From NCBI GenBank assembly GCA_934047225.1, contig OW203989.1:7787977-7851976 (forward strand): 64,000 nt of DNA. The letters run 5' to 3'. Below, one piece after another: positions 1-64,000 of this stretch; the first letter of the stretch is position 1; every line of letters starts with the position of its first letter. This stretch comes from Ypsolopha sequella (Eukaryota > Arthropoda > Insecta > Lepidoptera > Ypsolophidae). The translations under genes were made by a program, and so were the position numbers. The notes under the pieces were generated by a model that was not told the origin of the DNA, searched no databases, and saw only the letters and a list, made by a program, of their open reading frames with translations.

Positions 1-18
1 AATTGAAAGACCTTATAT
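1..18. repeat. Terminal fragment of an inverted-repeat MITE cut by the window edge
   Basis: The first 18 bases match the right end of the MITE at 46062-46348 (same word ending in GACCTTATATA). The rest of the copy lies outside the window. Confidence 0.6.
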
Positions 19-2395
19 ATTTTACAATTGAACGCACAGATTTCAAAATATCTGGTCTGGAACTGACTTTAAGTTTAAAAAACTCTTTGCAGTCCATTTT
101 AAAATTGAAAAATGTCTGGATTTTCGCCTTGACATGTTCTTCATTTAAACTGTTTCTTTCCTTTGTCCATATTTCGAATACTATACTAAAATGACGCTCG
201 CAGACGGCGTTTGATACAGGTATAGACAAAAACTATAAACTATAAATTCTGGGAGAATTTTGTTTATTTTAAATTCCTTCCGGGAGCCGGGAGATTTTAA
301 TTTTCATGGCTTGATTCCGGGAGAGGTGGGAACCCTGGGTGTGACGCGTGCTAACGCATGAGGCCAAAAATACGCCTCACGCGTGAATAGAGATGTAATA
401 TTGTCACATAGTTATGTCACATATCAATAGTGATAGTTGTTGTGTTTATGTCGGTGAAATAAGTGTGAGGAAATATGGAGACATCAGAACACGAACAATT
501 AGAGTAATAATGCAAATCTCCTGATATGTGTGGTAGAGCCACTGTCAACAATATCGTATTTGAGGGTTTCTTTAGCTCTGGCGGATGACTTTACCTCAAA
601 ATGAAAAAATGTTTGATCTTCCCGCATTTTCGTAGCAATGACAGTCAATGTTCTAATTCGCTTCCGAAATGTTAGGTGGCAGTATATATGTTTGTTTTTG
701 ATTGGTCAACTAAACTTCTCGCAAGTTTCTACGCGTCAGTTCCATTTCAAACGAGAGTACTGAAAACTTGCGTATTTTACGTCTGCAAACTTTCACGTGA
801 TTTTCGGTAAGTTTCCTAATGTATAGGTAAATTTGTATTTGCTGGGGTCAGATATGTGTATACGAGGACTGTGATGTTAGAAAATATTCTATTATCACAA
901 GTTTAGGTACTTACCGAAATTCTTAAAATTAAATGTGGCCATACTTTGACTCATACTTTTGAGTAACTTTGGCTCACGAATAATATTATCTGTAAGACGG
1001 ATATAACCTAAATTATATAATAAGTTGTTTATCCCTTCTTCAATTAAATGGCTAAGTATCGAAGAAAACAAAAATGTCGTTAATACCTAGGTACCTACTT
1101 TCCTACCAAGATAAATTTTGCCTTGCATTTTGTTTAAGAAAGGTCTAATAGTTAGCTACGTGACAGTAGAATTACCCATCTACCCTATTAGAATGCGACG
1201 AACCTGGATCTTAAGACGATTACCATCGCCAAATTAGCAGCTCGATATTTGTCACTACAAATATCAACGGAAACGACATTGAAATAACGTTCATATCAGC
1301 GCGCAATGCATAGTGGCTGTTACGACGCTTGCTGCGTCCTTGATAGCACTTTTCACTTGGACGTGATTACTCGATTGAATAATCTTATGTTATATTTATA
1401 GCTATAAAGTTTATCTATTTATCAAAGCATAGATGAATTCAATCAGCCAAGCCACTCAGGAGCAGTAGGGAATTTGAGGTCAAAAAACACCATTCAATAA
1501 AAAAAAAATTCATGTAGAAGTTTTTGTGGTATGAAAAAGAAAAATGTTGCATATGTTGTCTAAGAGTTGATTATTCATAACAAATTTTTTCATTATTTTT
1601 GGTTTGGCCATAAACGAGGTGTAGGCTTTAGAAAGTACCGATTTGGCAATAGTAAGGCCCTTAAGATTGAGAGGCCAGCGTTTTACCCCTGAGCTACCGC
1701 TGCTGCTATCTATCTATCAAATAATACTATTACAACAACAACAAGTCTACCAAAAGCCCCCAAAAAATAGAGATTTCAAAAAAAAAAACAAGACAATAGT
1801 AGCTAAAGATATCCACAAATACGGTACACATATAAAACAGCGATAGAAACAAAGGGATTTGGTGCTTTACATTAACAGCTCTTATCATCAATACAATACC
1901 AATTAGCTCTACACATGGCATTCGATTTGCGATTGTAGAGTAACACATTCAAAGTCAATCGACTATTCAAATCTCTCGTTAACGACCATATCTGGTGACT
2001 TCCGACTTCTATTATCATAATAATACTTGATATTACAAGTAATAACCATAACACTTGTCTGGTTTTGTCACAGGACTATGAACCCGAGACGTGATGAATG
2101 AAAAACGAGTGCCCGGCTTCTGTAAGAGAAATTGAGAAATAGTCAAGATGACAAAACAGAACAAAATGTAAACTGTGTCAGCTGTTCGACCTAGTACCTT
2201 TTTCTCTCTGCGTCATGTTGGTTTCCGGAATGAAGATTTGTCACAAAAAACGGTAATAAACGAGCTTGAGTTTACTGTAGAGCCATTAAATGTTTATGTT
2301 AATGAAAGATTCATGAACTCATCATCAAGTCAATTTAAAAGTGACTTTGTAAGACAAGGTGAAACCAGTAAAAAGGTAAAACAAGTAAACTATAA
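19..2395. other. Non-coding stretch, no gene seen
   Basis: No convincing exon was found on either strand. Around 280-345 there are GGGAG-rich words like those at hAT-type ends, but no partner end. Bases 437-500 resemble, in inverted orientation, 41675-41730. Bases 1190-1365 are a dispersed repeat that recurs at 31540-31715. If the Rac1 model is right, this is intron. Confidence 0.5.
1190..1365. repeat. Dispersed repeat, copy 1 (partner at 31540-31715)
   Basis: Both copies contain ACAAATATCAACGGAAACGA, then TTCAT(A/T)TCAGCGCG and GTGGCTGTTACGAC, in the same order. The class is not recognised. No terminal repeats were found. Confidence 0.55.
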
Positions 2396-2419
2396 TTTAA
2401 CCCTACAGTAGTCGCGCTG

Positions 2420-2686
2420 TATACAATTTGTGAACATCGTCCAAATTCATACTTGAGCCTTGGTAAGTGATAAGCAGCATGAACCAATAACGATTTTTGT
2501 AAAATTCATAAAATGAAATTTCGTCTCCCCATGGTGATTCACTGAGGACTGGGAATGAATTACTATGGAAAGTCGAAATTTCATCATACGAATTTCACAA
2601 AAATTGTTATCGATCGTTATGCTGATTGATCACTTACCAAGCCTCTAGTATGAATTTGGACGATGATCAAAAAGTCACCTTGTATA
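2420..2686. mobile_element. MITE family A, copy 1 (mariner-type ends)
   Basis: The inverted ends carry ATCGTCCAAATTCATAC and the reverse GTATGAATTTGGACGAT, with mirrored TTGGTAAGTGATCA words inside and TA-rich flanks. Five copies occur here (also 4787, 24075, 34515, 35048). TA flanks and a CA(A/G)GGTGAC start suggest Tc1/mariner mobilisation. No coding capacity. Confidence 0.8.
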
Positions 2687-2770
2687 GAAGCGTTTGTAGT
2701 CGCGTGGATTACATAATTATGTAGGCCAATTTATAAGTAACAAAAAATAAGTTGTATCCTTTTTATTGTT

Positions 2771-3163
2771 TTCAATGCATGTGCTCGTAAAGGCCCACTT
2801 TTTATGCATCAAAACCGAACAGAAAGTCGATTATTTTGCCCTAGGGCTTTATTATTATTTTTTTTTTAATTTTTATGCAATGGTTGGCTAACCTGCAGCC
2901 TTTCCTGTGTACCATAGATGTTATACTTTTTTTTCCACTGTTTAACGGCTCTGGATACAATCCTTTTGAGCCAATCATAATTGAAAGTTCACAAGATTAT
3001 ATTTGTTTTCATTTCCTCACACTATGCATTGAAAAACGTAGTATGATACACGGGCGTAAAAGCAATAAATTACTCGGTTACGTTTAAAACACTCGCTACG
3101 CTCGTGTTTTAATTCGTCCTCGTAATTGATTCCTTTTCGCCCTAGTAGCATAAACTACTATTA
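2771..3163. repeat. Long dispersed repeat, copy 1 (partner at 60108-60501)
   Basis: About 390 bp is nearly identical to 60108-60501 in the same orientation, from CAATGCATGTGCTCGTAA to AGCATAAACTACTA. It contains an ACACTCGCTACGCTCGTGT palindrome. Short reading frames in it are not conserved between copies, so it looks non-coding. Class unknown. Confidence 0.8.
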
Positions 3164-3533
3164 TTATTCAGTCTTAAGTGTTTAAATTGAAGCTTTTTCT
3201 TGAAAAAAAACGTAACAAACAATATACAATATACATCCTCTGGTTTAAAAAATTAATAAATATAAACAAAATTACTTCTTATTTGGTTATAACAATCACA
3301 CTGTCTGACTTACTTCTAGTTATTAGGAATTGTGTAGCTTATTATTATAGCTACACAGCTCCTGTGCCTCGATCGCGCGCGACCGATTGTCTGCGCAACA
3401 TTGAGCGCATGCGCAATGTACCTGTCTTCAACTGCACTGAGCGTCGAAAGGATCACTTTAACAAATTTGATTTGTTTTAAGGTCTTGTATGCGTGGATTA
3501 CAATGTAATCCACGCGACCACTCTAGGGTTAAA

Positions 3534-4116
3534 TAAATCAGAAACAAAGTAAAATTAAACAACAACCTAGCTTATACAGACAAAGGCAACCTTGATAGAT
3601 TATTCACCAGCCATTTATTAGCAAAAACTCAAGACCTGACAGATAACTACAGGTTTAGGGACCAAACAATACAAACCATTACAAAAAAAGCATCGCCCAA
3701 GGCGGTACAGTAAATAAAATGATATGAGTAAATAAAGGTTAAATACTGGACCCAGTTTAGCTATTTCTCATAGTGACCGATGACGACAACATCATGGGAA
3801 TTCATGACGCATTACATTACTCATTCACCAAGAGCTGCACACTTGAATGGTATTACAAGATTTAAAACAGCCACAAGCACCACGCATTCAAGACCTTCCT
3901 TGCTCCTTATTGCCAGAAAGAACAACAGCCAATCGAAGGGTTGGGGGATTTGAAAGTGTGGAGTTCTTGATAAATTGGATGGTGGAGATTTATAATGGTA
4001 CTATTTTACGTTGATGACGCATTTCTTGTTGTTATGCAGCCGCTTTACGTTTTTTATTTCGACTACCTTTATTTGACAGAGTGGAAGTATTGTTTTCCAG
4101 TGCTTTTTTACCGCCT
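3534..4116. other. No gene or repeat recognised
   Basis: Low-complexity AT-rich sequence without a supported exon, inverted repeat or cross-match inside the window. Confidence 0.4.
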
Positions 4117-4185
4117 CCGTGCCGTAGTGGTCGAGCCTCGTCTTACTAACACGGAGGTCGCGGGTTTGACCATTAGAGGCACAAA
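4117..4185 (+). repeat. tRNA-derived SINE head (decayed)
   Basis: GCCGTAGTGGTCGAGC resembles a polymerase III A box, and CGCGGGTTTGACC about 35 bases on resembles a B box. The order and spacing are those of a tRNA-related SINE. No cloverleaf can be drawn, so it is not called a tRNA gene. Confidence 0.5.
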
Positions 4186-4256
4186 TGTAGTAAATGAGTA
4201 GTAGGCGTTAAGGCGATATGTAAAAGTTTTAGCGTCCCTGTTACTCCATATGCGAA

Positions 4257-4530
4257 AAAATCCTCAGTGCGAGAGGGACGGATTCGAGGAAAAGTAGCAC
4301 AAAGTCGGTTTTTTATTAATATAAAATATACTAAAGTTGCTATCAAAATTTGGTTTAACCAGGTTCTAGATACTGTTACAATCCATCTAATAAAATATAA
4401 TTGCAGTCCATATGTCATTCCAAATTGTCAAACCAGGAGAATTGGTGTCGAAAAAGACCTCATTTCAATAAATATTTCTATCGAGCCGAATTTCTCCGAT
4501 CGCGTTTCTGTTCTAACAGATCCCTAGAAA
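4257..4530 (+). repeat. Dispersed repeat family C, copy 1 (partner at 33180-33470)
   Basis: Shared words with 33180-33470 include CAGTGCGAGAGG, AAGACCTCATTTCAA and CTATCGAG/CTGTCGAG, in the same order. Weaker fragments may lie near 25090-25170. Class unknown; no open frame is conserved between copies. Confidence 0.6.
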
Positions 4531-4786
4531 AATAATCCAAAAATAATGTACTATTTTATCAAAATAATAGATTAATTACTGAAGTAGATATGCACGTTCT
4601 AAAAGTGTCTATTTTTTTCGTAGCGCCTTAACAAAGAGGGGACAGTTGTTGCTTGTGTCAGTAGAGATTGTATTGAGTCCCTGCGCGCGTCCCCGGTGAT
4701 GGTATGGTATGTACCATGCTTTATGGTATACCTGTCTGATCAGAGTCCTCAAAGGCTCACAGACCAATAAGAATAGCCATGATAAA

Positions 4787-5051
4787 TATACAAGGCGAAT
4801 TCGTGAACATCGTCCAAATTCATACTTGAGCCTTGGTAAGTGATCATCATGAACCAATAACGATTTTTGTAAAATTCATAAAATGAAATTTCGACTCCCC
4901 ATTGTGATTCACCCAGGACTGCGAGTGGGAGTAACTATGGGAAGTCGAAATTTCATTATACGAAATTCACAATTATTGTTATCGATTTATGATGCTGATC
5001 ACTTACCAAGCTTCCAGTACGAATTTGGACGATGATCAAAAAGACACCTTT
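4787..5051. mobile_element. MITE family A, copy 2
   Basis: The same mirrored CATCGTCCAAATTCATAC and TTGGTAAGTGATCA blocks as at 2420-2686, with a TATACAAGG start. About 265 bp, non-coding. Confidence 0.8.
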
Positions 5052-5611
5052 TCAATAAATTTTCATGGAATTCAAAGAAACACTTTCAAAACTAATTTAA
5101 TGTAGAGATAACTAAAGATTAATCTATGCAGCCTCTTTGCATCGAAGCCTGCATAACTAATTCGTTTATAGACTGCACTTAAAATAACCCTCGCCAAGGA
5201 TGTCGGCACTCAAAGGTAATAGAGTGAACAAATTGATTCGATTGACTTTAGAATAGGCACCCTTTGGAGAGTGCGACTGGGATAGGATACGTAAAATGGA
5301 ATTTGATTATGTTTTTAAATTCAACCGCGCAAAAGTATCATCAGATTGAAATGTAAGTCCTTTAGACATTTCGAAAGGTTAAAATTACATTTTAGAAAAC
5401 CTTTATATGTATACAAAACAAATATATTTCTGAGTATATTGGTTTAGGGGTGGAAGTGGAAGGTAAACAGTCCGCATAATCTTATTTTGCTGTGTATATT
5501 TGGATAGTTTCATATCTCGCATCAAAGACTTTCCGGGAAAAATACATTAACGGGACACCTGACGCTAGAACATCAACAACACCAGGTTTTCAAGGGTTCA
5601 TTGGAGGAAAC

Positions 5612-6047
5612 TAGGTCTCTCCTAATATTGAAGAAAATATATTTGATTTATCGATCTTTTATCTAGGGATTCCACCACAATGTTTTAAGATTTATACTTT
5701 TGTCAAAAAAAAATGCTTTCCACCCTCTTTTTTTTTGTTTCAAACGTTCGTTTCAAAGACGCGGTTTAGAGATCAACTTCTTTTTTTTTATAAAATAGGC
5801 AATAGAAATATGAAGGGATGTTGCCTAAATCCAATATTTTTTCCCTACAAAATATTTCAGTATTAGGTAAAAACACACCAATTTGTTGTTTCGCTGCGTG
5901 ATCTCTAGTATTACGCGTCCAAGAACAAGAGGCCAAAGGGCCAACATATAATCGCCTCTATGAAAAGCAAATAAGGTCTTTGCCATTAGACTTATTGTGC
6001 TGAACGGGTAATAAAAAAAGTTGCTAGGGTATGCCATCCTCTTATGG
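5612..6047. repeat. Dispersed repeat family D, copy 1
   Basis: Closely related to 11950-12387 and, less so, 34140-34437. Shared blocks are ACAAAATATTTCAGTATTAG, AATCGCCTCTAT(G/C)AAAAGCAAA and GGGTAATAAAAAAAGTTGCT. Copies end at GTTGCTAGGGTA(T/A)GCCA. Short minus-strand frames over the block differ between copies and are not treated as genes. Confidence 0.75.
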
Positions 6048-6631
6048 TCGCTGGCTTTGGCTGTACGATTTAAAGAAGAGGAAGAAGGTATCATACCTTG
6101 TGGTTTGTTCCGACATTTGTCGAAACGCACAATACATTTTGCTTTTTACCTTTGTTTCTTATCGGTTGTCGAAACAAAGAACAATAGAGTGACTAACCAT
6201 ATCGGTTCAATACGCTTTTGTAATGTTGCCGTGTTTGCGAAGAATTTCAACGTTACAGCCTTTTCTAGTCCGGCATTTTTATGATTCCGTAGACAATAAG
6301 GAACCCTTATAGTTTCGCCATGTCCGTCCGTCCGTCTTTCTATCTGTCCGCGACTTAGCTTAGGGACTTAGTATTAGAGAGTTATAATTCGGCATGGGTA
6401 TACATATTAATCACGCCCACAAAGTGAAAAACCTTGAAAAGTCCTCGCAAGTTTCATGGAGTGTGCACCTTACATCGAAATGAAACAGCATGACATTTGG
6501 CGACGTCCACAACTGAGTTGGTCGCGTCATGTTTGTTCTTAAAATGAAAATTCCATTGATAATTACTTAGATGAAGTTGTTAGTGTAAAACAGGTAGTGA
6601 ATACAAGTTTACGATTAACCTTCCAACGCCA
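6048..6631. other. Short degraded (GTCY)n repeat fragment, otherwise unassigned
   Basis: Bases 6283-6370 carry AAGGAACCCTTATAGTTTCGCC followed by CCGTCCGTCCGTC, like the MITEs at 16232-16482 and 23450-23748 but truncated. The rest has no supported feature. Confidence 0.4.
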
Positions 6632-6993
6632 GGGCCACAGCTTCAGGCTTTTGGCGGCGCTTCTTGCTGCGCTTCCAGGCGGTTTTTGCGACGGGCTTTG
6701 CCCTGCCACGACACCCGTCGGCGCCTTGACCGTATCGGATGTATATCGCGCTCGCTCGCTCAAAGCGCTCGACACTAGTTTCGTCCTGTGCGCTCGATCA
6801 CTGTCGCGGCTCCCCGCCTACCCGCACACCGCCGCCGAGAGAGCGCAAGTCACTCGAAGCCGGAAAGACGCGCGAGCGGCGATCCATGGCCAGCTCTATA
6901 CAACTTCATACATTTGTTCTCTCCGCCGCGCCGGCGCGGCGCCGTCACAAGAAGAACCGCTTGGCACGCCTCTCGAAGCCTGAAGCTATGGCC
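6632..6993. repeat. GC-rich foldback-like block
   Basis: The left edge (GGCCACAGCTTCAGGCTT) is mirrored at the right edge (AAGCCTGAAGCTATGGCC), and related GCGGTT(T/C)TT words follow inside both. The interior is strongly GC-rich against an AT-rich background, which creates overlapping open frames on both strands. None of those frames shows a recognisable domain. Most likely a non-autonomous element rather than a gene. An ATGGCCCACCGGTAAGT splice-like word at its right edge is noted but unsupported. Confidence 0.4.
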
Positions 6994-7417
6994 CACCGGT
7001 AAGTCCGCATATTGTGACGGGCAACTAAGGAACCCTACACAGCGCGTGGCCCGGCACGCTCTTGGCCGGTTTTTATCTATTTCAATTGGCGGGAAAATTT
7101 GCGCGGCGTCCGACAGCAGCCAGCTGCCAAGTCTTGTGAAACGACGTAACTTGATCAAAAACACTGCATGACTGTATTCGACAGAAAATTGTAATCCCAA
7201 AGTAAATCCATAAACAAAAGCATAGCAATACAGGTACGTGCAGTGCATTTGGCACGCTTAGGAAAAAGAATCGGAATGAAAGTAAAACCATAATATTTTG
7301 CGCCTTAGCAAACATTTTTTTTTTTTTTCATCGAGAGCTCTCGCCAGAATAAGTACGCGTTTCGTTAAAAGTGTGAAAATGTAATTTTTAAATTAAGACA
7401 ATAGGAGTATGTATATA
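6994..7417. other. No gene seen
   Basis: Transition from the GC-rich block to AT-rich sequence. No supported exon or repeat. Confidence 0.35.
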
Positions 7418-7848
7418 CAGGATGCTTGGAAATTCGACATATTCTATATTAGAAATCATTTCTAATAAATAATGCCTATCAACTAGGGGTCGAAAATGAT
7501 AATTTTATTTCAAGTAAAACCCGTCGATATTGCGAAAATTGCAGTCTTCTTTCCACTTAAGACCTTTTATTTCTGAGATTATGGGAATTCAGGGCATGTA
7601 TTTTTTTTATTAATGATCACTCATTTATCATTAATCAGAAAAATAACAAATAAGTGCCGAGAGAGGAGTAGTTATTTTTAAATTATTTGTTTTTGGTTAC
7701 CAGTCTGAAAGTTTGAAAAATTTCTTAAAACCTCCGTAGCTCGGAGACCATTCATTTTCGACCCCTATAGTTGATAGGGCTCAATTTGTTGGAAATGATC
7801 TCTAGTATAACTCCTTTCAAGGAATAGGTCGAATTTCCAAGCATCCTG
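7418..7848. mobile_element. MITE with mariner-type ends and TA duplication
   Basis: CAGGATGCTTGGAAATTCGAC at the left is mirrored by GTCGAATTTCCAAGCATCCTG at the right, with TA on both sides. GGGGTCGAAAATGA inside is mirrored by TCATTTTCGACCCC. About 431 bp, non-coding. Confidence 0.8.
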
Positions 7849-8654
7849 TATACTCGTATATCCATACACCGCCAGCTATCTCTCCAGTAGCGAAACAGGG
7901 TTCCCGGAAACAAAAACTGAAACCGCACCGCGCCCAAGGGGCCACTAACTCCGCAATAGCGGGAAAAAGGTCCACGAAACTGCAGGTTTTACGGAACCCA
8001 TAAACAAAGTAAAAGCAACTTTGTGGTTATTGATAAATGAGCTAAAATTGCAGATTCCGTAAAAGAGGTAAATGGAACCTCTACCAGTCACGGGAAGTAT
8101 CAAGTTATTACCGGATATTTCTTTTCAGTAAAAAAAAACGAGAGCTCTGAAATTAATGTAGAAGAGGCGGACCCGAAAATAGGTCAACTTTTGCGTGCAA
8201 CTTTACACATTATCATAAATTCTTCCAGATTTCCATTAGCAGTTTAGAGGAACCTTTAGTAAGCAGTTTGAGGGAATAAAACGTTGCCTAAAAGAAGAGG
8301 CAGGCAACAACAAATTCTGGACAGGTAACCGTTGACAATATAAATAAAACCTGGTTATCTTTCCTATCACCAAAGGAATTGTTGGATTTTGGGACAAAAG
8401 AGCCTACTTATTCACAAGTCGTATTGTAGTAAACTCGCCGAAGGCCCTACAGATAGGGTTGCCAGATGGTCGGGATTCGTCGGGATTGTCCCGACATTTC
8501 ATATGATGTCCAGAGTTCCGACAAAATACAAATTGTCCCGACAAATACCAAATAAAATCGGTCGGCGGGCAAAAAAGTATTTTGTTGTAAATTACTTAAA
8601 TTTTAATCATAAAAAACAACTTTTTACCTTTCTAGTGACAATTTGTTCACCATT

Positions 8655-8795
8655 CAAAGGTTGGCTGGAAGAAATCGCTTTAAGTGATAAAGTCCGCCTT
8701 TGTACAAAATTATGTTTTCAATACTCTTTTTTCTTTTATATGTATTTTGTGTACAATAAAGTGTCAATTCATTCATTCATTCATTTTGATTCGTA
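8655..8795 (+). repeat. Retroposon 3' end with (ATTC)n tail
   Basis: TTGGCTGGAAGAAATCGCTT, then TGTACAATAAAGTGT and an ATTCATTCATTC tail. This is the form of a lepidopteran LINE 3' end carrying its own polyadenylation signal. A related end lies on the opposite strand at 9500-9600. Confidence 0.55.
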
Positions 8796-8872
8796 ATATT
8801 TATTTGCTCTGACTATAATCCCAAAATCCTGACCTTTTGAAATTTTGCCCAGATATTTTGGTTTTCCCATCT

Positions 8873-9176
8873 GGTCCTCTAAAAAGGCCATTTTGCATGA
8901 ATCACATTATGATTCTGTTATATATATCTTAAATATAAGAGTAGACTAACGAATTAGTTAAGTTTTGATTATTATTTTTTACAGTTGGGGAAATTTGTTA
9001 TTGGCCTTAGTTTAAGTTTTGAAATATTGTTTAGAGTATATTATATCGCTGTTAATTTCCTGAATAAACTAAATAAATAAATAATGCCGTCTCTTTTGGA
9101 CGCGTGAAAAAACTCTGACTTTATCCTACTTTCAAATCATTTTATGATTCACCCAAGTCGGCCTTTTTAGATCCCC
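8873..9176. mobile_element. MITE family F, single copy nested in the hAT element
   Basis: Ends CTCTAAAAAGGCC and GGCCTTTTTAGA are inverted repeats. The same unit is tandemly repeated at 10668-11312. This copy is split by about 160 bp of AT-rich sequence ending in AAATAAATAAATAA (about 8920-9083), which looks like a small A-tailed retroposon. The target duplication is 2-3 bp and ambiguous (CT or TGG). Confidence 0.7.
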
Positions 9177-9499
9177 TGGCAACCCTACCTACAGACGATT
9201 TAAGCTTTACAAATTATGATAACGAACCCTGTTGTAGCCCGCAATTAGCCAACACGATTCGGAATTCAGGAAAACACAGAAACGGTAGGAACTGAGCTGG
9301 ATACTCTACTCTTTCGCTAAATGTTTATCAAAGAATGTTTGTTTTTAGAAATAAGCTTACATAGGCAGAGACCACAGATTTCCATCTGCCACGATCCTGA
9401 CATACCTCATAGCCTCTTGCACAACCATCACTCTGGTCATACAAGCTCTTCTTGAAATAAGCTTAACTATTTAATTATATACAAATCACTAAGCGTGAA

Positions 9500-9600
9500 T
9501 GACTGAATGAATGAACACTTTATTGCACAAAAATAAGAAGATAAGATCCATACAAAGACAGAGGAACTTATTCCTATAAGAAATTTCTTCCAGTCAAAAC
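9500..9600 (-). repeat. Retroposon 3' end, minus strand
   Basis: Read on the minus strand it gives ACTGGAAGAAATTTCTTATA, then TTTGTGCAATAAAGTGTTCA and an ATTC-rich tail. This is the same 3'-end type as at 8655-8795. Confidence 0.5.
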
Positions 9601-9828
9601 ATAATAACATTTTTATCTTAGAAATTAAAATCAGTGCATAACTTAATAATAAAAAGTTATTTTAAAGCTATAACTTGAACATAAATATACTACATACAAA
9701 TATATACATAAAGCGAATTTGTCTAGTCTGGGGGCAAGTATATTCCGTGAGCACCTTCGTGATTGAAGCATGGGAGATGTGTCAATGCCTTCGTTATAAA
9801 AGTGTAGGATAATAATATCAGTGGTGAT

Positions 9829-10408
9829 CAGTGATGCAACGAATACGAATACGAATACGAATATTCGTATTCGCCGAATAGTAGACATTTACCGAATATT
9901 CGTATTCGGCGAATACTAATACGAGTATTTAAAAACTAATATATTTGTACGCAAATCTATTTACTGCAGATTTGAAAAACGCGCGTAAAAATATGACGTG
10001 TGCGTGCAGAGGCCCTTAACCGCAACGACGACGCGACGGGGGAGTCCCCAGCCATAGTTTATACAGTTACGCGGCTCCCGGAGTTTCCCTCTCATTACGA
10101 TTACGAACCATGGATCGATTCATTCATTCCTTTCCTTTCATTCACGCCTCGGAAAGACTTTTTTCAACGGCTGGGAACATCCAGACTGAAAAAAGAAATC
10201 GCCTAAAACCAGAAAAGCTACAAATTTTATGTTTTTTAAATAAAAAATTTCCTGTTGTAAATTTTAATTATTAGAAGAGTAAACATTCATCAAATAAATA
10301 AGTCCTTTATTACCATGGCAGGATATTCGTATTCGTATTCGTATTCGCCGAATAGTAGGTTTGATATTCGTATTCGTATTCGTAAAAGTAGTATTCGTTG
10401 CATCACTA
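9829..10408. mobile_element. hAT-type non-autonomous element with 8-bp target duplication
   Basis: GTGGTGAT at 9821-9828 is repeated exactly at 10409-10416. Between them the inverted ends are (C/T)AGTGATGCAACGAATAC, followed by repeats of ATTCGT and its complement. The 580-bp element keeps a piece of hAT transposase (10110-10274), so it arose by internal deletion of an autonomous parent. Confidence 0.9.
10110..10274 (+). pseudogene. hAT transposase C-terminal (dimerisation) remnant
   Basis: The frame starting at 10110 reads through ERLFSTAGNIQTEKR, then NRLKPEKLQILCFL, to a stop at 10272-10274. ER(V/L)FS.AG and NRL.PE....L.FL are the signature of the hAT-family C-terminal dimerisation domain, the last 50 or so residues of hAT transposases. 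The upstream catalytic domain is absent. Only 55 codons remain against the 500-700 usual for the family. The ORF that begins at 10000 in another frame is a shadow of this one. Part of the element at 9829-10408; no function is expected. Confidence 0.8.
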
Positions 10409-10667
10409 GTGGTGATACTTAGATCCATGTTCTCATAAAGCCCTTTCGTTTAAAACTAAAAGACAGAAAAAAAATAACGGTACTTCATAAAAACCAAACG
10501 TGGATCTCTCAGCAATATCACCATTGATATTCTTATTCTAAAAACATTTCCCATGCTTCTATTCTATCATCACGGAGCCCACGGGAACTGGATTTTTACA
10601 TAGTAACAAATAATAATCTGTGCCGAAAATTACAACCGAACCGAACACAGACATAATACATTTCTGG

Positions 10668-11312
10668 TCCTCTAAAAAGGCCGTTTTGCATGAATCACAT
10701 TATGATTCTGTTCTAATGCCGTCTCTTTTGCACGCGTGGAAAAACTGACTCTATCCTACTTTCAAATCATTTTATGATTCACCGAAGTCGGCCTTTTTAG
10801 ATCCCCAGGTCCTCTAAAAAGGCCGCTTTGGATGAATCATATTATAATTCCGTTCTAATGCTGTCTCTTTTGCACGCGTGAAAAAACTCTGACTCCATCC
10901 TACTTTCAAATCATTTTATGATTCACCGAATTCGGCCTTTTTAGATCCCCAGGTCCTCTAGAAAGGCCGCTTTGGATGAATTATATTATAATTCCGTTCT
11001 AATGCCGTCTCTTTTGCACGCGTGAAAAAACTCTTACTCTATCCTACTTTCAAATAATTTTATGATTCACCGAAGTCGGCCTTTTTAGATCCCCAGTCCT
11101 CTAAAAAGGCCGCTTTGGATGAATCATATTATAATTCCGTTCTAATGCCGTCTTTTGTACGCGTGAAAAGCTCTAAACTCCATCCTACTTTCAAATCATA
11201 GCTTTGGATGAATCATATTATAATTCCGTTCTAATGCCGTCCCTTTTGCACGCGTGAAAAAACTCTTGACTCCATCCTACTTTCAAATCATTTTATGATT
11301 CACCGAAGGATT
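10668..11312. repeat. Tandem array of MITE family F (about 4.5 units of roughly 140 bp)
   Basis: Units begin near 10670, 10809, 10953 and 11098 with TCCTCTA(A/G)AAAGGCC and end with GGCCTTTTTAGATCCC. A truncated fifth unit spans 11203-11312. Every unit holds GATTC(T/C)GTTCTAATGC and TTTTG(C/T)ACGCGTG. Junctions read GATCCC-CA-GGTCC, so units abut head to tail with two spacer bases. The unit matches the single nested copy at 8873-9176. Confidence 0.85.
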
Positions 11313-11949
11313 ACGGTGAATTCTACACAAAGAGTAAGTATTGGAGTTTGGGACAGCCACCGCACACCCAAAACACGACACAGTGCGAAATTGTTCAATG
11401 CCCTAGAAACCTAAATCCCCATACGCGGCATGAGTAGAGGGTACAGAGGCATCCAACTGTTTTATTTGTTCACTAAACAGCGGCTATTGAACTCGTTATT
11501 TGCTTGTTAACGCCCAAGTTCCTAGAAACGTTGCGCCTTTTTAAAAGGTCTAATTTTGTTGAAACCTTTTTGCAGTACCAAAGAATTTGAAATGAGGGCA
11601 GCGCATACAAAGTATAGCATGTTGTATTCAAAAGACGGAGCATCATAAAACGCTTGTCATAAAAACTGACGGTAAAACAGTTTGCGACAGCAAAGGGTGC
11701 AAAACGTTACAAATTAAATGTGCAGAATTACTTTCGCATGTAAAAACGTCATATCTCATCTTCGGATAAGGAAATATGATAACACCCTCTGTCTTATTTA
11801 CAAGACTGTAACATCTTTTGACGTTATCAAAAGGCTCTGCCAAGTACGTTATTCCCGGGAAGGATTAAGACTGTACCTGAGCCAACGACAACATTGTCGT
11901 TGACCTGAACCTAGAGCATGACCAACTCCAGGCTGTCTAGGATTCGTTT
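11313..11949. other. No gene seen
   Basis: Overlapping short frames near 11640-11900 lie on both strands and show no recognisable protein. No repeat match was found. Confidence 0.35.
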
Positions 11950-12387
11950 GAAGAGATTCGGACTCTCCTTGTATTGAAAAAAATATATTTAGTTTATTAA
12001 TCTTTTTATTATCTTACGTATAAACAATGTACTAAGATTTATACTTTAGTCAAAAAAAAAATGTTTTGCACCCTCTTTTTTTTGGTTTTCAAACGTTCGC
12101 TTCAAGAACGCGGTTAAGAGATCAACTTGATTTTCTTTCATAAAATAGGTATAATTAGTATATCACCTAAATTCAATATTTTTTTCCCTACAAAATATTT
12201 CAGTATTAGCTAAAAACACACCATTTTGTTGTTTCGCTGCGTGATCACTAGTATTACGCGTCCAAGAAAAAGAGGCCAAAGAGCCAACATATAATCGCCT
12301 CTATGAAAAGCAAATAAAGTCTTTGCAATAAGACTTATTGTGCTGGACGGGTAATAAAAAAAGTTGCTAGGGTATGCCATCCTCCTA
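11950..12387. repeat. Dispersed repeat family D, copy 2
   Basis: Matches 5612-6047 through most of its length, including ACAAAATATTTCAGTATTAG, GTGATC(T/A)CTAGTATTACGCG and the GTTGCTAGGGTATGCCATCC end. Non-coding. Confidence 0.8.
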
Positions 12388-13102
12388 AAAGACAATAATC
12401 AATAGCGATAGAAGATATATAGTATTTTCTTGAGTTGAGAGCCAATATTGGAATTAATTGAGTCATGTCAGCTAACAAATTTTCCTGGAAAGAAATTTTC
12501 AATCGGCAGAATTCGGAACCGTGTTTCGCTTCCAAATTACCAATTTTAAGACTCGACGCCGATTCTTTTGATCCCGGAATCTCAAGAGCGTTTAAAAATA
12601 GAATTCATAGCTTATTTGCGAATATTTGTGTTGAATGGAAATTTTTCTCGCATAAAAATTGGAATCATAAATCATTGTCACTGATGCGAACGAAATTTTT
12701 CAGAGAAGGTATTGGTTTTATTTGCTTTCAACTGTAAAATCGATTCACCCTGTCGCCAGGTTTTTCGACTGAATGAAGGTTTTATGTCTGTAAACAAACA
12801 GTCTTTCAATATTCTATTCACAGGGACCCCAACCCTGACTTGACATAGTCTCAGCATTCACAATTCAGTATCTACGAACTACCTCCTGTAACAAATAATT
12901 CCTTGACGCCAGTTTGGCAAGTCAAAGGCATATCAAATGACTTGGGAGTTTCAGTGCCATAGCATTCAATAGTACATTGTTCACCGAGGGAAGAAAGGGG
13001 AAGATTACCAACGAGGGTGTAGTTTGAGGCCCGAGGCGAAGCCAAGGGCCTCAAAACACACTGGGTTGGGAATCGCACTTTCTCCCGAGTGATACATAGT
13101 GC
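12388..13102. other. Unassigned sequence with one 90-codon frame
   Basis: A plus-strand frame at 12465-12737 is open for 90 codons but matches nothing I recognise and has no visible splice partners. It could be a transposon remnant. Bases 13020-13060 carry a small inverted repeat (GAGGCCCGAGGCG / AAGGGCCTC). Confidence 0.3.
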
Positions 13103-13499
13103 TTTATACTACACCTGCGAGGAAATAGTATAATTTTACTTTTAATCAAGATACAATAAAAGAAACCGACTGACTCGCGTGCGATTGTCACTTTTTATTT
13201 CCTTCTTATTTTTTATTATGTACAGGAAAAACAAGTGGCCAGTATCATTTTTCGAGTTTTATGTACGAGTTCGCAAAATAATACTGGCCACTTGGACACT
13301 TGCTCATTCTTTATGTTATTAAAAAAAAAACAGCACGTTAACAATGGATTTGCATATACTTTTTCTGCCCGCTCAAGCACGTTAACAATGAATTTTCATA
13401 TACTTTTTCCGCCCGCATATTTGTATGACAGTAATGACGTATTTTCTGCATCGTTTTCGAAAAAGTAAGAAGGTACTTTCCGAGCAGGTGTAGTATAAA
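13103..13499. mobile_element. Inverted-repeat element with an internal palindrome and short duplication
   Basis: TTTATACTACACCTGC at 13103 is mirrored by GCAGGTGTAGTATAAA ending at 13499. Inside, AAGTGGCCAGTAT (about 13229) is mirrored by ATACTGGCCACTT (about 13285). GCACGTTAACAATG followed by CATATACTTTTTC(T/C)GCCCGC occurs twice in tandem (about 13332 and 13377). Confidence 0.5.
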
Positions 13500-13595
13500 A
13501 TTAATTTCATACTCGAAGAAAGGCTGACTCCACAGCTCAGTTTCAACGCGTGACGAAATTTACAGATTTTTCCCAGCGCTTTAACCTGTGGTTAA

Positions 13596-13981
13596 GGGGG
13601 AACGAGTCGTATCCTCTACGAAACGCACAACTTAAGATGGTTGTTCTTATTTTTGAATTACAGATATTAAATAAATGTGATGTATAGCATTTCGCGAACA
13701 TATTTTAGTGTCAGTCAGGATCCTCTGGCAAAATTTTGTTATTATATTCATAACGTTGTAAATGTATGGGCACACAAACTTAAAACACGCCTTTAAGTAT
13801 GTGTGCCCATACATTTACAACGTAATGTATAAAATAACAAAATTTTGCCGGAAAAGCCCAACTGACACTAAACTATGTTCGCGAAATGCTATAAATCAAC
13901 GTTTATTTAATACTTGTAATTCAAAAATAAGAAGAACCATCTTAAGTTGTGCGTTTCGTAGAGGATACGACTCGTTCCCCC
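13596..13981. mobile_element. Foldback element flanked by TTAA
   Basis: Starts GGGGGAACGAGTCGTATCCT and ends with the complement AGGATACGACTCGTTCCCCC. The two arms are near-complementary for roughly 170-190 bases with a short loop near 13770-13800. TTAA lies immediately outside each end (13592-13595 and 13982-13985). TTAA duplication is typical of piggyBac-type (or Sola3-type) transposition, but the end sequence does not fix the superfamily. Confidence 0.8.
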
Positions 13982-13985
13982 TTAA

Positions 13986-14896
13986 ACAAGAATTATCGCC
14001 ACCAAAGAGGAACAAAAACGGCAGTCATAATGAGAAGATTGCTCAGCAAAGCGTTCAGCATGCTATTTCCTGTCCCGCTCTTTCAACTCCATTGAACTGG
14101 GAGAATCCCTAGTGCCGTGTGAGTAATTACTGCATCATCCAAGGACTTTGGAGAGAATGAGCTGATCCTTATTCCTTTGTGGCAAAGTCTAGTTCAAATT
14201 TAGCTGGGTGCACAAAGAAGCTTGGGGACCAATATACTGACCCAATTCCGCTGGAACATCCCACCACTATAATAAGGCCTCTAGGGAAACTCTTAATGAT
14301 TGTGAAAAGAGGTTATTATAAAAAAGCATAATGGTCTTAGTATTTAATAAATGTGGTTATTATATGACAGCGTTTCATGCAGCTGGAGGAATGGGAGGAC
14401 TTATGAATAATGAAAATACAAGATAAGAAATACAAAACAAGATAAATATCAAAAAAAATAAATGCAATTTTATTCATATAATTTGATATATGAATTTGAT
14501 ATTTCGGTCTTATTGTGCAGATGCATAAATGCAAAGAACCTTGTACAATTTCAATATTTTGCATAAAATAAAGTAGTGGCGGCACAGGTGTTCCAAACAA
14601 AGCTCTATCAGAATTTTGTTATTCAAAAGAATATTCAGGCTCAGAATAAATACTGCAATGACCTTAATCTTGTGTTTAGTTTCGTTACATAATGGCTCCC
14701 AAATGGAGTTGGGTCGAATGTTAACATGAAGCCCACGCATTACTTTCACTACTTTGTTACGTATTGAGGACTTCACGTAGTCTGCAGGTCAGTTAGGCTT
14801 CGACACAGATCTTGAATGCTAGTTTCTGCAAGTCTATAGAAGTCAGTTTTCAAGATTCGTGTTTCTCATCCTATTCTATCATAGCAATTGTGTCCA
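13986..14896. other. No gene seen
   Basis: Two overlapping minus-strand frames (14337-14776) are open but carry no recognisable domain. No repeat partner was found in the window. Confidence 0.35.
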
Positions 14897-15059
14897 GTGG
14901 GTCTACCGCGTAATTATCATTTTCATCAACATCAACTTGAGATTGAAATTTGACGTGCGTGCGACGACGCCCGCCTAACATGCCATCTCTTTTGCACGCG
15001 TTGAATTTCGCATGCATTTACTTGAAGTTGATACAAATGAGAATTACGCGGTAGAGCCC
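14897..15059. mobile_element. MITE family G, complete copy
   Basis: Left end TGGGTCTACCGCGTAATT is mirrored by AATTACGCGGTAGAGCCC at the right. The interior contains ATGCCATCTCTTTTGCACGC. A 3'-truncated copy lies at 52330-52462. Confidence 0.75.
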
Positions 15060-15559
15060 CGGAACAGCAATACCGCATTTGTTCAACTACTACTTCAATA
15101 AGACCTAAACGGAAATCTTTTTTGGGAATACATTTTTATGCTCCGGTTTTCTGATTATTTCGTATGGGTCTCTCAGATATTACCTGATCTATTACAAAAC
15201 TTAGGTGCGACCACAAACTACCATAAACATTGCGTTGGAATCGCATTTTGCCGGTTTGCAATATGTATCCCGGCGATCTCGACCGAGCCATAATTTAGTT
15301 TTATGGTTTCGTACCCAAATACGTGAAAAACCTAATTTTCTGTATTTTTACATAACTTTGTAATTTTTGTTCGTATTATTTATTTGAATGGTACGGTTGC
15401 GAATGGTTATGAGATTAAACAGATTCATCACGCTCAGCTATAGTTGGTAAGTCGGTTATGTAAATAAACAGAATAAACCCATACGGATTTCGCGATCGAC
15501 CATTGAAGTGTCCACCTGTGTATAGTTACATACTATGGTGGTTTGTATTTGTAGTGGCC
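15060..15559. other. No feature recognised
   Basis: No supported exon, RNA or repeat. Confidence 0.35.
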
Positions 15560-15790
15560 AGAGGGCCTATTATGTATCTTTATTTGCCATCTTGACTTGG
15601 TGTCTATCATCAAAAACATAGATATACTATCGAATTCCGATTGTCCAAGGATATGTTCGCACTTGAAGTGACGACACAGTTCGTAAATAGTTCAATACCG
15701 ACTAAAGGCAATTTTGAAAGTTCCGTTTTTAGCTATGTTTTTGATGATAGGCACCTAGACCAGTTGGCAATTAAAGATACAGAATAGGGG
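15560..15790. mobile_element. MITE family E, copy 1
   Basis: TGTCTATCATCAAAAACATA near the left is mirrored by TATGTTTTTGATGATAGGCA near the right. The middle holds CTTGAAGTGACGACACAG. Related copies are at 55985-56190 (inverted) and 56749-56995. Confidence 0.75.
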
Positions 15791-16231
15791 GGCAGGTCGT
15801 AGGATTTAAATACTCTCTAATGTCATAAAAAGATTTGTTTAGTAGCCAGGCATTTAGTATCCTTTTCATCATTTTCAACGTGGAAACCAGTAGTTTATTG
15901 TGATCTGATAACCACACGACTAGCCGCACTTGACCGGTTCTAGAGTTTTTTCCTTCTCATTCTAAATTTGAAATGAGGTCGGATGATGTTAGCGTTAAAA
16001 TTATGCACAAACGGAATGAGATTCTCATTTGTGCGCGTTCCACGTCTTTCTATAATTCAGTCATTTACATCTTTAGCGATTCTCTTGTTGCTCTACATTT
16101 CTAATTTTCATTTATGCATTATGTTGGATTGAAGAGTAGTTGTTGAGAATATCAAGTAGTCTTGAATCCGCTTTACACGAATATCCACCAAACCATGGAC
16201 GGCACACAAGAGGTCGTTGTTCCCAGATTGT
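15791..16231. other. No feature recognised
   Basis: No supported exon, RNA or repeat match. Confidence 0.35.
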
Positions 16232-16482
16232 TGTTTTTAGGGTCCTGTACCCAAAGGGTAAACAACGGGACCCTATTACTAAGACTCCGCTGTCCGTCTG
16301 TCACCAGGCTGTATCTCATGAACCGTGATAGTTAGACAGTTGAAATTTTCACAGATGATGTATTTCTGTTGCCGCTATAGCAACGTGGCTTCCATACAAT
16401 AGACATGCTTTTTTGCCGTTTTTATAGATAATGATACGGAACCCTTAGTCCGTCGAGTCCGACTCGCACTTGGCCGATTTTA
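16232..16482 (+). mobile_element. (GTCY)n-bearing lepidopteran MITE, copy 1
   Basis: Runs from TTTTTAGGGTCCTGTACCCA through CCGCTGTCCGTCTGTC and ATGATGTATTTCTGTTGCCG to CGACTCGCACTTGGCCG. The second copy (23450-23748) has AACCGG and CCGGTT at its ends. MITEs carrying hitch-hiking GTCY microsatellites are a described lepidopteran class. Confidence 0.7.
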
Positions 16483-17235
16483 TTTTTTACCTGCAAAGGT
16501 TACGCTTGGCCATTACCACGCCTGATGGAAAGCATCGACAATATCTGGGATGAAGAGCGCTCGCCCAGAAACTGGGAGAGTGACTGCAGGCGAGGCGTTA
16601 ATCAGTCTTTTCAGGGACTTCCGCACAAATCTACGGAAGAATGAATGACTTACTATGCAACAAAGCAATCCCGGGGTACGGCTACTGGAATACCTTTTTA
16701 AAACCCCTTAGTCGCCTTTTAAGACATCCACGAAAAGATATGGAATGACAATATTATTTTTAGATGACGTTGTCACACGCCACGAGATCTCACCAGATGT
16801 GTCGGCAGGACAATGTTCAGCACGAAATGCCAGTGTTACTGGACCCAGGATGAGGGGAGAGCAAGGTTACAACTTTGGTTACGGGCTATTTAGCACACCG
16901 GTACTCCACCGAAAGCGTTCCAAATTTAAACTATGAAGTCACTTTAAAACCAACGAAGATTGTTCTGGCAGTCGAGTGGTTTAGAGTAGTATTCGATGCA
17001 TGCACAATACTTAGGGTTGCATACTTGCATACATACAATAAAATGTACGATATACAAGTATATACTCGTAGTTAGGCGCATATTCGTTTAACGATTTCTT
17101 CCTGCTACACCAAGAATAATCTAATAAAATATAAAATCATATCTACCAATAGCCTAGCTATAATATTTTCATACATATATGAGTAATGGATACGTAAAAT
17201 ATCTATATGTTAGTAAATTTATATGTGTATAAGTG
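16483..17235. other. No gene recognised
   Basis: Two overlapping 60-odd-codon frames at 16745-17075 have no recognisable content. No repeat partner was found. Confidence 0.3.
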
Positions 17236-17440
17236 TAGTATGTAATATTTATTATTTATTTATTTTACTTTAATTAAAACGGCAAACCAATTACAATAAT
17301 TAAAGATAGTAACACAAACACAAAACGGTACAATCAACTAAAATAAATAAGAATAACACATAAAGTCAGAAACAGTCCCTCTCACAAAAACACAAACACT
17401 CTGACAATATTTTCTGCCATCCATCAGCAAACAAATTATG
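17236..17440 (-). repeat. Probable LINE 3' untranslated tail, minus strand
   Basis: On the minus strand this ends in AAAATAAATAAATAATAAAT after an A-rich leader. That is the style of the tail at 63308-63360. It is cut by the inverted-repeat element starting at 17452. Confidence 0.35.
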
Positions 17441-17465
17441 TATTTGTATGTATTATGTTCTTTCT

Positions 17466-17628
17466 AAAACACACAGCGTTTTAGGTGAAGAAGCAGTTTG
17501 TGTAAAGCCTTGTGCTAACCAAAAATCTGTGAAAACATACCTGTAACTTAGCGATTTACCGTCTTAATCTGCACCAGCAAGAGCTTTCTACTCTGTGACA
17601 GCGCGATGACATCTGTCAGTCTTCATAG
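17466..17628 (+). repeat. Long inverted repeat, left arm
   Basis: 163 bases starting AAAACACACAGCG and ending CAGTCTTCATAG. Their reverse complement occupies 21949-22111 with no difference noticed on reading. Confidence 0.85.
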
Positions 17629-17763
17629 CGTTTGTGTAATTTTGCCGCTAAAGAAGCAAAATTTTTTCCGTCGTATTTTTATAAATATTTAAAGTGTTTA
17701 AAAGTGTTTTTAAACAGTTAAAAAGTCCGAAATAATAGTGCTAGCACGTGTCACACATAAATA

Positions 17764-17960
17764 ATGAGTGATCATAACGTAAAAGACGCAGATGAGGATA
17801 GGTCAGGCAAGTCCTTTGCCGGCTCGACACATTACAATGATTCCCGCGACAAGGCTAAATTCTTCATCTAAGGAGTCTATTGCATCTAAGAGAGTCAAGC
17901 GACGTAACGTAGATGACAGAACGGACCAGTAGCAGGTCCAAGAGTAGTTGCACTTATAAT
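17764..17960 (+). pseudogene. Broken short basic frame at the start of the DIRS-like element
   Basis: ATG at 17764 opens MSDHNVKDADEDRSG. After a shift, the frame ARHITMIPATRLNSSSKE continues into a basic run (KRVKRRNVDD) before a stop. Position and composition would suit the small N-terminal gag-like protein of a DIRS element, but no diagnostic motif is present. Confidence 0.3.
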
Positions 17961-19090
17961 TCGGTAAGTTACTTTTTGGCGTACCTTACAAATCAGCAGG
18001 GCTGGTAAGACTTGGCGCTTCAAAGTTTTTTATATAGACCAACTGAAGGTTGATTATGAGAGGAAAGACTTCCCACAGGCTTACAGAGAGCAGCTTTCAG
18101 TCTTGATCAAGTTACATTGTTTTAACAGTCCAGCTTGGATGAATGTTAGGTAGAAAAAGGGCCCTAAAGCATATTTAGCATCTCCTGGCTTTTTCACGGA
18201 GCTAAAAGCCACGGAGCTAAAAGCTAAAAGCTTTATCATCTAAATGAGGGCAAGAACTATATGGTTTCAACAAAGCAGATTTTGGCTATCTAGGCAATGC
18301 ATAGATCTATTAAAGTCAAACTTACAAGGCTTTTCAGACTGAACCTCTAACAATCAAGACCAGACCAACTTAACACCAGCTCATTGTTTGAGACGAGGTC
18401 TAAACATTTGACCTGAGATCTGTTATTAGTTAAATTCAGAACAGAGTAGGCAGATCGTCTGTGGAAAGCGCGCAGAGTAGACAATTAACAGATATAAATA
18501 ATATAGTTTTAAAGACAACTTTGAAAGAGGTTGTACCGAGCACTTAATACTTATCCAGTTCAGCAAGGATTCTCTCCTCTTTCCAGACAGGGGGGAGGGG
18601 GCAAGTAGTATGGCTCAGCATACACAGTTATGCATATAATATGTAGATGTGTATATAGAAGTGTATATAGAAGTGTATTTACTGTAATTTAGACCTATAC
18701 TGCATAAATAAATCTATTTTATTACATCTTTAAAAGCCTATTTCTTACACAAAAGATAGGTGTTAAGAGGTTACAGGGAACTTACAATAATAATTATTCC
18801 TACAATTATAAAAGTAAATCTGATAGGTTTAACCCACATTTTAATTTACACTAGCTATAAGCTATATTTCTGTAAAATTTGTTATTGTGATGCTGTAATG
18901 GATCACTTGGGATCAAACAGCATCACAGTCTAAAATATATTTTTAGTATAGAAAACAGAAGGGGAAGTAAGATCTATTTTAGATCTAACTGCCCTGCCTG
19001 TCAGTTTATGTTCTCGAACCATCCTTTGCAACATAACAAATGGATTGCAGATATCCTTTATTCTCTAGGCATCCTTTGCAAGGGTACATT

Positions 19091-19420
19091 GTACATGGAC
19101 AATTTTGTCATGGTTTATCAGGCTTGGTTGCGGAGACCATAACCATCTTGAGAACTTAGGCTGGCATATAAATTACTGAAAGGCAATCCTGATATCAAAT
19201 CACAGGCTAGAATATTTATGTCTAGTTTGGGAAACCTACTTAAGAACAAGGTTTACCGGTTCTTTTAAATTTTTAAAATTTTCTAATTCAAAAGGGGAAG
19301 ATTGCACTACTGCAGATTACAAGCTCCAAAGTATAATTTACCACCTTTGCATAGGGAAAAGTCACAGACTTCCTGACAACACACGCAGCGGATGCGAGTG
19401 GAGGGGATCATATGATTTGG
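19091..19420 (+). pseudogene. DIRS-type reverse transcriptase / RNase H remnant
   Basis: Three separated pieces survive in the right order. YMDNFV near 19091 corresponds to the Y(L/M)DD catalytic box of reverse transcriptase, with the second Asp replaced. LGWHINY, one stop, then LEYLCLVWET (about 19155-19240) matches the conserved LGW.IN..KS....R.EYLG..W.T block after that box in DIRS enzymes. TTHAADASGGDH (about 19370-19410) matches the first RNase H block, normally TDAS..GWG. Frames are shifted and stopped between pieces, so no enzyme can be made. The family is inferred from the motif pattern. Confidence 0.55.
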
Positions 19421-19601
19421 TCTTTACTATCAAGGTTATGTACAAGGAGTGGCGTACCACAAGGGAACAAAAGAGATAGCTCTAGAATATCAAAGAGATG
19501 TTTGCCTTGTAGGTGGCAATCCCCTTACAGACTGTCAATCGGTCGCTGGTGGCGTACCATATCAGAGATGAGAAAGGAACTCACTCCCTGCCCATGTTAA
19601 A

Positions 19602-20090
19602 TGTGGCCACCAAGTTGTTGAACATGACCGAATAGCTGAGAGGAGTTACGTAGGCATGATGCAGCCTCTCGGAGAGGTTCAAGGCCAGGCAGACCACCTG
19701 TCATATTAAATTTTCCCACAAAGTTACAGAACATGACTGAACAGCTGAGCGGATCTCTGTCAGCATGCTTCAAGGCCTGGCAGACCACATGTCATATTTT
19801 CCCACAAAGTTACAGAACATGACTGAACAGCTGAGCGGATCTCTGTCAGCATGCTTCAAGGCCAGGCAGACCACATGCCATATTAAATTTTCCCACAAAG
19901 TTACAGAACATGACTGAACAGCTGAGCGGATCTCTGTCAGCATGCTTCAAGGCCTGGCAGACCACATGTCATATTAAATTTTCCCACAAAGTTACAGAAC
20001 ATGGCTGAACAGCTGAGCGGATCTCTGTCAGCATGATACCTCTTGGGGAGGTTCAAGGATTGGCAGACCACAATGTCGACACTTCCCAGA
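19602..20090 (+). repeat. Tandem array of about 90-bp units inside the DIRS-like element
   Basis: CAGAACATGACTGAACAGCT recurs near 19724, 19812, 19905 and (with GGCTG) 19994, followed each time by GAGCGGATCTCTGTCAGCAT. A more diverged unit starts at 19602. One unit lacks a six-base ATTAAA. Confidence 0.8.
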
Positions 20091-20444
20091 TGGCACCTCT
20101 TGCCCACAGTAAGGTAGCCAATATTTCAGGGGTTGGGTATCAACAATAGGTCAAACTCTTCGCTGAGTTGTGCCCAAGTATGCAGTTCTAGAATCTAATG
20201 GTCTGTCATTTACTGCATCAATACTGAGACTACTACCAAGGTTGGATAATTTATGTCTCCCAACCTTATCCCAAGATTTCTACTACACATGAATTTAGTG
20301 TAGGGAATCTACATTCTGATAGATCCAGACTGGGGCCAAGGTTTTTGGCCACCGGACCTACAAATGAGAGCTCTAGAACCATCCTGGCCAATAAGAACCT
20401 GCGGAAGGTCCTTATCGATCAGACAACGGTAAACTTCTCCACAA

Positions 20445-20744
20445 GTGGACAAGCAGTCAGAGAACATGCGAAAGGTCCGTAATAATAGAACTGCAGGGAA
20501 ACCTCCACAAGTCAACAACCTGTCGCTATTAACAGGGAGATTTGGGGGTTGGTCCGATCAAGTAGAACATTGGACTGCAGAGGAAAAGAGAAGTTGCAAA
20601 CAGTCAACGTTAACCACATATAATCCTTTTATAAAAAAAAAAAAAAAAAAAAAAAAGTGTCTGACATGTTGTGAGAAAGAGGGTGTAAACCACAAAGCCT
20701 CTAGAGGAGATGAAGTGACCAAATTCTTAGCAAGAGGTATTTGA
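20445..20744 (+). pseudogene. Tyrosine recombinase N-terminal fragment of the DIRS-like element
   Basis: An open frame of 99 codons contains SCKQSTLTTYNPFIKK, a lysine run, then CLTCCEKEGVN and DEVTKFLARG. S..STL.TY...(I/L)KKW followed by C....(I/V)(D/N)P and V..FLA is the start of the core-binding domain of DIRS-type tyrosine recombinases. The poly-A tract has replaced the usual KKW with eight or more Lys. The catalytic R, H and Y region is not found downstream, where the 5S sequence begins at 21196. Not functional. Confidence 0.5.
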
Positions 20745-21195
20745 AAGATAGGTTGACTAGGTGTACTTACTTATATTTTTGTTCTTATAGACCTTAGTGC
20801 CTAAAATAAAACAATAATTCATTATTAATATAAACCTGCAGTGGCTACCAAACCACCTACCTGTGTGGGATACAAAGGCGGTTATGAATAATTGACACCA
20901 ACACCTGAAATGGACGCTCTTTTTGACTTATACAAAAAGACAGCCGTTAGTATTATTATTATTTTTTAATTAGATTTAGCTTGCAAAATACATGATTTGG
21001 CACTGCTACACACTTCAAACTGTAGCATTAGGAGAGGAGATTAAATACGATAAAGTCAGATTGGGTGGCGATTATATCAGCATCCTAATCAGTTAATTTT
21101 TCCGATAAGACTTGTTGGATTCCTTATTACTTCACAGGAGAACAGAAAAGCAGAGAATAATGATTTGATTGGTCTCCTTATTACTCTAACGTTCA

Positions 21196-21296
21196 GCCAA
21201 CATCCATACCACGTTGAAAACACCGGTTCTCGTCCGATCACCGAAGTTAAGCAACGTCGGGCGTGGTCAGTACTTGGATGGGTGACCGCCTGGGAA
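21196..21296 (+). rRNA. Truncated 5S rRNA sequence (pseudogene or SINE head)
   Basis: 101 bases follow eukaryotic 5S rRNA from GCCAACATCCATACCACGTT through CTCGTCCGATCACCGAAGTT to GGATGGGTGACCGCCTGGGA. They include the A-box and C-box internal promoter regions. The last 18 or so bases, which close helix I with the 5' end, are missing and TTTATTTTACG follows instead. The mature fold cannot form. It could be a pseudogene captured in the element or the head of a 5S-derived (SINE3-type) retroposon. Confidence 0.85.
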
Positions 21297-21859
21297 TTTA
21301 TTTTACGTATTTTTATTTTTATAGAAGCTGTCAGCAGAAAGTATTTGGATGGTTGAAAGATAGACCTGTTGAAGATATTTTGTCCAGAAGAAACGGGAAT
21401 TGCTCAAAGCTTTCAGAAAATTGCATTACCAACCTATTCATATATCAACAACAACAGTTATTAGATACACAGTACAGATCTACTTTGTTCAAATTTTTCT
21501 GATGTCTAAACAACGGTGTTTGTTTAGGAAAGATTTAGTTACTTACAATTTGAGTTCTATTTCATTGTGCAACTTTGAGCCAGAGAGGCTATTTTATTTA
21601 TTTCATTCAAAAAATGAAACTGTTTGAAATAATTTTGATCTTTGAACAAAGATACAAGTTGCTTATCTCTCAGTATAATAATAAGAGAGCATATATTTGA
21701 GTACTTATAGAACAGTTATCTCATTTACTTATATTACTTAATACAATTATTTTTGTTATATTTGTATTTTTATAGATAATTCACATAGCGTTTGCATTAG
21801 TCACCAGCAGATATCAAACACGTCTTCACCTAAAACGCTGTGTGTTTTAGAAAGAACAT

Positions 21860-22158
21860 AATATTAATGTTTTGCATTACAACAAAACATGTATTATGTG
21901 ATGAATAAAACACACAGCGTTGCAACAAGGTTCTTGCTGGTGAAGACACTATGAAGACTGACAGATGTCATCGCGCTGTCACAGAGTAGAAAGCTCTTGC
22001 TGGTGCAGATTAAGACGGTAAATCGCTAAGTTACAGGTATGTTTTCACAGATTTTTGGTTAGCACAAGGCTTTACACAAACTGCTTCTTCACCTAAAACG
22101 CTGTGTGTTTTATTCATCACATAATACATGTTTTGTTGTAATGCAAAACATTAATATT
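21860..22158. mobile_element. 299-bp inverted-repeat unit at the right edge of the DIRS-like element
   Basis: A 60-base sequence at 21860-21919 (AATATTAATGTTTTGCATTA start) is exactly mirrored at 22099-22158. Between them lies the right arm (21949-22111) of the 163-bp inverted repeat. CACACAGCGTT words occur four times around this end. It may be an internal complementary region of the DIRS-like element or a derived MITE. Confidence 0.65.
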
Positions 22159-22891
22159 TTTATGCATTAATTTTCTTATTTTCCGACCTATTTTTGTATT
22201 CGAAAGAGTGTGTGATATAATTTAATTGTACATAATTGTAAATTTAGGTAAGTGAGGTTTAGGTTAAGTATTTAATCTGTAACGTCACCAAAATTTGTCG
22301 CTTTGTAAAAAATGTTTTAATTTTAAGGTTATTTCGATGTTATAAGGAGTAGATTTAAGTATGTACTTGTCAACATTTGTTTTGTTTAATATTTCTAGTG
22401 ATCTATGTAGTTTACTTCTGTTCTTTAATGAATTAATAAATAGATAAATAATAAATATACGCATATAAAGTAATTAATGCCTGTCGACGTTAGACGTTAA
22501 TAGAATTAGGCATTACCCTAGGTAGAATTACCCTAGGGCCTAGTTAAATTAGTTAATATTTCAGAATTACAGGAAAAAATAAAACAATTTAGAGGTCTTT
22601 TCGGAATTAAATTCTATCGAGAAAATTTCATCTATCGCGTTTTCCTTGAGTGAGAATATTAGTCAAATACTCAATAAACATTTACCCAAAAATGAAATAC
22701 GTAGATGACGTTATAGTGGAGTAAATGGATTCGAAAAATCCCATTTTTTTGGTATCAAAGCCAATATTCTTCCAGCGTTATTCTCAAGAAATATGGGATG
22801 AGAATCCCCTATATTGGACGTCGGCATCGTCAGTCAAGTCGGTGCGTTTTCCACGATGTCAGGTGCGGATTGTTGATAATCTCTTGGTGCG
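22159..22891. other. AT-rich sequence with a probable retroposon tail
   Basis: Bases 22425-22460 read AATTAATAAATAGATAAATAATAAATA, resembling an A-rich LINE 3' tail. No coding remnant was recognised ahead of it. Confidence 0.3.
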
Positions 22892-23039
22892 ATAATTCCG
22901 TCGATTCGGTTTTACATGTTTGACAGGACTAAACTTAATTTACGCGTTCTGTCCTTGTCTTTTCGACACGGAAGGAAAAAGACAACACTTAAATTAAGTT
23001 TAGTCTTGTCAAATATGTAACACCGAATCGACACCATTA
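22892..23039. mobile_element. Small foldback element
   Basis: TCGATTCGGTTTTACATGTT and CAGGACTAAACTTAATTTA are mirrored by TTAAATTAAGTTTAGTC and CACCGAATCGA. Arms of about 50 bases, total 148 bp. Confidence 0.7.
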
Positions 23040-23449
23040 ACTGCTTTTTACAATGACAAATGATTGACAAGGTGTTGGTCAGGGCTTGTTTGTGGGTTAC
23101 AAGGAAATAATTTTTCTTGAAGAAAATTATCTGTCTTAGAAACTTGACAGATTACGCGAAATATTCAATCACTATGAAAATTATCAACTTATATTGTCTT
23201 GGAAATTTTACATTGGTTACCATAAATCCACATGTGGTGTTGGTGGCTTCTTATGTTAGCATCTGACTCAGAACACCTTTCGATGCGTTCTAGTTTACAC
23301 ATTTTTATTCATTTCATTTTTAAAATAACAGAGAAAACCGCATCGAAATCCGCACAATGAAGAAAGAAATCAATTTAGTGGTTTTCAAGCGAAAATTGTT
23401 CATACATTTCATAACCCTCCGAGCGATCAGTTTTAAAATTTGCATACCA

Positions 23450-23748
23450 AAACCGGTTTTTAGGAGTCCGTACCCAAAGGGTAAACAACGGGACCCTATT
23501 ACTAAGACTCCGCTGTCCGTTTGTCTGTCCGTCTGTCACCAGGCCGTATCTCACGAAACGTGATAGTTAGACAGTTGAAATTTTCACAGATGATGTATTT
23601 CTGTTGCCGCTATAACAACAAATACTAAAAAACAGAAGTATTTAAGGGGGCTCCCATACAACAGACATGTTTTTTTTTGCCGTTTTTATAGATAATGGTA
23701 CGGAACCCTTCGTGCGCGAGTCCGACTCGCACTTGGCCGGTTTTATTT
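23450..23748 (+). mobile_element. (GTCY)n-bearing MITE, copy 2
   Basis: Same order of blocks as 16232-16482: TCCGTACCCAAAGGGTAAAC, CCGTTTGTCTGTCCGTCTGT, ATGATGTATTTCTGTTGCCG, GAGTCCGACTCGCACTTGGC. The inverted outer words AAACCGG and CCGGTTT mark the ends. Confidence 0.75.
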
Positions 23749-24074
23749 GGGTATTAATTCCATCCCAAAATCACTCCCATATTGTAGTAATGTGATGTTG
23801 TATGAATAGTTTACCATTCACGCTTCGGCGACCGCCTTCAAAGAGATCACATTACCACACGCTTGTCTCAGATTTCGCTGGTTTCCTTTTTCACTGACCC
23901 TTTTTCGGTCATTCACCAGTTCACCACACTGTGAAAAAATATGGGCCAGTATTTTAGGATCCTTCTGGCATTGACCATCTTGAAGTTTCAGATTCTAATG
24001 AAAGTAGACAGTTTGCGCTGCGAATTTCGCTTTTGACTACAGAAAGTTACTTTTTAACATTTCAGGTGAGCTTA

Positions 24075-24344
24075 TATACAAGGTGACTGTTTGATCATCG
24101 TCCAAATTCATACAGGAGGCTTGGTAAGTGATCAGCATCATAAATCAATAACAATTTTTGTGAAATTCGTATAATGAAAATTCGACTTTCCATAGTAATT
24201 CACTCCCAGTCCTGAGTGATTCACTATGGGGACTCGAAATTTTTATTTTATGTTTTTACAAAAATCGTTAATGGTTCATGATGCTGATAACTTACCAAGG
24301 CTCAGGTATGAATTTGGACGATGTTCACAAATTCATCTTGTATA
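24075..24344. mobile_element. MITE family A, copy 3
   Basis: TATACAAGGTGACTGTTTGA at the left and GATGTTCACAAATTCATCTT near the right. Mirrored GTCCAAATTCATAC blocks as in the other copies. Confidence 0.8.
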
Positions 24345-24652
24345 ATAATAGTAATAATTAATTCGTCACCTATAGATTTTTCACTTCACAAGTTTCCATG
24401 TTCCATATTTTATACGAATTCATCGTGCGTGTAAACTTGCCACAGTTCGATGGATTTTGACACACTGTCGGTGCCTCGCTCTTTTTTCTTAACTTGGCTG
24501 ACCTACTGCCGTGTGTCCAGTCCAGATATCTACATAAAATAAACTTTTAACAAAAAAATAGTAACCGACTTCAATAGTAACAGCAGTCATTCAATAAAAA
24601 GTTAATAATAATTCTATAAAGACCGATGGTACCTACCGAAGCAACACTTTTG

Positions 24653-24777
24653 CCGACTTCTTTCTTCCTGAAACGTTATGTTATCTAGAAGTCGGCGTTC
24701 TTATATTGGTTTTTATGTTGCTATATCGTATAATACGCCGACTTCTAGATAACATAATGTTTCAGGAAGAAAGAAGT
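24653..24777. mobile_element. Small foldback inside a GACTTC repeat pair
   Basis: CTTCTTTCTTCCTGAAACGT and TTATCTAGAAGTCGGCG are mirrored by CGCCGACTTCTAGATAA and TTTCAGGAAGAAAGAAG. AACCGACTTC at about 24562 and GAAGTCGGTT at about 24790 form a second, outer inverted pair common in Lepidoptera. Confidence 0.65.
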
Positions 24778-24799
24778 TCCTCCTTTTTTGAAGTCGGTT

Positions 24800-25871
24800 A
24801 AAAATTAGGTACGCGTGTCGCGAGGGAACGCAGCATCGCATGAGTTCATTAAGGGTGCACCGAGCGTTTGCCTTTGTCTCTGTCTTTTTCTTTACGTGTA
24901 GAGAGTAAAGAAAATAACCAAACTTTTGCACTTTTTCAATGTTTTTCGTTGTTATTTTCATCATATTGTTCTTAAATAAAAAACTATCGTGTATAAACGC
25001 TCCAGTCGTCTATGAACTTTATTTTAGTAAATGAATCATGATATCAAATTACTTATTTATATAAAAAAGTAGGGAAATAGAGGAAAAAATTACTCGACAA
25101 GAGGTAACTTTGCGAATTTATTCTATCGAGCCAACTTTATCAAATCGTGTTTCCATCGTGTATAGTATACTGTCTAGTATATATCCCCAATAACACCAAT
25201 ATATTTCCCTAGATTTTAACTTAATTGTTTATTACTTCAAACAAGGGTTATAAAAACGTGTTTGTATATGTAAAAAGCTCGGTGCGCTCTTAACAAAGGA
25301 CATAAAATTCCCAAAAACATTGTCTCAGTGGAAAATGCGAGCGATATTATCAACAGTTTTATGCTTGCCACCACACAACGTGACATTTTTGGCAGTTCAT
25401 AAAAATAATAATTGGATTTACTTCACATGTTTTACTGTGGGACCATTCCCACGATTGTTCAGAAGATATTTTGCTTCAAATATGCCTTGGCAATGTTGGC
25501 AGTTCTTAATTGGGCTACATAAAGGTTATATTTAAACAAAAACGTGTTCAAAACTTTAGTTCCTCTCGTATGAATAAAATACACATGATAAAAACTTGTT
25601 GTTTTGAGAATGAGTATAATACTGATATTGACATTAGCTGGTCAATGCCACAATTTTTGGCACACTTGTACCTACAATAAGGATATTTGACAACATTGCA
25701 TCTTGTGTTTTAACAACTATGATATTATAAAGGTGGATATATCACTTTCACATATTTCGAAATATCACTTTTTTCGTGTTTCAATAAATGATCTATGAAA
25801 AGAAAATGAATATCGAGAAACGTGTAATTTCGACCCACCCTAATGCTTATGTCATGTTAAAAATAATGAAA
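24800..25871. other. No gene recognised
   Basis: A plus-strand frame at 25320-25535 (71 codons) and a minus-strand frame at 24713-24964 are open but unrecognised. The latter overlaps the foldback. Confidence 0.3.
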
Positions 25872-26215
25872 TTCATCCATCCATCAGCCTAGTTCGTCCA
25901 CTGCTGGACATAAGCCTTTCCAGGACTTTGCCACTCCCGGCGGTCATCCTGGAAGAATTGCCCACACTCACACACGCTGGGCAGGCGGGTTGGTGAGCGC
26001 GGTGCCGGAACCCTCGCACCAGTGACACCGCTGCCCGTCATTTATTGGCCCGGCTATTAGGGATGGATATACCGCCATCCATCGGTCCCAGGCATGGTGG
26101 GCCTCCTGGTTTTTGCCTGTGAGCTGTCCTCTTACTCTCCCTCGAATTACTTCGAGAGGGTCTCCAAGTAAGATGGTGGTACCTCCACAGTCGAGCCCGG
26201 CACTAACTCTACCAC
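25872..26215 (+). repeat. Dispersed lepidopteran repeat (GTCCACTGCTGGACATAAGC type)
   Basis: Contains GTCCACTGCTGGACATAAGC and a GC-richer segment up to CCAAGTAAGATGG. The word is abundant in lepidopteran genomes as part of retroposon-derived repeats. No intact frame. Confidence 0.5.
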
Positions 26216-27312
26216 CTGATAATCATAATTAATAATGAGATTAATTATCATCCTTACATCAATCGTTAGGTTATTAGCAGACCCAAAAATGTAAGTCTTC
26301 GGTCAATCCTAAAAGCCGATACAAGATTTTAACCGAATTAGGGCAGAATTTCTCCAATTCCGTAACTTGGTTAACCACGGACGCGATTCCGATACTAATT
26401 AAGTTAGACGTTTCGGTGTAATTCTCATAGCTTAATTTCTAAAAGTTTTTTTTTTTTTTTGTGAATATACGCCATTTTAGGACATAGTTTTCATTATTTT
26501 GGTATATAAATTAACCATTATTTCTTTTATGATTTTTTAAATAATTGTCCGATGACCTTGTCACCTGAGAATTTTAGTTATTATACTGATTGTGATGTGT
26601 GATTGCTTATAAAAAAAGTAGTCTGTCTCTGTCTGTCTACTCATCTGTCATCTAGCTGTTAAATTAGTCTGAAGCAAACTATTATAAATTTATCTTGCTA
26701 GCAAAGGACACATTTCTTAACAGCCATTACTCTAGTGACGTCACACGAGGGCAAATTGAAGTTGCAGCCTTTTCGTGAAAATATTCATCACCATGAATTT
26801 TTTTAGACCAAAACTTCAAAAATACGGCCTATTAAACCTAAATCTCGAAATGGTTTTCGAAATTTAACACACCTTGACATAATTTAATCTATGCCAATTA
26901 CCTCTAGTAGTAGTAAACTATGTAAATTGTTCATTAGCCTCGAGTTTTATAGAACGAAATAATATTTTCCCGCTTATTATTATTTTAGCGATAATTTACT
27001 TATAATTTAAATAACAATAACCGCATCCAGAAAAACCATCAATCAGCCATCAATTGAAAATGCATTGAAACATGGGGCAACTTAAATAGACTCAAAAAGT
27101 AACAATACATCAAATTAACTAAGTCGTCTGGACTCTTTTAGTCACAATTGAATAAATAAATCAATAAGCTGAATTAACGATGCGGGTTGTTACAATCCGC
27201 TGCCTCCAGCGATGTTAAAATGAAAACATATGTAGTTGGTACTTCGTAAAAAAAGTAATCGATATAATACATTATTAAAGAGAAACGTTCCCAAAATGCA
27301 GACTTTCAAAGC
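26216..27312. other. No gene seen
   Basis: AT-rich, no supported exon and no internal repeat partner. Confidence 0.35.
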
Positions 27313-27716
27313 GAGCGGTTTCGCAGCCGGATTGTAAAAACCCGCCTTTTTCTAATTCAAAATTCACTCAATAGTTATTCAACAAAACCTTATTACCTAT
27401 GTATTTTGTATGTTGCTATCGCAAAGTTTCCATTGGTTTCTGTAAATTGGAATTTCAACATTTTTAAATTCAATTTCTAATTAATCGAAACAGAACACTA
27501 AAATACAATTTGAATTTTGAATTTTAGTGTTCTGTTTCGATTAATGAGAAACTGAATTAAAAAAATAATAGTAATTCTAATTTACAGAAACCAACGGAAA
27601 CTTTGCGATAGCAGCATACAAAATACATAATGTAATAAGGTTTTGTTGAATAACTATTGAGTGAATTTTGAATTTAAGTGTGGTGTTTCGACTAATTAGG
27701 CTTCGAAACCGCTCTT
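27313..27716. mobile_element. MITE family H, long foldback copy
   Basis: GAGCGGTTTCG at the left is mirrored by CGAAACCGCTC at the right. AATAGTTATTCAACAAAACC is mirrored by GGTTTTGTTGAATAACTATT. GTTTCTGTAAATT is mirrored by AATTTACAGAAAC. Arms of about 190 bases around a centre near 27510. A shorter relative is at 36090-36337. Confidence 0.8.
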
Positions 27717-29771
27717 AAAACGCTATTGAAGATGTCTGTAACAAAACAAAACGTTATTACAGGTTTATTTTTATCGATATATAACGTTATTTTAGTGAAA
27801 CCTGCGTAATCTGCGTATCATATAACTAATTTAAAAATATAAATATCGCTAGTATTGATATCGCATAAACTTAATTATAAACGAAACACATCAATCGAAA
27901 CCGTTTTATACCGGTATTAAAGCAAAGGAAGACACCGGATGCTAGCAGCGGGCCAGCGATACTTGCCTTGTTTGATTATAACTGAGAGGGTCGAAGTGAT
28001 TTCGATTGATACAACCATATCCATACCGCAGACTTGTGATTAGAAACATGACCCCAGGCCCATCCTTACCAACCTACGGTTGGGTTTGATTAATATGGGT
28101 GCAAAAGAATTACCAAAAATGAGGCACCAAGTATAATTTCGCAAAAAAACAACATCGTTTTTCATAACCAATTCTCGATTATGAATTGGCTGAATATGCC
28201 CAAATTCAAATGTACCTTACGCTTGCCACTCGCTCAACTGTGGGAAACAAGACTGAAAAAGTTTGCATACCAAAAAAGCCTTATTATCATGTTGTGAGAA
28301 AAGTATTTTCGGTGAACACATGGCTTTACTTAAGAAGATAAAGCCAGATTGACGCTCTGTGCTCAAAAGGGAAAAGCAAACGTATTGTTTATGGCACTTT
28401 TGCATCCCAATCTACAATGTTTGCGTTTCATTAGTTGGAATCTCGTTAGTTCCACATTCTTGAGCATAAAACGCTGATATTTATTGGGATCCACAATTTA
28501 ATTTAAAAAACTTTCACTTTCCTTAGAATTGTAGCTTGACTTTCGATAGCAGGACCGCGGCTTCATAATGAAAACCACTTGGCCGGTGGTGACGACTTTC
28601 TCTGGGCACCTGACATCGCCTAAGCTAGGCATGGCACTTCCTACTTTGCTGACTTCTTGTAAAACGTATTTAATTGCTGTTACAACATACATCTAGCTCA
28701 CGCCTGTCTCTCAGAGATCTCAGAGCGATTTCAGATCTCTCCTACGATCCTGACAATCGTTTCCGCTTCTTCTTCACTTATTTATTCTTGACTTGACCCA
28801 TCTTCAGTCTGTCAGCATGCATTCTTCTCAGGTAGCCAGATATATCCCGTTAGAAATATCTCGGCACCTCAGTTTGCCCGCAAAGGTAGGTAGAGACAAT
28901 GCGGGGGCGGGGTTTCAGGTGCCTAGATTTTTCCGACGGGTTAGACTTTAACTTCAATATCCAATGCTGCAAATAAAATGGCAGGGCAATAGTTTTCTGT
29001 TCTGATTCTAGTCAAATGAGGGAACCAGGTCAATACCTCACGATTGTAGAAACGCTTAGTTTGACAGATGGATTCAATATGCCTGCCGCAATCATACAAC
29101 GAAAGGGATAAAAATATCTGATAAAGTGCGTGTCCGAGTAGTGCGGTGAATCAAGAAGAGATTGGATATCGCTGTTTCTAAACACATAAAATCTAACATA
29201 AATTCCAAAAGAGCGTTTTGGAAAAAACAACAATATTGATAATACAGATAATGAAAATGACGTCAGTTTTGTGAGAGGTTTAGATAGATAAGATAATGAC
29301 GATAAGATTATTATACAGATTATAGGGTCGAAAATCGGTAAATATCGATGACGTAATATGTAAGAAGGTACATGGACGGCACCCAAGTAACTTTTTGGCG
29401 GAGAATTTGTTCACAGGTGACATCGTAGTAGTGGATTTGTTCGCAGACATTGTAGTGCCTAAGCAATTTGGGAGGTACGCGGGGTAGACAGCACACCGGG
29501 TCACAGGATACCGAACTCAAGAACTACTCATTATATCAATTAGCATGTCAGTGCAAAAATACACTGGAAACCCAGGAAAAGATTTAAAAAAGTTTATTGA
29601 AACCCATATAAATTGTATGTCACGGATAATGTTACAAGAATAGGTAAACACACGTGTACCCGCAGGTAAACTTAAAATTGTCCAAGCTCTTTAGGTAAAG
29701 TCCGAAAATTCCGAGTTCACAAGTATAAACCTAGGTTTACACAACGTTTGTTGAGTTGTTAGAATGATATA
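27717..29771. other. Unassigned; no gene supported
   Basis: Frames at 28217-28405, 28498-28692 (minus) and 29030-29520 (minus, several overlapping) are open. The minus frame near 29320-29520 is Cys-rich (CDPVCCLPRVPPK) and protein-like, but it has no recognised family and no clear splice sites. Confidence 0.3.
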
Positions 29772-30124
29772 CAGTACTCTCGGTAGTCCGCCGCTTGATA
29801 ATCCGACAACTACTATAATCCGCCCATTTTTTGCAAGTCGATGTCTCTCTGTAATCATGTTATTACGAAGATTTATTCTGGTAAAAAACAAGCCAAATTA
29901 GAGCAGTATTTTTCAAAACCTGAGTAATCAGTGAATGTGTCAGTTCATTTTTAAATTTTAATACAAATGTACATATGTATTTACCTTCATAAGTACTAAT
30001 ACAACATTACTATGTTTTTTTGTTGTTTTCCTCAATTTGATGTTCCTGTACATTATAATCCGCCGTTTTCGGTAATCCGCCGGTAGTCTGGATTTTTTGG
30101 TGGCGGACTAGCGAGAGAGTACTG
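29772..30124 (+). mobile_element. pogo/Tigger-like non-autonomous element with TA duplication
   Basis: CAGTACTCTCGGTAGTCCG at the left is mirrored by CGGACTAGCGAGAGAGTACTG at the right, with TA on each side (29770-29771, 30125-30126). ATAATCCG words near both ends are typical of pogo-type termini. It retains a short transposase C-terminus. Confidence 0.75.
29847..29927 (+). pseudogene. Putative pogo/Tigger transposase C-terminal tail
   Basis: One frame reads NHVITKIYSGKKQAKLEQ and then YFSKPE before a stop at 29925-29927. A short Q.(K/T)L..(Y/F)F.K tail closes many pogo/Tigger proteins. Only about 26 codons remain, so the call rests on position in a pogo-like element as much as on sequence. 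Confidence 0.45.
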
Positions 30125-30309
30125 TATTAGGTTGATATGATAAATAAATTCGAGAGCAGAGCAGAGCGGGGCGAGTCCTCAACACCTAACATTACCAAAC
30201 CATCGTTGGTAGACATGGATAAACGCAGAATTTTGGTGCTTTACTGGCTAAACGTAGGTTTTGCCCATTTTTCTGACATTAACCGTAACGTAACACATAT
30301 ATTATACAA

Positions 30310-30485
30310 TTTTTTTAAAGGATATAAATATACTGATAAATAGGATATACAAATATAATTAAATCTCAAGATATATTTCAAGATACTCAACTGATGCCGG
30401 GTCCAGGTCGGACCCGAAATATATCTTGAGATTTAATTATATTTGTATATCCTATTTATCAGTATATTTATATCCTTTAAAAAAA
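30310..30485. repeat. Near-perfect 70-bp hairpin
   Basis: The left arm (30310-30380), containing AGGATATAAATATACTGATA and AATTAAATCTCAAGATATAT, is mirrored at 30416-30485. The 35-base loop contains GGGTCC-AGGTC-GGACCC, itself palindromic. Confidence 0.85.
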
Positions 30486-32463
30486 CTTTAAAAGCTGTTA
30501 TAGCGTATATAATTTTAAAAAATATATTATACAAGTGAGACTGACTGAAACAAAAACTGCTATGAACTTGTAGAACCAATGATATATCATTGTGTAGAAC
30601 CATAAATCAATCTGACCTTCATAAAGCTGCATGGTTTCCAGAAATACCCCGCCTTTGTTTTGACGATCTAATTATAGGTATAGATCTTAGAGACTAGTAA
30701 CAGTCTGGTATTAAACCTAGATTCCAATTTCGTGACACTTAAGGTATAACTAGCTTAGCTTTAGCTTGTGCTGAATATAATCTCTTTGCTAATCAACTAC
30801 CACTTCTATTACCATTTGATTATAGTTAAGGGGCTATACCGTGAAAATTGACACTTTTTGAAGTTATTTATCTGCTCTTTTAATGAAGTTCCAAGTAAAA
30901 TAAATTAGTATAACAATTTTGGGACCTTTTACTAGATTTTGGTCTATCAGAAACGTGATAGGAGGAATTTCATTCGATAGAAATAATTATTGAAATCAGG
31001 TCTAAATTTACACTTTTTTTGATATTCTGACAAATTAGGATAGCATACAGACTTGAAAAATATTTATTTAGATGGGTTTTAACTACACCTAATTTACTGG
31101 TTATGGAATTTTTGTAGCTATTTTAGTTAACTTTGCATTAATTTAAAACCGACTTTTTGACAATTTTCCCCGATTCCGTCCCTTTCGCACTGCGGGTCTT
31201 TCTGCCTGGCGTAACGGGGACCTTTGCTAGCACGGTATATCACCTTAAGGAGCTCCTATTAATTACTGTTTATGTTTATTAGCATGATAGCATGTAGTAT
31301 AATATAGTTTACTAAGTATTTAAGTAATACATATACATATATAAATCGGCACCCTATAATATTTTGACATCATGGCACTACCCTCAACAACTTCGCCTTT
31401 ACTAAAGGTTAGCTGGTAGAGAATACTACCTAAATACAGTATATTAATCTCGCCTAAGTACGAAATCTATGTCTATCCTGCTCTATTCAGATGCCGCGCA
31501 CGCAAAGCTTCAGTTATTTTGAAATCGTGGCTCCATTAGGACATTAAGGCGTATGACCACGCTAAATAAGCAACTCGATGTGTGTCGGTACAAATATCAA
31601 CGGAAACGACATTGAAACAATGTTCATTTCAGCGCGTCTTGAAAAGTGGCTGTTACGACAACCACTGCGTCTCCGGCTAGCGCAAAATAGGAGAAAATAA
31701 TACTTTTCACATGGACGCCATGAACGGAAAAAATTTTTGAACTTAAATTTTTTAGGTCTAAAAATTTCCTATAATTTGGTGAAATAATAATTAAAATGCT
31801 TTAGGCGTTTGGAAGGAGTAAGAGAATTCTTGTGTTAATCATGTGAAATTTTCGATGACGTTCGATTTTTTTTTTGTCAAAACTAACATAGAAAAACATT
31901 TTATGAAACTTAAAATTTATTTTTGACTTTATAATGCCTATCAATATATTTTTATGAAAGTTTTTGGACCACCCGTGTGGGAGGAGTAGGCCTTCAAAGA
32001 CAGGTCCAAATTGCAGTTGGCGTAATCATTCGCCTTAACTATATTTTTTTATGTAATAAAGATGTCTTTTCTAGTAAGTATCTGCGTGTGTTAGTTTCGT
32101 CTCAATCGGTTTTGAAATATGGAAACTAAATCGCTTTTTTCGTGAAATTCATGCTTTTTCAAAAGTAATATAATTAAAAGAAGATTGACAGTATGTTTAT
32201 TTACAGAGTGTAATTAATAATTGTCTTGAGTCAAAAAACAAGCCATATATTTTTTTAACGTGCATTGACGGAACTGAATCAAATGCAAAACTGATTTTAA
32301 GCATTGTAGAGCCCCTTAAACCGTTCGACAAAATTATTTTGGTTGGTGCAATGGACAGCTACATCCATAAGGGTATATCTTTGTCTAAAAACTATATAGT
32401 TAGGGACTAACAAGCTATTGTTAATGTTTCTTACACACACAAGGCAAGTGAGTCATGCATTAT
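30486..32463. other. No gene seen; one dispersed repeat
   Basis: Apart from the repeat copy at 31540-31715, no exon, RNA or inverted repeat was found. Confidence 0.35.
31540..31715. repeat. Dispersed repeat, copy 2 (partner at 1190-1365)
   Basis: ACAAATATCAACGGAAACGA, TTCATTTCAGCGCG, GTGGCTGTTACGAC and ACTTTTCAC(A/T)TGGACG occur in the same order as in copy 1. Confidence 0.55.
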
Positions 32464-32790
32464 GAGGCCAATCCTAGTTCATACAAACGAAATACCAAAA
32501 CCATTTGTAAATCATAGATATTCTTAAGGTAGTGTGTATTTGTTCCGATTGCATTACAGAAGGTCTAGGTTCCCAAATATGTATTAATTAAGAACAATAA
32601 TTTACACGTGAGATATGAAAAATATTGTTTATATGTCGTCTTTAAATCAGTGTCCTTACAAAATATATATTTGGGAACCTAGATATTCTGTAATACAATC
32701 TAAATAAAGACACACTATCCTAAGTATATCTATGATTTACAAATGGTTTTGGTATTTCGTTTGTATGGAACAGGATTGCTGCGCAAGCCT
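32464..32790. mobile_element. Foldback element of about 327 bp
   Basis: AAACGAAATACCAAAACCAT and TTTGTAAATCATAGATAT are mirrored by ATATCTATGATTTACAAA and ATGGTTTTGGTATTTCGTTT. GGTTCCCAAATAT is mirrored by ATATTTGGGAACC. Arms of about 120 bases. Confidence 0.8.
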
Positions 32791-32799
32791 CTTAAGTAT

Positions 32800-32891
32800 A
32801 CACAAAATATTTGAATCAACAATATAACTATACTAGTCAAAAGATACACAAAATATTTGAATCAACAATATAACTATACTAGTCAAAAGAT
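32800..32891 (+). repeat. Exact tandem duplication, 2 x 46 bp
   Basis: Unit starts ACACAAAATATTTGAATCAA and ends CTAGTCAAAAGAT. The two copies read identically. Confidence 0.95.
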
Positions 32892-33179
32892 AAGTTATTT
32901 TGTACAGTAAATAGCAAGTAGGTACAATCATAGAATGCCGGCAAAATGCATTAAATCCGTTACGAATCAGGCCTTATTTCTGTAAACCTTTTAGGATTGA
33001 ATGGTTTCCCGAACTGTATTAGAAAAGTGATATAATTATGGAGGGATTTTGAATAAGGTAACTGAATTGTGCACACTGTAGTTGACAGTCAAGTTATGTA
33101 CATGGTCTACTTACTGCAGTTATAGCAACCTATTTTTATATGATTTTAAGAGATTTTATTTTTGTCACTGTCACTCCAA

Positions 33180-33470
33180 GCGAAAAATCGCGCAGTGCGA
33201 GAGGGGCGGATTCAGGGCACAAGGGAAAAAAGTTGGTTTCATATTTTTATTAAAAAAACTAAAATAGCTAGCAAAATTTCAAATATCAAATCTCTAGATA
33301 TTGTTGAAACACACCTAATAAAATATGTTTGAGTTCTGTATATGGTTCCTATTCGTCAAACGAGGAGAAAAAGTGTGTTTGAAGACCTCATTTCAACATT
33401 TTATTTCTGTCGAGAAAAATGTATCCAAACGTGTTTTCCAATTTCAAAACCCTAGATTATATAGTCAAAA
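33180..33470 (+). repeat. Dispersed repeat family C, copy 2
   Basis: GCGCAGTGCGAGAGGGGCGG, CCTAATAAAATAT, GAAGACCTCATTTCAA and CTGTCGAG match copy 1 (4257-4530) in order. The downstream frame at 33325-33561 is not shared with copy 1. Confidence 0.6.
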
Positions 33471-33671
33471 TGCATATACCAGAAATGTATTAAAATTTTC
33501 CGGGTATTTCATGAAATACAAAGAAAAGAAACACCCGTATTTTTTTCGCATATCGCCGTAAGAATGGACCAGACCCTAGAACATGAAAAATGGCAGACTC
33601 TCGAGAGTTCTTTGGCAGAAGTAACGACTAACCTTAAATATAGAAATGTATGATACTTTTACAAGCAATGT

Positions 33672-34046
33672 CTTAAGGATAAACGTCAGTCAAGCGCAAA
33701 GTGCATAACTTAACTTTGTTTTTCTTGTTTAGAAGTTAAAAATTAAAAACCTTTTGGTCTGTGGCAATTGACGACAATAGTTCAGTATTAGTGAGGTTTA
33801 TAAAGCAAGAGTTTGAAATTGTATACACAATTAGTCACGATCTTCTCAAAAGCAACTCAAAATGCTGTTTTAACTTTGTTTGGATCAGATCATGACTAAT
33901 TGTGCATTAAATTTCAAACTCATGCTTTATAAACCTCACTAATACTGAACTATTGGTGTTAACTGCTAATACAAAGTTAAGTTAAAATACAAAGTAAAGT
34001 TATGTATGACCATTGTGCTAAGCGACTGAAGTTTTACCTTAAGGAT
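33672..34046. mobile_element. Foldback element flanked by a 100-bp direct repeat
   Basis: Arms include AGTTCAGTATTAGTGAGGTT mirrored by AACCTCACTAATACTGAACT, and TTAAGGATAAACGTCAGTC mirrored by GACTGAAGTTTTACCTTAAG. Sequence just left (33562-33668, GACC(A/T)GACCCTAGAA start) is repeated just right (34043-34138). Confidence 0.75.
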
Positions 34047-34139
34047 GGACCTGACCCTAGAATATAGAAAACGGCAGACTTTCGAAGAAATAAGGACTAA
34101 TCTTAAATAAAAAATATATGATACTTTTATAAGTTATTT

Positions 34140-34437
34140 TCAACCAATTTTTTTTTTGTTTTTAAACGTTCCGCAGAAGAACGCGGTGAAGGGATCATAA
34201 AATAGGTAATAGAATTAACATGAAGTTAACGTTCTTAAATTCAATATTTTTATGCCTACAAAATATTTCAGTATTAGCAAAAAACCCTCATAATTATTAG
34301 TATTACCTGTTGAAGACAAATAGGCCAATGAGCCAACATGCAATCGCCTCTATCAAAAGCAAATAAAACTCTTTGCGATTGGTATTTTTATGCTGGATGG
34401 GTAATAAAAAAAGTTGCTAGGGTAAGCCACACTCTTA
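34140..34437. repeat. Dispersed repeat family D, copy 3 (diverged)
   Basis: ACAAAATATTTCAGTATTAG, CAATCGCCTCTATCAAAAGC and GGGTAATAAAAAAAGTTGCT align with copies 1 and 2. Confidence 0.7.
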
Positions 34438-34514
34438 AACATTACCCAAAATAAGTAAACTGACGTGCGGGTGTCTGTACAACCATTAACAGAACTAAAT
34501 ACACACATATGTAT

Positions 34515-34786
34515 ATATACAAGGTGACTTTTTGATCATCATCCAAATTCATACTGGAGGCTTGATAAGTGATCAGTATCTTGGATCAATAACAATTTTT
34601 GTGAAATTCCTAAAATGAAATTTCGGCTTCCCATAGAAATTCACTTCCAGTCCCGAGTGAGTCACTACTGGGGAGTCAAAATTTCATTTTCCGAATTTCA
34701 CCAAAATTGTTATTGATCCATGATACTAATCACTTACCAAGCCACCAGTATGAATTTGGATGATGATCAAAAAGTCACCTTGTATA
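34515..34786. mobile_element. MITE family A, copy 4 (most complete)
   Basis: TATACAAGGTGACTTTTTGA at the left and TCAAAAAGTCACCTTGTATA at the right are exact complements. Mirrored AAATTCATACTGG blocks follow. Confidence 0.85.
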
Positions 34787-34790
34787 CAAC

Positions 34791-35043
34791 GTGTAACAGA
34801 AAGGTGTAACCATATTTGAAGAGCTTATTCAGTCAATGGTATAGAACAACTTTTACTATGGAAAAAACCCTGTATCTCGAAAAAAAAAATTACTGTTTCA
34901 TAGAAAAATGCAATACCGCTCGGCCAAAATGTATGGAAGGTCAGATTTTTTTTTAGAGATTTCGGTTTGGCTCCATAGTAAAAGTTGTTCTATACCATTG
35001 ACTGAATAAGCTCTTCAAATATGGTTACACCTTTCTGTTACAC
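34791..35043. mobile_element. MITE family B with 71-bp perfect inverted repeats
   Basis: The left arm 34791-34861 (GTGTAACAGAAAGGTGTAAC start, TTTTACTATGG end) is exactly mirrored at 34973-35043. It sits directly between two family A copies. Confidence 0.9.
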
Positions 35044-35047
35044 ATTG

Positions 35048-35213
35048 TATATACAGGGTGACTTTTTGATCATCGTCCAAATTCATACTGGTGGCTTGGT
35101 AAGTGATCAGTATCATGCATCAATAACAATTTTGTTGAAATTCGTAAAATGAAATTTCGGCTTCCCATAGAAATTCAGTTCCACTCCCGAGTGAATCACT
35201 ATGGGGAGTCGAA
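35048..35213. mobile_element. MITE family A, copy 5 (3'-truncated)
   Basis: Begins TATACAGGGTGACTTTTTGA and follows copy 4 to GGGGAGTCGAA, then breaks into unrelated sequence, so the right inverted end is missing. Confidence 0.8.
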
Positions 35214-35259
35214 TAAATATAGTTTAATTACCTACGCTCGACCGTAACGCTAGGGCTGT

Positions 35260-35575
35260 CATCTATGTACTAATAATAAAGTAGTAAAAATTTCGTACTC
35301 TGTACACAATATTTTTTCTGAATTGGATTTTTAGTGTTTTACTGAATCCAAAACTACCATTTCTAGAATGTGTGTCTGTATGTATGTATGTTCCGTTTTA
35401 ACTTGAGAACCATTCGACGCATTTTGATGCGTTTTTTTTTTAATTATCATTGTAGTGACCCTGGTCAACATATAGGTCATAACGGTTGTTAATAATTTGC
35501 TAATTTGTCAATAAAATGCAGAGATTTAATGAACGCGGGCGGAGCCGCGGGCGAAAGGCCAGCTTACGATAAACC
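35260..35575 (+). mobile_element. Helitron-like non-autonomous element (probable)
   Basis: AATAATAAAGTAG(T/C)AAAAAT through GCATTTTGATGCG to an end GGGCGGAGCCGCGGGCGAAA. A relative at 52500-52785 ends in GGCTAGT, the CTAG terminus expected of Helitrons. Here the terminus is GCCAGC, so it looks mutated. Confidence 0.4.
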
Positions 35576-35806
35576 TGCAAAAACTTCGAGTATATTATTT
35601 AAACGCATTTATTTTTTGTAATTAATTACTAAGTCTATAAATTCGTTAACTTTTCTGCAATGATGGGTAATTGAAAAAAAAGTCAATTCGAGTCCGTTTA
35701 ATGTTGTATACAAACAACCATATACGCAACAATTTCGATAGGCTTTACTCATATTTTATACCATAAAATACGTTACTCCAAACAATAATCACAGGTATTG
35801 CCAAAG

Positions 35807-35870
35807 CGCGTGCACTCGTGACTGGCATACGCCTGACTCGCGTGCACTCGTGACTGGCATACGCCTGACT
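35807..35870 (+). repeat. Exact tandem duplication, 2 x 32 bp, in a CpG-rich patch
   Basis: Unit CGCGTGCACTCGTGACTGGC plus ATACGCCTGACT occurs twice without change. CGTACGTACGCG and ACGTGTGCGTGCGCC follow. The CpG content is unusual for the surroundings. Confidence 0.95.
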
Positions 35871-36089
35871 ATGTCCGAGATCGTCGTTCGTACGTACGCG
35901 TCTACGTGTGCGTGCGCCTGTTTTCGCTAGTTATATGGAGTGAACCTTCTGTTAGTGGTTATTTCGTGGTTTGAGACTTGGAAAACTTGGAAGACTTGGA
36001 ACCACATAATTTTGTAGCAATAAAATCTGAATAGGTATAAATTTTATTACATTGTTATCAGTAAAATTTGGTATTTGGTTTAAAATTAA

Positions 36090-36337
36090 GAGCGGTTTCG
36101 CACCCGGATTGCGAAAAACCCGACTTTTTCTAATTAATCGAAACAGAACACTTAAATTCAAAATTCACTCAATATTTATTCCACAAAATCTTATTTCCTG
36201 TAAATCAGAATTTAAATACATCTGGTAAGTAATAAGTTTTTATTGAATAACTATTGAGTGAATTTTGAATTTAAGTGTTCTGTTTAGATTAATTAGAAAA
36301 GGGCGGCTTTTTCACAATCCGGCTGCAAAACTGCTCT
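36090..36337. mobile_element. MITE family H, short copy
   Basis: AGAGCGGTTTCGCACCCGGA at the left, CAATCCGGCTGCAAAACTGC at the right. Mirrored TTCAAAATTCACTCAATA blocks as in 27313-27716. Confidence 0.75.
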
Positions 36338-36986
36338 AAAAGATTTTATGATTCTGTTCTTGTTTGAGTAGACGTTATGGCGCGACCAGATGCATGCTCT
36401 ACACGCCTTCTAAGCGAAGTTCGGGGGAGTCTCCATACAAATCTCGGCGGCGCGGCGTGTAGAGCACGCGTCTGTGTGTGTGTGAGTTCGAATCTGAGCG
36501 CTTGTACCAAGATTCAATACTCAATAAACTGTTACTCTGTTGCAGTCCTCAGATGATCAGGATGCAGCTGCCACTGAAGTGTGGAGAGTCGTTGCACTTG
36601 ATTGAATTACCCCGAGGACAGGGTCAGTGTGCTGACTTATCATCTCGGTTTACTGGTTTTATTGTAGATATTTTAATATGTGTTTTTGATTACCATTTTA
36701 TTTTGTAATGGTTTGTGAGGAAGCTTTTGTTTTGGGGATGATGTGCGCTTTGGGCAAATAGCAGCTTGCCACTCCTATTTATGAAAAACACAAGGGAAAC
36801 AACATGACTTTGTGAAGAAAAATTCTTAGTACATTCTGCCATACATTGATGTGATCCCGTACCTTCCAGTCCCATCATCAGATCCTAGTCACCATAATTT
36901 ACGAACACACTCATCAAAACCAACCAAATAAGCAGTTGAAAATAGTCAGGTGAAATCTGACAAAGACATAAATAATAATTATGAAT
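36338..36986. other. No gene recognised
   Basis: Small inverted pair GCTCTACACGCC / GGCGTGTAGAGC at 36398-36466. A 76-codon plus frame at 36478-36708 is unrecognised. Confidence 0.3.
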
Positions 36987-36990
36987 ATTT

Positions 36991-37022
36991 CGTGCCCATA
37001 CTGCCAAAACCTGGTAAGTGCA
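36991..37022 (+). repeat. Left terminal inverted repeat of the transposon
   Basis: Starts CGTGCCCATACTGCCAAAAC. Pairs with 41307-41338 except at positions 8, 12 and 24. Confidence 0.9.
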
Positions 37023-37519
37023 CTTTTTGCCAAAAATTAGTTAGATATACCATAACAATGTGCTTTTCTCAATGCACCTACTGGTAAAACCCGTTTTTTG
37101 ATACGAGGCTCCGTTGCTAATTTAGACTTTATTTTAAAGTAACTTAAGTGTCATTTTGTAGTGACGTGAACTGCCAAAAGCGGTAATGTACATGATAAAT
37201 CAACTTTTAAATTTTCTTCTACAAGTAAATCATTCTATAGAATCTTTCACTTTTTTGCCATAGGACACATAATCGGTAAGTTCCCAGTTTCCAACAGCCA
37301 AAAACGTTTTTTGTGGTATAATCGGTTTTGCTTTTAATTTATTTACAATCTCAACTAAAATTCATTCAAGCAAAACCAGCAATGTGCGCAAACATGTTTC
37401 GTCCTGTAGCTTCTTCCTCCTTCCCCGCTCAGTTACGACTCAAGCGCTGAAGTTGTAGGCGTGTTTTTTCAAGCACTTGCACATAAAATATCGATTTTCG
37501 TGCATATCGGATTAAAATT

Positions 37520-40500
37520 ATGGATTCAAGGTGTAAAAGACTTGTAAGACTTGTAGTTGGAGACAGCAGCACTTTGAAGGAAGGTAAGTGTTTCAATATT
37601 TTGATTGTATTTTAAAATTTTTAGGTTATGTTTTTCTTGCAACAAAAACATGGCATGTATTTACAATTCAACTTTTTTTCTCGTCATTTTTCTTAAGGTT
37701 ATTTATGTTTGGCATTAAGATAATTACTTGATTAAATGTTGAATGTGAATGTGAAGCCACTCTTGCGAGAATGTCTGTCAATTTTGAAACAGACAATTTT
37801 TTTTTGTTTTTAATTGGAGCTTTGTTTACGTTTTAGATGAAAACAATAAGAGCATGGTGGAGTTGTCCAACTTCGACGAGTCCCCCAATTGCCCTGCAAA
37901 AATGCAAGAGATTGCAATTGGAGATACGAACACTTTGAAAGAGGGTAAGTATTTGTTTTTCATTTTTTAATTTGGGTATTTATGTCTATGTTTTTTCACA
38001 ACCTATAAAACATGGTACTTACATAAAAAAGAGCTATTTTTTATTATATACTATACTACAAATAGGAACTTATTTAGATTATTGTTTTATTGTATTAAGG
38101 CATGTAAATGAGTAAGTACGTATGAATATACAATATACTATGACTTCATGAGCAAAGTCGTACAGGGTCTACTATTTAGGTTGAAAGTGTTTTTACAAGC
38201 CAAAGAATAAGTTTTATGATGAAACGAATAATCATCTGAAATATTATTTTTTTATGATTAATTCGAGGTCCCATTATGTTTCAGATGATAATAATGACAG
38301 CAAAGTGGAGTCGTTCAACTTGATCAAGTCTTCTAAACACGATGCTGAACAAACACAACAGATTATCGAAGACGTGTCATTTAACGGAAATAATAATGAA
38401 GGTATACTCGAATCAATGCAAACCTCCCCTTTACCACAAATCAGCAGGCCATTAAGGCGAACCAACAGGCCATCAAGGCAAGTTAACAAGCCCTTAAGGC
38501 GGATATCTGAATCTGAAAGCGAATTGGAATTGTTTGGTGGTGATTTCTCGGATGGTGATGATACTTACATACCAGATGGGCTAGTGCGTGATACCACTCA
38601 GACCACTGATGATGAAGATGATTTAGTAACGTTAGAGGACTTATTAGGTCCAAATATTGATGAACCACAACCTAGCAGGAGTCGGCAGGATTTAGAGCTC
38701 AATCTTGACAATGCGTTTGACGTTGCTTCAATCATACTCACAGACGTTCTTGATTTAGTTTGGAAAAGAGTAAAACCATTAGCACGTTGGCGTACTGCAA
38801 AGCCAAATACATGGAAAAGAAATGTTGCTAAGAAAAGACGCGCAGAGGGTTTGGCGTATGAGACCAATAAAAAAATGAGAGCTGCAAAGGTACCTAAGGC
38901 CATTGATTGTTCAAACTGCAAGTTCAAATGTACGAACATATTTACCGATGAAGATCGAGAGAGATATTGTAGAGTTTACTGGAACCAAAACTTTGTGGGC
39001 AAGAAAAACTTTATTCTCTCGCATATTACAGTTGACCCACCAAAAAGAGTACAAGTAAATAGAAAACGCCAACCAAGACCGTACACTACAAAATGTTACT
39101 TTGATAAAGACTCAAAGAAACAAGTTTGTCAAAAATATTTTTGTTCTACATTGAGCATCTCTCCTTCGGTTATCACTGATGCTATTAAAAACCGGGACTC
39201 TCTGGGCTTGTACTCGAAAAATGAAGAACCTAGGGGGAGACATGAGCCATCCAACAAAATATCAGCAGAAAGGGTACAAGAAGTTGTAGATCACATAAAT
39301 TCTTTTCCAGCAATGGAAGGACATTACATAAGAAAACAATCAAAACGTAAATATTTAGACACCACTCTATCAATCACAAAACTGTATGAGCTCTATTGTG
39401 ACAAATACAAAGATAATCCTGTAACTGAAATTACCTACCGCAGAATTTTTGCGAAAGAGTTCAATTTAAGCTTTTTTGTCCCAAAAAAGGATCAGTGTCT
39501 CGTATGCAATAGGTACAATTCAGCACAAGGACAAGAGAAGATTGAACTAGATATTTCCTATCAGGAACATATGAAAAGGAAAGATAAAAGCGAAGCAGAA
39601 AAAGAAAATGATAAAAATAGAGCAGAGAAGGAGAAGAACTTTATATCAGCAACCTTCGATTTACAAGCTATTTTACAAATACCTTGTTCACAGATTGGAA
39701 TTCTATATTACGTACGCAAATTAACCATCTATAACTTATGCATATACGAAAGTGCTTTACCTAACAATGCCTATTGCTTTCCATGGACTGAGGTACACGG
39801 AAAAAAAGGAAGTGCCGAGATTGGTACAATTTTGCTCCATTATTTGACAAAATGCATTCCATGTAATGTGGCAGAAGTTTCTTTATTTTCTGACACTTGC
39901 AGTGGGCAAAATCGCAATCAATATGTTGCCGCTATTTTGCTTTGGATCGTTAACAACATTGATAATCTTCAAGTAATTGAACAAAAATTTCTTGAATCTG
40001 GACATTCTCACATGGAAGCCGATTCGATGCACAGTAGCATAGAAACTGCAAAGAAACATGTCGACGTCTTCTCTGTGAACGAATGGATAAATATTTTCAA
40101 AAAAGCAAGATCGAAGGAATTCTATAAAGTTGGGAAGAAAAAGGTAAAAAAGACCCCTTATCATGTAAAACAATTTAAATACAACGAATTTTTGGACCTA
40201 AAAAATTTGGCAGAAAATACAATAAAAAATAGAACCAAGGATAACGAAGGCAATAAAGTAAACTGGCTGAAGATAAAGAGACTAAAGTACGTAAAAGGGG
40301 AAACAAAAATATTTTTTAACTACGACATGTCTGAAGATTTTTTTCATTTTGAAACCAGGCCTCAGGTATTGCCTCAGTCAGCCCCCCGCACCAGAAAAAC
40401 ACACAGAAATCAAAAAGCCAATCCAATCCAAAGTCCTGAAGAGGAATTCACGTGCCCTCCACTGAAAACTCTTTATAATACACCCTTGCCCATCAGCGCG

Positions 40501-40647
40501 GCCAAAAAGAAGGACTTACTTAGTCTGTGCCAAAAAGGTGTTATCCCGGAGGAATATCACGGCTGGTTTCTATCCTTAAGTTGCGAAAATACTGTTGATC
40601 GCCTACCTGACGTTGCGGCTGCTGAAACCAGCAGTGAGGAAGAGTAA
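37520..40647 (+). CDS. Putative DDE-type transposase, 844 aa, three exons (37520-37583, 37837-37944, 38285-40647)
   Basis: I infer this protein moves the surrounding element. The exons join in phase 1 at GTAAGT donors and TTTTAG/TTTCAG acceptors. An in-frame stop at 37484 supports the ATG at 37520. The long frame alone would start at 38254, inside the intron. The N-terminus repeats a module (GD.(S/N)TLKE then D.NN.S.VE) once per exon. An acidic stretch follows, then Cys-rich segments (CSNCKFKC; KDQCLVC). Candidate acidic catalytic residues are D516 (FDLQ), D594 (SDTCSGQN) and E635 or D637 (GHSHMEADSMH). A Lys/Glu-rich charged stretch precedes D516, and the tail is acidic (ETSSEEE). The core resembles, from memory, the uncharacterised DUF7869 family of arthropods and cnidarians. 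Intact frame, no stops. Codon use is AT-rich like the surroundings. Confidence 0.85.
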
Positions 40648-40696
40648 TTGATAAAATAACTGTTGTGATTAATTTAATTGTTTGTGTAGTTGAGTC

Positions 40697-40702
40697 AATA
40701 AA
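40697..40702 (+). promoter_or_regulatory. Polyadenylation signal of the transposase gene
   Basis: AATAAA 50 bases after the stop codon, inside the element. Confidence 0.7.
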
Positions 40703-41306
40703 TGGTGTACTTATTACTTTTCATTTTATTTGCCCTAGGAATACACTAAGTACATTGACGTTAGGGAGAACCCAGTGCCACCTTAGTCAGCCCCTATAAT
40801 TCAGCAACGCCCTCAGCAACCCTTATTATTTCTAAAACAATGATGAAACGTAAACGTCTTCATTTTAGTTAAAAACTACTAATGTTAAGTGCACTTAAAA
40901 GTAAACCAAAAATTTTTCTACAGGCAAAACCAATTAAATTAACGGTGGTGTGCGGTTATTTTAATGTTATATAAAAACTATCATTAGCAAACTTCATGAA
41001 TCCAGATAACTTAAAAAAAATAACGTAATGAAAGCTAGAAATTGTAAACGCAATGCTATAAAGCGTTTCTAACAAAAAATAAAAAATAAGTCGTCCTACA
41101 GGTAAAACCCGGTAAGTACAGCCCCCATCTCACTAAAAATCAAATTTAGGAAGAAATTTGGAATATTTTTTTAATTTCGTACCTCTTGTCCAAAGGAGTG
41201 ATAAATAACACGCATATTAATATAAATGACATTAGATTATCACATCTACTTATAGAATAATTACTTAACAAACCTTTGAATCAAGTTTTCTCAAATTGTA
41301 AGTTCA

Positions 41307-41338
41307 TGCACTTAACAGGTTTTGGCGGTAAGGGCACG
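41307..41338 (-). repeat. Right terminal inverted repeat of the transposon
   Basis: On the minus strand it starts CGTGCCCTTACCGCCAAAAC, the partner of 36991-37022. Confidence 0.9.
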
Positions 41339-41342
41339 ATTT

Positions 41343-42668
41343 TAGTTGTAAAATTTGGAGTAGTTTGCTTTGCTATGATAATATTATCGTCAGAGGTAAA
41401 TGGTGGAAAAATGTAAATAATATTAAAATGTTAATTTTGTATAGGTACCTATCTAACAACCAAATTGAGTAAGCATTAGGAACTCTTTAAGTATCATGCT
41501 GTGTTTAAAACTCATATGCGAATGAACAAGACCACAAACAGGATGTTTAAGCAGCTCTTAACTTTAAGTTACTTTTGTGTATTCGGTGCTAAGGCATCTT
41601 TCCTTAGTGCCTCCTTATAGACAACTCAACCAATAAGGCACCAAATTATTATGTAATTCAGTGATCTTAGTACTAATTGTTCATGTTCAGATGTCTCCGC
41701 CCACATATTTCACCGACATAAACACAAAAACTATAAGTATGGCACACATACTCATATTTCTCACCAAAACTAATAGTACACATGCAAATAGAGGGTGGCG
41801 CGTAAACCTGTAGCCACAGACAACGTATCAGATTTCTATTGACATTAAAATTTATTCTTGCATCAAGCCTATTTTAAACCAGATGCGTTCACGACTTCCC
41901 CTTACCATATATCTAGATATCTGTGATATCAATATTTATTCATAGGTTGGTTTAATTATTAATACCGCATTGCATTTTATTTCAGCAAATTTTATTGACT
42001 ACAGTACAGTTACTGCTGCAGGTTTTGATTGCCAGGTCGTTTGACTTATCATAACCAAAGTGAGCAACAGTCTTATCATAAGCATTATCAAATACCAGAT
42101 AAAAAAAACACATTTCTTGCGTGTTATCTATCATTACTACCGGTAGGTACCATGCAAAAAGGATTATACTATGTTTTAGTACTACTTCAATAAATGCGAA
42201 ATCCTACGAACAAAATATAACAGTTATACATCTGAAAGAATTTAACTTTTGGGTGATGATTTTAGTTTAACCACAGGTTTAACTTAGTTTTTGTGTGTTA
42301 ACTTTTATGTTTTGTGCCACTCACACAGATATTTACTTTGTAATATTTTATACTAACTAGTTTCAAGTTTTCCTCATCATCAGACCAAAGCAACACAAAT
42401 ATGACTTAAATAATGTTCCATCAAGAACCTACGGTTCAAATCAGTGCCTAAGTTACTTTTGATTGGGTTTACTTCACAGTATGCTTTAGGCGAACTTTGA
42501 AGTTTTGTGATTTGCAATGCTCAGACATAACAGGTTAACTGCTATCAGCAGGGATTGGATATTAGGATCAATATATGTATATATACACCTAAAGTTGGAA
42601 AAACTGAGAGAGTTTGTAGGTGTGGAGTCTGCTTCTTATAATATGATGTTGATAGTAAAAATCCCAGA
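41343..42668. other. No gene seen
   Basis: AT-rich sequence. Bases 41675-41730 resemble 437-500 in inverted orientation (TTTATGTCGGTGAAATA core). Otherwise no repeat or exon. Confidence 0.35.
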
Positions 42669-43094
42669 ATTACGGAATTGCTTTAAACGTTACGATAATG
42701 GAATACTTAACAGATATGTTAGAAAATGTAAATTAATTAATTAATTTAAAATAAATTCAGGAATTGAATACAATTTCTAGGAAAATTATAAAATGCCAAG
42801 CTGATTTCAGCCGAACAGAGCAGAAGGTGAAACAGAAGGCCAACACAAAGGCTCTATGTCATACTTGGTCAGCGGAAACCTTTCGGCTATATTTAGGACA
42901 CGATTGGCCCTATAGTTGTTGTGTTTGGACTGTACTGATTTATTTTTATAGGCCTTCTGCTCTGTTCGGTTAAAATCAGCTTGGCATTTCATATATTTTC
43001 TAAGAATTGTATACAATTCCTGAATAATATAAATTTACAGTAATATCTATTAAGTTTTAGGTACATCATCGTAACGTTTTAAGCAATTCCGTAA
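42669..43094. mobile_element. Long-TIR element (arms about 175 bp)
   Basis: ATTACGGAATTGCTTTAAAC at the left is mirrored by ACGTTTTAAGCAATTCCGTA at the right. The mirror continues through GTAAATT, TTCAGGAATTG and AATGCCAAGCTGATTT to GAACAGAGCAGAAGG. Frames at 42764-43016 are by-products of the arms. Confidence 0.85.
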
Positions 43095-43186
43095 TGAGCA
43101 TGTGTACTACATTAAGATTTTTAAGTTATTGGCAATCAAAGTGAGCTTAATGGCATGTCTCGTGATGTCATCTGATTTCATACTAA

Positions 43187-43288
43187 GCTAGCGTTCCTAA
43201 ACGCTTGGGTAAATGTAAAATTTAAACTGTCAAAGTGAATTTTACATTTCTGACAAGGTTAATGAACTATGTTTAGGAATGCTACCTC
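43187..43288. mobile_element. Tiny foldback of about 100 bp
   Basis: TAGCGTTCCTAAAC is mirrored by GTTTAGGAATGCTA, and AAATGTAAAATT by AATTTTACATTT. Confidence 0.65.
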
Positions 43289-44339
43289 AAAATGATAATC
43301 AGTAACAATTAGGAATTTTTAAAAAATTCAAAAAGTGTTGTGCTTTGCTATGACTAACTAATCAGTTACCTACTATAAAAAATTTGCTGATTTGTCAGTT
43401 GGGGTATAGATAAGGGGACACTATGGGAAAAAAGACTGAGAAAATTTCAAAAATACTTCAGCGCAGAAGAGAGCCGGCAGGTTAGGTTAGAAGGTCGGGT
43501 ATGACTAAACTTCATGGTTGTTTTTTTATGACAACCCAGAAATCATTCAATGCAGAAGATTGCGCCTCCTTGCGCCTCTATATTGATACTCTGGCCGATT
43601 TCTTATTACAGCACATGCATTCATTTCCATACTTTTTTCTATCAAAATAAATAACATTTTAAGCGGACTCCACAACTACAAACATTTTCAAGGATTTTTC
43701 CAACTTCAGGTATATATACATGTATATACGATAATCTGATCCCTGGTTAACAGTCACCAACAATGGAAATTTTATTGTTTACTGAGGTTTATTGTTAAAA
43801 GAGTTAATCAGGGTTAAAAAAGCTTGTAAGCGTTTAAACCACCTGATCTTTTACCATACACAGAGCTATGTTCTTATACTCGGTGTGGTAACACAGGTTT
43901 TCAGTCTTTTTTGGGCTCGTCTCTTATACGAGTATACATACAAAGGTACCTTCATTTTTTTTTCCAGAATAGCTCTTGTTATTGTTATTAATCTCACGAA
44001 ATTTCAGTTACCGGAAATCAATAGTTTTCTCAAAAAAAATTTTCAACTTTCGTAAAATAACCTCAAAAATTGTCTTAAGGTTCAATTTTAATTGATTTTA
44101 TGACTTCATTTTTTTTTTTTTTGGTTGTGTTCCGAAACTGCTGTGAGTGACGCATTAAAATTGACGTAATTTAATTTTTTTTGTTGTATTTCGCTAAAAA
44201 TTGGCTCAAAGGACTAGTATCCAGGATATAAAAAAAAACCAATGCAGACATTTTGTTTTCTTCGTGATTTGAATCAGAGCACACGACTCCATGCAAAAAA
44301 TAGGTTGAATAAGTTCCAAAACCGAATCAGAGCACCCCG
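43289..44339. other. No gene seen
   Basis: An 87-codon plus frame at 43792-44055 is unrecognised and AT-rich. No repeat partner was found. Confidence 0.3.
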
Positions 44340-44590
44340 ACTCTATACAGTCTTGTGGGTACTACCCCTAGAGTGTATATAAAAAGCCGTAGGCGTGGAG
44401 GAAGGGCAGCCCTCGCCTGCTGTAACAAAGCATAGGCACCCGTGCGAGCCGTAGCGGCTGAGGCTGGTCGCCGAAGGCGACCAACAAGCCGAAGCTGCGA
44501 AGGTGAGCATGGGTGACTGTGCTTTGTTACGCAAGGGCGAAGGGGCTGCACTTTCCGCAACGCCGAAGCAATTGCAGAAGTCATATTGGG
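44340..44590. repeat. GC-rich block with inverted words
   Basis: TAACAAAGCATAGGCACCC is imperfectly mirrored by GGGTGACTGTGCTTTGTTA. GGTCGCC-GAA-GGCGACC is a perfect hairpin between them. Overlapping minus frames reflect the high GC and have no known domain. No second copy is in the window. Confidence 0.45.
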
Positions 44591-44775
44591 TCTTTAAAGT
44601 TAGGTTATGTTCAGTTTTTTTTTCAAGAAACTAGTTTCATTACACCCTCTCTCCAGTGATCCCCTTCCCACTATACATATACTTAATATTCGAGTTATTT
44701 TATCCTACATAAAACATAAAATAACCTTTTAATTTTGAAAAAAAATTATAAAAAAAAAACTATTGATTTCCGGTA

Positions 44776-44830
44776 CCCCCCCCTTAGGGGGGGGGCTTAT
44801 ACCCCCCTCCCCCCCCCATCGCCCCCCCTA
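44776..44830. repeat. C-tracts and G-tract cluster
   Basis: Runs of nine or so C, then nine G, then three further C runs lie within 55 bases. The first C and G runs can pair as a hairpin; together they could form four-stranded structures. Confidence 0.9.
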
Positions 44831-45172
44831 AACATATACATAGGTACATATACGTATATAAGAGTCCTTCCCTTTTTTGCACTCATGAAACAGTGTAACA
44901 ACCTATCTTGTTGTCATTTGATAACCTGACAATATTGTGAATATTTGGACACCAGTTTTAGGCTGCACATAGGTTAATTTGGTAATGGTATTTTCTTTCA
45001 GTGACATGATAAACGACACATGTGTACCAGTTTTGAGGCTCCCTCTAACCAGAGGATGCGCTTCAAATAGTGGACGAAGACGTTTCAATTTAAAAGTGAC
45101 GTCAGATAGGGAACATTACGAAAGCGAACAACAAATTATAATTTATTTAACTTCAGGAAAACAGTAACTTAC

Positions 45173-45207
45173 CCGTCGCCGACGACTACGCATTTGATTG
45201 CCTGCAT
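45173..45207 (-). CDS. Rac1: First coding exon of a Rac1-type small GTPase (partial gene)
   Basis: On the minus strand the 35 bases from ATG (45207) encode MQAIKCVVVGD plus GG, then GTAAGTTACT. MQAIKCVVVGDG is the invariant start of animal Rac proteins (Cdc42 begins MQTIK), and GDG opens the GDGAVGKT nucleotide-binding loop. The split inside that last Gly codon is where animal RAC1 genes, including human, have their first coding intron. Rac proteins are GTP switches at the membrane that drive actin remodelling. The other exons should lie at lower coordinates. I looked for GKTCLL, TAGQEDYD and similar words on the minus strand and found none, so intron 1 may exceed 45 kb. The ORF through this region starting at 45337 is 5' leader read in another frame. 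Confidence 0.88.
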
Positions 45208-45480
45208 TGTTGCAATTTATTGAGTCGTTTGTATCACAATTTATCACAAGCAGAGCTTGATTAGAACCAACGATCTTGGTTCCGTACACTTCACTCACAA
45301 CACGTCTGTACGCAATCAATACACAGGTGGGTGACACTCAACACTCGTTTAAATAAAAAGCACAGTTATAAGATAAAAATAATAATTTCATATCTTATTT
45401 TTGAGATAAGCACAATTTACAAATTCTCCATTCACTTCACATCAAGACGTTTCACGTTCGGTCGTCGGTCGGCAATTTGT
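45208..45480 (-). promoter_or_regulatory. 5' leader and probable promoter of the Rac1-type gene
   Basis: The start context is GCAACAATGC. Upstream on the minus strand, 45440-45490 is richer in CpG (GGTCGTCGGTCGGCAA read on plus) than its surroundings, as expected for a housekeeping promoter. No TATA box or transcription start can be fixed. Confidence 0.45.
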
Positions 45481-45641
45481 TTCGTCGACGGCCCGCAGAT
45501 CTGGGTTGCTAGTAATTCGAAAAAAAAAATACAAAAAATATATTAAAAGTCCGCGGATTTGTCTACGTGTATTTTTTATGAATAATGTTAAAATATTTCA
45601 GCTTGGATGTTAGACCATTATCAACATGTTTATCAATAGGT

Positions 45642-45830
45642 AGTCCCGCCGCCATTTCTTTCTGTGTAGTGCGCCGTAGCGTTGACGACACCACACTCCT
45701 GCATAGCCCCTGTGATGCAATCCATCCATCGTTTCTTAGATTTTTCTTTTCCGCTATATCCTTTTACTCTATGGTTCAGTATTTTTTGCGTAACGAGGTC
45801 TATATTTTTACGTAGTACGTGGCCATACCA
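45642..45830 (-). pseudogene. LINE reverse transcriptase C-terminal remnant
   Basis: An open minus-strand frame reads WYGHVLRKNIDLVTQK, then GKEKSKKRWMDCITGAM and CGVVNATAHYTERN. W.GHV.R, then K(K)RW.D and a GV...A.DR.(K/E)W-like ending is the usual C-terminal pattern of lepidopteran non-LTR retrotransposon proteins. Start, catalytic core and tail are missing. It lies about 160-430 bases upstream of the Rac1-type promoter. Confidence 0.65.
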
Positions 45831-45884
45831 TGTTTTTTATTTATTTATTTCTTATTCAATTTCTATTAGTTGTGCTATATACTC

Positions 45885-45995
45885 TATATAGCCACCCTCG
45901 GAAACCTTTTAGTTTGTCTTGATAGTGGCAATTTAATAGTTGGGCTATATAGCCACCATCGAAAACCTATTTTAATAGTTGTGCTATATAGTCAA
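45885..45995. repeat. Short tandem repeat around CTATATAGCCACC
   Basis: Three imperfect units with TAGTTGTGCTATATAGCCACC-like words and CGAAAACCTTTT spacers. Confidence 0.6.
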
Positions 45996-46061
45996 CTAGC
46001 GACCCGTCCCGGCTTCGCACGGGTGCAATTCTGATACTAAATATACTACAGAATGTCTTTA

Positions 46062-46348
46062 TATAAGGTCTTTCAATTCAAATGGAAAGTAATTTAGGAG
46101 GTGATTCAGTATCGTTAATACATCACATTCCACTGCAAAGTAATTTTTTTTGCGCGAACTTTTTTTTCACTTCTCAGTACGAAGTGAGAATAAAGTATAC
46201 GAAGTGGTGCGATCAGCTGACTCAGTTTGTATGGACAAGTGATAAAAAAGTTCGCGCAAAAAAAAATACTTTGCAGTGGAATGTGATGTATTAACGATAA
46301 TGAATCACCTCCTAAATTACTTTCCATTTAAATTGAAAGACCTTATAT
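46062..46348. mobile_element. MITE with about 100-bp inverted repeats
   Basis: TATAAGGTCTTTCAATTCAA is mirrored by TTAAATTGAAAGACCTTATA. Mirrored ATGGAAAGTAATTTAGGAGG and TACATCACATTCCACTGCAA follow. Flanks are TA-rich. It is inserted in the Helitron's coding end. A second copy begins at the left edge of the window. Confidence 0.85.
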
Positions 46349-46891
46349 ACAACGTTCACAGCTTTTTAGTCATTTGACAATACAAACATGTTTTCTTTAG
46401 AGGTTACTCTTGAAGGAGCGACATATAATTGGCCATGTGAAAAACACTCAACGCTCAAATCTAAGCCTGCAACGTTGAAAATTTGACACTACGATTTATC
46501 AATGGTCATTGCAAAAGATATCTTTACCAGAAATTGTAGGCGTTTAAATTGGAACGGTAAATCCGATGGTATCAGGGGAATTTGGGGAATCAATAAATCT
46601 TCTTCGGTACTACATCCGGTGAGTTTTGTGCACTCTCAAGCTCTACAGACGATTCTCTGGCTCTCTGAACTCTATGTCTATCACGATTCTGGCTGCGGCG
46701 AGCCTCACGCTCTACTGAGGATTCTCTTTCTCTCTCAGCTCTATATCTATCCCAGCTCTATATCTATCTCGAAGCTGGCTGAGGCGAACCCCATGTTCCG
46801 TTGAAGATTCTTCTTCATCTCTTGCTGAACGTGCTCTTTTGGCATTCACTGTACTACGACCTATGTTCAAACGAGGACGTCTTCCAGACAT
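46349..46891 (-). pseudogene. Helitron Rep/helicase pseudogene: N-terminal leader joined to helicase C-terminus
   Basis: The minus-strand start at 46891 reads MSGRRPRLNIGRSTVNAKR, the Arg/Ser-rich leader typical of insect Helitron proteins. After a frameshift come RERESSVEREARRSQNRDRH-type repeats. A second shift leads directly into PSDLPFQFKRLQF, FAMTIDKS, a stop, VECFSHGQLYVA and SRVTSKENMFVL. (F/M)AMTINKSQGQ and CFSHGQLYVACSR are the last motifs of PIF1-family helicases in Helitrons. The whole Rep domain and helicase motifs I-IV, well over 1000 residues, are missing. Nonfunctional. Confidence 0.75.
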
Positions 46892-46912
46892 GATTTTATA
46901 ATTTCTGTACAA

Positions 46913-47769
46913 AATTTACTCAGTTCTTGTTTGATTTCACATCTTAAAACTATACGTATAATTATGAATAAATTGCCTTAACATTAGCATGTGCTGCAGT
47001 AGAAAATATTTTACTTACTATTTGTTCGACTAAAAACAAAAGATAATCAACAATTATCAACAACAAAAGACACATATTCTATTCAGTTCTTTTTTGAACT
47101 TAAATACCTTAAACTACGATTTTCGATAATTAAAAATACTTGCCCTAATACTAAATTACCTTAACTCTAAATTCAAACCAAGATCTTAAAAGAAGAAATA
47201 CAATTGATAAATTATGGTTTTCATCTAATCCTATCTAAAATAATGTACTTTCTATAAGTGCGGTTTTAAAATTAACCTTAATACCAATGTCGTTGCTTAA
47301 TACAGACTAAAATACGAACATACAATTTCAAAAAAAATTGTGGCGCTGAATTGCACGTTTTGTGTAAAAAATAAATTCACTTTAGTCTTTAAATACTATA
47401 TACAATTTCAAATATACATTTTTTAATTTATAGTAACGTACAATGAAAATGAAAAAATGAAAAATATTTTATTTCACATAAACAGTTTTACAATTAAAGC
47501 AGCATTCAGTGGCTCCCAGACTAGACCATGGAGAGTCTGTACCATAGGTGCCGGAGTCTGTACCATGGGTGCCATGTATTTAAGGTTCTTAATTGGATAA
47601 GGATTAATGCTGTATTGCTTAAAATGGCTTCGTAAATAAGCCATTATTTCTCGTAACAAGTAAAGGATAAAAAATGGTTATTGTGGGTTATCCCTAAGAG
47701 ATTGACATATACCACAGCGGATTTTTTGTAGACCTTTTTAAGATGTACAATACTGTTGTACATCATTTT
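46913..47769. other. No gene supported
   Basis: A-rich plus sequence at 47440-47475 (TGAAAAATATTTTATTTCAC) may be the tail of a minus-strand retroposon. The 61-codon minus frame at 47474-47659 has no recognised domain. A 20-base AGTCTGTACCAT(A/G)GGTGCC duplication lies at 47534-47572. Confidence 0.3.
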
Positions 47770-48150
47770 GATCTATCTCATAGGGTTCAGCCAGCGTTTG
47801 CAATGTAAGCGCAAAAAATGCGTTTATTTACGACATCACATTAGAAACCTCTAAAATTATCAGTTTCTCTACCACATTATGCATTTTTTATACAAATTAA
47901 ACTTTCTCTTGAATTGCTCTATTTATTAAAAAAAAAACCGCATTAAAATCTGTTGCGCAGTTTTAAAGATCTAAGCATACATAGGAACAGACAGACAGCG
48001 GGAAGTGACTTTGTTTTATACTATTTCAGAGAATATAAAGTATTACTACGTAACTATGTAGTGATAGTGAAGTGATAGTGATAGTGATAGTGATAGCGGT
48101 GATTGTGATAGTGTTAGTGCTAGTGATAATGATAGTGATAGTGATGTCAG
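47770..48150 (+). repeat. Retroposon-like unit with (GTGATA)n tail, tandem copy 1
   Basis: Begins GATCTATCTCATAGGGTTCA, passes ACAGACAGACAGCGGGAAGT and TTTGTTTTATACTAT, and ends in a GTGATAGTGATA microsatellite. The pattern is that of a lepidopteran retroposon 3' end. Nearly identical to copy 2. Confidence 0.8.
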
Positions 48151-48211
48151 TCAATGGCTTTTGATTTTAATTTGTACGGGCACTACTTTCAGGATTCCTC
48201 GTATGTACTCT

Positions 48212-48590
48212 GATCTATCTCGTAGGGTTCAGCCAGCGTTTGCAATGTAAGCGCAAAAAATGCGTTTATTTACGACATCACATTAGAAACCTCTAAAATT
48301 ATCAGTTTCTCTACCACATTATGCATTTTTTATACAAATTAAACTTTCTCTTGAATTGCTCTATTTATTAAAAAAAAACCGCATTAAAATCTGTTGCGCA
48401 GTTTTAAAGATCTAAGCATACATAGGAACAGACAGACAGCGGGAAGTGACTTTGTTTTATACTATTTCAGAGAATATAAAGTATTACTACGTAACTACGT
48501 AGTGATAGTGAAGTGATAGTGATAGTGATACCGGTGATTGTGATAGTGTTAGTCCTAGTGATAATGATAGTGATAGTGGTGATAGTGAAA
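48212..48590 (+). repeat. Retroposon-like unit, tandem copy 2
   Basis: Same sequence as 47770-48150 displaced by 442 bases, with only a few differences (for example CGTAGGG for CATAGGG). Confidence 0.85.
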
Positions 48591-49512
48591 AAAATAAAAA
48601 AATACTTTTTTTGTTATTTCCTCTTCGTTTTACTGGAAGAAATCTCTTCTTAGAGATAAGCACACCAATGTGCATATTGTTTTAAATTCAATATTATATG
48701 TATCCATATAATAATATACAGTAATATAAAACATATAAAGCTGAGGGCACTTTCATACTTTTTGCTCAATTCTACAATCTGCCCATCGTAGATGATTTCA
48801 TTGATTCAATCATTATATGATTGCGTGAATAAATTATTTTATTTTATCTCTGCATTGCGCTAAACAACAAATATTAAAGCGCTCTATTGAACAAAATGTT
48901 CAAAAGGCATGTCGCTCGGCAGTAATTTATTTAGTCAAAGCGAATTTCAGAATTGCGTCACGAATGCTTGTTATTTTTGGGTCCTATTGCTGAAGTTGAG
49001 TTTGTCTTTCGGTAAAATGTCGGCGGATAAATTTACGAAATGGATCGACCAACAGCCGCATTTCTAATAGAAAGGAGTAAAATTTTTCTTCTAAAAATAT
49101 TCAAATCTAAGGTATTTAGTATTATGCTGGGCACCCTAAAATCCATAGACATTTATTATTATTTATAAACCATAGACAAGTTATTATATCAAAAGCTACG
49201 TATGTCACAAAATGGTCTTTGGTTTCTAAAGCTATTGTACACTTCCTTAAAAATTTACGTGAATTTTTGTAGGAATCCCTCGTTCTTACTTTGCCTTTTT
49301 TTAAATTAAATATTTATAACAATTATGCGATTGCTATTGAAAAGGAAAATTAACTAAAATGTTTAAATTAAGTTCTTATCTCTATACTGCACATTTGCGC
49401 ATGGCTGTTCTTTCCATTTCCATTTCCACCCATTTCTATAGATAGTCTATGGATTCACCATTTCGCTTGTGTGCGCGGTATTGCGTGATTCCATTGTTGA
49501 TTATCGTAAATA
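48591..49512 (+). promoter_or_regulatory. Upstream region and probable promoter of mof
   Basis: No repeats were recognised here. The in-frame stop TAA at 49507 rules out an earlier start. The short frame MSADKFTKWIDQQPHF at 49018-49071 has no visible splice donor and is not treated as an exon. No TATA box was identified; the transcription start is not fixed. Confidence 0.4.
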
Positions 49513-50841
49513 ATGGCAAAAGGTGATAAAGATTTAGAAAAACCCATTGTGAACAACGAATTACCCAACCCCGAGTGTCGGAGCACAGATCCTGAAGATG
49601 GAGAGTCGCATCAAGAGCAGGCTTTGGACATTGGAGAACACTATTTGGTGCGGCGTTCAGATGAGTCATGGCACCCGGCGGAGATAATACAGACGCGGTA
49701 TAACAATGCGGAATCCTGCTACGAATATTATGTACACTACGTGGGCTACGACCGGAGGCTCGACGAATGGGTTTCCCGCCACCGGGTCATGTCCGACAGG
49801 TTTGACATGTGCGAGCAGTCTAACAACAGCATAAACTCCGATCACCTTCTCACAGATAAATCCGGCCGCAAAATAACGCGGAATCAGAAACGTAAACACG
49901 ATGAGATCAACCATGTTCAGAAGTCGTACGCGGAAATGGACCCCACTACAGCGGCATTGGAGAAGGAGCATGAAGCTATCACTAAAGTTAAGTATATTGA
50001 TAGAATACAAATTGGAAAATACGAAATCGATACATGGTATTTTAGTCCATACCCTGACGAATATGGAAAACAGTCTAAGCTTTGGATCTGTGAGTATTGT
50101 TTGAAATACATGAGAATGGAGAAAACATACCGGTATCATCTCAGTGAATGTACAGCAAGACAACCGCAAGGCAGTGAGATCTATAGGAAAGGTACTATTG
50201 CAATATTTGAAGCCGACGGTAAGGAGCACAAGATTTATTGTCAAAACTTGTGCTTATTGGCAAAGTTGTTCCTGGATCACAAAACTCTATACTTTGACAT
50301 TGAACAGTTTTTGTTTTACATCCTCTGTGAAGTTGACAGGCATGGTGCGCATCTCGTCGGCTACTTTTCAAAAGAGAAAGACTCGCCTGAAGGCAACAAC
50401 GTAGCCTGTATACTAACACTACCTCCATATCAGAGACAAGGCTATGGTAAGCTGCTCATAGCATTCAGTTATGAATTATCAAGGTTAGAACAAGTTGTTG
50501 GAAGCCCAGAAAAGCCTTTATCGGATCTTGGCAAGCTAAGTTACCGGTCGTACTGGTCTTTTGTTATTCTGGAGGTGCTGAGTGCTAGCAGAGGCACCCT
50601 CAGCATCAAGGATCTTAGTCAAATGACTGGCATATCACAGACAGACATTATTTCCACATTGCAGTCAATGAATATGGTTAAGTATTGGAAGGGACAGCAT
50701 GTTATTTGTGTTACACCAAAGATAGTAGCAGAGCAACTGGCTAGTTCACATTTCAAGAAGCCCAGGCTGTGTGTGGATCCATCAGCGCTGCGATGGACTC
50801 CCCCCAACAAGCAGAGTCATGGGGCTAAAGCAAAGAAGTAG
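49513..50841 (+). CDS. mof: MOF/KAT8 histone acetyltransferase (MYST family), 442 aa
   Basis: MOF acetylates histone H4 Lys16 using acetyl-CoA, as the catalytic subunit of the MSL and NSL chromatin complexes in the nucleus. Domains in order: chromobarrel at about 41-98 ([18 protein letters not shown] ... LDEWV); MYST C2HC zinc finger (C193, C196, H209, C213); acetyltransferase core at about 225-415. Within the core are the autoacetylated Lys in DHKTLYFD (K257), the catalytic Cys in [13 protein letters not shown] (C299), the acetyl-CoA loop QRQGYGK (307-313) and the general-base Glu in [11 protein letters not shown] (E333). Length fits the short animal form (human 458 aa) without the long N-terminus of Drosophila MOF. 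A single uninterrupted frame; an in-frame stop at 49507 fixes the start. All key residues are present, so it should be active. Confidence 0.97.
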
Positions 50842-52230
50842 TGTAGGCTTGCAGGCAGAGCTTAGAGAACAGTTAGGAAAGGTTTTGTCTCAACTAAAAC
50901 AGTTTCTCTAGGTACGGCCTGTGAGCTAATGAAAGCATCTAGTTGCTTGTTACACTTTCTTTAACAAATGCACTGGATTTAGAATTAAACTATTATGCTG
51001 CAAGTTTACTAAAGTTTAAGTCTCACACAAAACCACCATTGCATTTGTTGATAAAGTGGAGGATTTAGTTTCTAAGTTTAGTCAAGACAATCCCAGTTAG
51101 ATTCATATAGTTATATTGTGAAGCATTTCCAGTAAATTTAATGTCATGAGATCCTAGAGATTTTCAACAGAATTTAAAGCTTTATCAATGTTTAAATATT
51201 ACATCTATGTTTTCCTAAATTTTTGAACATTCAATAGTTTCTTTTTGGACTAAACCATGATATTTTAAATGTATAATAACAGAATAAATATAGTTCTAAG
51301 TTTAAATATTGTAAGCTTGCACTAAGTTCCGCATTTTAAATGCCTTTTTTTATTTAATTTCCAATCAAGGAAAACCAGTATGATTAGTTTTGGCTAGATC
51401 TGTATTGACAAACATTTCATTTCAGTTCCTTTTTACTGGAAAATAAGTGATACTAATGTTAAGTTTCAGTTAGGATTTTCGAATTCCCCTGCATGTCAGT
51501 TCTTTTTTTTATGACAATACGTAAGTTATAAAATAATTAATTAGCTAAGAGTAAATTAGTCTTAAACATTGTCAGTATTTATAACTTTGCTGATGTAACA
51601 TTTCCCTAGTATTCCATGTGACACAAAACATGTGGTCTGTGTGTTGAAAGGTGAATGACTTCTCAGACTAAAATTATCGTGTCTATGTAATATTGTTGCA
51701 ACATAACACAAAATGTCCCTCAATCTCTAATTCACACATTTATAGATGTAATTGAATGGTCATCCATGTATCTGTTTATTTGTAAGTAGTTTGAAAACGA
51801 ATATAAATGTTTAGTTTTTTTTTTGTTTGAATAAGATTGTTGTTCATTTGAAAACATGATTGATTTCAGGAAAAGTGTTATATGTAGATGATGTAGATGG
51901 GGATGTTCCATATTACCTTTAGATTCTGTCTGGAAGAGATTATAACAAATATTTCTTACCCAAAATATATTATAGTTATAGGTAGGCTGTTGCGCATTTT
52001 ACCTTACTTGGGTATTATCCTTATTGTTGGAAGTCAGCTTTATTGTGTAGTTTTTTTTTTTTGTTGATATTTGTCACACCTGTGTCAAGTTTTTAAAAAA
52101 AGAATAAGATCTTCCCATTTGTAATATTGGTTGGATTCTGTGAATCATCAGTTTTCACTGTTTATTTGTGATAATAACTTAATTTTAAGAGGAAAGTGTC
52201 GAGTTCGGAAATAAAAACTCAAATCAGATT
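50842..52230 (+). promoter_or_regulatory. mof 3' untranslated region with polyadenylation signals
   Basis: AATAAA occurs at 51283-51288 and again at 52210-52215. The sequence between is AT-rich and free of the repeats seen elsewhere, consistent with a transcribed 3' end of 0.45 or 1.4 kb. Repeats resume at 52330. Confidence 0.55.
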
Positions 52231-52329
52231 ATATCGTTCTCATTTATTCCTCGGCTAGGATACGATCGGCTTGGTCACAGTAGATAAATTTTTTGACTGA
52301 ATTTTCTCAGTAGTTCCATGTCAAAATCT

Positions 52330-52462
52330 GTGGGTCTACCGCGTAATTCTCATTTTCATCAACATCAACTTGGGATTGAAATTAGACGTGCGTGCGACGA
52401 CGCCCGCCTAACATGCCATCTCTTTTGCACGCGTTGAATTTCGCATGCATTTGCTTGAAGTT
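52330..52462. mobile_element. MITE family G, truncated copy
   Basis: TGGGTCTACCGCGTAATTCT to GCATTTGCTTGAAGTT matches 14897-15059 but lacks the right inverted end, which is replaced by ATTATTATT. Confidence 0.75.
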
Positions 52463-52499
52463 ATTATTATTATTTTTTTTTTATGGATCTGCTGAGAAT

Positions 52500-52785
52500 A
52501 ATTATAGAAAATAAATCAATACCAATAATAAAGTAGCAAAAATGTCGTGTCTGTGTACATTGAATATTTTTGCGTAATTTTAAATGAAATATATAATAAT
52601 AATTATTTGTAAGTATATTGTACTGAGGCCAAAACTACAATTTGTAGAATTTTTAACTCTAGAGCCACTCAACAGATTAGGATGCGGTTTTATTATCATC
52701 GTAGTGATCTTGGACAACATAGGCTATAAAGGGGTGTTGATAAAATAACCACCAAGCCGAAGACGGGGCAAAGGTTGAATAAAGG
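52500..52785 (+). mobile_element. Helitron-like non-autonomous element (probable)
   Basis: Shares AATAATAAAGTAGCAAAAAT, GATGCG and CATCGTAGTGA(T/C)C blocks with 35260-35575, and ends in AAAGGCTAG followed by T. Confidence 0.4.
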
Positions 52786-53827
52786 CTAGTACACTCGTGT
52801 ACGAACACCATGGTACACTGTATGAATGTTCAACATGTGACGTCATCGAAGATTTCCCGTATGCCAGAGCGACACATAAGCGAAACATGGACTAATAAAA
52901 GTCAGAAATAAAACCGAAAATGTATAAAAAGTTCTATCGGAGGTCTTCAACCTTTTTTAGCTGGAGGGCCAATAATCTATTCCAGGTCAGTCAAAGGGCC
53001 GCACGTAAACATACCACCTTAAGGCTCCAGTCCCCTAAAAATCAGTATTCTTGCAGAATTATCAGAAAAGAAAGATTTTATTTTAGTTAGTAAGAAAGCA
53101 ATAAATAAAATACATTTTACGTTAATTTATAGTGTGGAATTTGAAGATTCCAAAACACATTTTTTCATTTACTTTAATGCTACTTTTAATAGGTTTTTTA
53201 GGCTTTAAAAATACCTTTGTTTATGTTCTACGCGTTGAGAGTCTCATTCATGCACACGTCACGTAAAAATTATGACAAAAACAAGAAATTTATTCAGGTA
53301 ACATTTATTCCCATATCTTCAACAATAATCTTACCTGGTTACTTTTTTGGATAATACTTTAGTTTTCTTATTTCGTGTGCTTTAAGAAGTTGTGATTTTA
53401 TGAATTCAACCACTGATAAAATATTTTTTTTCTACTAGAAAACTATCGTTTAGCGTAGTCAAATTTAAAACACGTAGAATAGAACTATTAATAAGTGAAA
53501 TAACAAAAAACGGTATTTAAAAAATTATTTTAAGAACATTTATCAAATCGAAACTTATCGAGAGTTTAAAACACAAAACGCGTCGATATTTCCCTCAGTT
53601 TCGCTGGGACATCGCAGCGTTCAGACGTGTGTTGTGTAGCTCGACGTCATTTTACCTCCCGCTCGCACGGTTGCTCCCTTTCCCTCGCTTAGATTCTTAT
53701 GGAGAGGCGAACTGTATCATTAAAGTTGCTCTACTTGAATATTGCACTTATCATTTAATAAGTAAACAACTATGGATAAAATATTTTTTGAATATTTTAA
53801 GAAATCCCTGTTTCGATAAAATAAAGT

Positions 53828-54515
53828 CTAATCTACGTCCGTCCGTATTTCACAGCATCATAACTTTAGCACCGTAAAGATAAAGACATGAAATTTGGCA
53901 CAAAAATAGCATTAATTTGCCTGCATATTACATTGTAAAAAAAATATGAAAAATTTGAAATTGTTTAAAATATTTTCAAAACAAAAATGAGAAAAATAAA
54001 AAATATCCTAAAAATACAATATGGGTATCAAACTGTAGACACTAAAAAGGTGATTGTAAAAATATATACTTTTACTATATTTACTGGCACTGGTTTTGTG
54101 AAATCTTTAAAAAAACTACAATCATGTGTATGTCCGAAACTGGTAGACCGAAAAATATGAAAAAAATGTCCATTATAGATCATAACTGACCAATAACCGG
54201 GAAAACTATAGTGATTTAAAAATATAAAAAAAAGTTAAATAAATAAAAAAAGTATTTATAAAAATACAATATGGGTATCACATTGTAGGTATTAAAAAGC
54301 TTATTGTAATAATATATAGTTTGGCTATATTTAATTGCATCTATTTCGAGAAATCCTTGAAAATCTATAAAAAAATGTATGTCCCCCCTCTTATCTCCAA
54401 AACTGGTGGACCGAAAAATATGAAAAAAATCATGGTAATAAACTAAATTTATCATGCATAATACGGAACCCTAGGTTCTGACAAGAGTCTGACTCGCACT
54501 TGGCCGGTTTTTTTT
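53828..54515 (+). mobile_element. (GTCY)n-type element, long variant with internal duplication
   Basis: Starts CTACGTCCGTCCGTATTTCA and ends CTGACTCGCACTTGGCCGGT, like copies 1 and 2. A unit of about 245 bases is present twice inside (54019 and 54264, ACAATATGGGTATCA; then GAAACTGGTAGACCG / AAAACTGGTGGACCG). Confidence 0.65.
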
Positions 54516-55984
54516 TTTAGATGTTTGCGGTAGACGGTTTTTTTGGGCGGTTTTAATTTAGTTTTCGCAGCTTTTATTACTACCCTTAATTTTTGCCATA
54601 AGTATCCGGTTATCCGGATAATACATTATCCGTTATCCGGATAGTAAAAATCTGCGAATAATTACATGCCCTAATTCGCTTAGATTAAGTTATGTTAATG
54701 TGTGTTAATTCGAAAACCCCTAAAGCCGTATTTTAGAAGTTGTGGTCTAAAAAACCCACGGGGATGGCGTGACACAAATTTTATACCGGCACCGCTGTCG
54801 CCACTTTTTGGAATAACTAAAGCCAAAGCTACATCCTTTTTATTACTTTACTTACTTTTATTTAAAATATCTTAAAAAGCTATCGAAGTCACTAAAACCG
54901 ACAGTCGAGATAACAACGTGCTAGACAATAATGCATCAAAACAAAAGAACGTACGCAGCTGCGGTTCTTATCATTAAAACATCACATTTCTAAAACTAAA
55001 TTTTTTACCTTTTTTGTTGCACCTTAGTCATAATCATGGACACACAAACTGACAGACACTTAATTACCGTAAGAGTTTCTATTTTTGATATTATATTACT
55101 TAAAAAACTGATTATAATATGTGTGTGAGTATAAGGAATACATAATTTTAAATGTTTTCATTGTTACGATTTGATTATTAATTTTCTACATTTCCAAATT
55201 TTATAAAGGTATTTTTTATGTCAGGCATTAGTTAAATGAAAATCTTGATGAATAAAGAAATTTTCGGGCACAACTACACGCTTTTTAGGGCATGCAGGTT
55301 TCCTTAGAGCGATAGGGCTCATCACGTTGAGACGTAATAATCGTCAGAGAAACGCGGGTGTACTTATAGGTACACGTATGGGTGGACTTATGACTTGCAT
55401 CTCACAGTTCACACTCAGAACACCTCTTCCCTTCGGTAAAAATCTGCAAATAATTGCATGGCCTATAAAATGTATTGTGTCTAAATACTAATCACTCTTA
55501 CTGCTACCAATAAGCCATCTATCCCAGGTAGATTTACTTTTGTTTATTTTGCTTTTGCAAATTCATTTTGTTTGTTCCGATAAACAAACCAAACTTTGTA
55601 AATTACCGTTACTTGAATAATTAAAAATCTTCACATGTCAAATTTTAAGTAATCGTACACTCATTTAACGAAGTAGAGCAACATTCAGGTGCGGTCTCTA
55701 ACATCTTAATGCAGGGGAGGGGAGCGCCACTTCTAAAGCCTCAGGTAAGATGAAAGCGAAATGTTGCAAAGAGAGTCTGGGGCCTTAACATTATTTAAAA
55801 CCAAACAAGTGAATTAAAAATGTCTTTATTCGTTCAAAAATAATAAGATACAGAATGTGAGGATTGACATTGTTTACTTTTCACCAGATTGTCGATATTT
55901 GCTTCTATTTTTGTGCTCGCAATCCGCAGACTACCTTCCAGATGTCCATCCGTAATCCTTGTCCTACCCCTCTATGCTCTATCT
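54516..55984. other. No gene seen
   Basis: ATCCGGTTATCCGGATAATA near 54605 is a small palindromic patch. No exon or repeat otherwise. Confidence 0.35.
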
Positions 55985-56190
55985 TTAGTTGCCAATTGGA
56001 CTAGGTGCCTATCATCAAAAACATAGCTAAAAACTGAAATTTCAAAATTGCCATTATTGGGTACTGAACTACTTACAAACTGTGTCGTCACTTCAGGTGC
56101 GAATATATCCTAAAACAATCGGAGTTCGATAGTATATGTATGTTTTTGATGATAGACACCCAGTCCAGCGGGCCTATTATGTATCTCTAC
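55985..56190 (-). mobile_element. MITE family E, copy 2 (inverted)
   Basis: Mirrored TGCCTATCATCAAAAACATA and TATGTTTTTGATGATAGACA blocks with GTGTCGTCACTTCA between, opposite in orientation to copies 1 and 3. Confidence 0.75.
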
Positions 56191-56746
56191 AGTAGAGCCA
56201 TCGAGTGATGGCGCCTATGACGTTTAAATGCCTACAAAGTATCGTAATTATTTATAAGCAAGTGTGAATTAAAAAATGTAATACTTCATTGTTGATAGTG
56301 ATGTACTACTTGTTTCGGTTATTTTATTTCGATTTGAATGTTGCTTTATTGTGCAATAGAATTCGTATAGAAACAAAGTTTTTTTTTTTTAAGTTTCTCA
56401 TGTTTTATAGGTCGTGTCTGAGTTCGCCAAGTTACGCAATAATATTTAATTAAAAACAAAACAATGACGAAGTTAAACTAAACGAAAATAAATGATAGTA
56501 AAATACTTTTTTCGATTTAGATATTTAAACATCTCTTGGGGGCCCCGGGGCACTACACCGCATAGCCCTCCGATAGCTACGCCACTGGTTTTGGCACATT
56601 TTCCTTTTGTATCATTATGTTGAATGTGTAATGACGTGTCTAATGTTGAGTAAACTCACACTTGATTTTTATTTTTAACCGAAATTTGAAATGTACCTCA
56701 TCACTAAATGCAGCTGTCATAAGTGCCATCACTCAGTGGCTCTACT
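56191..56746. mobile_element. 556-bp MITE with 31-bp inverted ends
   Basis: AGTAGAGCCATCGAGTGATG at the left and CATCACTCAGTGGCTCTACT at the right (about 26 of 31 bases match). It lies exactly between two family E copies in opposite orientation. Confidence 0.7.
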
Positions 56747-56748
56747 TT

Positions 56749-56995
56749 AGTTGCCTTCTGGACTGGGTGTCTATCATCAAAAACATAGATATACTATCGA
56801 ATTCCGATTGTCTAAGGGCATGTTAGCACTTGAAGTGACGACACAGTTCGTAAATAGTTCAATGGTACCCACTAAAAGCAATTTTGAAAGTTTAGTTTTT
56901 ATCTATGTTTTTGACGATAGGCACCCTGTGCAGTTGGCAACTTAAGATACAGAATAGGGGGGATGGCAACTTAAGATACATAATAGGCCCTCTGG
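56749..56995 (+). mobile_element. MITE family E, copy 3
   Basis: TGTCTATCATCAAAAACATA, CTTGAAGTGACGACACAG and ATGTTTTTGACGATAGGCAC in the order of copy 1. A 20-base end duplication (TGGCAACTTAAGATACA) follows at about 56935 and 56964. Confidence 0.75.
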
Positions 56996-57135
56996 TTTTG
57001 GATTTTACATTTTTCATCCTTGAAAGTAGCTGGTCGCATACATTTGTGTTGCCCGTGAATTCATATAGAATAGATAAAAATTTCCTTAGCCTCTGAGGGC
57101 TGCAAAAAATAAATCGGCGGGCCGCGGGTTGATGA

Positions 57136-58244
57136 CCCTTGTTCTTCTAACTAAATCATCAAATAGGACTTTTTTAACAGTAAGCGAGCCCCCGGACCAT
57201 AGATAAGTATAATGTACGCGGACCGCGCATGTCTGTACAATGAAGAAAAGTAATAAATAAAAAAAAGGGTGACTAAAAAAGAGTAATAGAACACAAATCA
57301 GCGATTTTTAGAATTCTTTCCTGTCTGCCTATCAGACTGTTTGTTCGCGCACGCTGAAGGGATTTTCATGTAGTTTTCACTCGTGGACAGAGCTTAATTT
57401 TGATTAGAATATAAGTTTAATTAAAAGCGGGGTACGAAAAAAAAGATTCCGTAATTTAAAATTTTTTGGAATTTACTGTTCTACTGTTAGAAGTTTGAAA
57501 TTATATAGCAAATCGTCCATATACTGCAAATACCGACTAACTGGCGTTTTTGTCATTTAGAGTAAATGCGTTTTGAAAATTTGCACACAAAAATTGTAAA
57601 GAATATGCTAAACTTATATATTTTATTTCATAAGTTATTTAATGCATTTTGTCACTGTTGAGAAAAAAAAATTTGCAAATTGGCAGGAAAAAACTACAAT
57701 TACTTGCAAAGGGGAGCACATTTTAGCTGTAAAATTAATATTTATGAATCTTAGGGTAATTAGTGAATTAGAGTGATAACAATCATAATAAGGCTAAATA
57801 ATGTTTTATTTAATCGTTTAATGTATCAGTTCTTTCAATTAGGATTTATTATAAGGCGTTAAGTAACAAAACTCAGATATTTCCAATCATTTAGGATTTT
57901 TTACCTGTAAACAATACATTAATTGATGTTTTATTTAATTTGAGACTCAGCGTTTTTTATTAACATTAATTTTATTGATTGTCCAATGGTTGATTCATGT
58001 AAATTTAACTTACTACTATGGTTTCCCAAAGTATAACACCATTAGGTTTACCATTGTAACTACTTTATTATACTTAGAGTTGAAATTGCAAAAAAAATAT
58101 TCATCTTCACTGGTTTCGGAAACGGCCACATCAGGTAATTAATGTTCATAGAATTCTTCTGTTATTACACCCTGGTCACACAATTTGACCAAATCCGTCT
58201 TTTTTGCGGCACTAATAGGTAGTGGATCTTTGTACAATTGGGTT
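57136..58244. other. No gene seen
   Basis: AT-rich sequence without supported exons or repeat partners. Confidence 0.35.
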
Positions 58245-59093
58245 AAATACCACTCCCACTAATATTATAAATGCGAAAGTTTGGATGGATGTATGGATGG
58301 ATGGATGTTTGTTCCTCCTTCACGCCGTAACTACTAAACCGGCTGAAACTTTGAACAAACGTAGTTCTAAACCTGGAATAGGACATCAGTTACTTTTTAT
58401 CCCATAAATCAGTTGCCATGGGATGGAAATGTGGTGTCAATTTCCTTTGGAAAAGTGATGTGATGTTACTCCTTCACGCCACACTTACTGAACTGATTGG
58501 GCTGAAACTTTGCAAAAATGTAGTTCTAAACCTGGAATAGGACATCAGTTACTTTTTATCCCATAAATCAGTTGCCATGGGATGGAAACGGGGTGTCAAT
58601 TTCTTATGGAAAAGTGATATAATGTTATTCCTTCACGCCTTACCTACTGAACCGATTGGGCTGAAACTTTGCACAAATGTAGTTCTCCACCTGGAATAGG
58701 ATATAGGCTACTTTTTGTTCCATAAATCTGTTCCCATGAGAACAAGTAATAGTGTCGTTCGGAGACGTGGCTTGGCCTTAAGCCTCGCTAAACATACTAT
58801 TCTAGGGGATTAAATCAGTTATCAAAGACCGCCAAAGACACATTAACAGAATATTAATTAAGAAAACAAAAAATTGTGTCGATCAAAAAAGCGGCTCGGC
58901 CTTCGGCCTCGCCAAGTACACTTTACATGGAGATCAAATTAGGGATGATGACAACCACAAACACACCAAACACTCCAAACCGGAGTCAGGTCAACTACGT
59001 ACTAAAAAATGAATGGTCTGCAAAGTATTTACAGATTCGATACGACATACACAAACTTAATAAACGCGGGCGAAGCCGCGGGCAAAACCTAGT
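58245..59093 (+). mobile_element. Helitron-like non-autonomous element with internal tandem repeat
   Basis: Starts near CACTAATATTATAAATGCGA and a GGATGGATG microsatellite, and ends CGGGCGAAGCCGCGGGC-AAAACCTAG before T. A unit of about 155-160 bases (CTTCACGCC ... GGCTGAAACTTTG ... ATAGGACATCAGTTAC) is present about 2.7 times (58319, 58472, 58631). The 89-codon frame at 58876-59145 runs off the element and is not a gene. Confidence 0.5.
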
Positions 59094-60107
59094 CAGGTTA
59101 TATAAATCCTTCCTCTATTGGTTAATCTACAGGCTTTGTTTTTGATTTTCAACTTTTGTTTTGTACCGTAACGCCATCCAGTTTCTGTTGCAGCTGTAAC
59201 AGTTTTGGTTTCCGAACTGACATCAAAATAAAAGAGTCTGTCAGACATGTCATAGTTGAAATAAAGTTTCGATTCTCCCTTTACGTATCACATTCTTTTT
59301 ATCTTTAGCCATTTAATTTTGTTACGTTCGTTATCCCTTGTTCTGTTTTTTATGACTGTTTCAGATAATGATTCAGGTTAAATAATGACACAAAATTGGT
59401 CCAATCTCAGCATTTCCCTTTTTTATATGTATTTCTGACCAAGTAAAACAATAGGCATAATTGGATAAAGCACTTTCATCACACATCTCAAATTTGTTAG
59501 TAGTTTTTGCCTGTATGAATTTTTAGCCTTTTAATAAGAAAAGCTTGTGGGTCGTCCGATCAACAGACAAAAAGCCTAAATATATTTAAGTTATTTTACC
59601 TGCATAAAATTACGAAACTATGAGCAGTTCAGTTGTTTGCAAATAACACTTAAATGCTTGTAGATGGTTTTAGAAACACATTAAATATTCATTTTTAATA
59701 AACCTTAGAATGCAAAAAAGATTTAAATAACTATAAATGCTTTTGATTGATAGTCAAATGTAAAATTACTGGACTATATAAACTTAGTTGCTGCTGTCAG
59801 TATAATGTATCGCAACTACCTGCATTTAGTTGTTTTTATCAGAAGCTAAATCTCAGACGAAGCGACGTAACACTTAACTTATTGTACCAGTAGATAGAGC
59901 ATGAAAAGCTGATTTTGCTGGTATTAATAAGTCGTTTTTGACAAAATTGACAGTTAGTCGGTATTTGCAGTATATGGACAAAATAATAATTCCTGGCGAT
60001 GACACGAACGATTGTTTGAAAGAAAAAAACGACAATACTTTGGTACGAATTATGTAGCGTATAAAATGTTAGTACATAAAAAATCAACAGGCATAAATAA
60101 ATATTTT
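59094..60107. other. No gene seen
   Basis: Short frames only; no repeat partner. Confidence 0.35.
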
Positions 60108-60501
60108 TTCAATGCATGTGCTCGTAATGGCTCACTTTTTATGCATCAAAACCGAACAGAAAGTCGATTATTTTGCCCTAGGGCTTTATTATTATTATTT
60201 TTTTTAATTTATTTACAATGGTTGGCTAACCTGCAGCCTTTCTTGTGTACCATAAATGTCATACTTTTTTTCCACTGTTTAACGGCTCTGGATACCTAGT
60301 CCTTTTGAGCCAATTACAATTTAAAGTTCACAAAATTATATTTGTTTTATTTCCTCACACTATGCATTGAAAAACGTAGTATGATACACGGGCGTAAGAG
60401 CAATAAATTACTCGGTTACGTTTAAAACACTCGCTACGCTCGTGTTTTAAATCGTCCTCGTAATTTATTCCTTTGCGCCCTAGTAGCATAAACTACTAAA
60501 A
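60108..60501. repeat. Long dispersed repeat, copy 2 (partner at 2771-3163)
   Basis: Follows copy 1 almost base for base, with small indels that break the reading frames. The frame at 60012-60299 overlaps it by chance. Confidence 0.8.
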
Positions 60502-61225
60502 TAGCGTCATCTATTTTGGTAAGTATATAAAAAGTTTTAATGCGAAATTAGTTGCAGCAATTGTATAAATAGCAGATGGTGATACCTTCTTTGCTGAAAC
60601 GGGCTTGGTATCTACTAATTGAAAATTGTAAAGCTAAGTATCTAGGTACCTATATTAAAAACTCTAAAAGGAAAGAGCTGTGTATGTCTGTACATTGATG
60701 TTATTAAAAAAAATTGCAGTCTATGATACTGATATAAAAAAAAATTGTCGGTATTTCATGCATCACGCAAAAGCTACCTACTGAACGGAATTTGATGCGG
60801 TTAAGCAAATTATGTTTTTTCAAATATGTCCAAAGTAATCAAGCATACGTTAATGTATTTAGGTACACTAAAATACGTATTTTGAAAAATCTCACGTGAC
60901 ATTAGGGGGGGGGGGGGGGTCGAGCCAAAACTCACGACCTCTCATCAGGGGTTTGGGTCGAGCCAAATCTTACGGAGCCAAAATAGCCTCAAGTAAAAAG
61001 TGACTTTTGACACATTAATTGCACAATTTTTGTCGATTGCTTACTGTTTGCAAGATACGTAATGAATAAGCCATCCGAACTCCATCGAAAGCAACGATCG
61101 GCTAAGTCAACTAGTCGACCAAAGTCATAGTCGGCACATTTCTACCATAAATCACATATATTTAATACTTTTGATACAAACATAAGAAAACAATCATAAG
61201 TTGTGGATTAGGAAGGAGATCCACC
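60502..61225. other. No gene; G-tract
   Basis: A run of about 14 G (60905-60919) precedes GTCGAGCCAAA. GGTCGAGCCAAA recurs 40 bases on. Nothing else supported. Confidence 0.4.
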
Positions 61226-61237
61226 TTAACTAAAATA

Positions 61238-62137
61238 ATTTAGTTTGATTGAATTGAATTGAATTGAATTTATTTTAATACTACTTTTACTCGCCTGTTC
61301 TCTTACTAACACTAGTCCATAAGTTATTTTGTATTAATAACACTTTATGGATCCTGTCTGAAATCAATTATTTTATTATTATGTAGGTACACTTTTCAGT
61401 CACGGGCCCATAGGGACCCGGTCATTTGAAAGGCATTCATGGGGCCGAAGCCAACATTGAAGAGGCCTTTGGTACCATTTAATCTAAATGTGAGATGGCT
61501 GCATCCATGGAGGCCTCTCCCTCAATGTATCATTGAGATACACTAACGGACAGTCCCCCACAGTTGCCAAACTATTGCCAGGAAGGAAGCGACTTGGAGT
61601 GGGCTATGAGGATGGGATCCTAAATGGGCCGGATAACAGGGCTATGGAGTGAGATAACGGACATCTGCCTCGAAAAACTCACAAATTTAAATATGGCAGA
61701 GGGTGACTTGCTGCTTAGTAACTATCCAACAGGATAGCCGTTGTGGGCCCCCTATCTAGCCACCATGGGGCGGCCAGGGGGCAACACTATGTAAGCAGCT
61801 AAGGTTGTCGAGAGGTGAGTCTGCGGGGCGCAAGATCCTTCTACAGTCAAGTGCCCCCGGCGTTATGACATTTTACACTTCCAACCTGGAGCATAGGTTC
61901 CGCTCTTGCATCTCCACTCTGGCCGGCTGGTTAAGGCAAGCGCAGAGGTAGGGGGTGTGTTTCTGTGTGTGTGTAAGCGCATGTGTGATAGTGTCCCCTG
62001 GAGGCAGGGTCCGTGGTGTCGCCACTCACCATCGGCTCGCCACAAGCCGCCCTGCGGTGACTGATTGCACTGGACGTACTGGACGTACCAGAGGGCGACG
62101 GGGTCGTCACATCCGTACGCCTTTATTATTATTATTA
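61238..62137 (+). mobile_element. 900-bp (TTA)n-tailed retroposon with 12-bp target duplication
   Basis: TTAACTAAAATA at 61226-61237 is repeated exactly at 62138-62149. The insert ends in a TTATTATTATTATTA tail, so it moved by target-primed reverse transcription. Near its start is a GAATT microsatellite. The GC-rich interior is broken in all frames, so it may be the 3' part of a LINE or a long SINE. The open frames at 61863-62173 are in non-coding, CpG-rich sequence and have no known domain. Confidence 0.8.
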
Positions 62138-62682
62138 TTAACTAAAATATTACCGTTTTGGGAGGGGAAATGAATAAAACAATATTTTCCACAATATCTA
62201 AGTATCATTCCAATTTATTTCATTTACAATACTTACATTCATATATGTATCTCATTTTCACATGATACGACCTTACATACCTACTTGTGTATAACACAAC
62301 ATTCAAAGAATCTGCACGGTTGAATATAATTTATTTTTGGGTTTAGCACACGCAAAATCTTAACATAAACTAGGAAATAGCGGTTTCGACGATTTCTTAT
62401 AACTAACTTAACAAACAAAAATGACACTTGCTCTCGTGAAAATAACATCTATACTTGCCTCTTTGCGAGGATATAACTGGAATGCAGAGGTTTATCGTTT
62501 TTAACCCGAGACATACACAATAGCACAGACATTCAATTTGAAAGTCTGTGGACAATAGCTCAACTGATAACATGGCGGTTATCTTCAAATGTTATCGAAT
62601 TTGTCTCGCGTTCTTATTTTACGATGCTAGAACGAGGTCATTTTTACGCAGGGATTGATTGTTATAAATTAACATTATATAT
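62138..62682. other. No gene seen
   Basis: AT-rich sequence; a 61-codon minus frame at 62403-62588 is unrecognised. Confidence 0.35.
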
Positions 62683-62897
62683 CATTGCAGTATAGAAACG
62701 CAGAAAGAAAAGTAAATCGGATGTGAGGAGCTCTGAACCGGGATACGAACCCGCCCGGTACCTCTCGCTTACCGGGCGATTGCTTTACCAACTGAGCTAT
62801 CCAAGTCTCAACACAACATACTCCAATGATATTAATACCGGTTCAGAGCTCCTCACATCCAGATCTACTTTTCTTTCTGCGTTTCTATACTGCAATG
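62683..62897. mobile_element. Inverted-repeat element enclosing a tRNA-like sequence
   Basis: The left arm 62683-62741 (CATTGCAGTATAGAAACGCA to GCTCTGAACCGG) is mirrored at 62838-62897 with very few differences. The centre is a tRNA-related sequence on the minus strand. Confidence 0.85.
62733..62808 (-). repeat. tRNA-like sequence (SINE head, not a functional tRNA)
   Basis: On the minus strand GGATAGCTCAGTTGGTAAAG is a good A-box/D-arm and GGGTTCGTATCCCGG a good B-box/T-arm. A five-pair anticodon-type stem with loop CCGGTAA (GGT in the anticodon place) can be drawn. U33 is replaced and the acceptor stem does not pair, so it is a SINE head. Confidence 0.7.
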
Positions 62898-63307
62898 TTA
62901 CAAATTTATTTTCTATCATAGTATTGATTGTTATAGATAAAAAACAACAATATGTTTCTTCATACTTGTTTTTATTTTATAGGTAAGTAACTATTTCAAG
63001 TCACACACTAGATCCTTTTGAAATATAGTGCTGGAGCAGACTAGAGAAAACTAACTGGACCAAGGAAGTGCAAAAATTAAGAGATTCTAGAAAGAGTCAT
63101 AGAGAAGTTAAAAGTAGAAGATAAAAGACCATCGCAAGAAAGACAAGAGCGGGAAGACTAAGAAAAAGGTATTATATGGATCAGATAGAGGAGAAAGCAA
63201 AGTTCACGTCCTATAAAGACATAACCAGAGTGAAGATTGCCATACAGTCTCTTATTATGATGAACTATTTCTATCTGATTTTGGACTTTCGGAGTTGGAC
63301 GTAACAG

Positions 63308-64000
63308 ATTTTTTTATTTTATTTTATTTTATTTAGGAAACAAACAGTCATTTACATATAATAAAAAATAAATAGACAATAACAAACAGACCTAAAGTTC
63401 CATAAAAGTGAAACACTTATTGAAAAATTTCGAACACAATTAAACAAGACGGAATAAACTAAAAATATGCTAAACATTAAAGAACAAGCAATATTAAGTA
63501 TACATTAATTAATTACTTATATAATAATAGTAGTTGAACAATAATATATACACAAAAATTTAAAATAAAAAATGCAAAGAACACATTCAGAATAAAGCTT
63601 CTCCAACTTTATGTTTATAACCAGATAAGGATAATGCAAAGATATCTATATCGCTTAGACACGTGTTATACGTGTTAGAAGCACGTCGGAAAAAAGTATT
63701 TTTTGCATAATTTGTTGAGCAGAAATGTAAATAAAAAGTATCTTTTGAACGTGAAGAGGCACGAGGAATTTTAAATGTTACTTTTTCTAGTAATGCATCG
63801 GAATCAATTTTATTGTTAATAATTTTGAAGAGAAATAAAGAATCTAGGTACTTGCGTCTACTTTGCAAGGATGGAATACTATGGTGTTTAGACGCTCTCT
63901 CATAACCTTGAAAAAAGTTTCTTGTTCGATACTCAAGTGATTTAAGAAATTTATTTTGTATTCTTTCAAGTCTATCAATGTGGACTGCGTATTGAGGGTT
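63308..64000 (-). mobile_element. 3' end of a non-LTR retrotransposon running off the right edge
   Basis: Minus-strand reading gives a coding end (63587-64000), about 280 bases of A-rich 3' UTR and an AAATAAAATAAAATAAAATA tail at 63308-63336. The main body lies beyond the window. Confidence 0.75.
63587..64000 (-). pseudogene. LINE reverse transcriptase C-terminal region (Jockey/CR1 type), frameshifted
   Basis: Minus-strand residues from the edge are YAVHIDRLERIQNKFLKSL, a frameshift near 63905, then SLQSRRKYLDSLFLFKII, FKIPRASSRSKDTFYL and NYAKNTFFRRASNTYN, to a stop at 63587. The IERIQ..F.(R/K)(F/S)L, SL..RR..LD.LFL.K(I/L), R(S/T)..F..P..(R/S)TNY..N block order is the hallmark of the region after reverse transcriptase in Jockey/CR1-group LINEs. 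One shift and possibly 5' truncation make it inactive. Confidence 0.8.

What the first reader, a model, noticed from the sequence alone, without database searches (positions are those of the whole stretch)
36991..41338. Complete, little-characterised DNA transposon with DUF7869-like transposase
Seen: 32-bp inverted ends (29/32), ATTT directly outside both, one intact 844-aa spliced gene, polyadenylation signal, total 4348 bp. Known: 4-bp duplications are a feature of Sola elements; the long frame resembles an uncharacterised arthropod/cnidarian protein family. Inference: this family is a transposase superfamily or a Sola relative, caught with its ends, and possibly recently active.
Basis: partly seen in the sequence, partly recalled or inferred. 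Interest (0 to 1): 0.9.

Follow-up and report, generated by a model that had tools for sequence, protein, structure and literature searches.

The report
Insect cut-and-paste transposon, DUF7869 transposase
A 4,348-base DNA element has matching inverted ends, an ATTT repeat outside both, and one gene whose protein is predicted to be the cut-and-paste enzyme that likely moves it; a broken relative with related ends and the same ATTT repeat lies 16 kb away, which ties a large unnamed animal protein family to what is likely mobile DNA.

Summary

New here: a second, decayed element in the window (57514-59980, minus strand) with remnants of the same gene, 42-bp inverted ends (38/42) that align without gaps to those of the first, and again ATTT on both sides. 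So ends and 4-bp flank rest on two insertions.

The element most likely moves by cut-and-paste. Its 4-bp AT-rich duplication, size and end length fit the Sola superfamily, Sola2 above all, but no Sola sequence was at hand, so membership is open. Recent activity is not shown: the host genome could not be searched. 33 of 120 listed relatives in a mollusc-rich search carry an OTU protease domain. No paper in the held library names DUF7869 or PF25273.

The parts
36991..41338 (+). element 1, complete-looking DNA transposon, 4348 bp
   Evidence: inverted ends, ATTT on both sides, intact spliced gene
36987..36990 (+). left ATTT, likely target-site duplication
   Evidence: sequence
41339..41342 (+). 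right ATTT, likely target-site duplication
   Evidence: sequence
36991..37022 (+). left terminal inverted repeat, 32 bp
   Evidence: 29 of 32 with the right one
41307..41338 (-). right terminal inverted repeat, 32 bp
   Evidence: 29 of 32 with the left one
37170..37192 (+). subterminal copy of the inner end motif, possible transposase-binding site
   Evidence: 74% over 23 bp; see control
41098..41120 (+). subterminal copy of the inner end motif, possible transposase-binding site
   Evidence: 78% over 23 bp; see control
37520..37583 (+). exon 1 of the transposase gene
   Evidence: GT-AG intron follows, frame kept; weak support of the start by relatives
37837..37944 (+). exon 2
   Evidence: GT-AG introns, frame kept
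38285..40647 (+). exon 3, most of the 844-aa protein, with stop
   Evidence: open frame, relatives
39265..39474 (+). predicted winged-helix-like DNA-binding module (model residues 175-244)
39640..40053 (+). predicted RNase H core (model residues 300-437) with D516, D594 and E635 or D637
   Evidence: AlphaFold model and Mos1 match, conservation
39775..40254 (+). Pfam DUF7869 match
   Evidence: 34.1 bits, cut-off 26
40697..40702 (+). AATAAA polyadenylation signal
   Evidence: sequence
57514..59980 (-). element 2, decayed and interrupted relative, 2467 bp
   Evidence: inverted ends, ATTT on both sides, gene remnants
59939..59980 (-). element 2, 5' inverted repeat, 42 bp
   Evidence: 38 of 42 with the other end
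57514..57555 (+). element 2, 3' inverted repeat, 42 bp
   Evidence: 38 of 42 with the other end
59981..59984 (-). ATTT outside the 5' end of element 2
   Evidence: sequence
57510..57513 (-). ATTT outside the 3' end of element 2
   Evidence: sequence
59189..59477 (-). element 2, two coding remnants (59477-59376 and 59371-59189)
   Evidence: tblastn E 1.5e-10 and 5.9e-17
58100..58246 (-). element 2, remnant of the C-terminal coding part
   Evidence: tblastn E 1.2e-9

Best explanation
This is a complete-looking DNA transposon whose one spliced gene encodes a DUF7869 protein predicted to be an RNase H-type (DDE/DDD) transposase, which would likely bind the inverted ends, cut the element out and paste it into ATTT-like sites with a 4-bp duplication. 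Shown: the ends, the flanking ATTT, the open gene, the Pfam match, and a second decayed element with related ends, remnants of the same gene and ATTT. Predicted: the splicing, the fold, the catalytic acids (D516, D594 and E635 or D637) and DNA-binding modules in front of the core. Inferred: binding of the ends and of the subterminal repeats, cuts staggered by 4 bp, cut-and-paste. By its duplication, size and end length it is most likely a Sola-type element (Sola2), which stays untested.
Against: Foldseek by itself gave no PDB match at E 0.001 (best 7.2e-3, an Argonaute), and none in the viral library. No Pfam transposase family matches at E 10 and no solved structure is related in sequence. 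The scan for inverted ends with equal flanking 4-mers also returned pairs for 4 of the 6 other AT-rich 4-mers tried (8 to 31 each, many of them sub-registers of other inverted repeats). No second copy of the same family and no empty site was seen. The third acid is undecided, and nothing shows activity.
Confidence: 0.87

Rival explanations
1. The element is an ordinary member of the known Sola superfamily, most likely Sola2, and DUF7869 is only Pfam's name for that transposase. This is a narrower form of the best explanation.
For: Sola: DDD transposase, 4-bp duplications, mostly 2-9 kb, ends of 11-1124 bp (PMC10741241, passages). Sola2 of social amoebae: 4-bp AT-rich duplications of the AWWT type, ATTT among them, and an 888-aa transposase (PMC3627910, passages). 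Here: ATTT twice, 4348 bp, 32 bp, 844 aa.
Against: None of these features is exclusive to Sola. Some Sola2 ends in that paper are shorter (12-21 bp). A survey reports Sola only in bivalves among its molluscs, five gastropods included (PMC10294476, passages), while relatives here occur in gastropods. No sequence comparison was possible.
Confidence: 0.6
2. DUF7869 is a transposase superfamily separate from Sola, with its own ends and an ATTT target.
For: No Pfam transposase family matches. A set of motifs (FDLQ, SDxCxGQNRN, GHxxMExDSMH) is shared by nearly all core rows seen. No paper in the held library mentions DUF7869 or PF25273.
Against: The 4-bp AT-rich duplication and the probable third aspartate are what Sola would give; Sola may simply lack a Pfam entry under its own name.
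Confidence: 0.3
3. The gene is a host gene (or a domesticated transposase) and the inverted ends and ATTT are chance.
For: The gene is intact and spliced, and relatives are annotated as ordinary uncharacterized proteins.
Against: Ends of this quality have an expected count of 1e-6; a second unit in the window has related ends, remnants of the same gene and the same flanking 4-mer; in the tree of 31 rows a beetle sequence falls among the moths with a starred pair, and near-identical cores occur in three lepidopteran families.
Confidence: 0.03

Closest known systems
Pfam DUF7869 (PF25273)
   Same: the protein passes its cut-off (34.1 against 26 bits)
   Different: Pfam calls it a domain of unknown function; here it comes with transposon ends, a flanking 4-bp repeat and a predicted RNase H active site
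Sola superfamily, Sola2 group
   Same: 4-bp AT-rich duplication of the AWWT type, element size, end length, transposase of similar length
   Different: sequence kinship untested; third acid undecided between E and D; ends of 32 and 42 bp against 12-21 bp in the amoeba Sola2 elements of PMC3627910
Tc1/mariner (Mos1)
   Different: mariner duplicates TA (PMC5199201, passages), is much shorter (recalled), and shares about 10% identity over the aligned core
Ginger1
   Same: 4-bp duplication; OTU protease domain in some transposases (PMC2836005, passages), as in some mollusc relatives here
   Different: duplication is CCGG or CCGT/ACGG and 5' ends are TGTNR; here ATTT and CGTGC; no integrase Pfam match

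Membership tests
Pfam DUF7869 (PF25273) | score above the family's curated cut-off | tested here: met
   34.1 bits against 26
RNase H-type DDE/DDD transposases | RNase H fold in the catalytic core | tested here: met
RNase H-type DDE/DDD transposases | three catalytic acids at the canonical places | tested here: inconclusive
   first two clear, third is E635 or D637, both kept in 233 of 234 rows; distances in the model could not be measured
Sola superfamily | 4-bp target-site duplication | tested here: met
   ATTT outside both ends of two elements; no empty site seen
Sola superfamily | DDD transposase | tested here: inconclusive
   D516 and D594 clear; third acid E635 or D637
Sola superfamily | size mostly 2-9 kb, inverted ends 11-1124 bp | tested here: met
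   4348 bp with 32 bp, 2467 bp (decayed) with 42 bp; ranges from PMC10741241
Sola superfamily | transposase sequence similar to Sola1, Sola2 or Sola3 | not testable with these tools
   no Sola sequence in the libraries or in the paper passages seen
Ginger1 | CCGG or CCGT/ACGG duplication and TGTNR ends | tested here: not met
   ATTT and CGTGC; definition
piggyBac and Kolobok | TTAA duplication | tested here: not met
   ATTT in both elements; definitions

The most novel reading that the evidence does not exclude
DUF7869 is a transposase superfamily of its own, not Sola: RNase H core with the motifs FDLQ, SDxCxGQNRN and GHxxMExDSMH, ATTT-directed insertion, ends of the form CGTSC...ACTGC, spread over insects and molluscs, and in molluscs often fused to an OTU protease that may act on the host's ubiquitin or DNA-repair system.
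Probability: 0.3. Interest if true: 0.72.

Novelty: new member of a known kind. Interest (0 to 1): 0.46.

Why it matters
It gives a likely function to a Pfam family of unknown function with hundreds of relatives (381 and 860 hits, overlapping), many annotated as ordinary insect or mollusc genes; if the reading is right these should be treated as transposons. An intact copy with both ends and a short AT-rich target is a candidate for an excision test in insect cells.

Tried and rejected
Relatives outside animals: none confirmed in IMG/VR (25 pattern matches, 0 relatives), in one genome per GTDB species (40 pattern matches, 0 relatives) or in phage records. These collections hold no animal genomes, so this says only that the family was not seen in prokaryotes or viruses at that sensitivity.

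Host genome: the genome search for the left 410 bp in the window's own assembly was asked 19 times and never answered. Copy number, copies with the same ends and empty sites stay untested.

Sola membership by sequence: nine papers were seen in passages only (PMC3627910, PMC10294476, PMC9783078, PMC8230255, PMC5199201, PMC9587614, PMC11075540, PMC10741241, PMC2836005); none prints a Sola transposase sequence in the passages seen. The original Sola paper (Bao and others 2009) is recalled, not seen. The bivalve survey PMC10294476 is weak evidence against identity with Sola (see rival 1).

Full report
What is there. Positions 36991-41338 are bounded by 32-bp inverted repeats that agree in 29 of 32 places. 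ATTT stands directly outside both. The expected number of inverted pairs this good in the 5.3-kb region is about 1e-6 on a simple composition model. The start is weakly supported by 4 of 235 relatives with a similar first dozen residues. The ends of exons 1 and 2 and the starts of exons 2 and 3 repeat each other (43 bp at 79%, 20 bp at 80%), so the small 5' exons probably arose by a tandem duplication.

The inner part of the end motif recurs inside the element at 37170-37192 and 41098-41120 (74% and 78% over 23 bp). Two copies at 16 or more of 23 were found, the better at 17; 60 Markov-model sequences had a mean of 0.03 such copies, and 2 of the 60 had one (one of them at 18). They may be extra transposase-binding sites; this is inference.

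The protein. Exon 3 matches Pfam DUF7869 (34.1 bits, cut-off 26) and no other Pfam family at E 10. A search of about 5.8 billion proteins gave 381 relatives at E 0.001, of which 120 are listed; 113 of the 120 carry DUF7869 in the precomputed column. The best is Cydia amplana LOC134653713, 60% identical. Named hits come from moths, butterflies, beetles, a planthopper, an aphid, a caddisfly, a stick insect and a mussel. A search with twelve distant members found 860 hits (120 listed), with molluscs such as Mytilus, Saccostrea, Pinctada, Haliotis, Littorina and Batillaria. No solved structure is related in sequence.

A second element. A tblastn of the protein against the rest of the window found three pieces on the minus strand between 59477 and 58100 (E down to 5.9e-17). 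They lie inside a 2467-bp unit, 57514-59980, bounded by 42-bp inverted repeats agreeing in 38 of 42 places. Read from the ends, these repeats align without gaps with those of element 1, in 18, 19, 20 and 21 of 32 places for the four pairings (chance of 21 of 32 about 6e-6, of 18 of 32 about 5e-4; the four are not independent). At the boundary that this alignment dictates, ATTT stands on both sides in the orientation of the gene; at a fixed boundary the chance of that is about 1e-4 (square of the single-site value). A scan of the window for pairs of ends matching in 16 of 20 places with identical 4-mers outside was run for eight AT-rich 4-mers: ATTT gave 1 pair (element 1), its complement AAAT 2 (element 2 and an A/T-rich pair), TTTA and ATTA 0, TTAA 8, ATAT 12, AATT 31, TATA 18, many of these being registers of other inverted repeats. 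The three pieces of element 2 cover residues 490-523, 642-702 and 728-787 of the 788-aa frame, so none of the three acids (460, 538 and 579 or 581 there) is in a matched piece. The frames carry stops, and a repeat with a 159-bp tandem array lies between the last two pieces. The two coding stretches that align as DNA are 77-78% identical to element 1, so it belongs to a sister family rather than the same one. It still doubles the evidence: two insertions, the same gene family, related ends, the same 4-bp flank.

How it would work. The N-terminal modules likely bind the inverted ends and perhaps the subterminal repeats; the RNase H core would cut at the ends and join them to a target with a 4-bp stagger at ATTT-like sites; gap repair would leave the ATTT duplication. 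Cut-and-paste is inferred from the type of enzyme, not shown. Element 1 could be autonomous; whether it is active or recent is not shown, since the host genome could not be searched.

What it belongs to. Sola elements have a DDD transposase, 4-bp duplications, mostly 2-9 kb and ends of 11-1124 bp (PMC10741241, passages). Sola2 elements of social amoebae have AT-rich duplications of the AWWT type, ATTT among them (PMC3627910, passages). This fits but is not exclusive, and the defining test, sequence kinship with Sola transposases, could not be run. Ginger1, Kolobok and piggyBac are excluded by target or ends. No paper in the held library contains DUF7869 or PF25273; that says nothing about the same proteins under Sola names.

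Host. A tree of the window's core and 30 named relatives pairs it with Cydia amplana (support 96/82) inside a weakly supported group (80/75) of 12 rows, 11 lepidopteran counting the window and one beetle. The host is likely a moth or butterfly; this is inference.

Noticed in passing
   Followed up: yes
proteins such as P0138, P0140, P0145, P0146, P0206, P0216: 33 of the 120 listed hits of the mollusc-rich search carry an OTU cysteine protease domain in the precomputed Pfam column; hmmscan confirms it in two of the five mollusc-rich-search relatives or close kin scanned (P0138, P0140; not P0118, P0133, P0143). Ginger1 transposases have OTU domains too (PMC2836005).
   Followed up: partly
[quoted passage not shown]
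   Followed up: no
window 49510-50841 (+): An open frame for a MYST-type histone acetyltransferase (MOZ_SAS, zf-MYST, Tudor-knot), probably the mof gene, about 8 kb downstream of element 1.
   Followed up: partly
window 37551-37593 and 37912-37954: The ends of exons 1 and 2 with their splice donors repeat each other (43 bp, 79%), as do the starts of exons 2 and 3: likely an internal tandem duplication in the 5' part of the gene.
   Followed up: partly
window 13596-13981 and 46119-46290: Inverted ends matching in 20 of 20 places with TTAA on both sides; they look like short non-autonomous elements of a TTAA-targeting family.
   Followed up: no
window 10666-11199 and 19678-20035: Tandem arrays with periods of 144 and 91 bp.
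   Followed up: no
protein P0112 (Psylliodes chrysocephalus): A gene model joins a piece of a Mutator-like transposase domain (PF20700) to a DUF7869-type protein that matches only 27 residues of the catalytic core; probably an annotation chimera.
   Followed up: no
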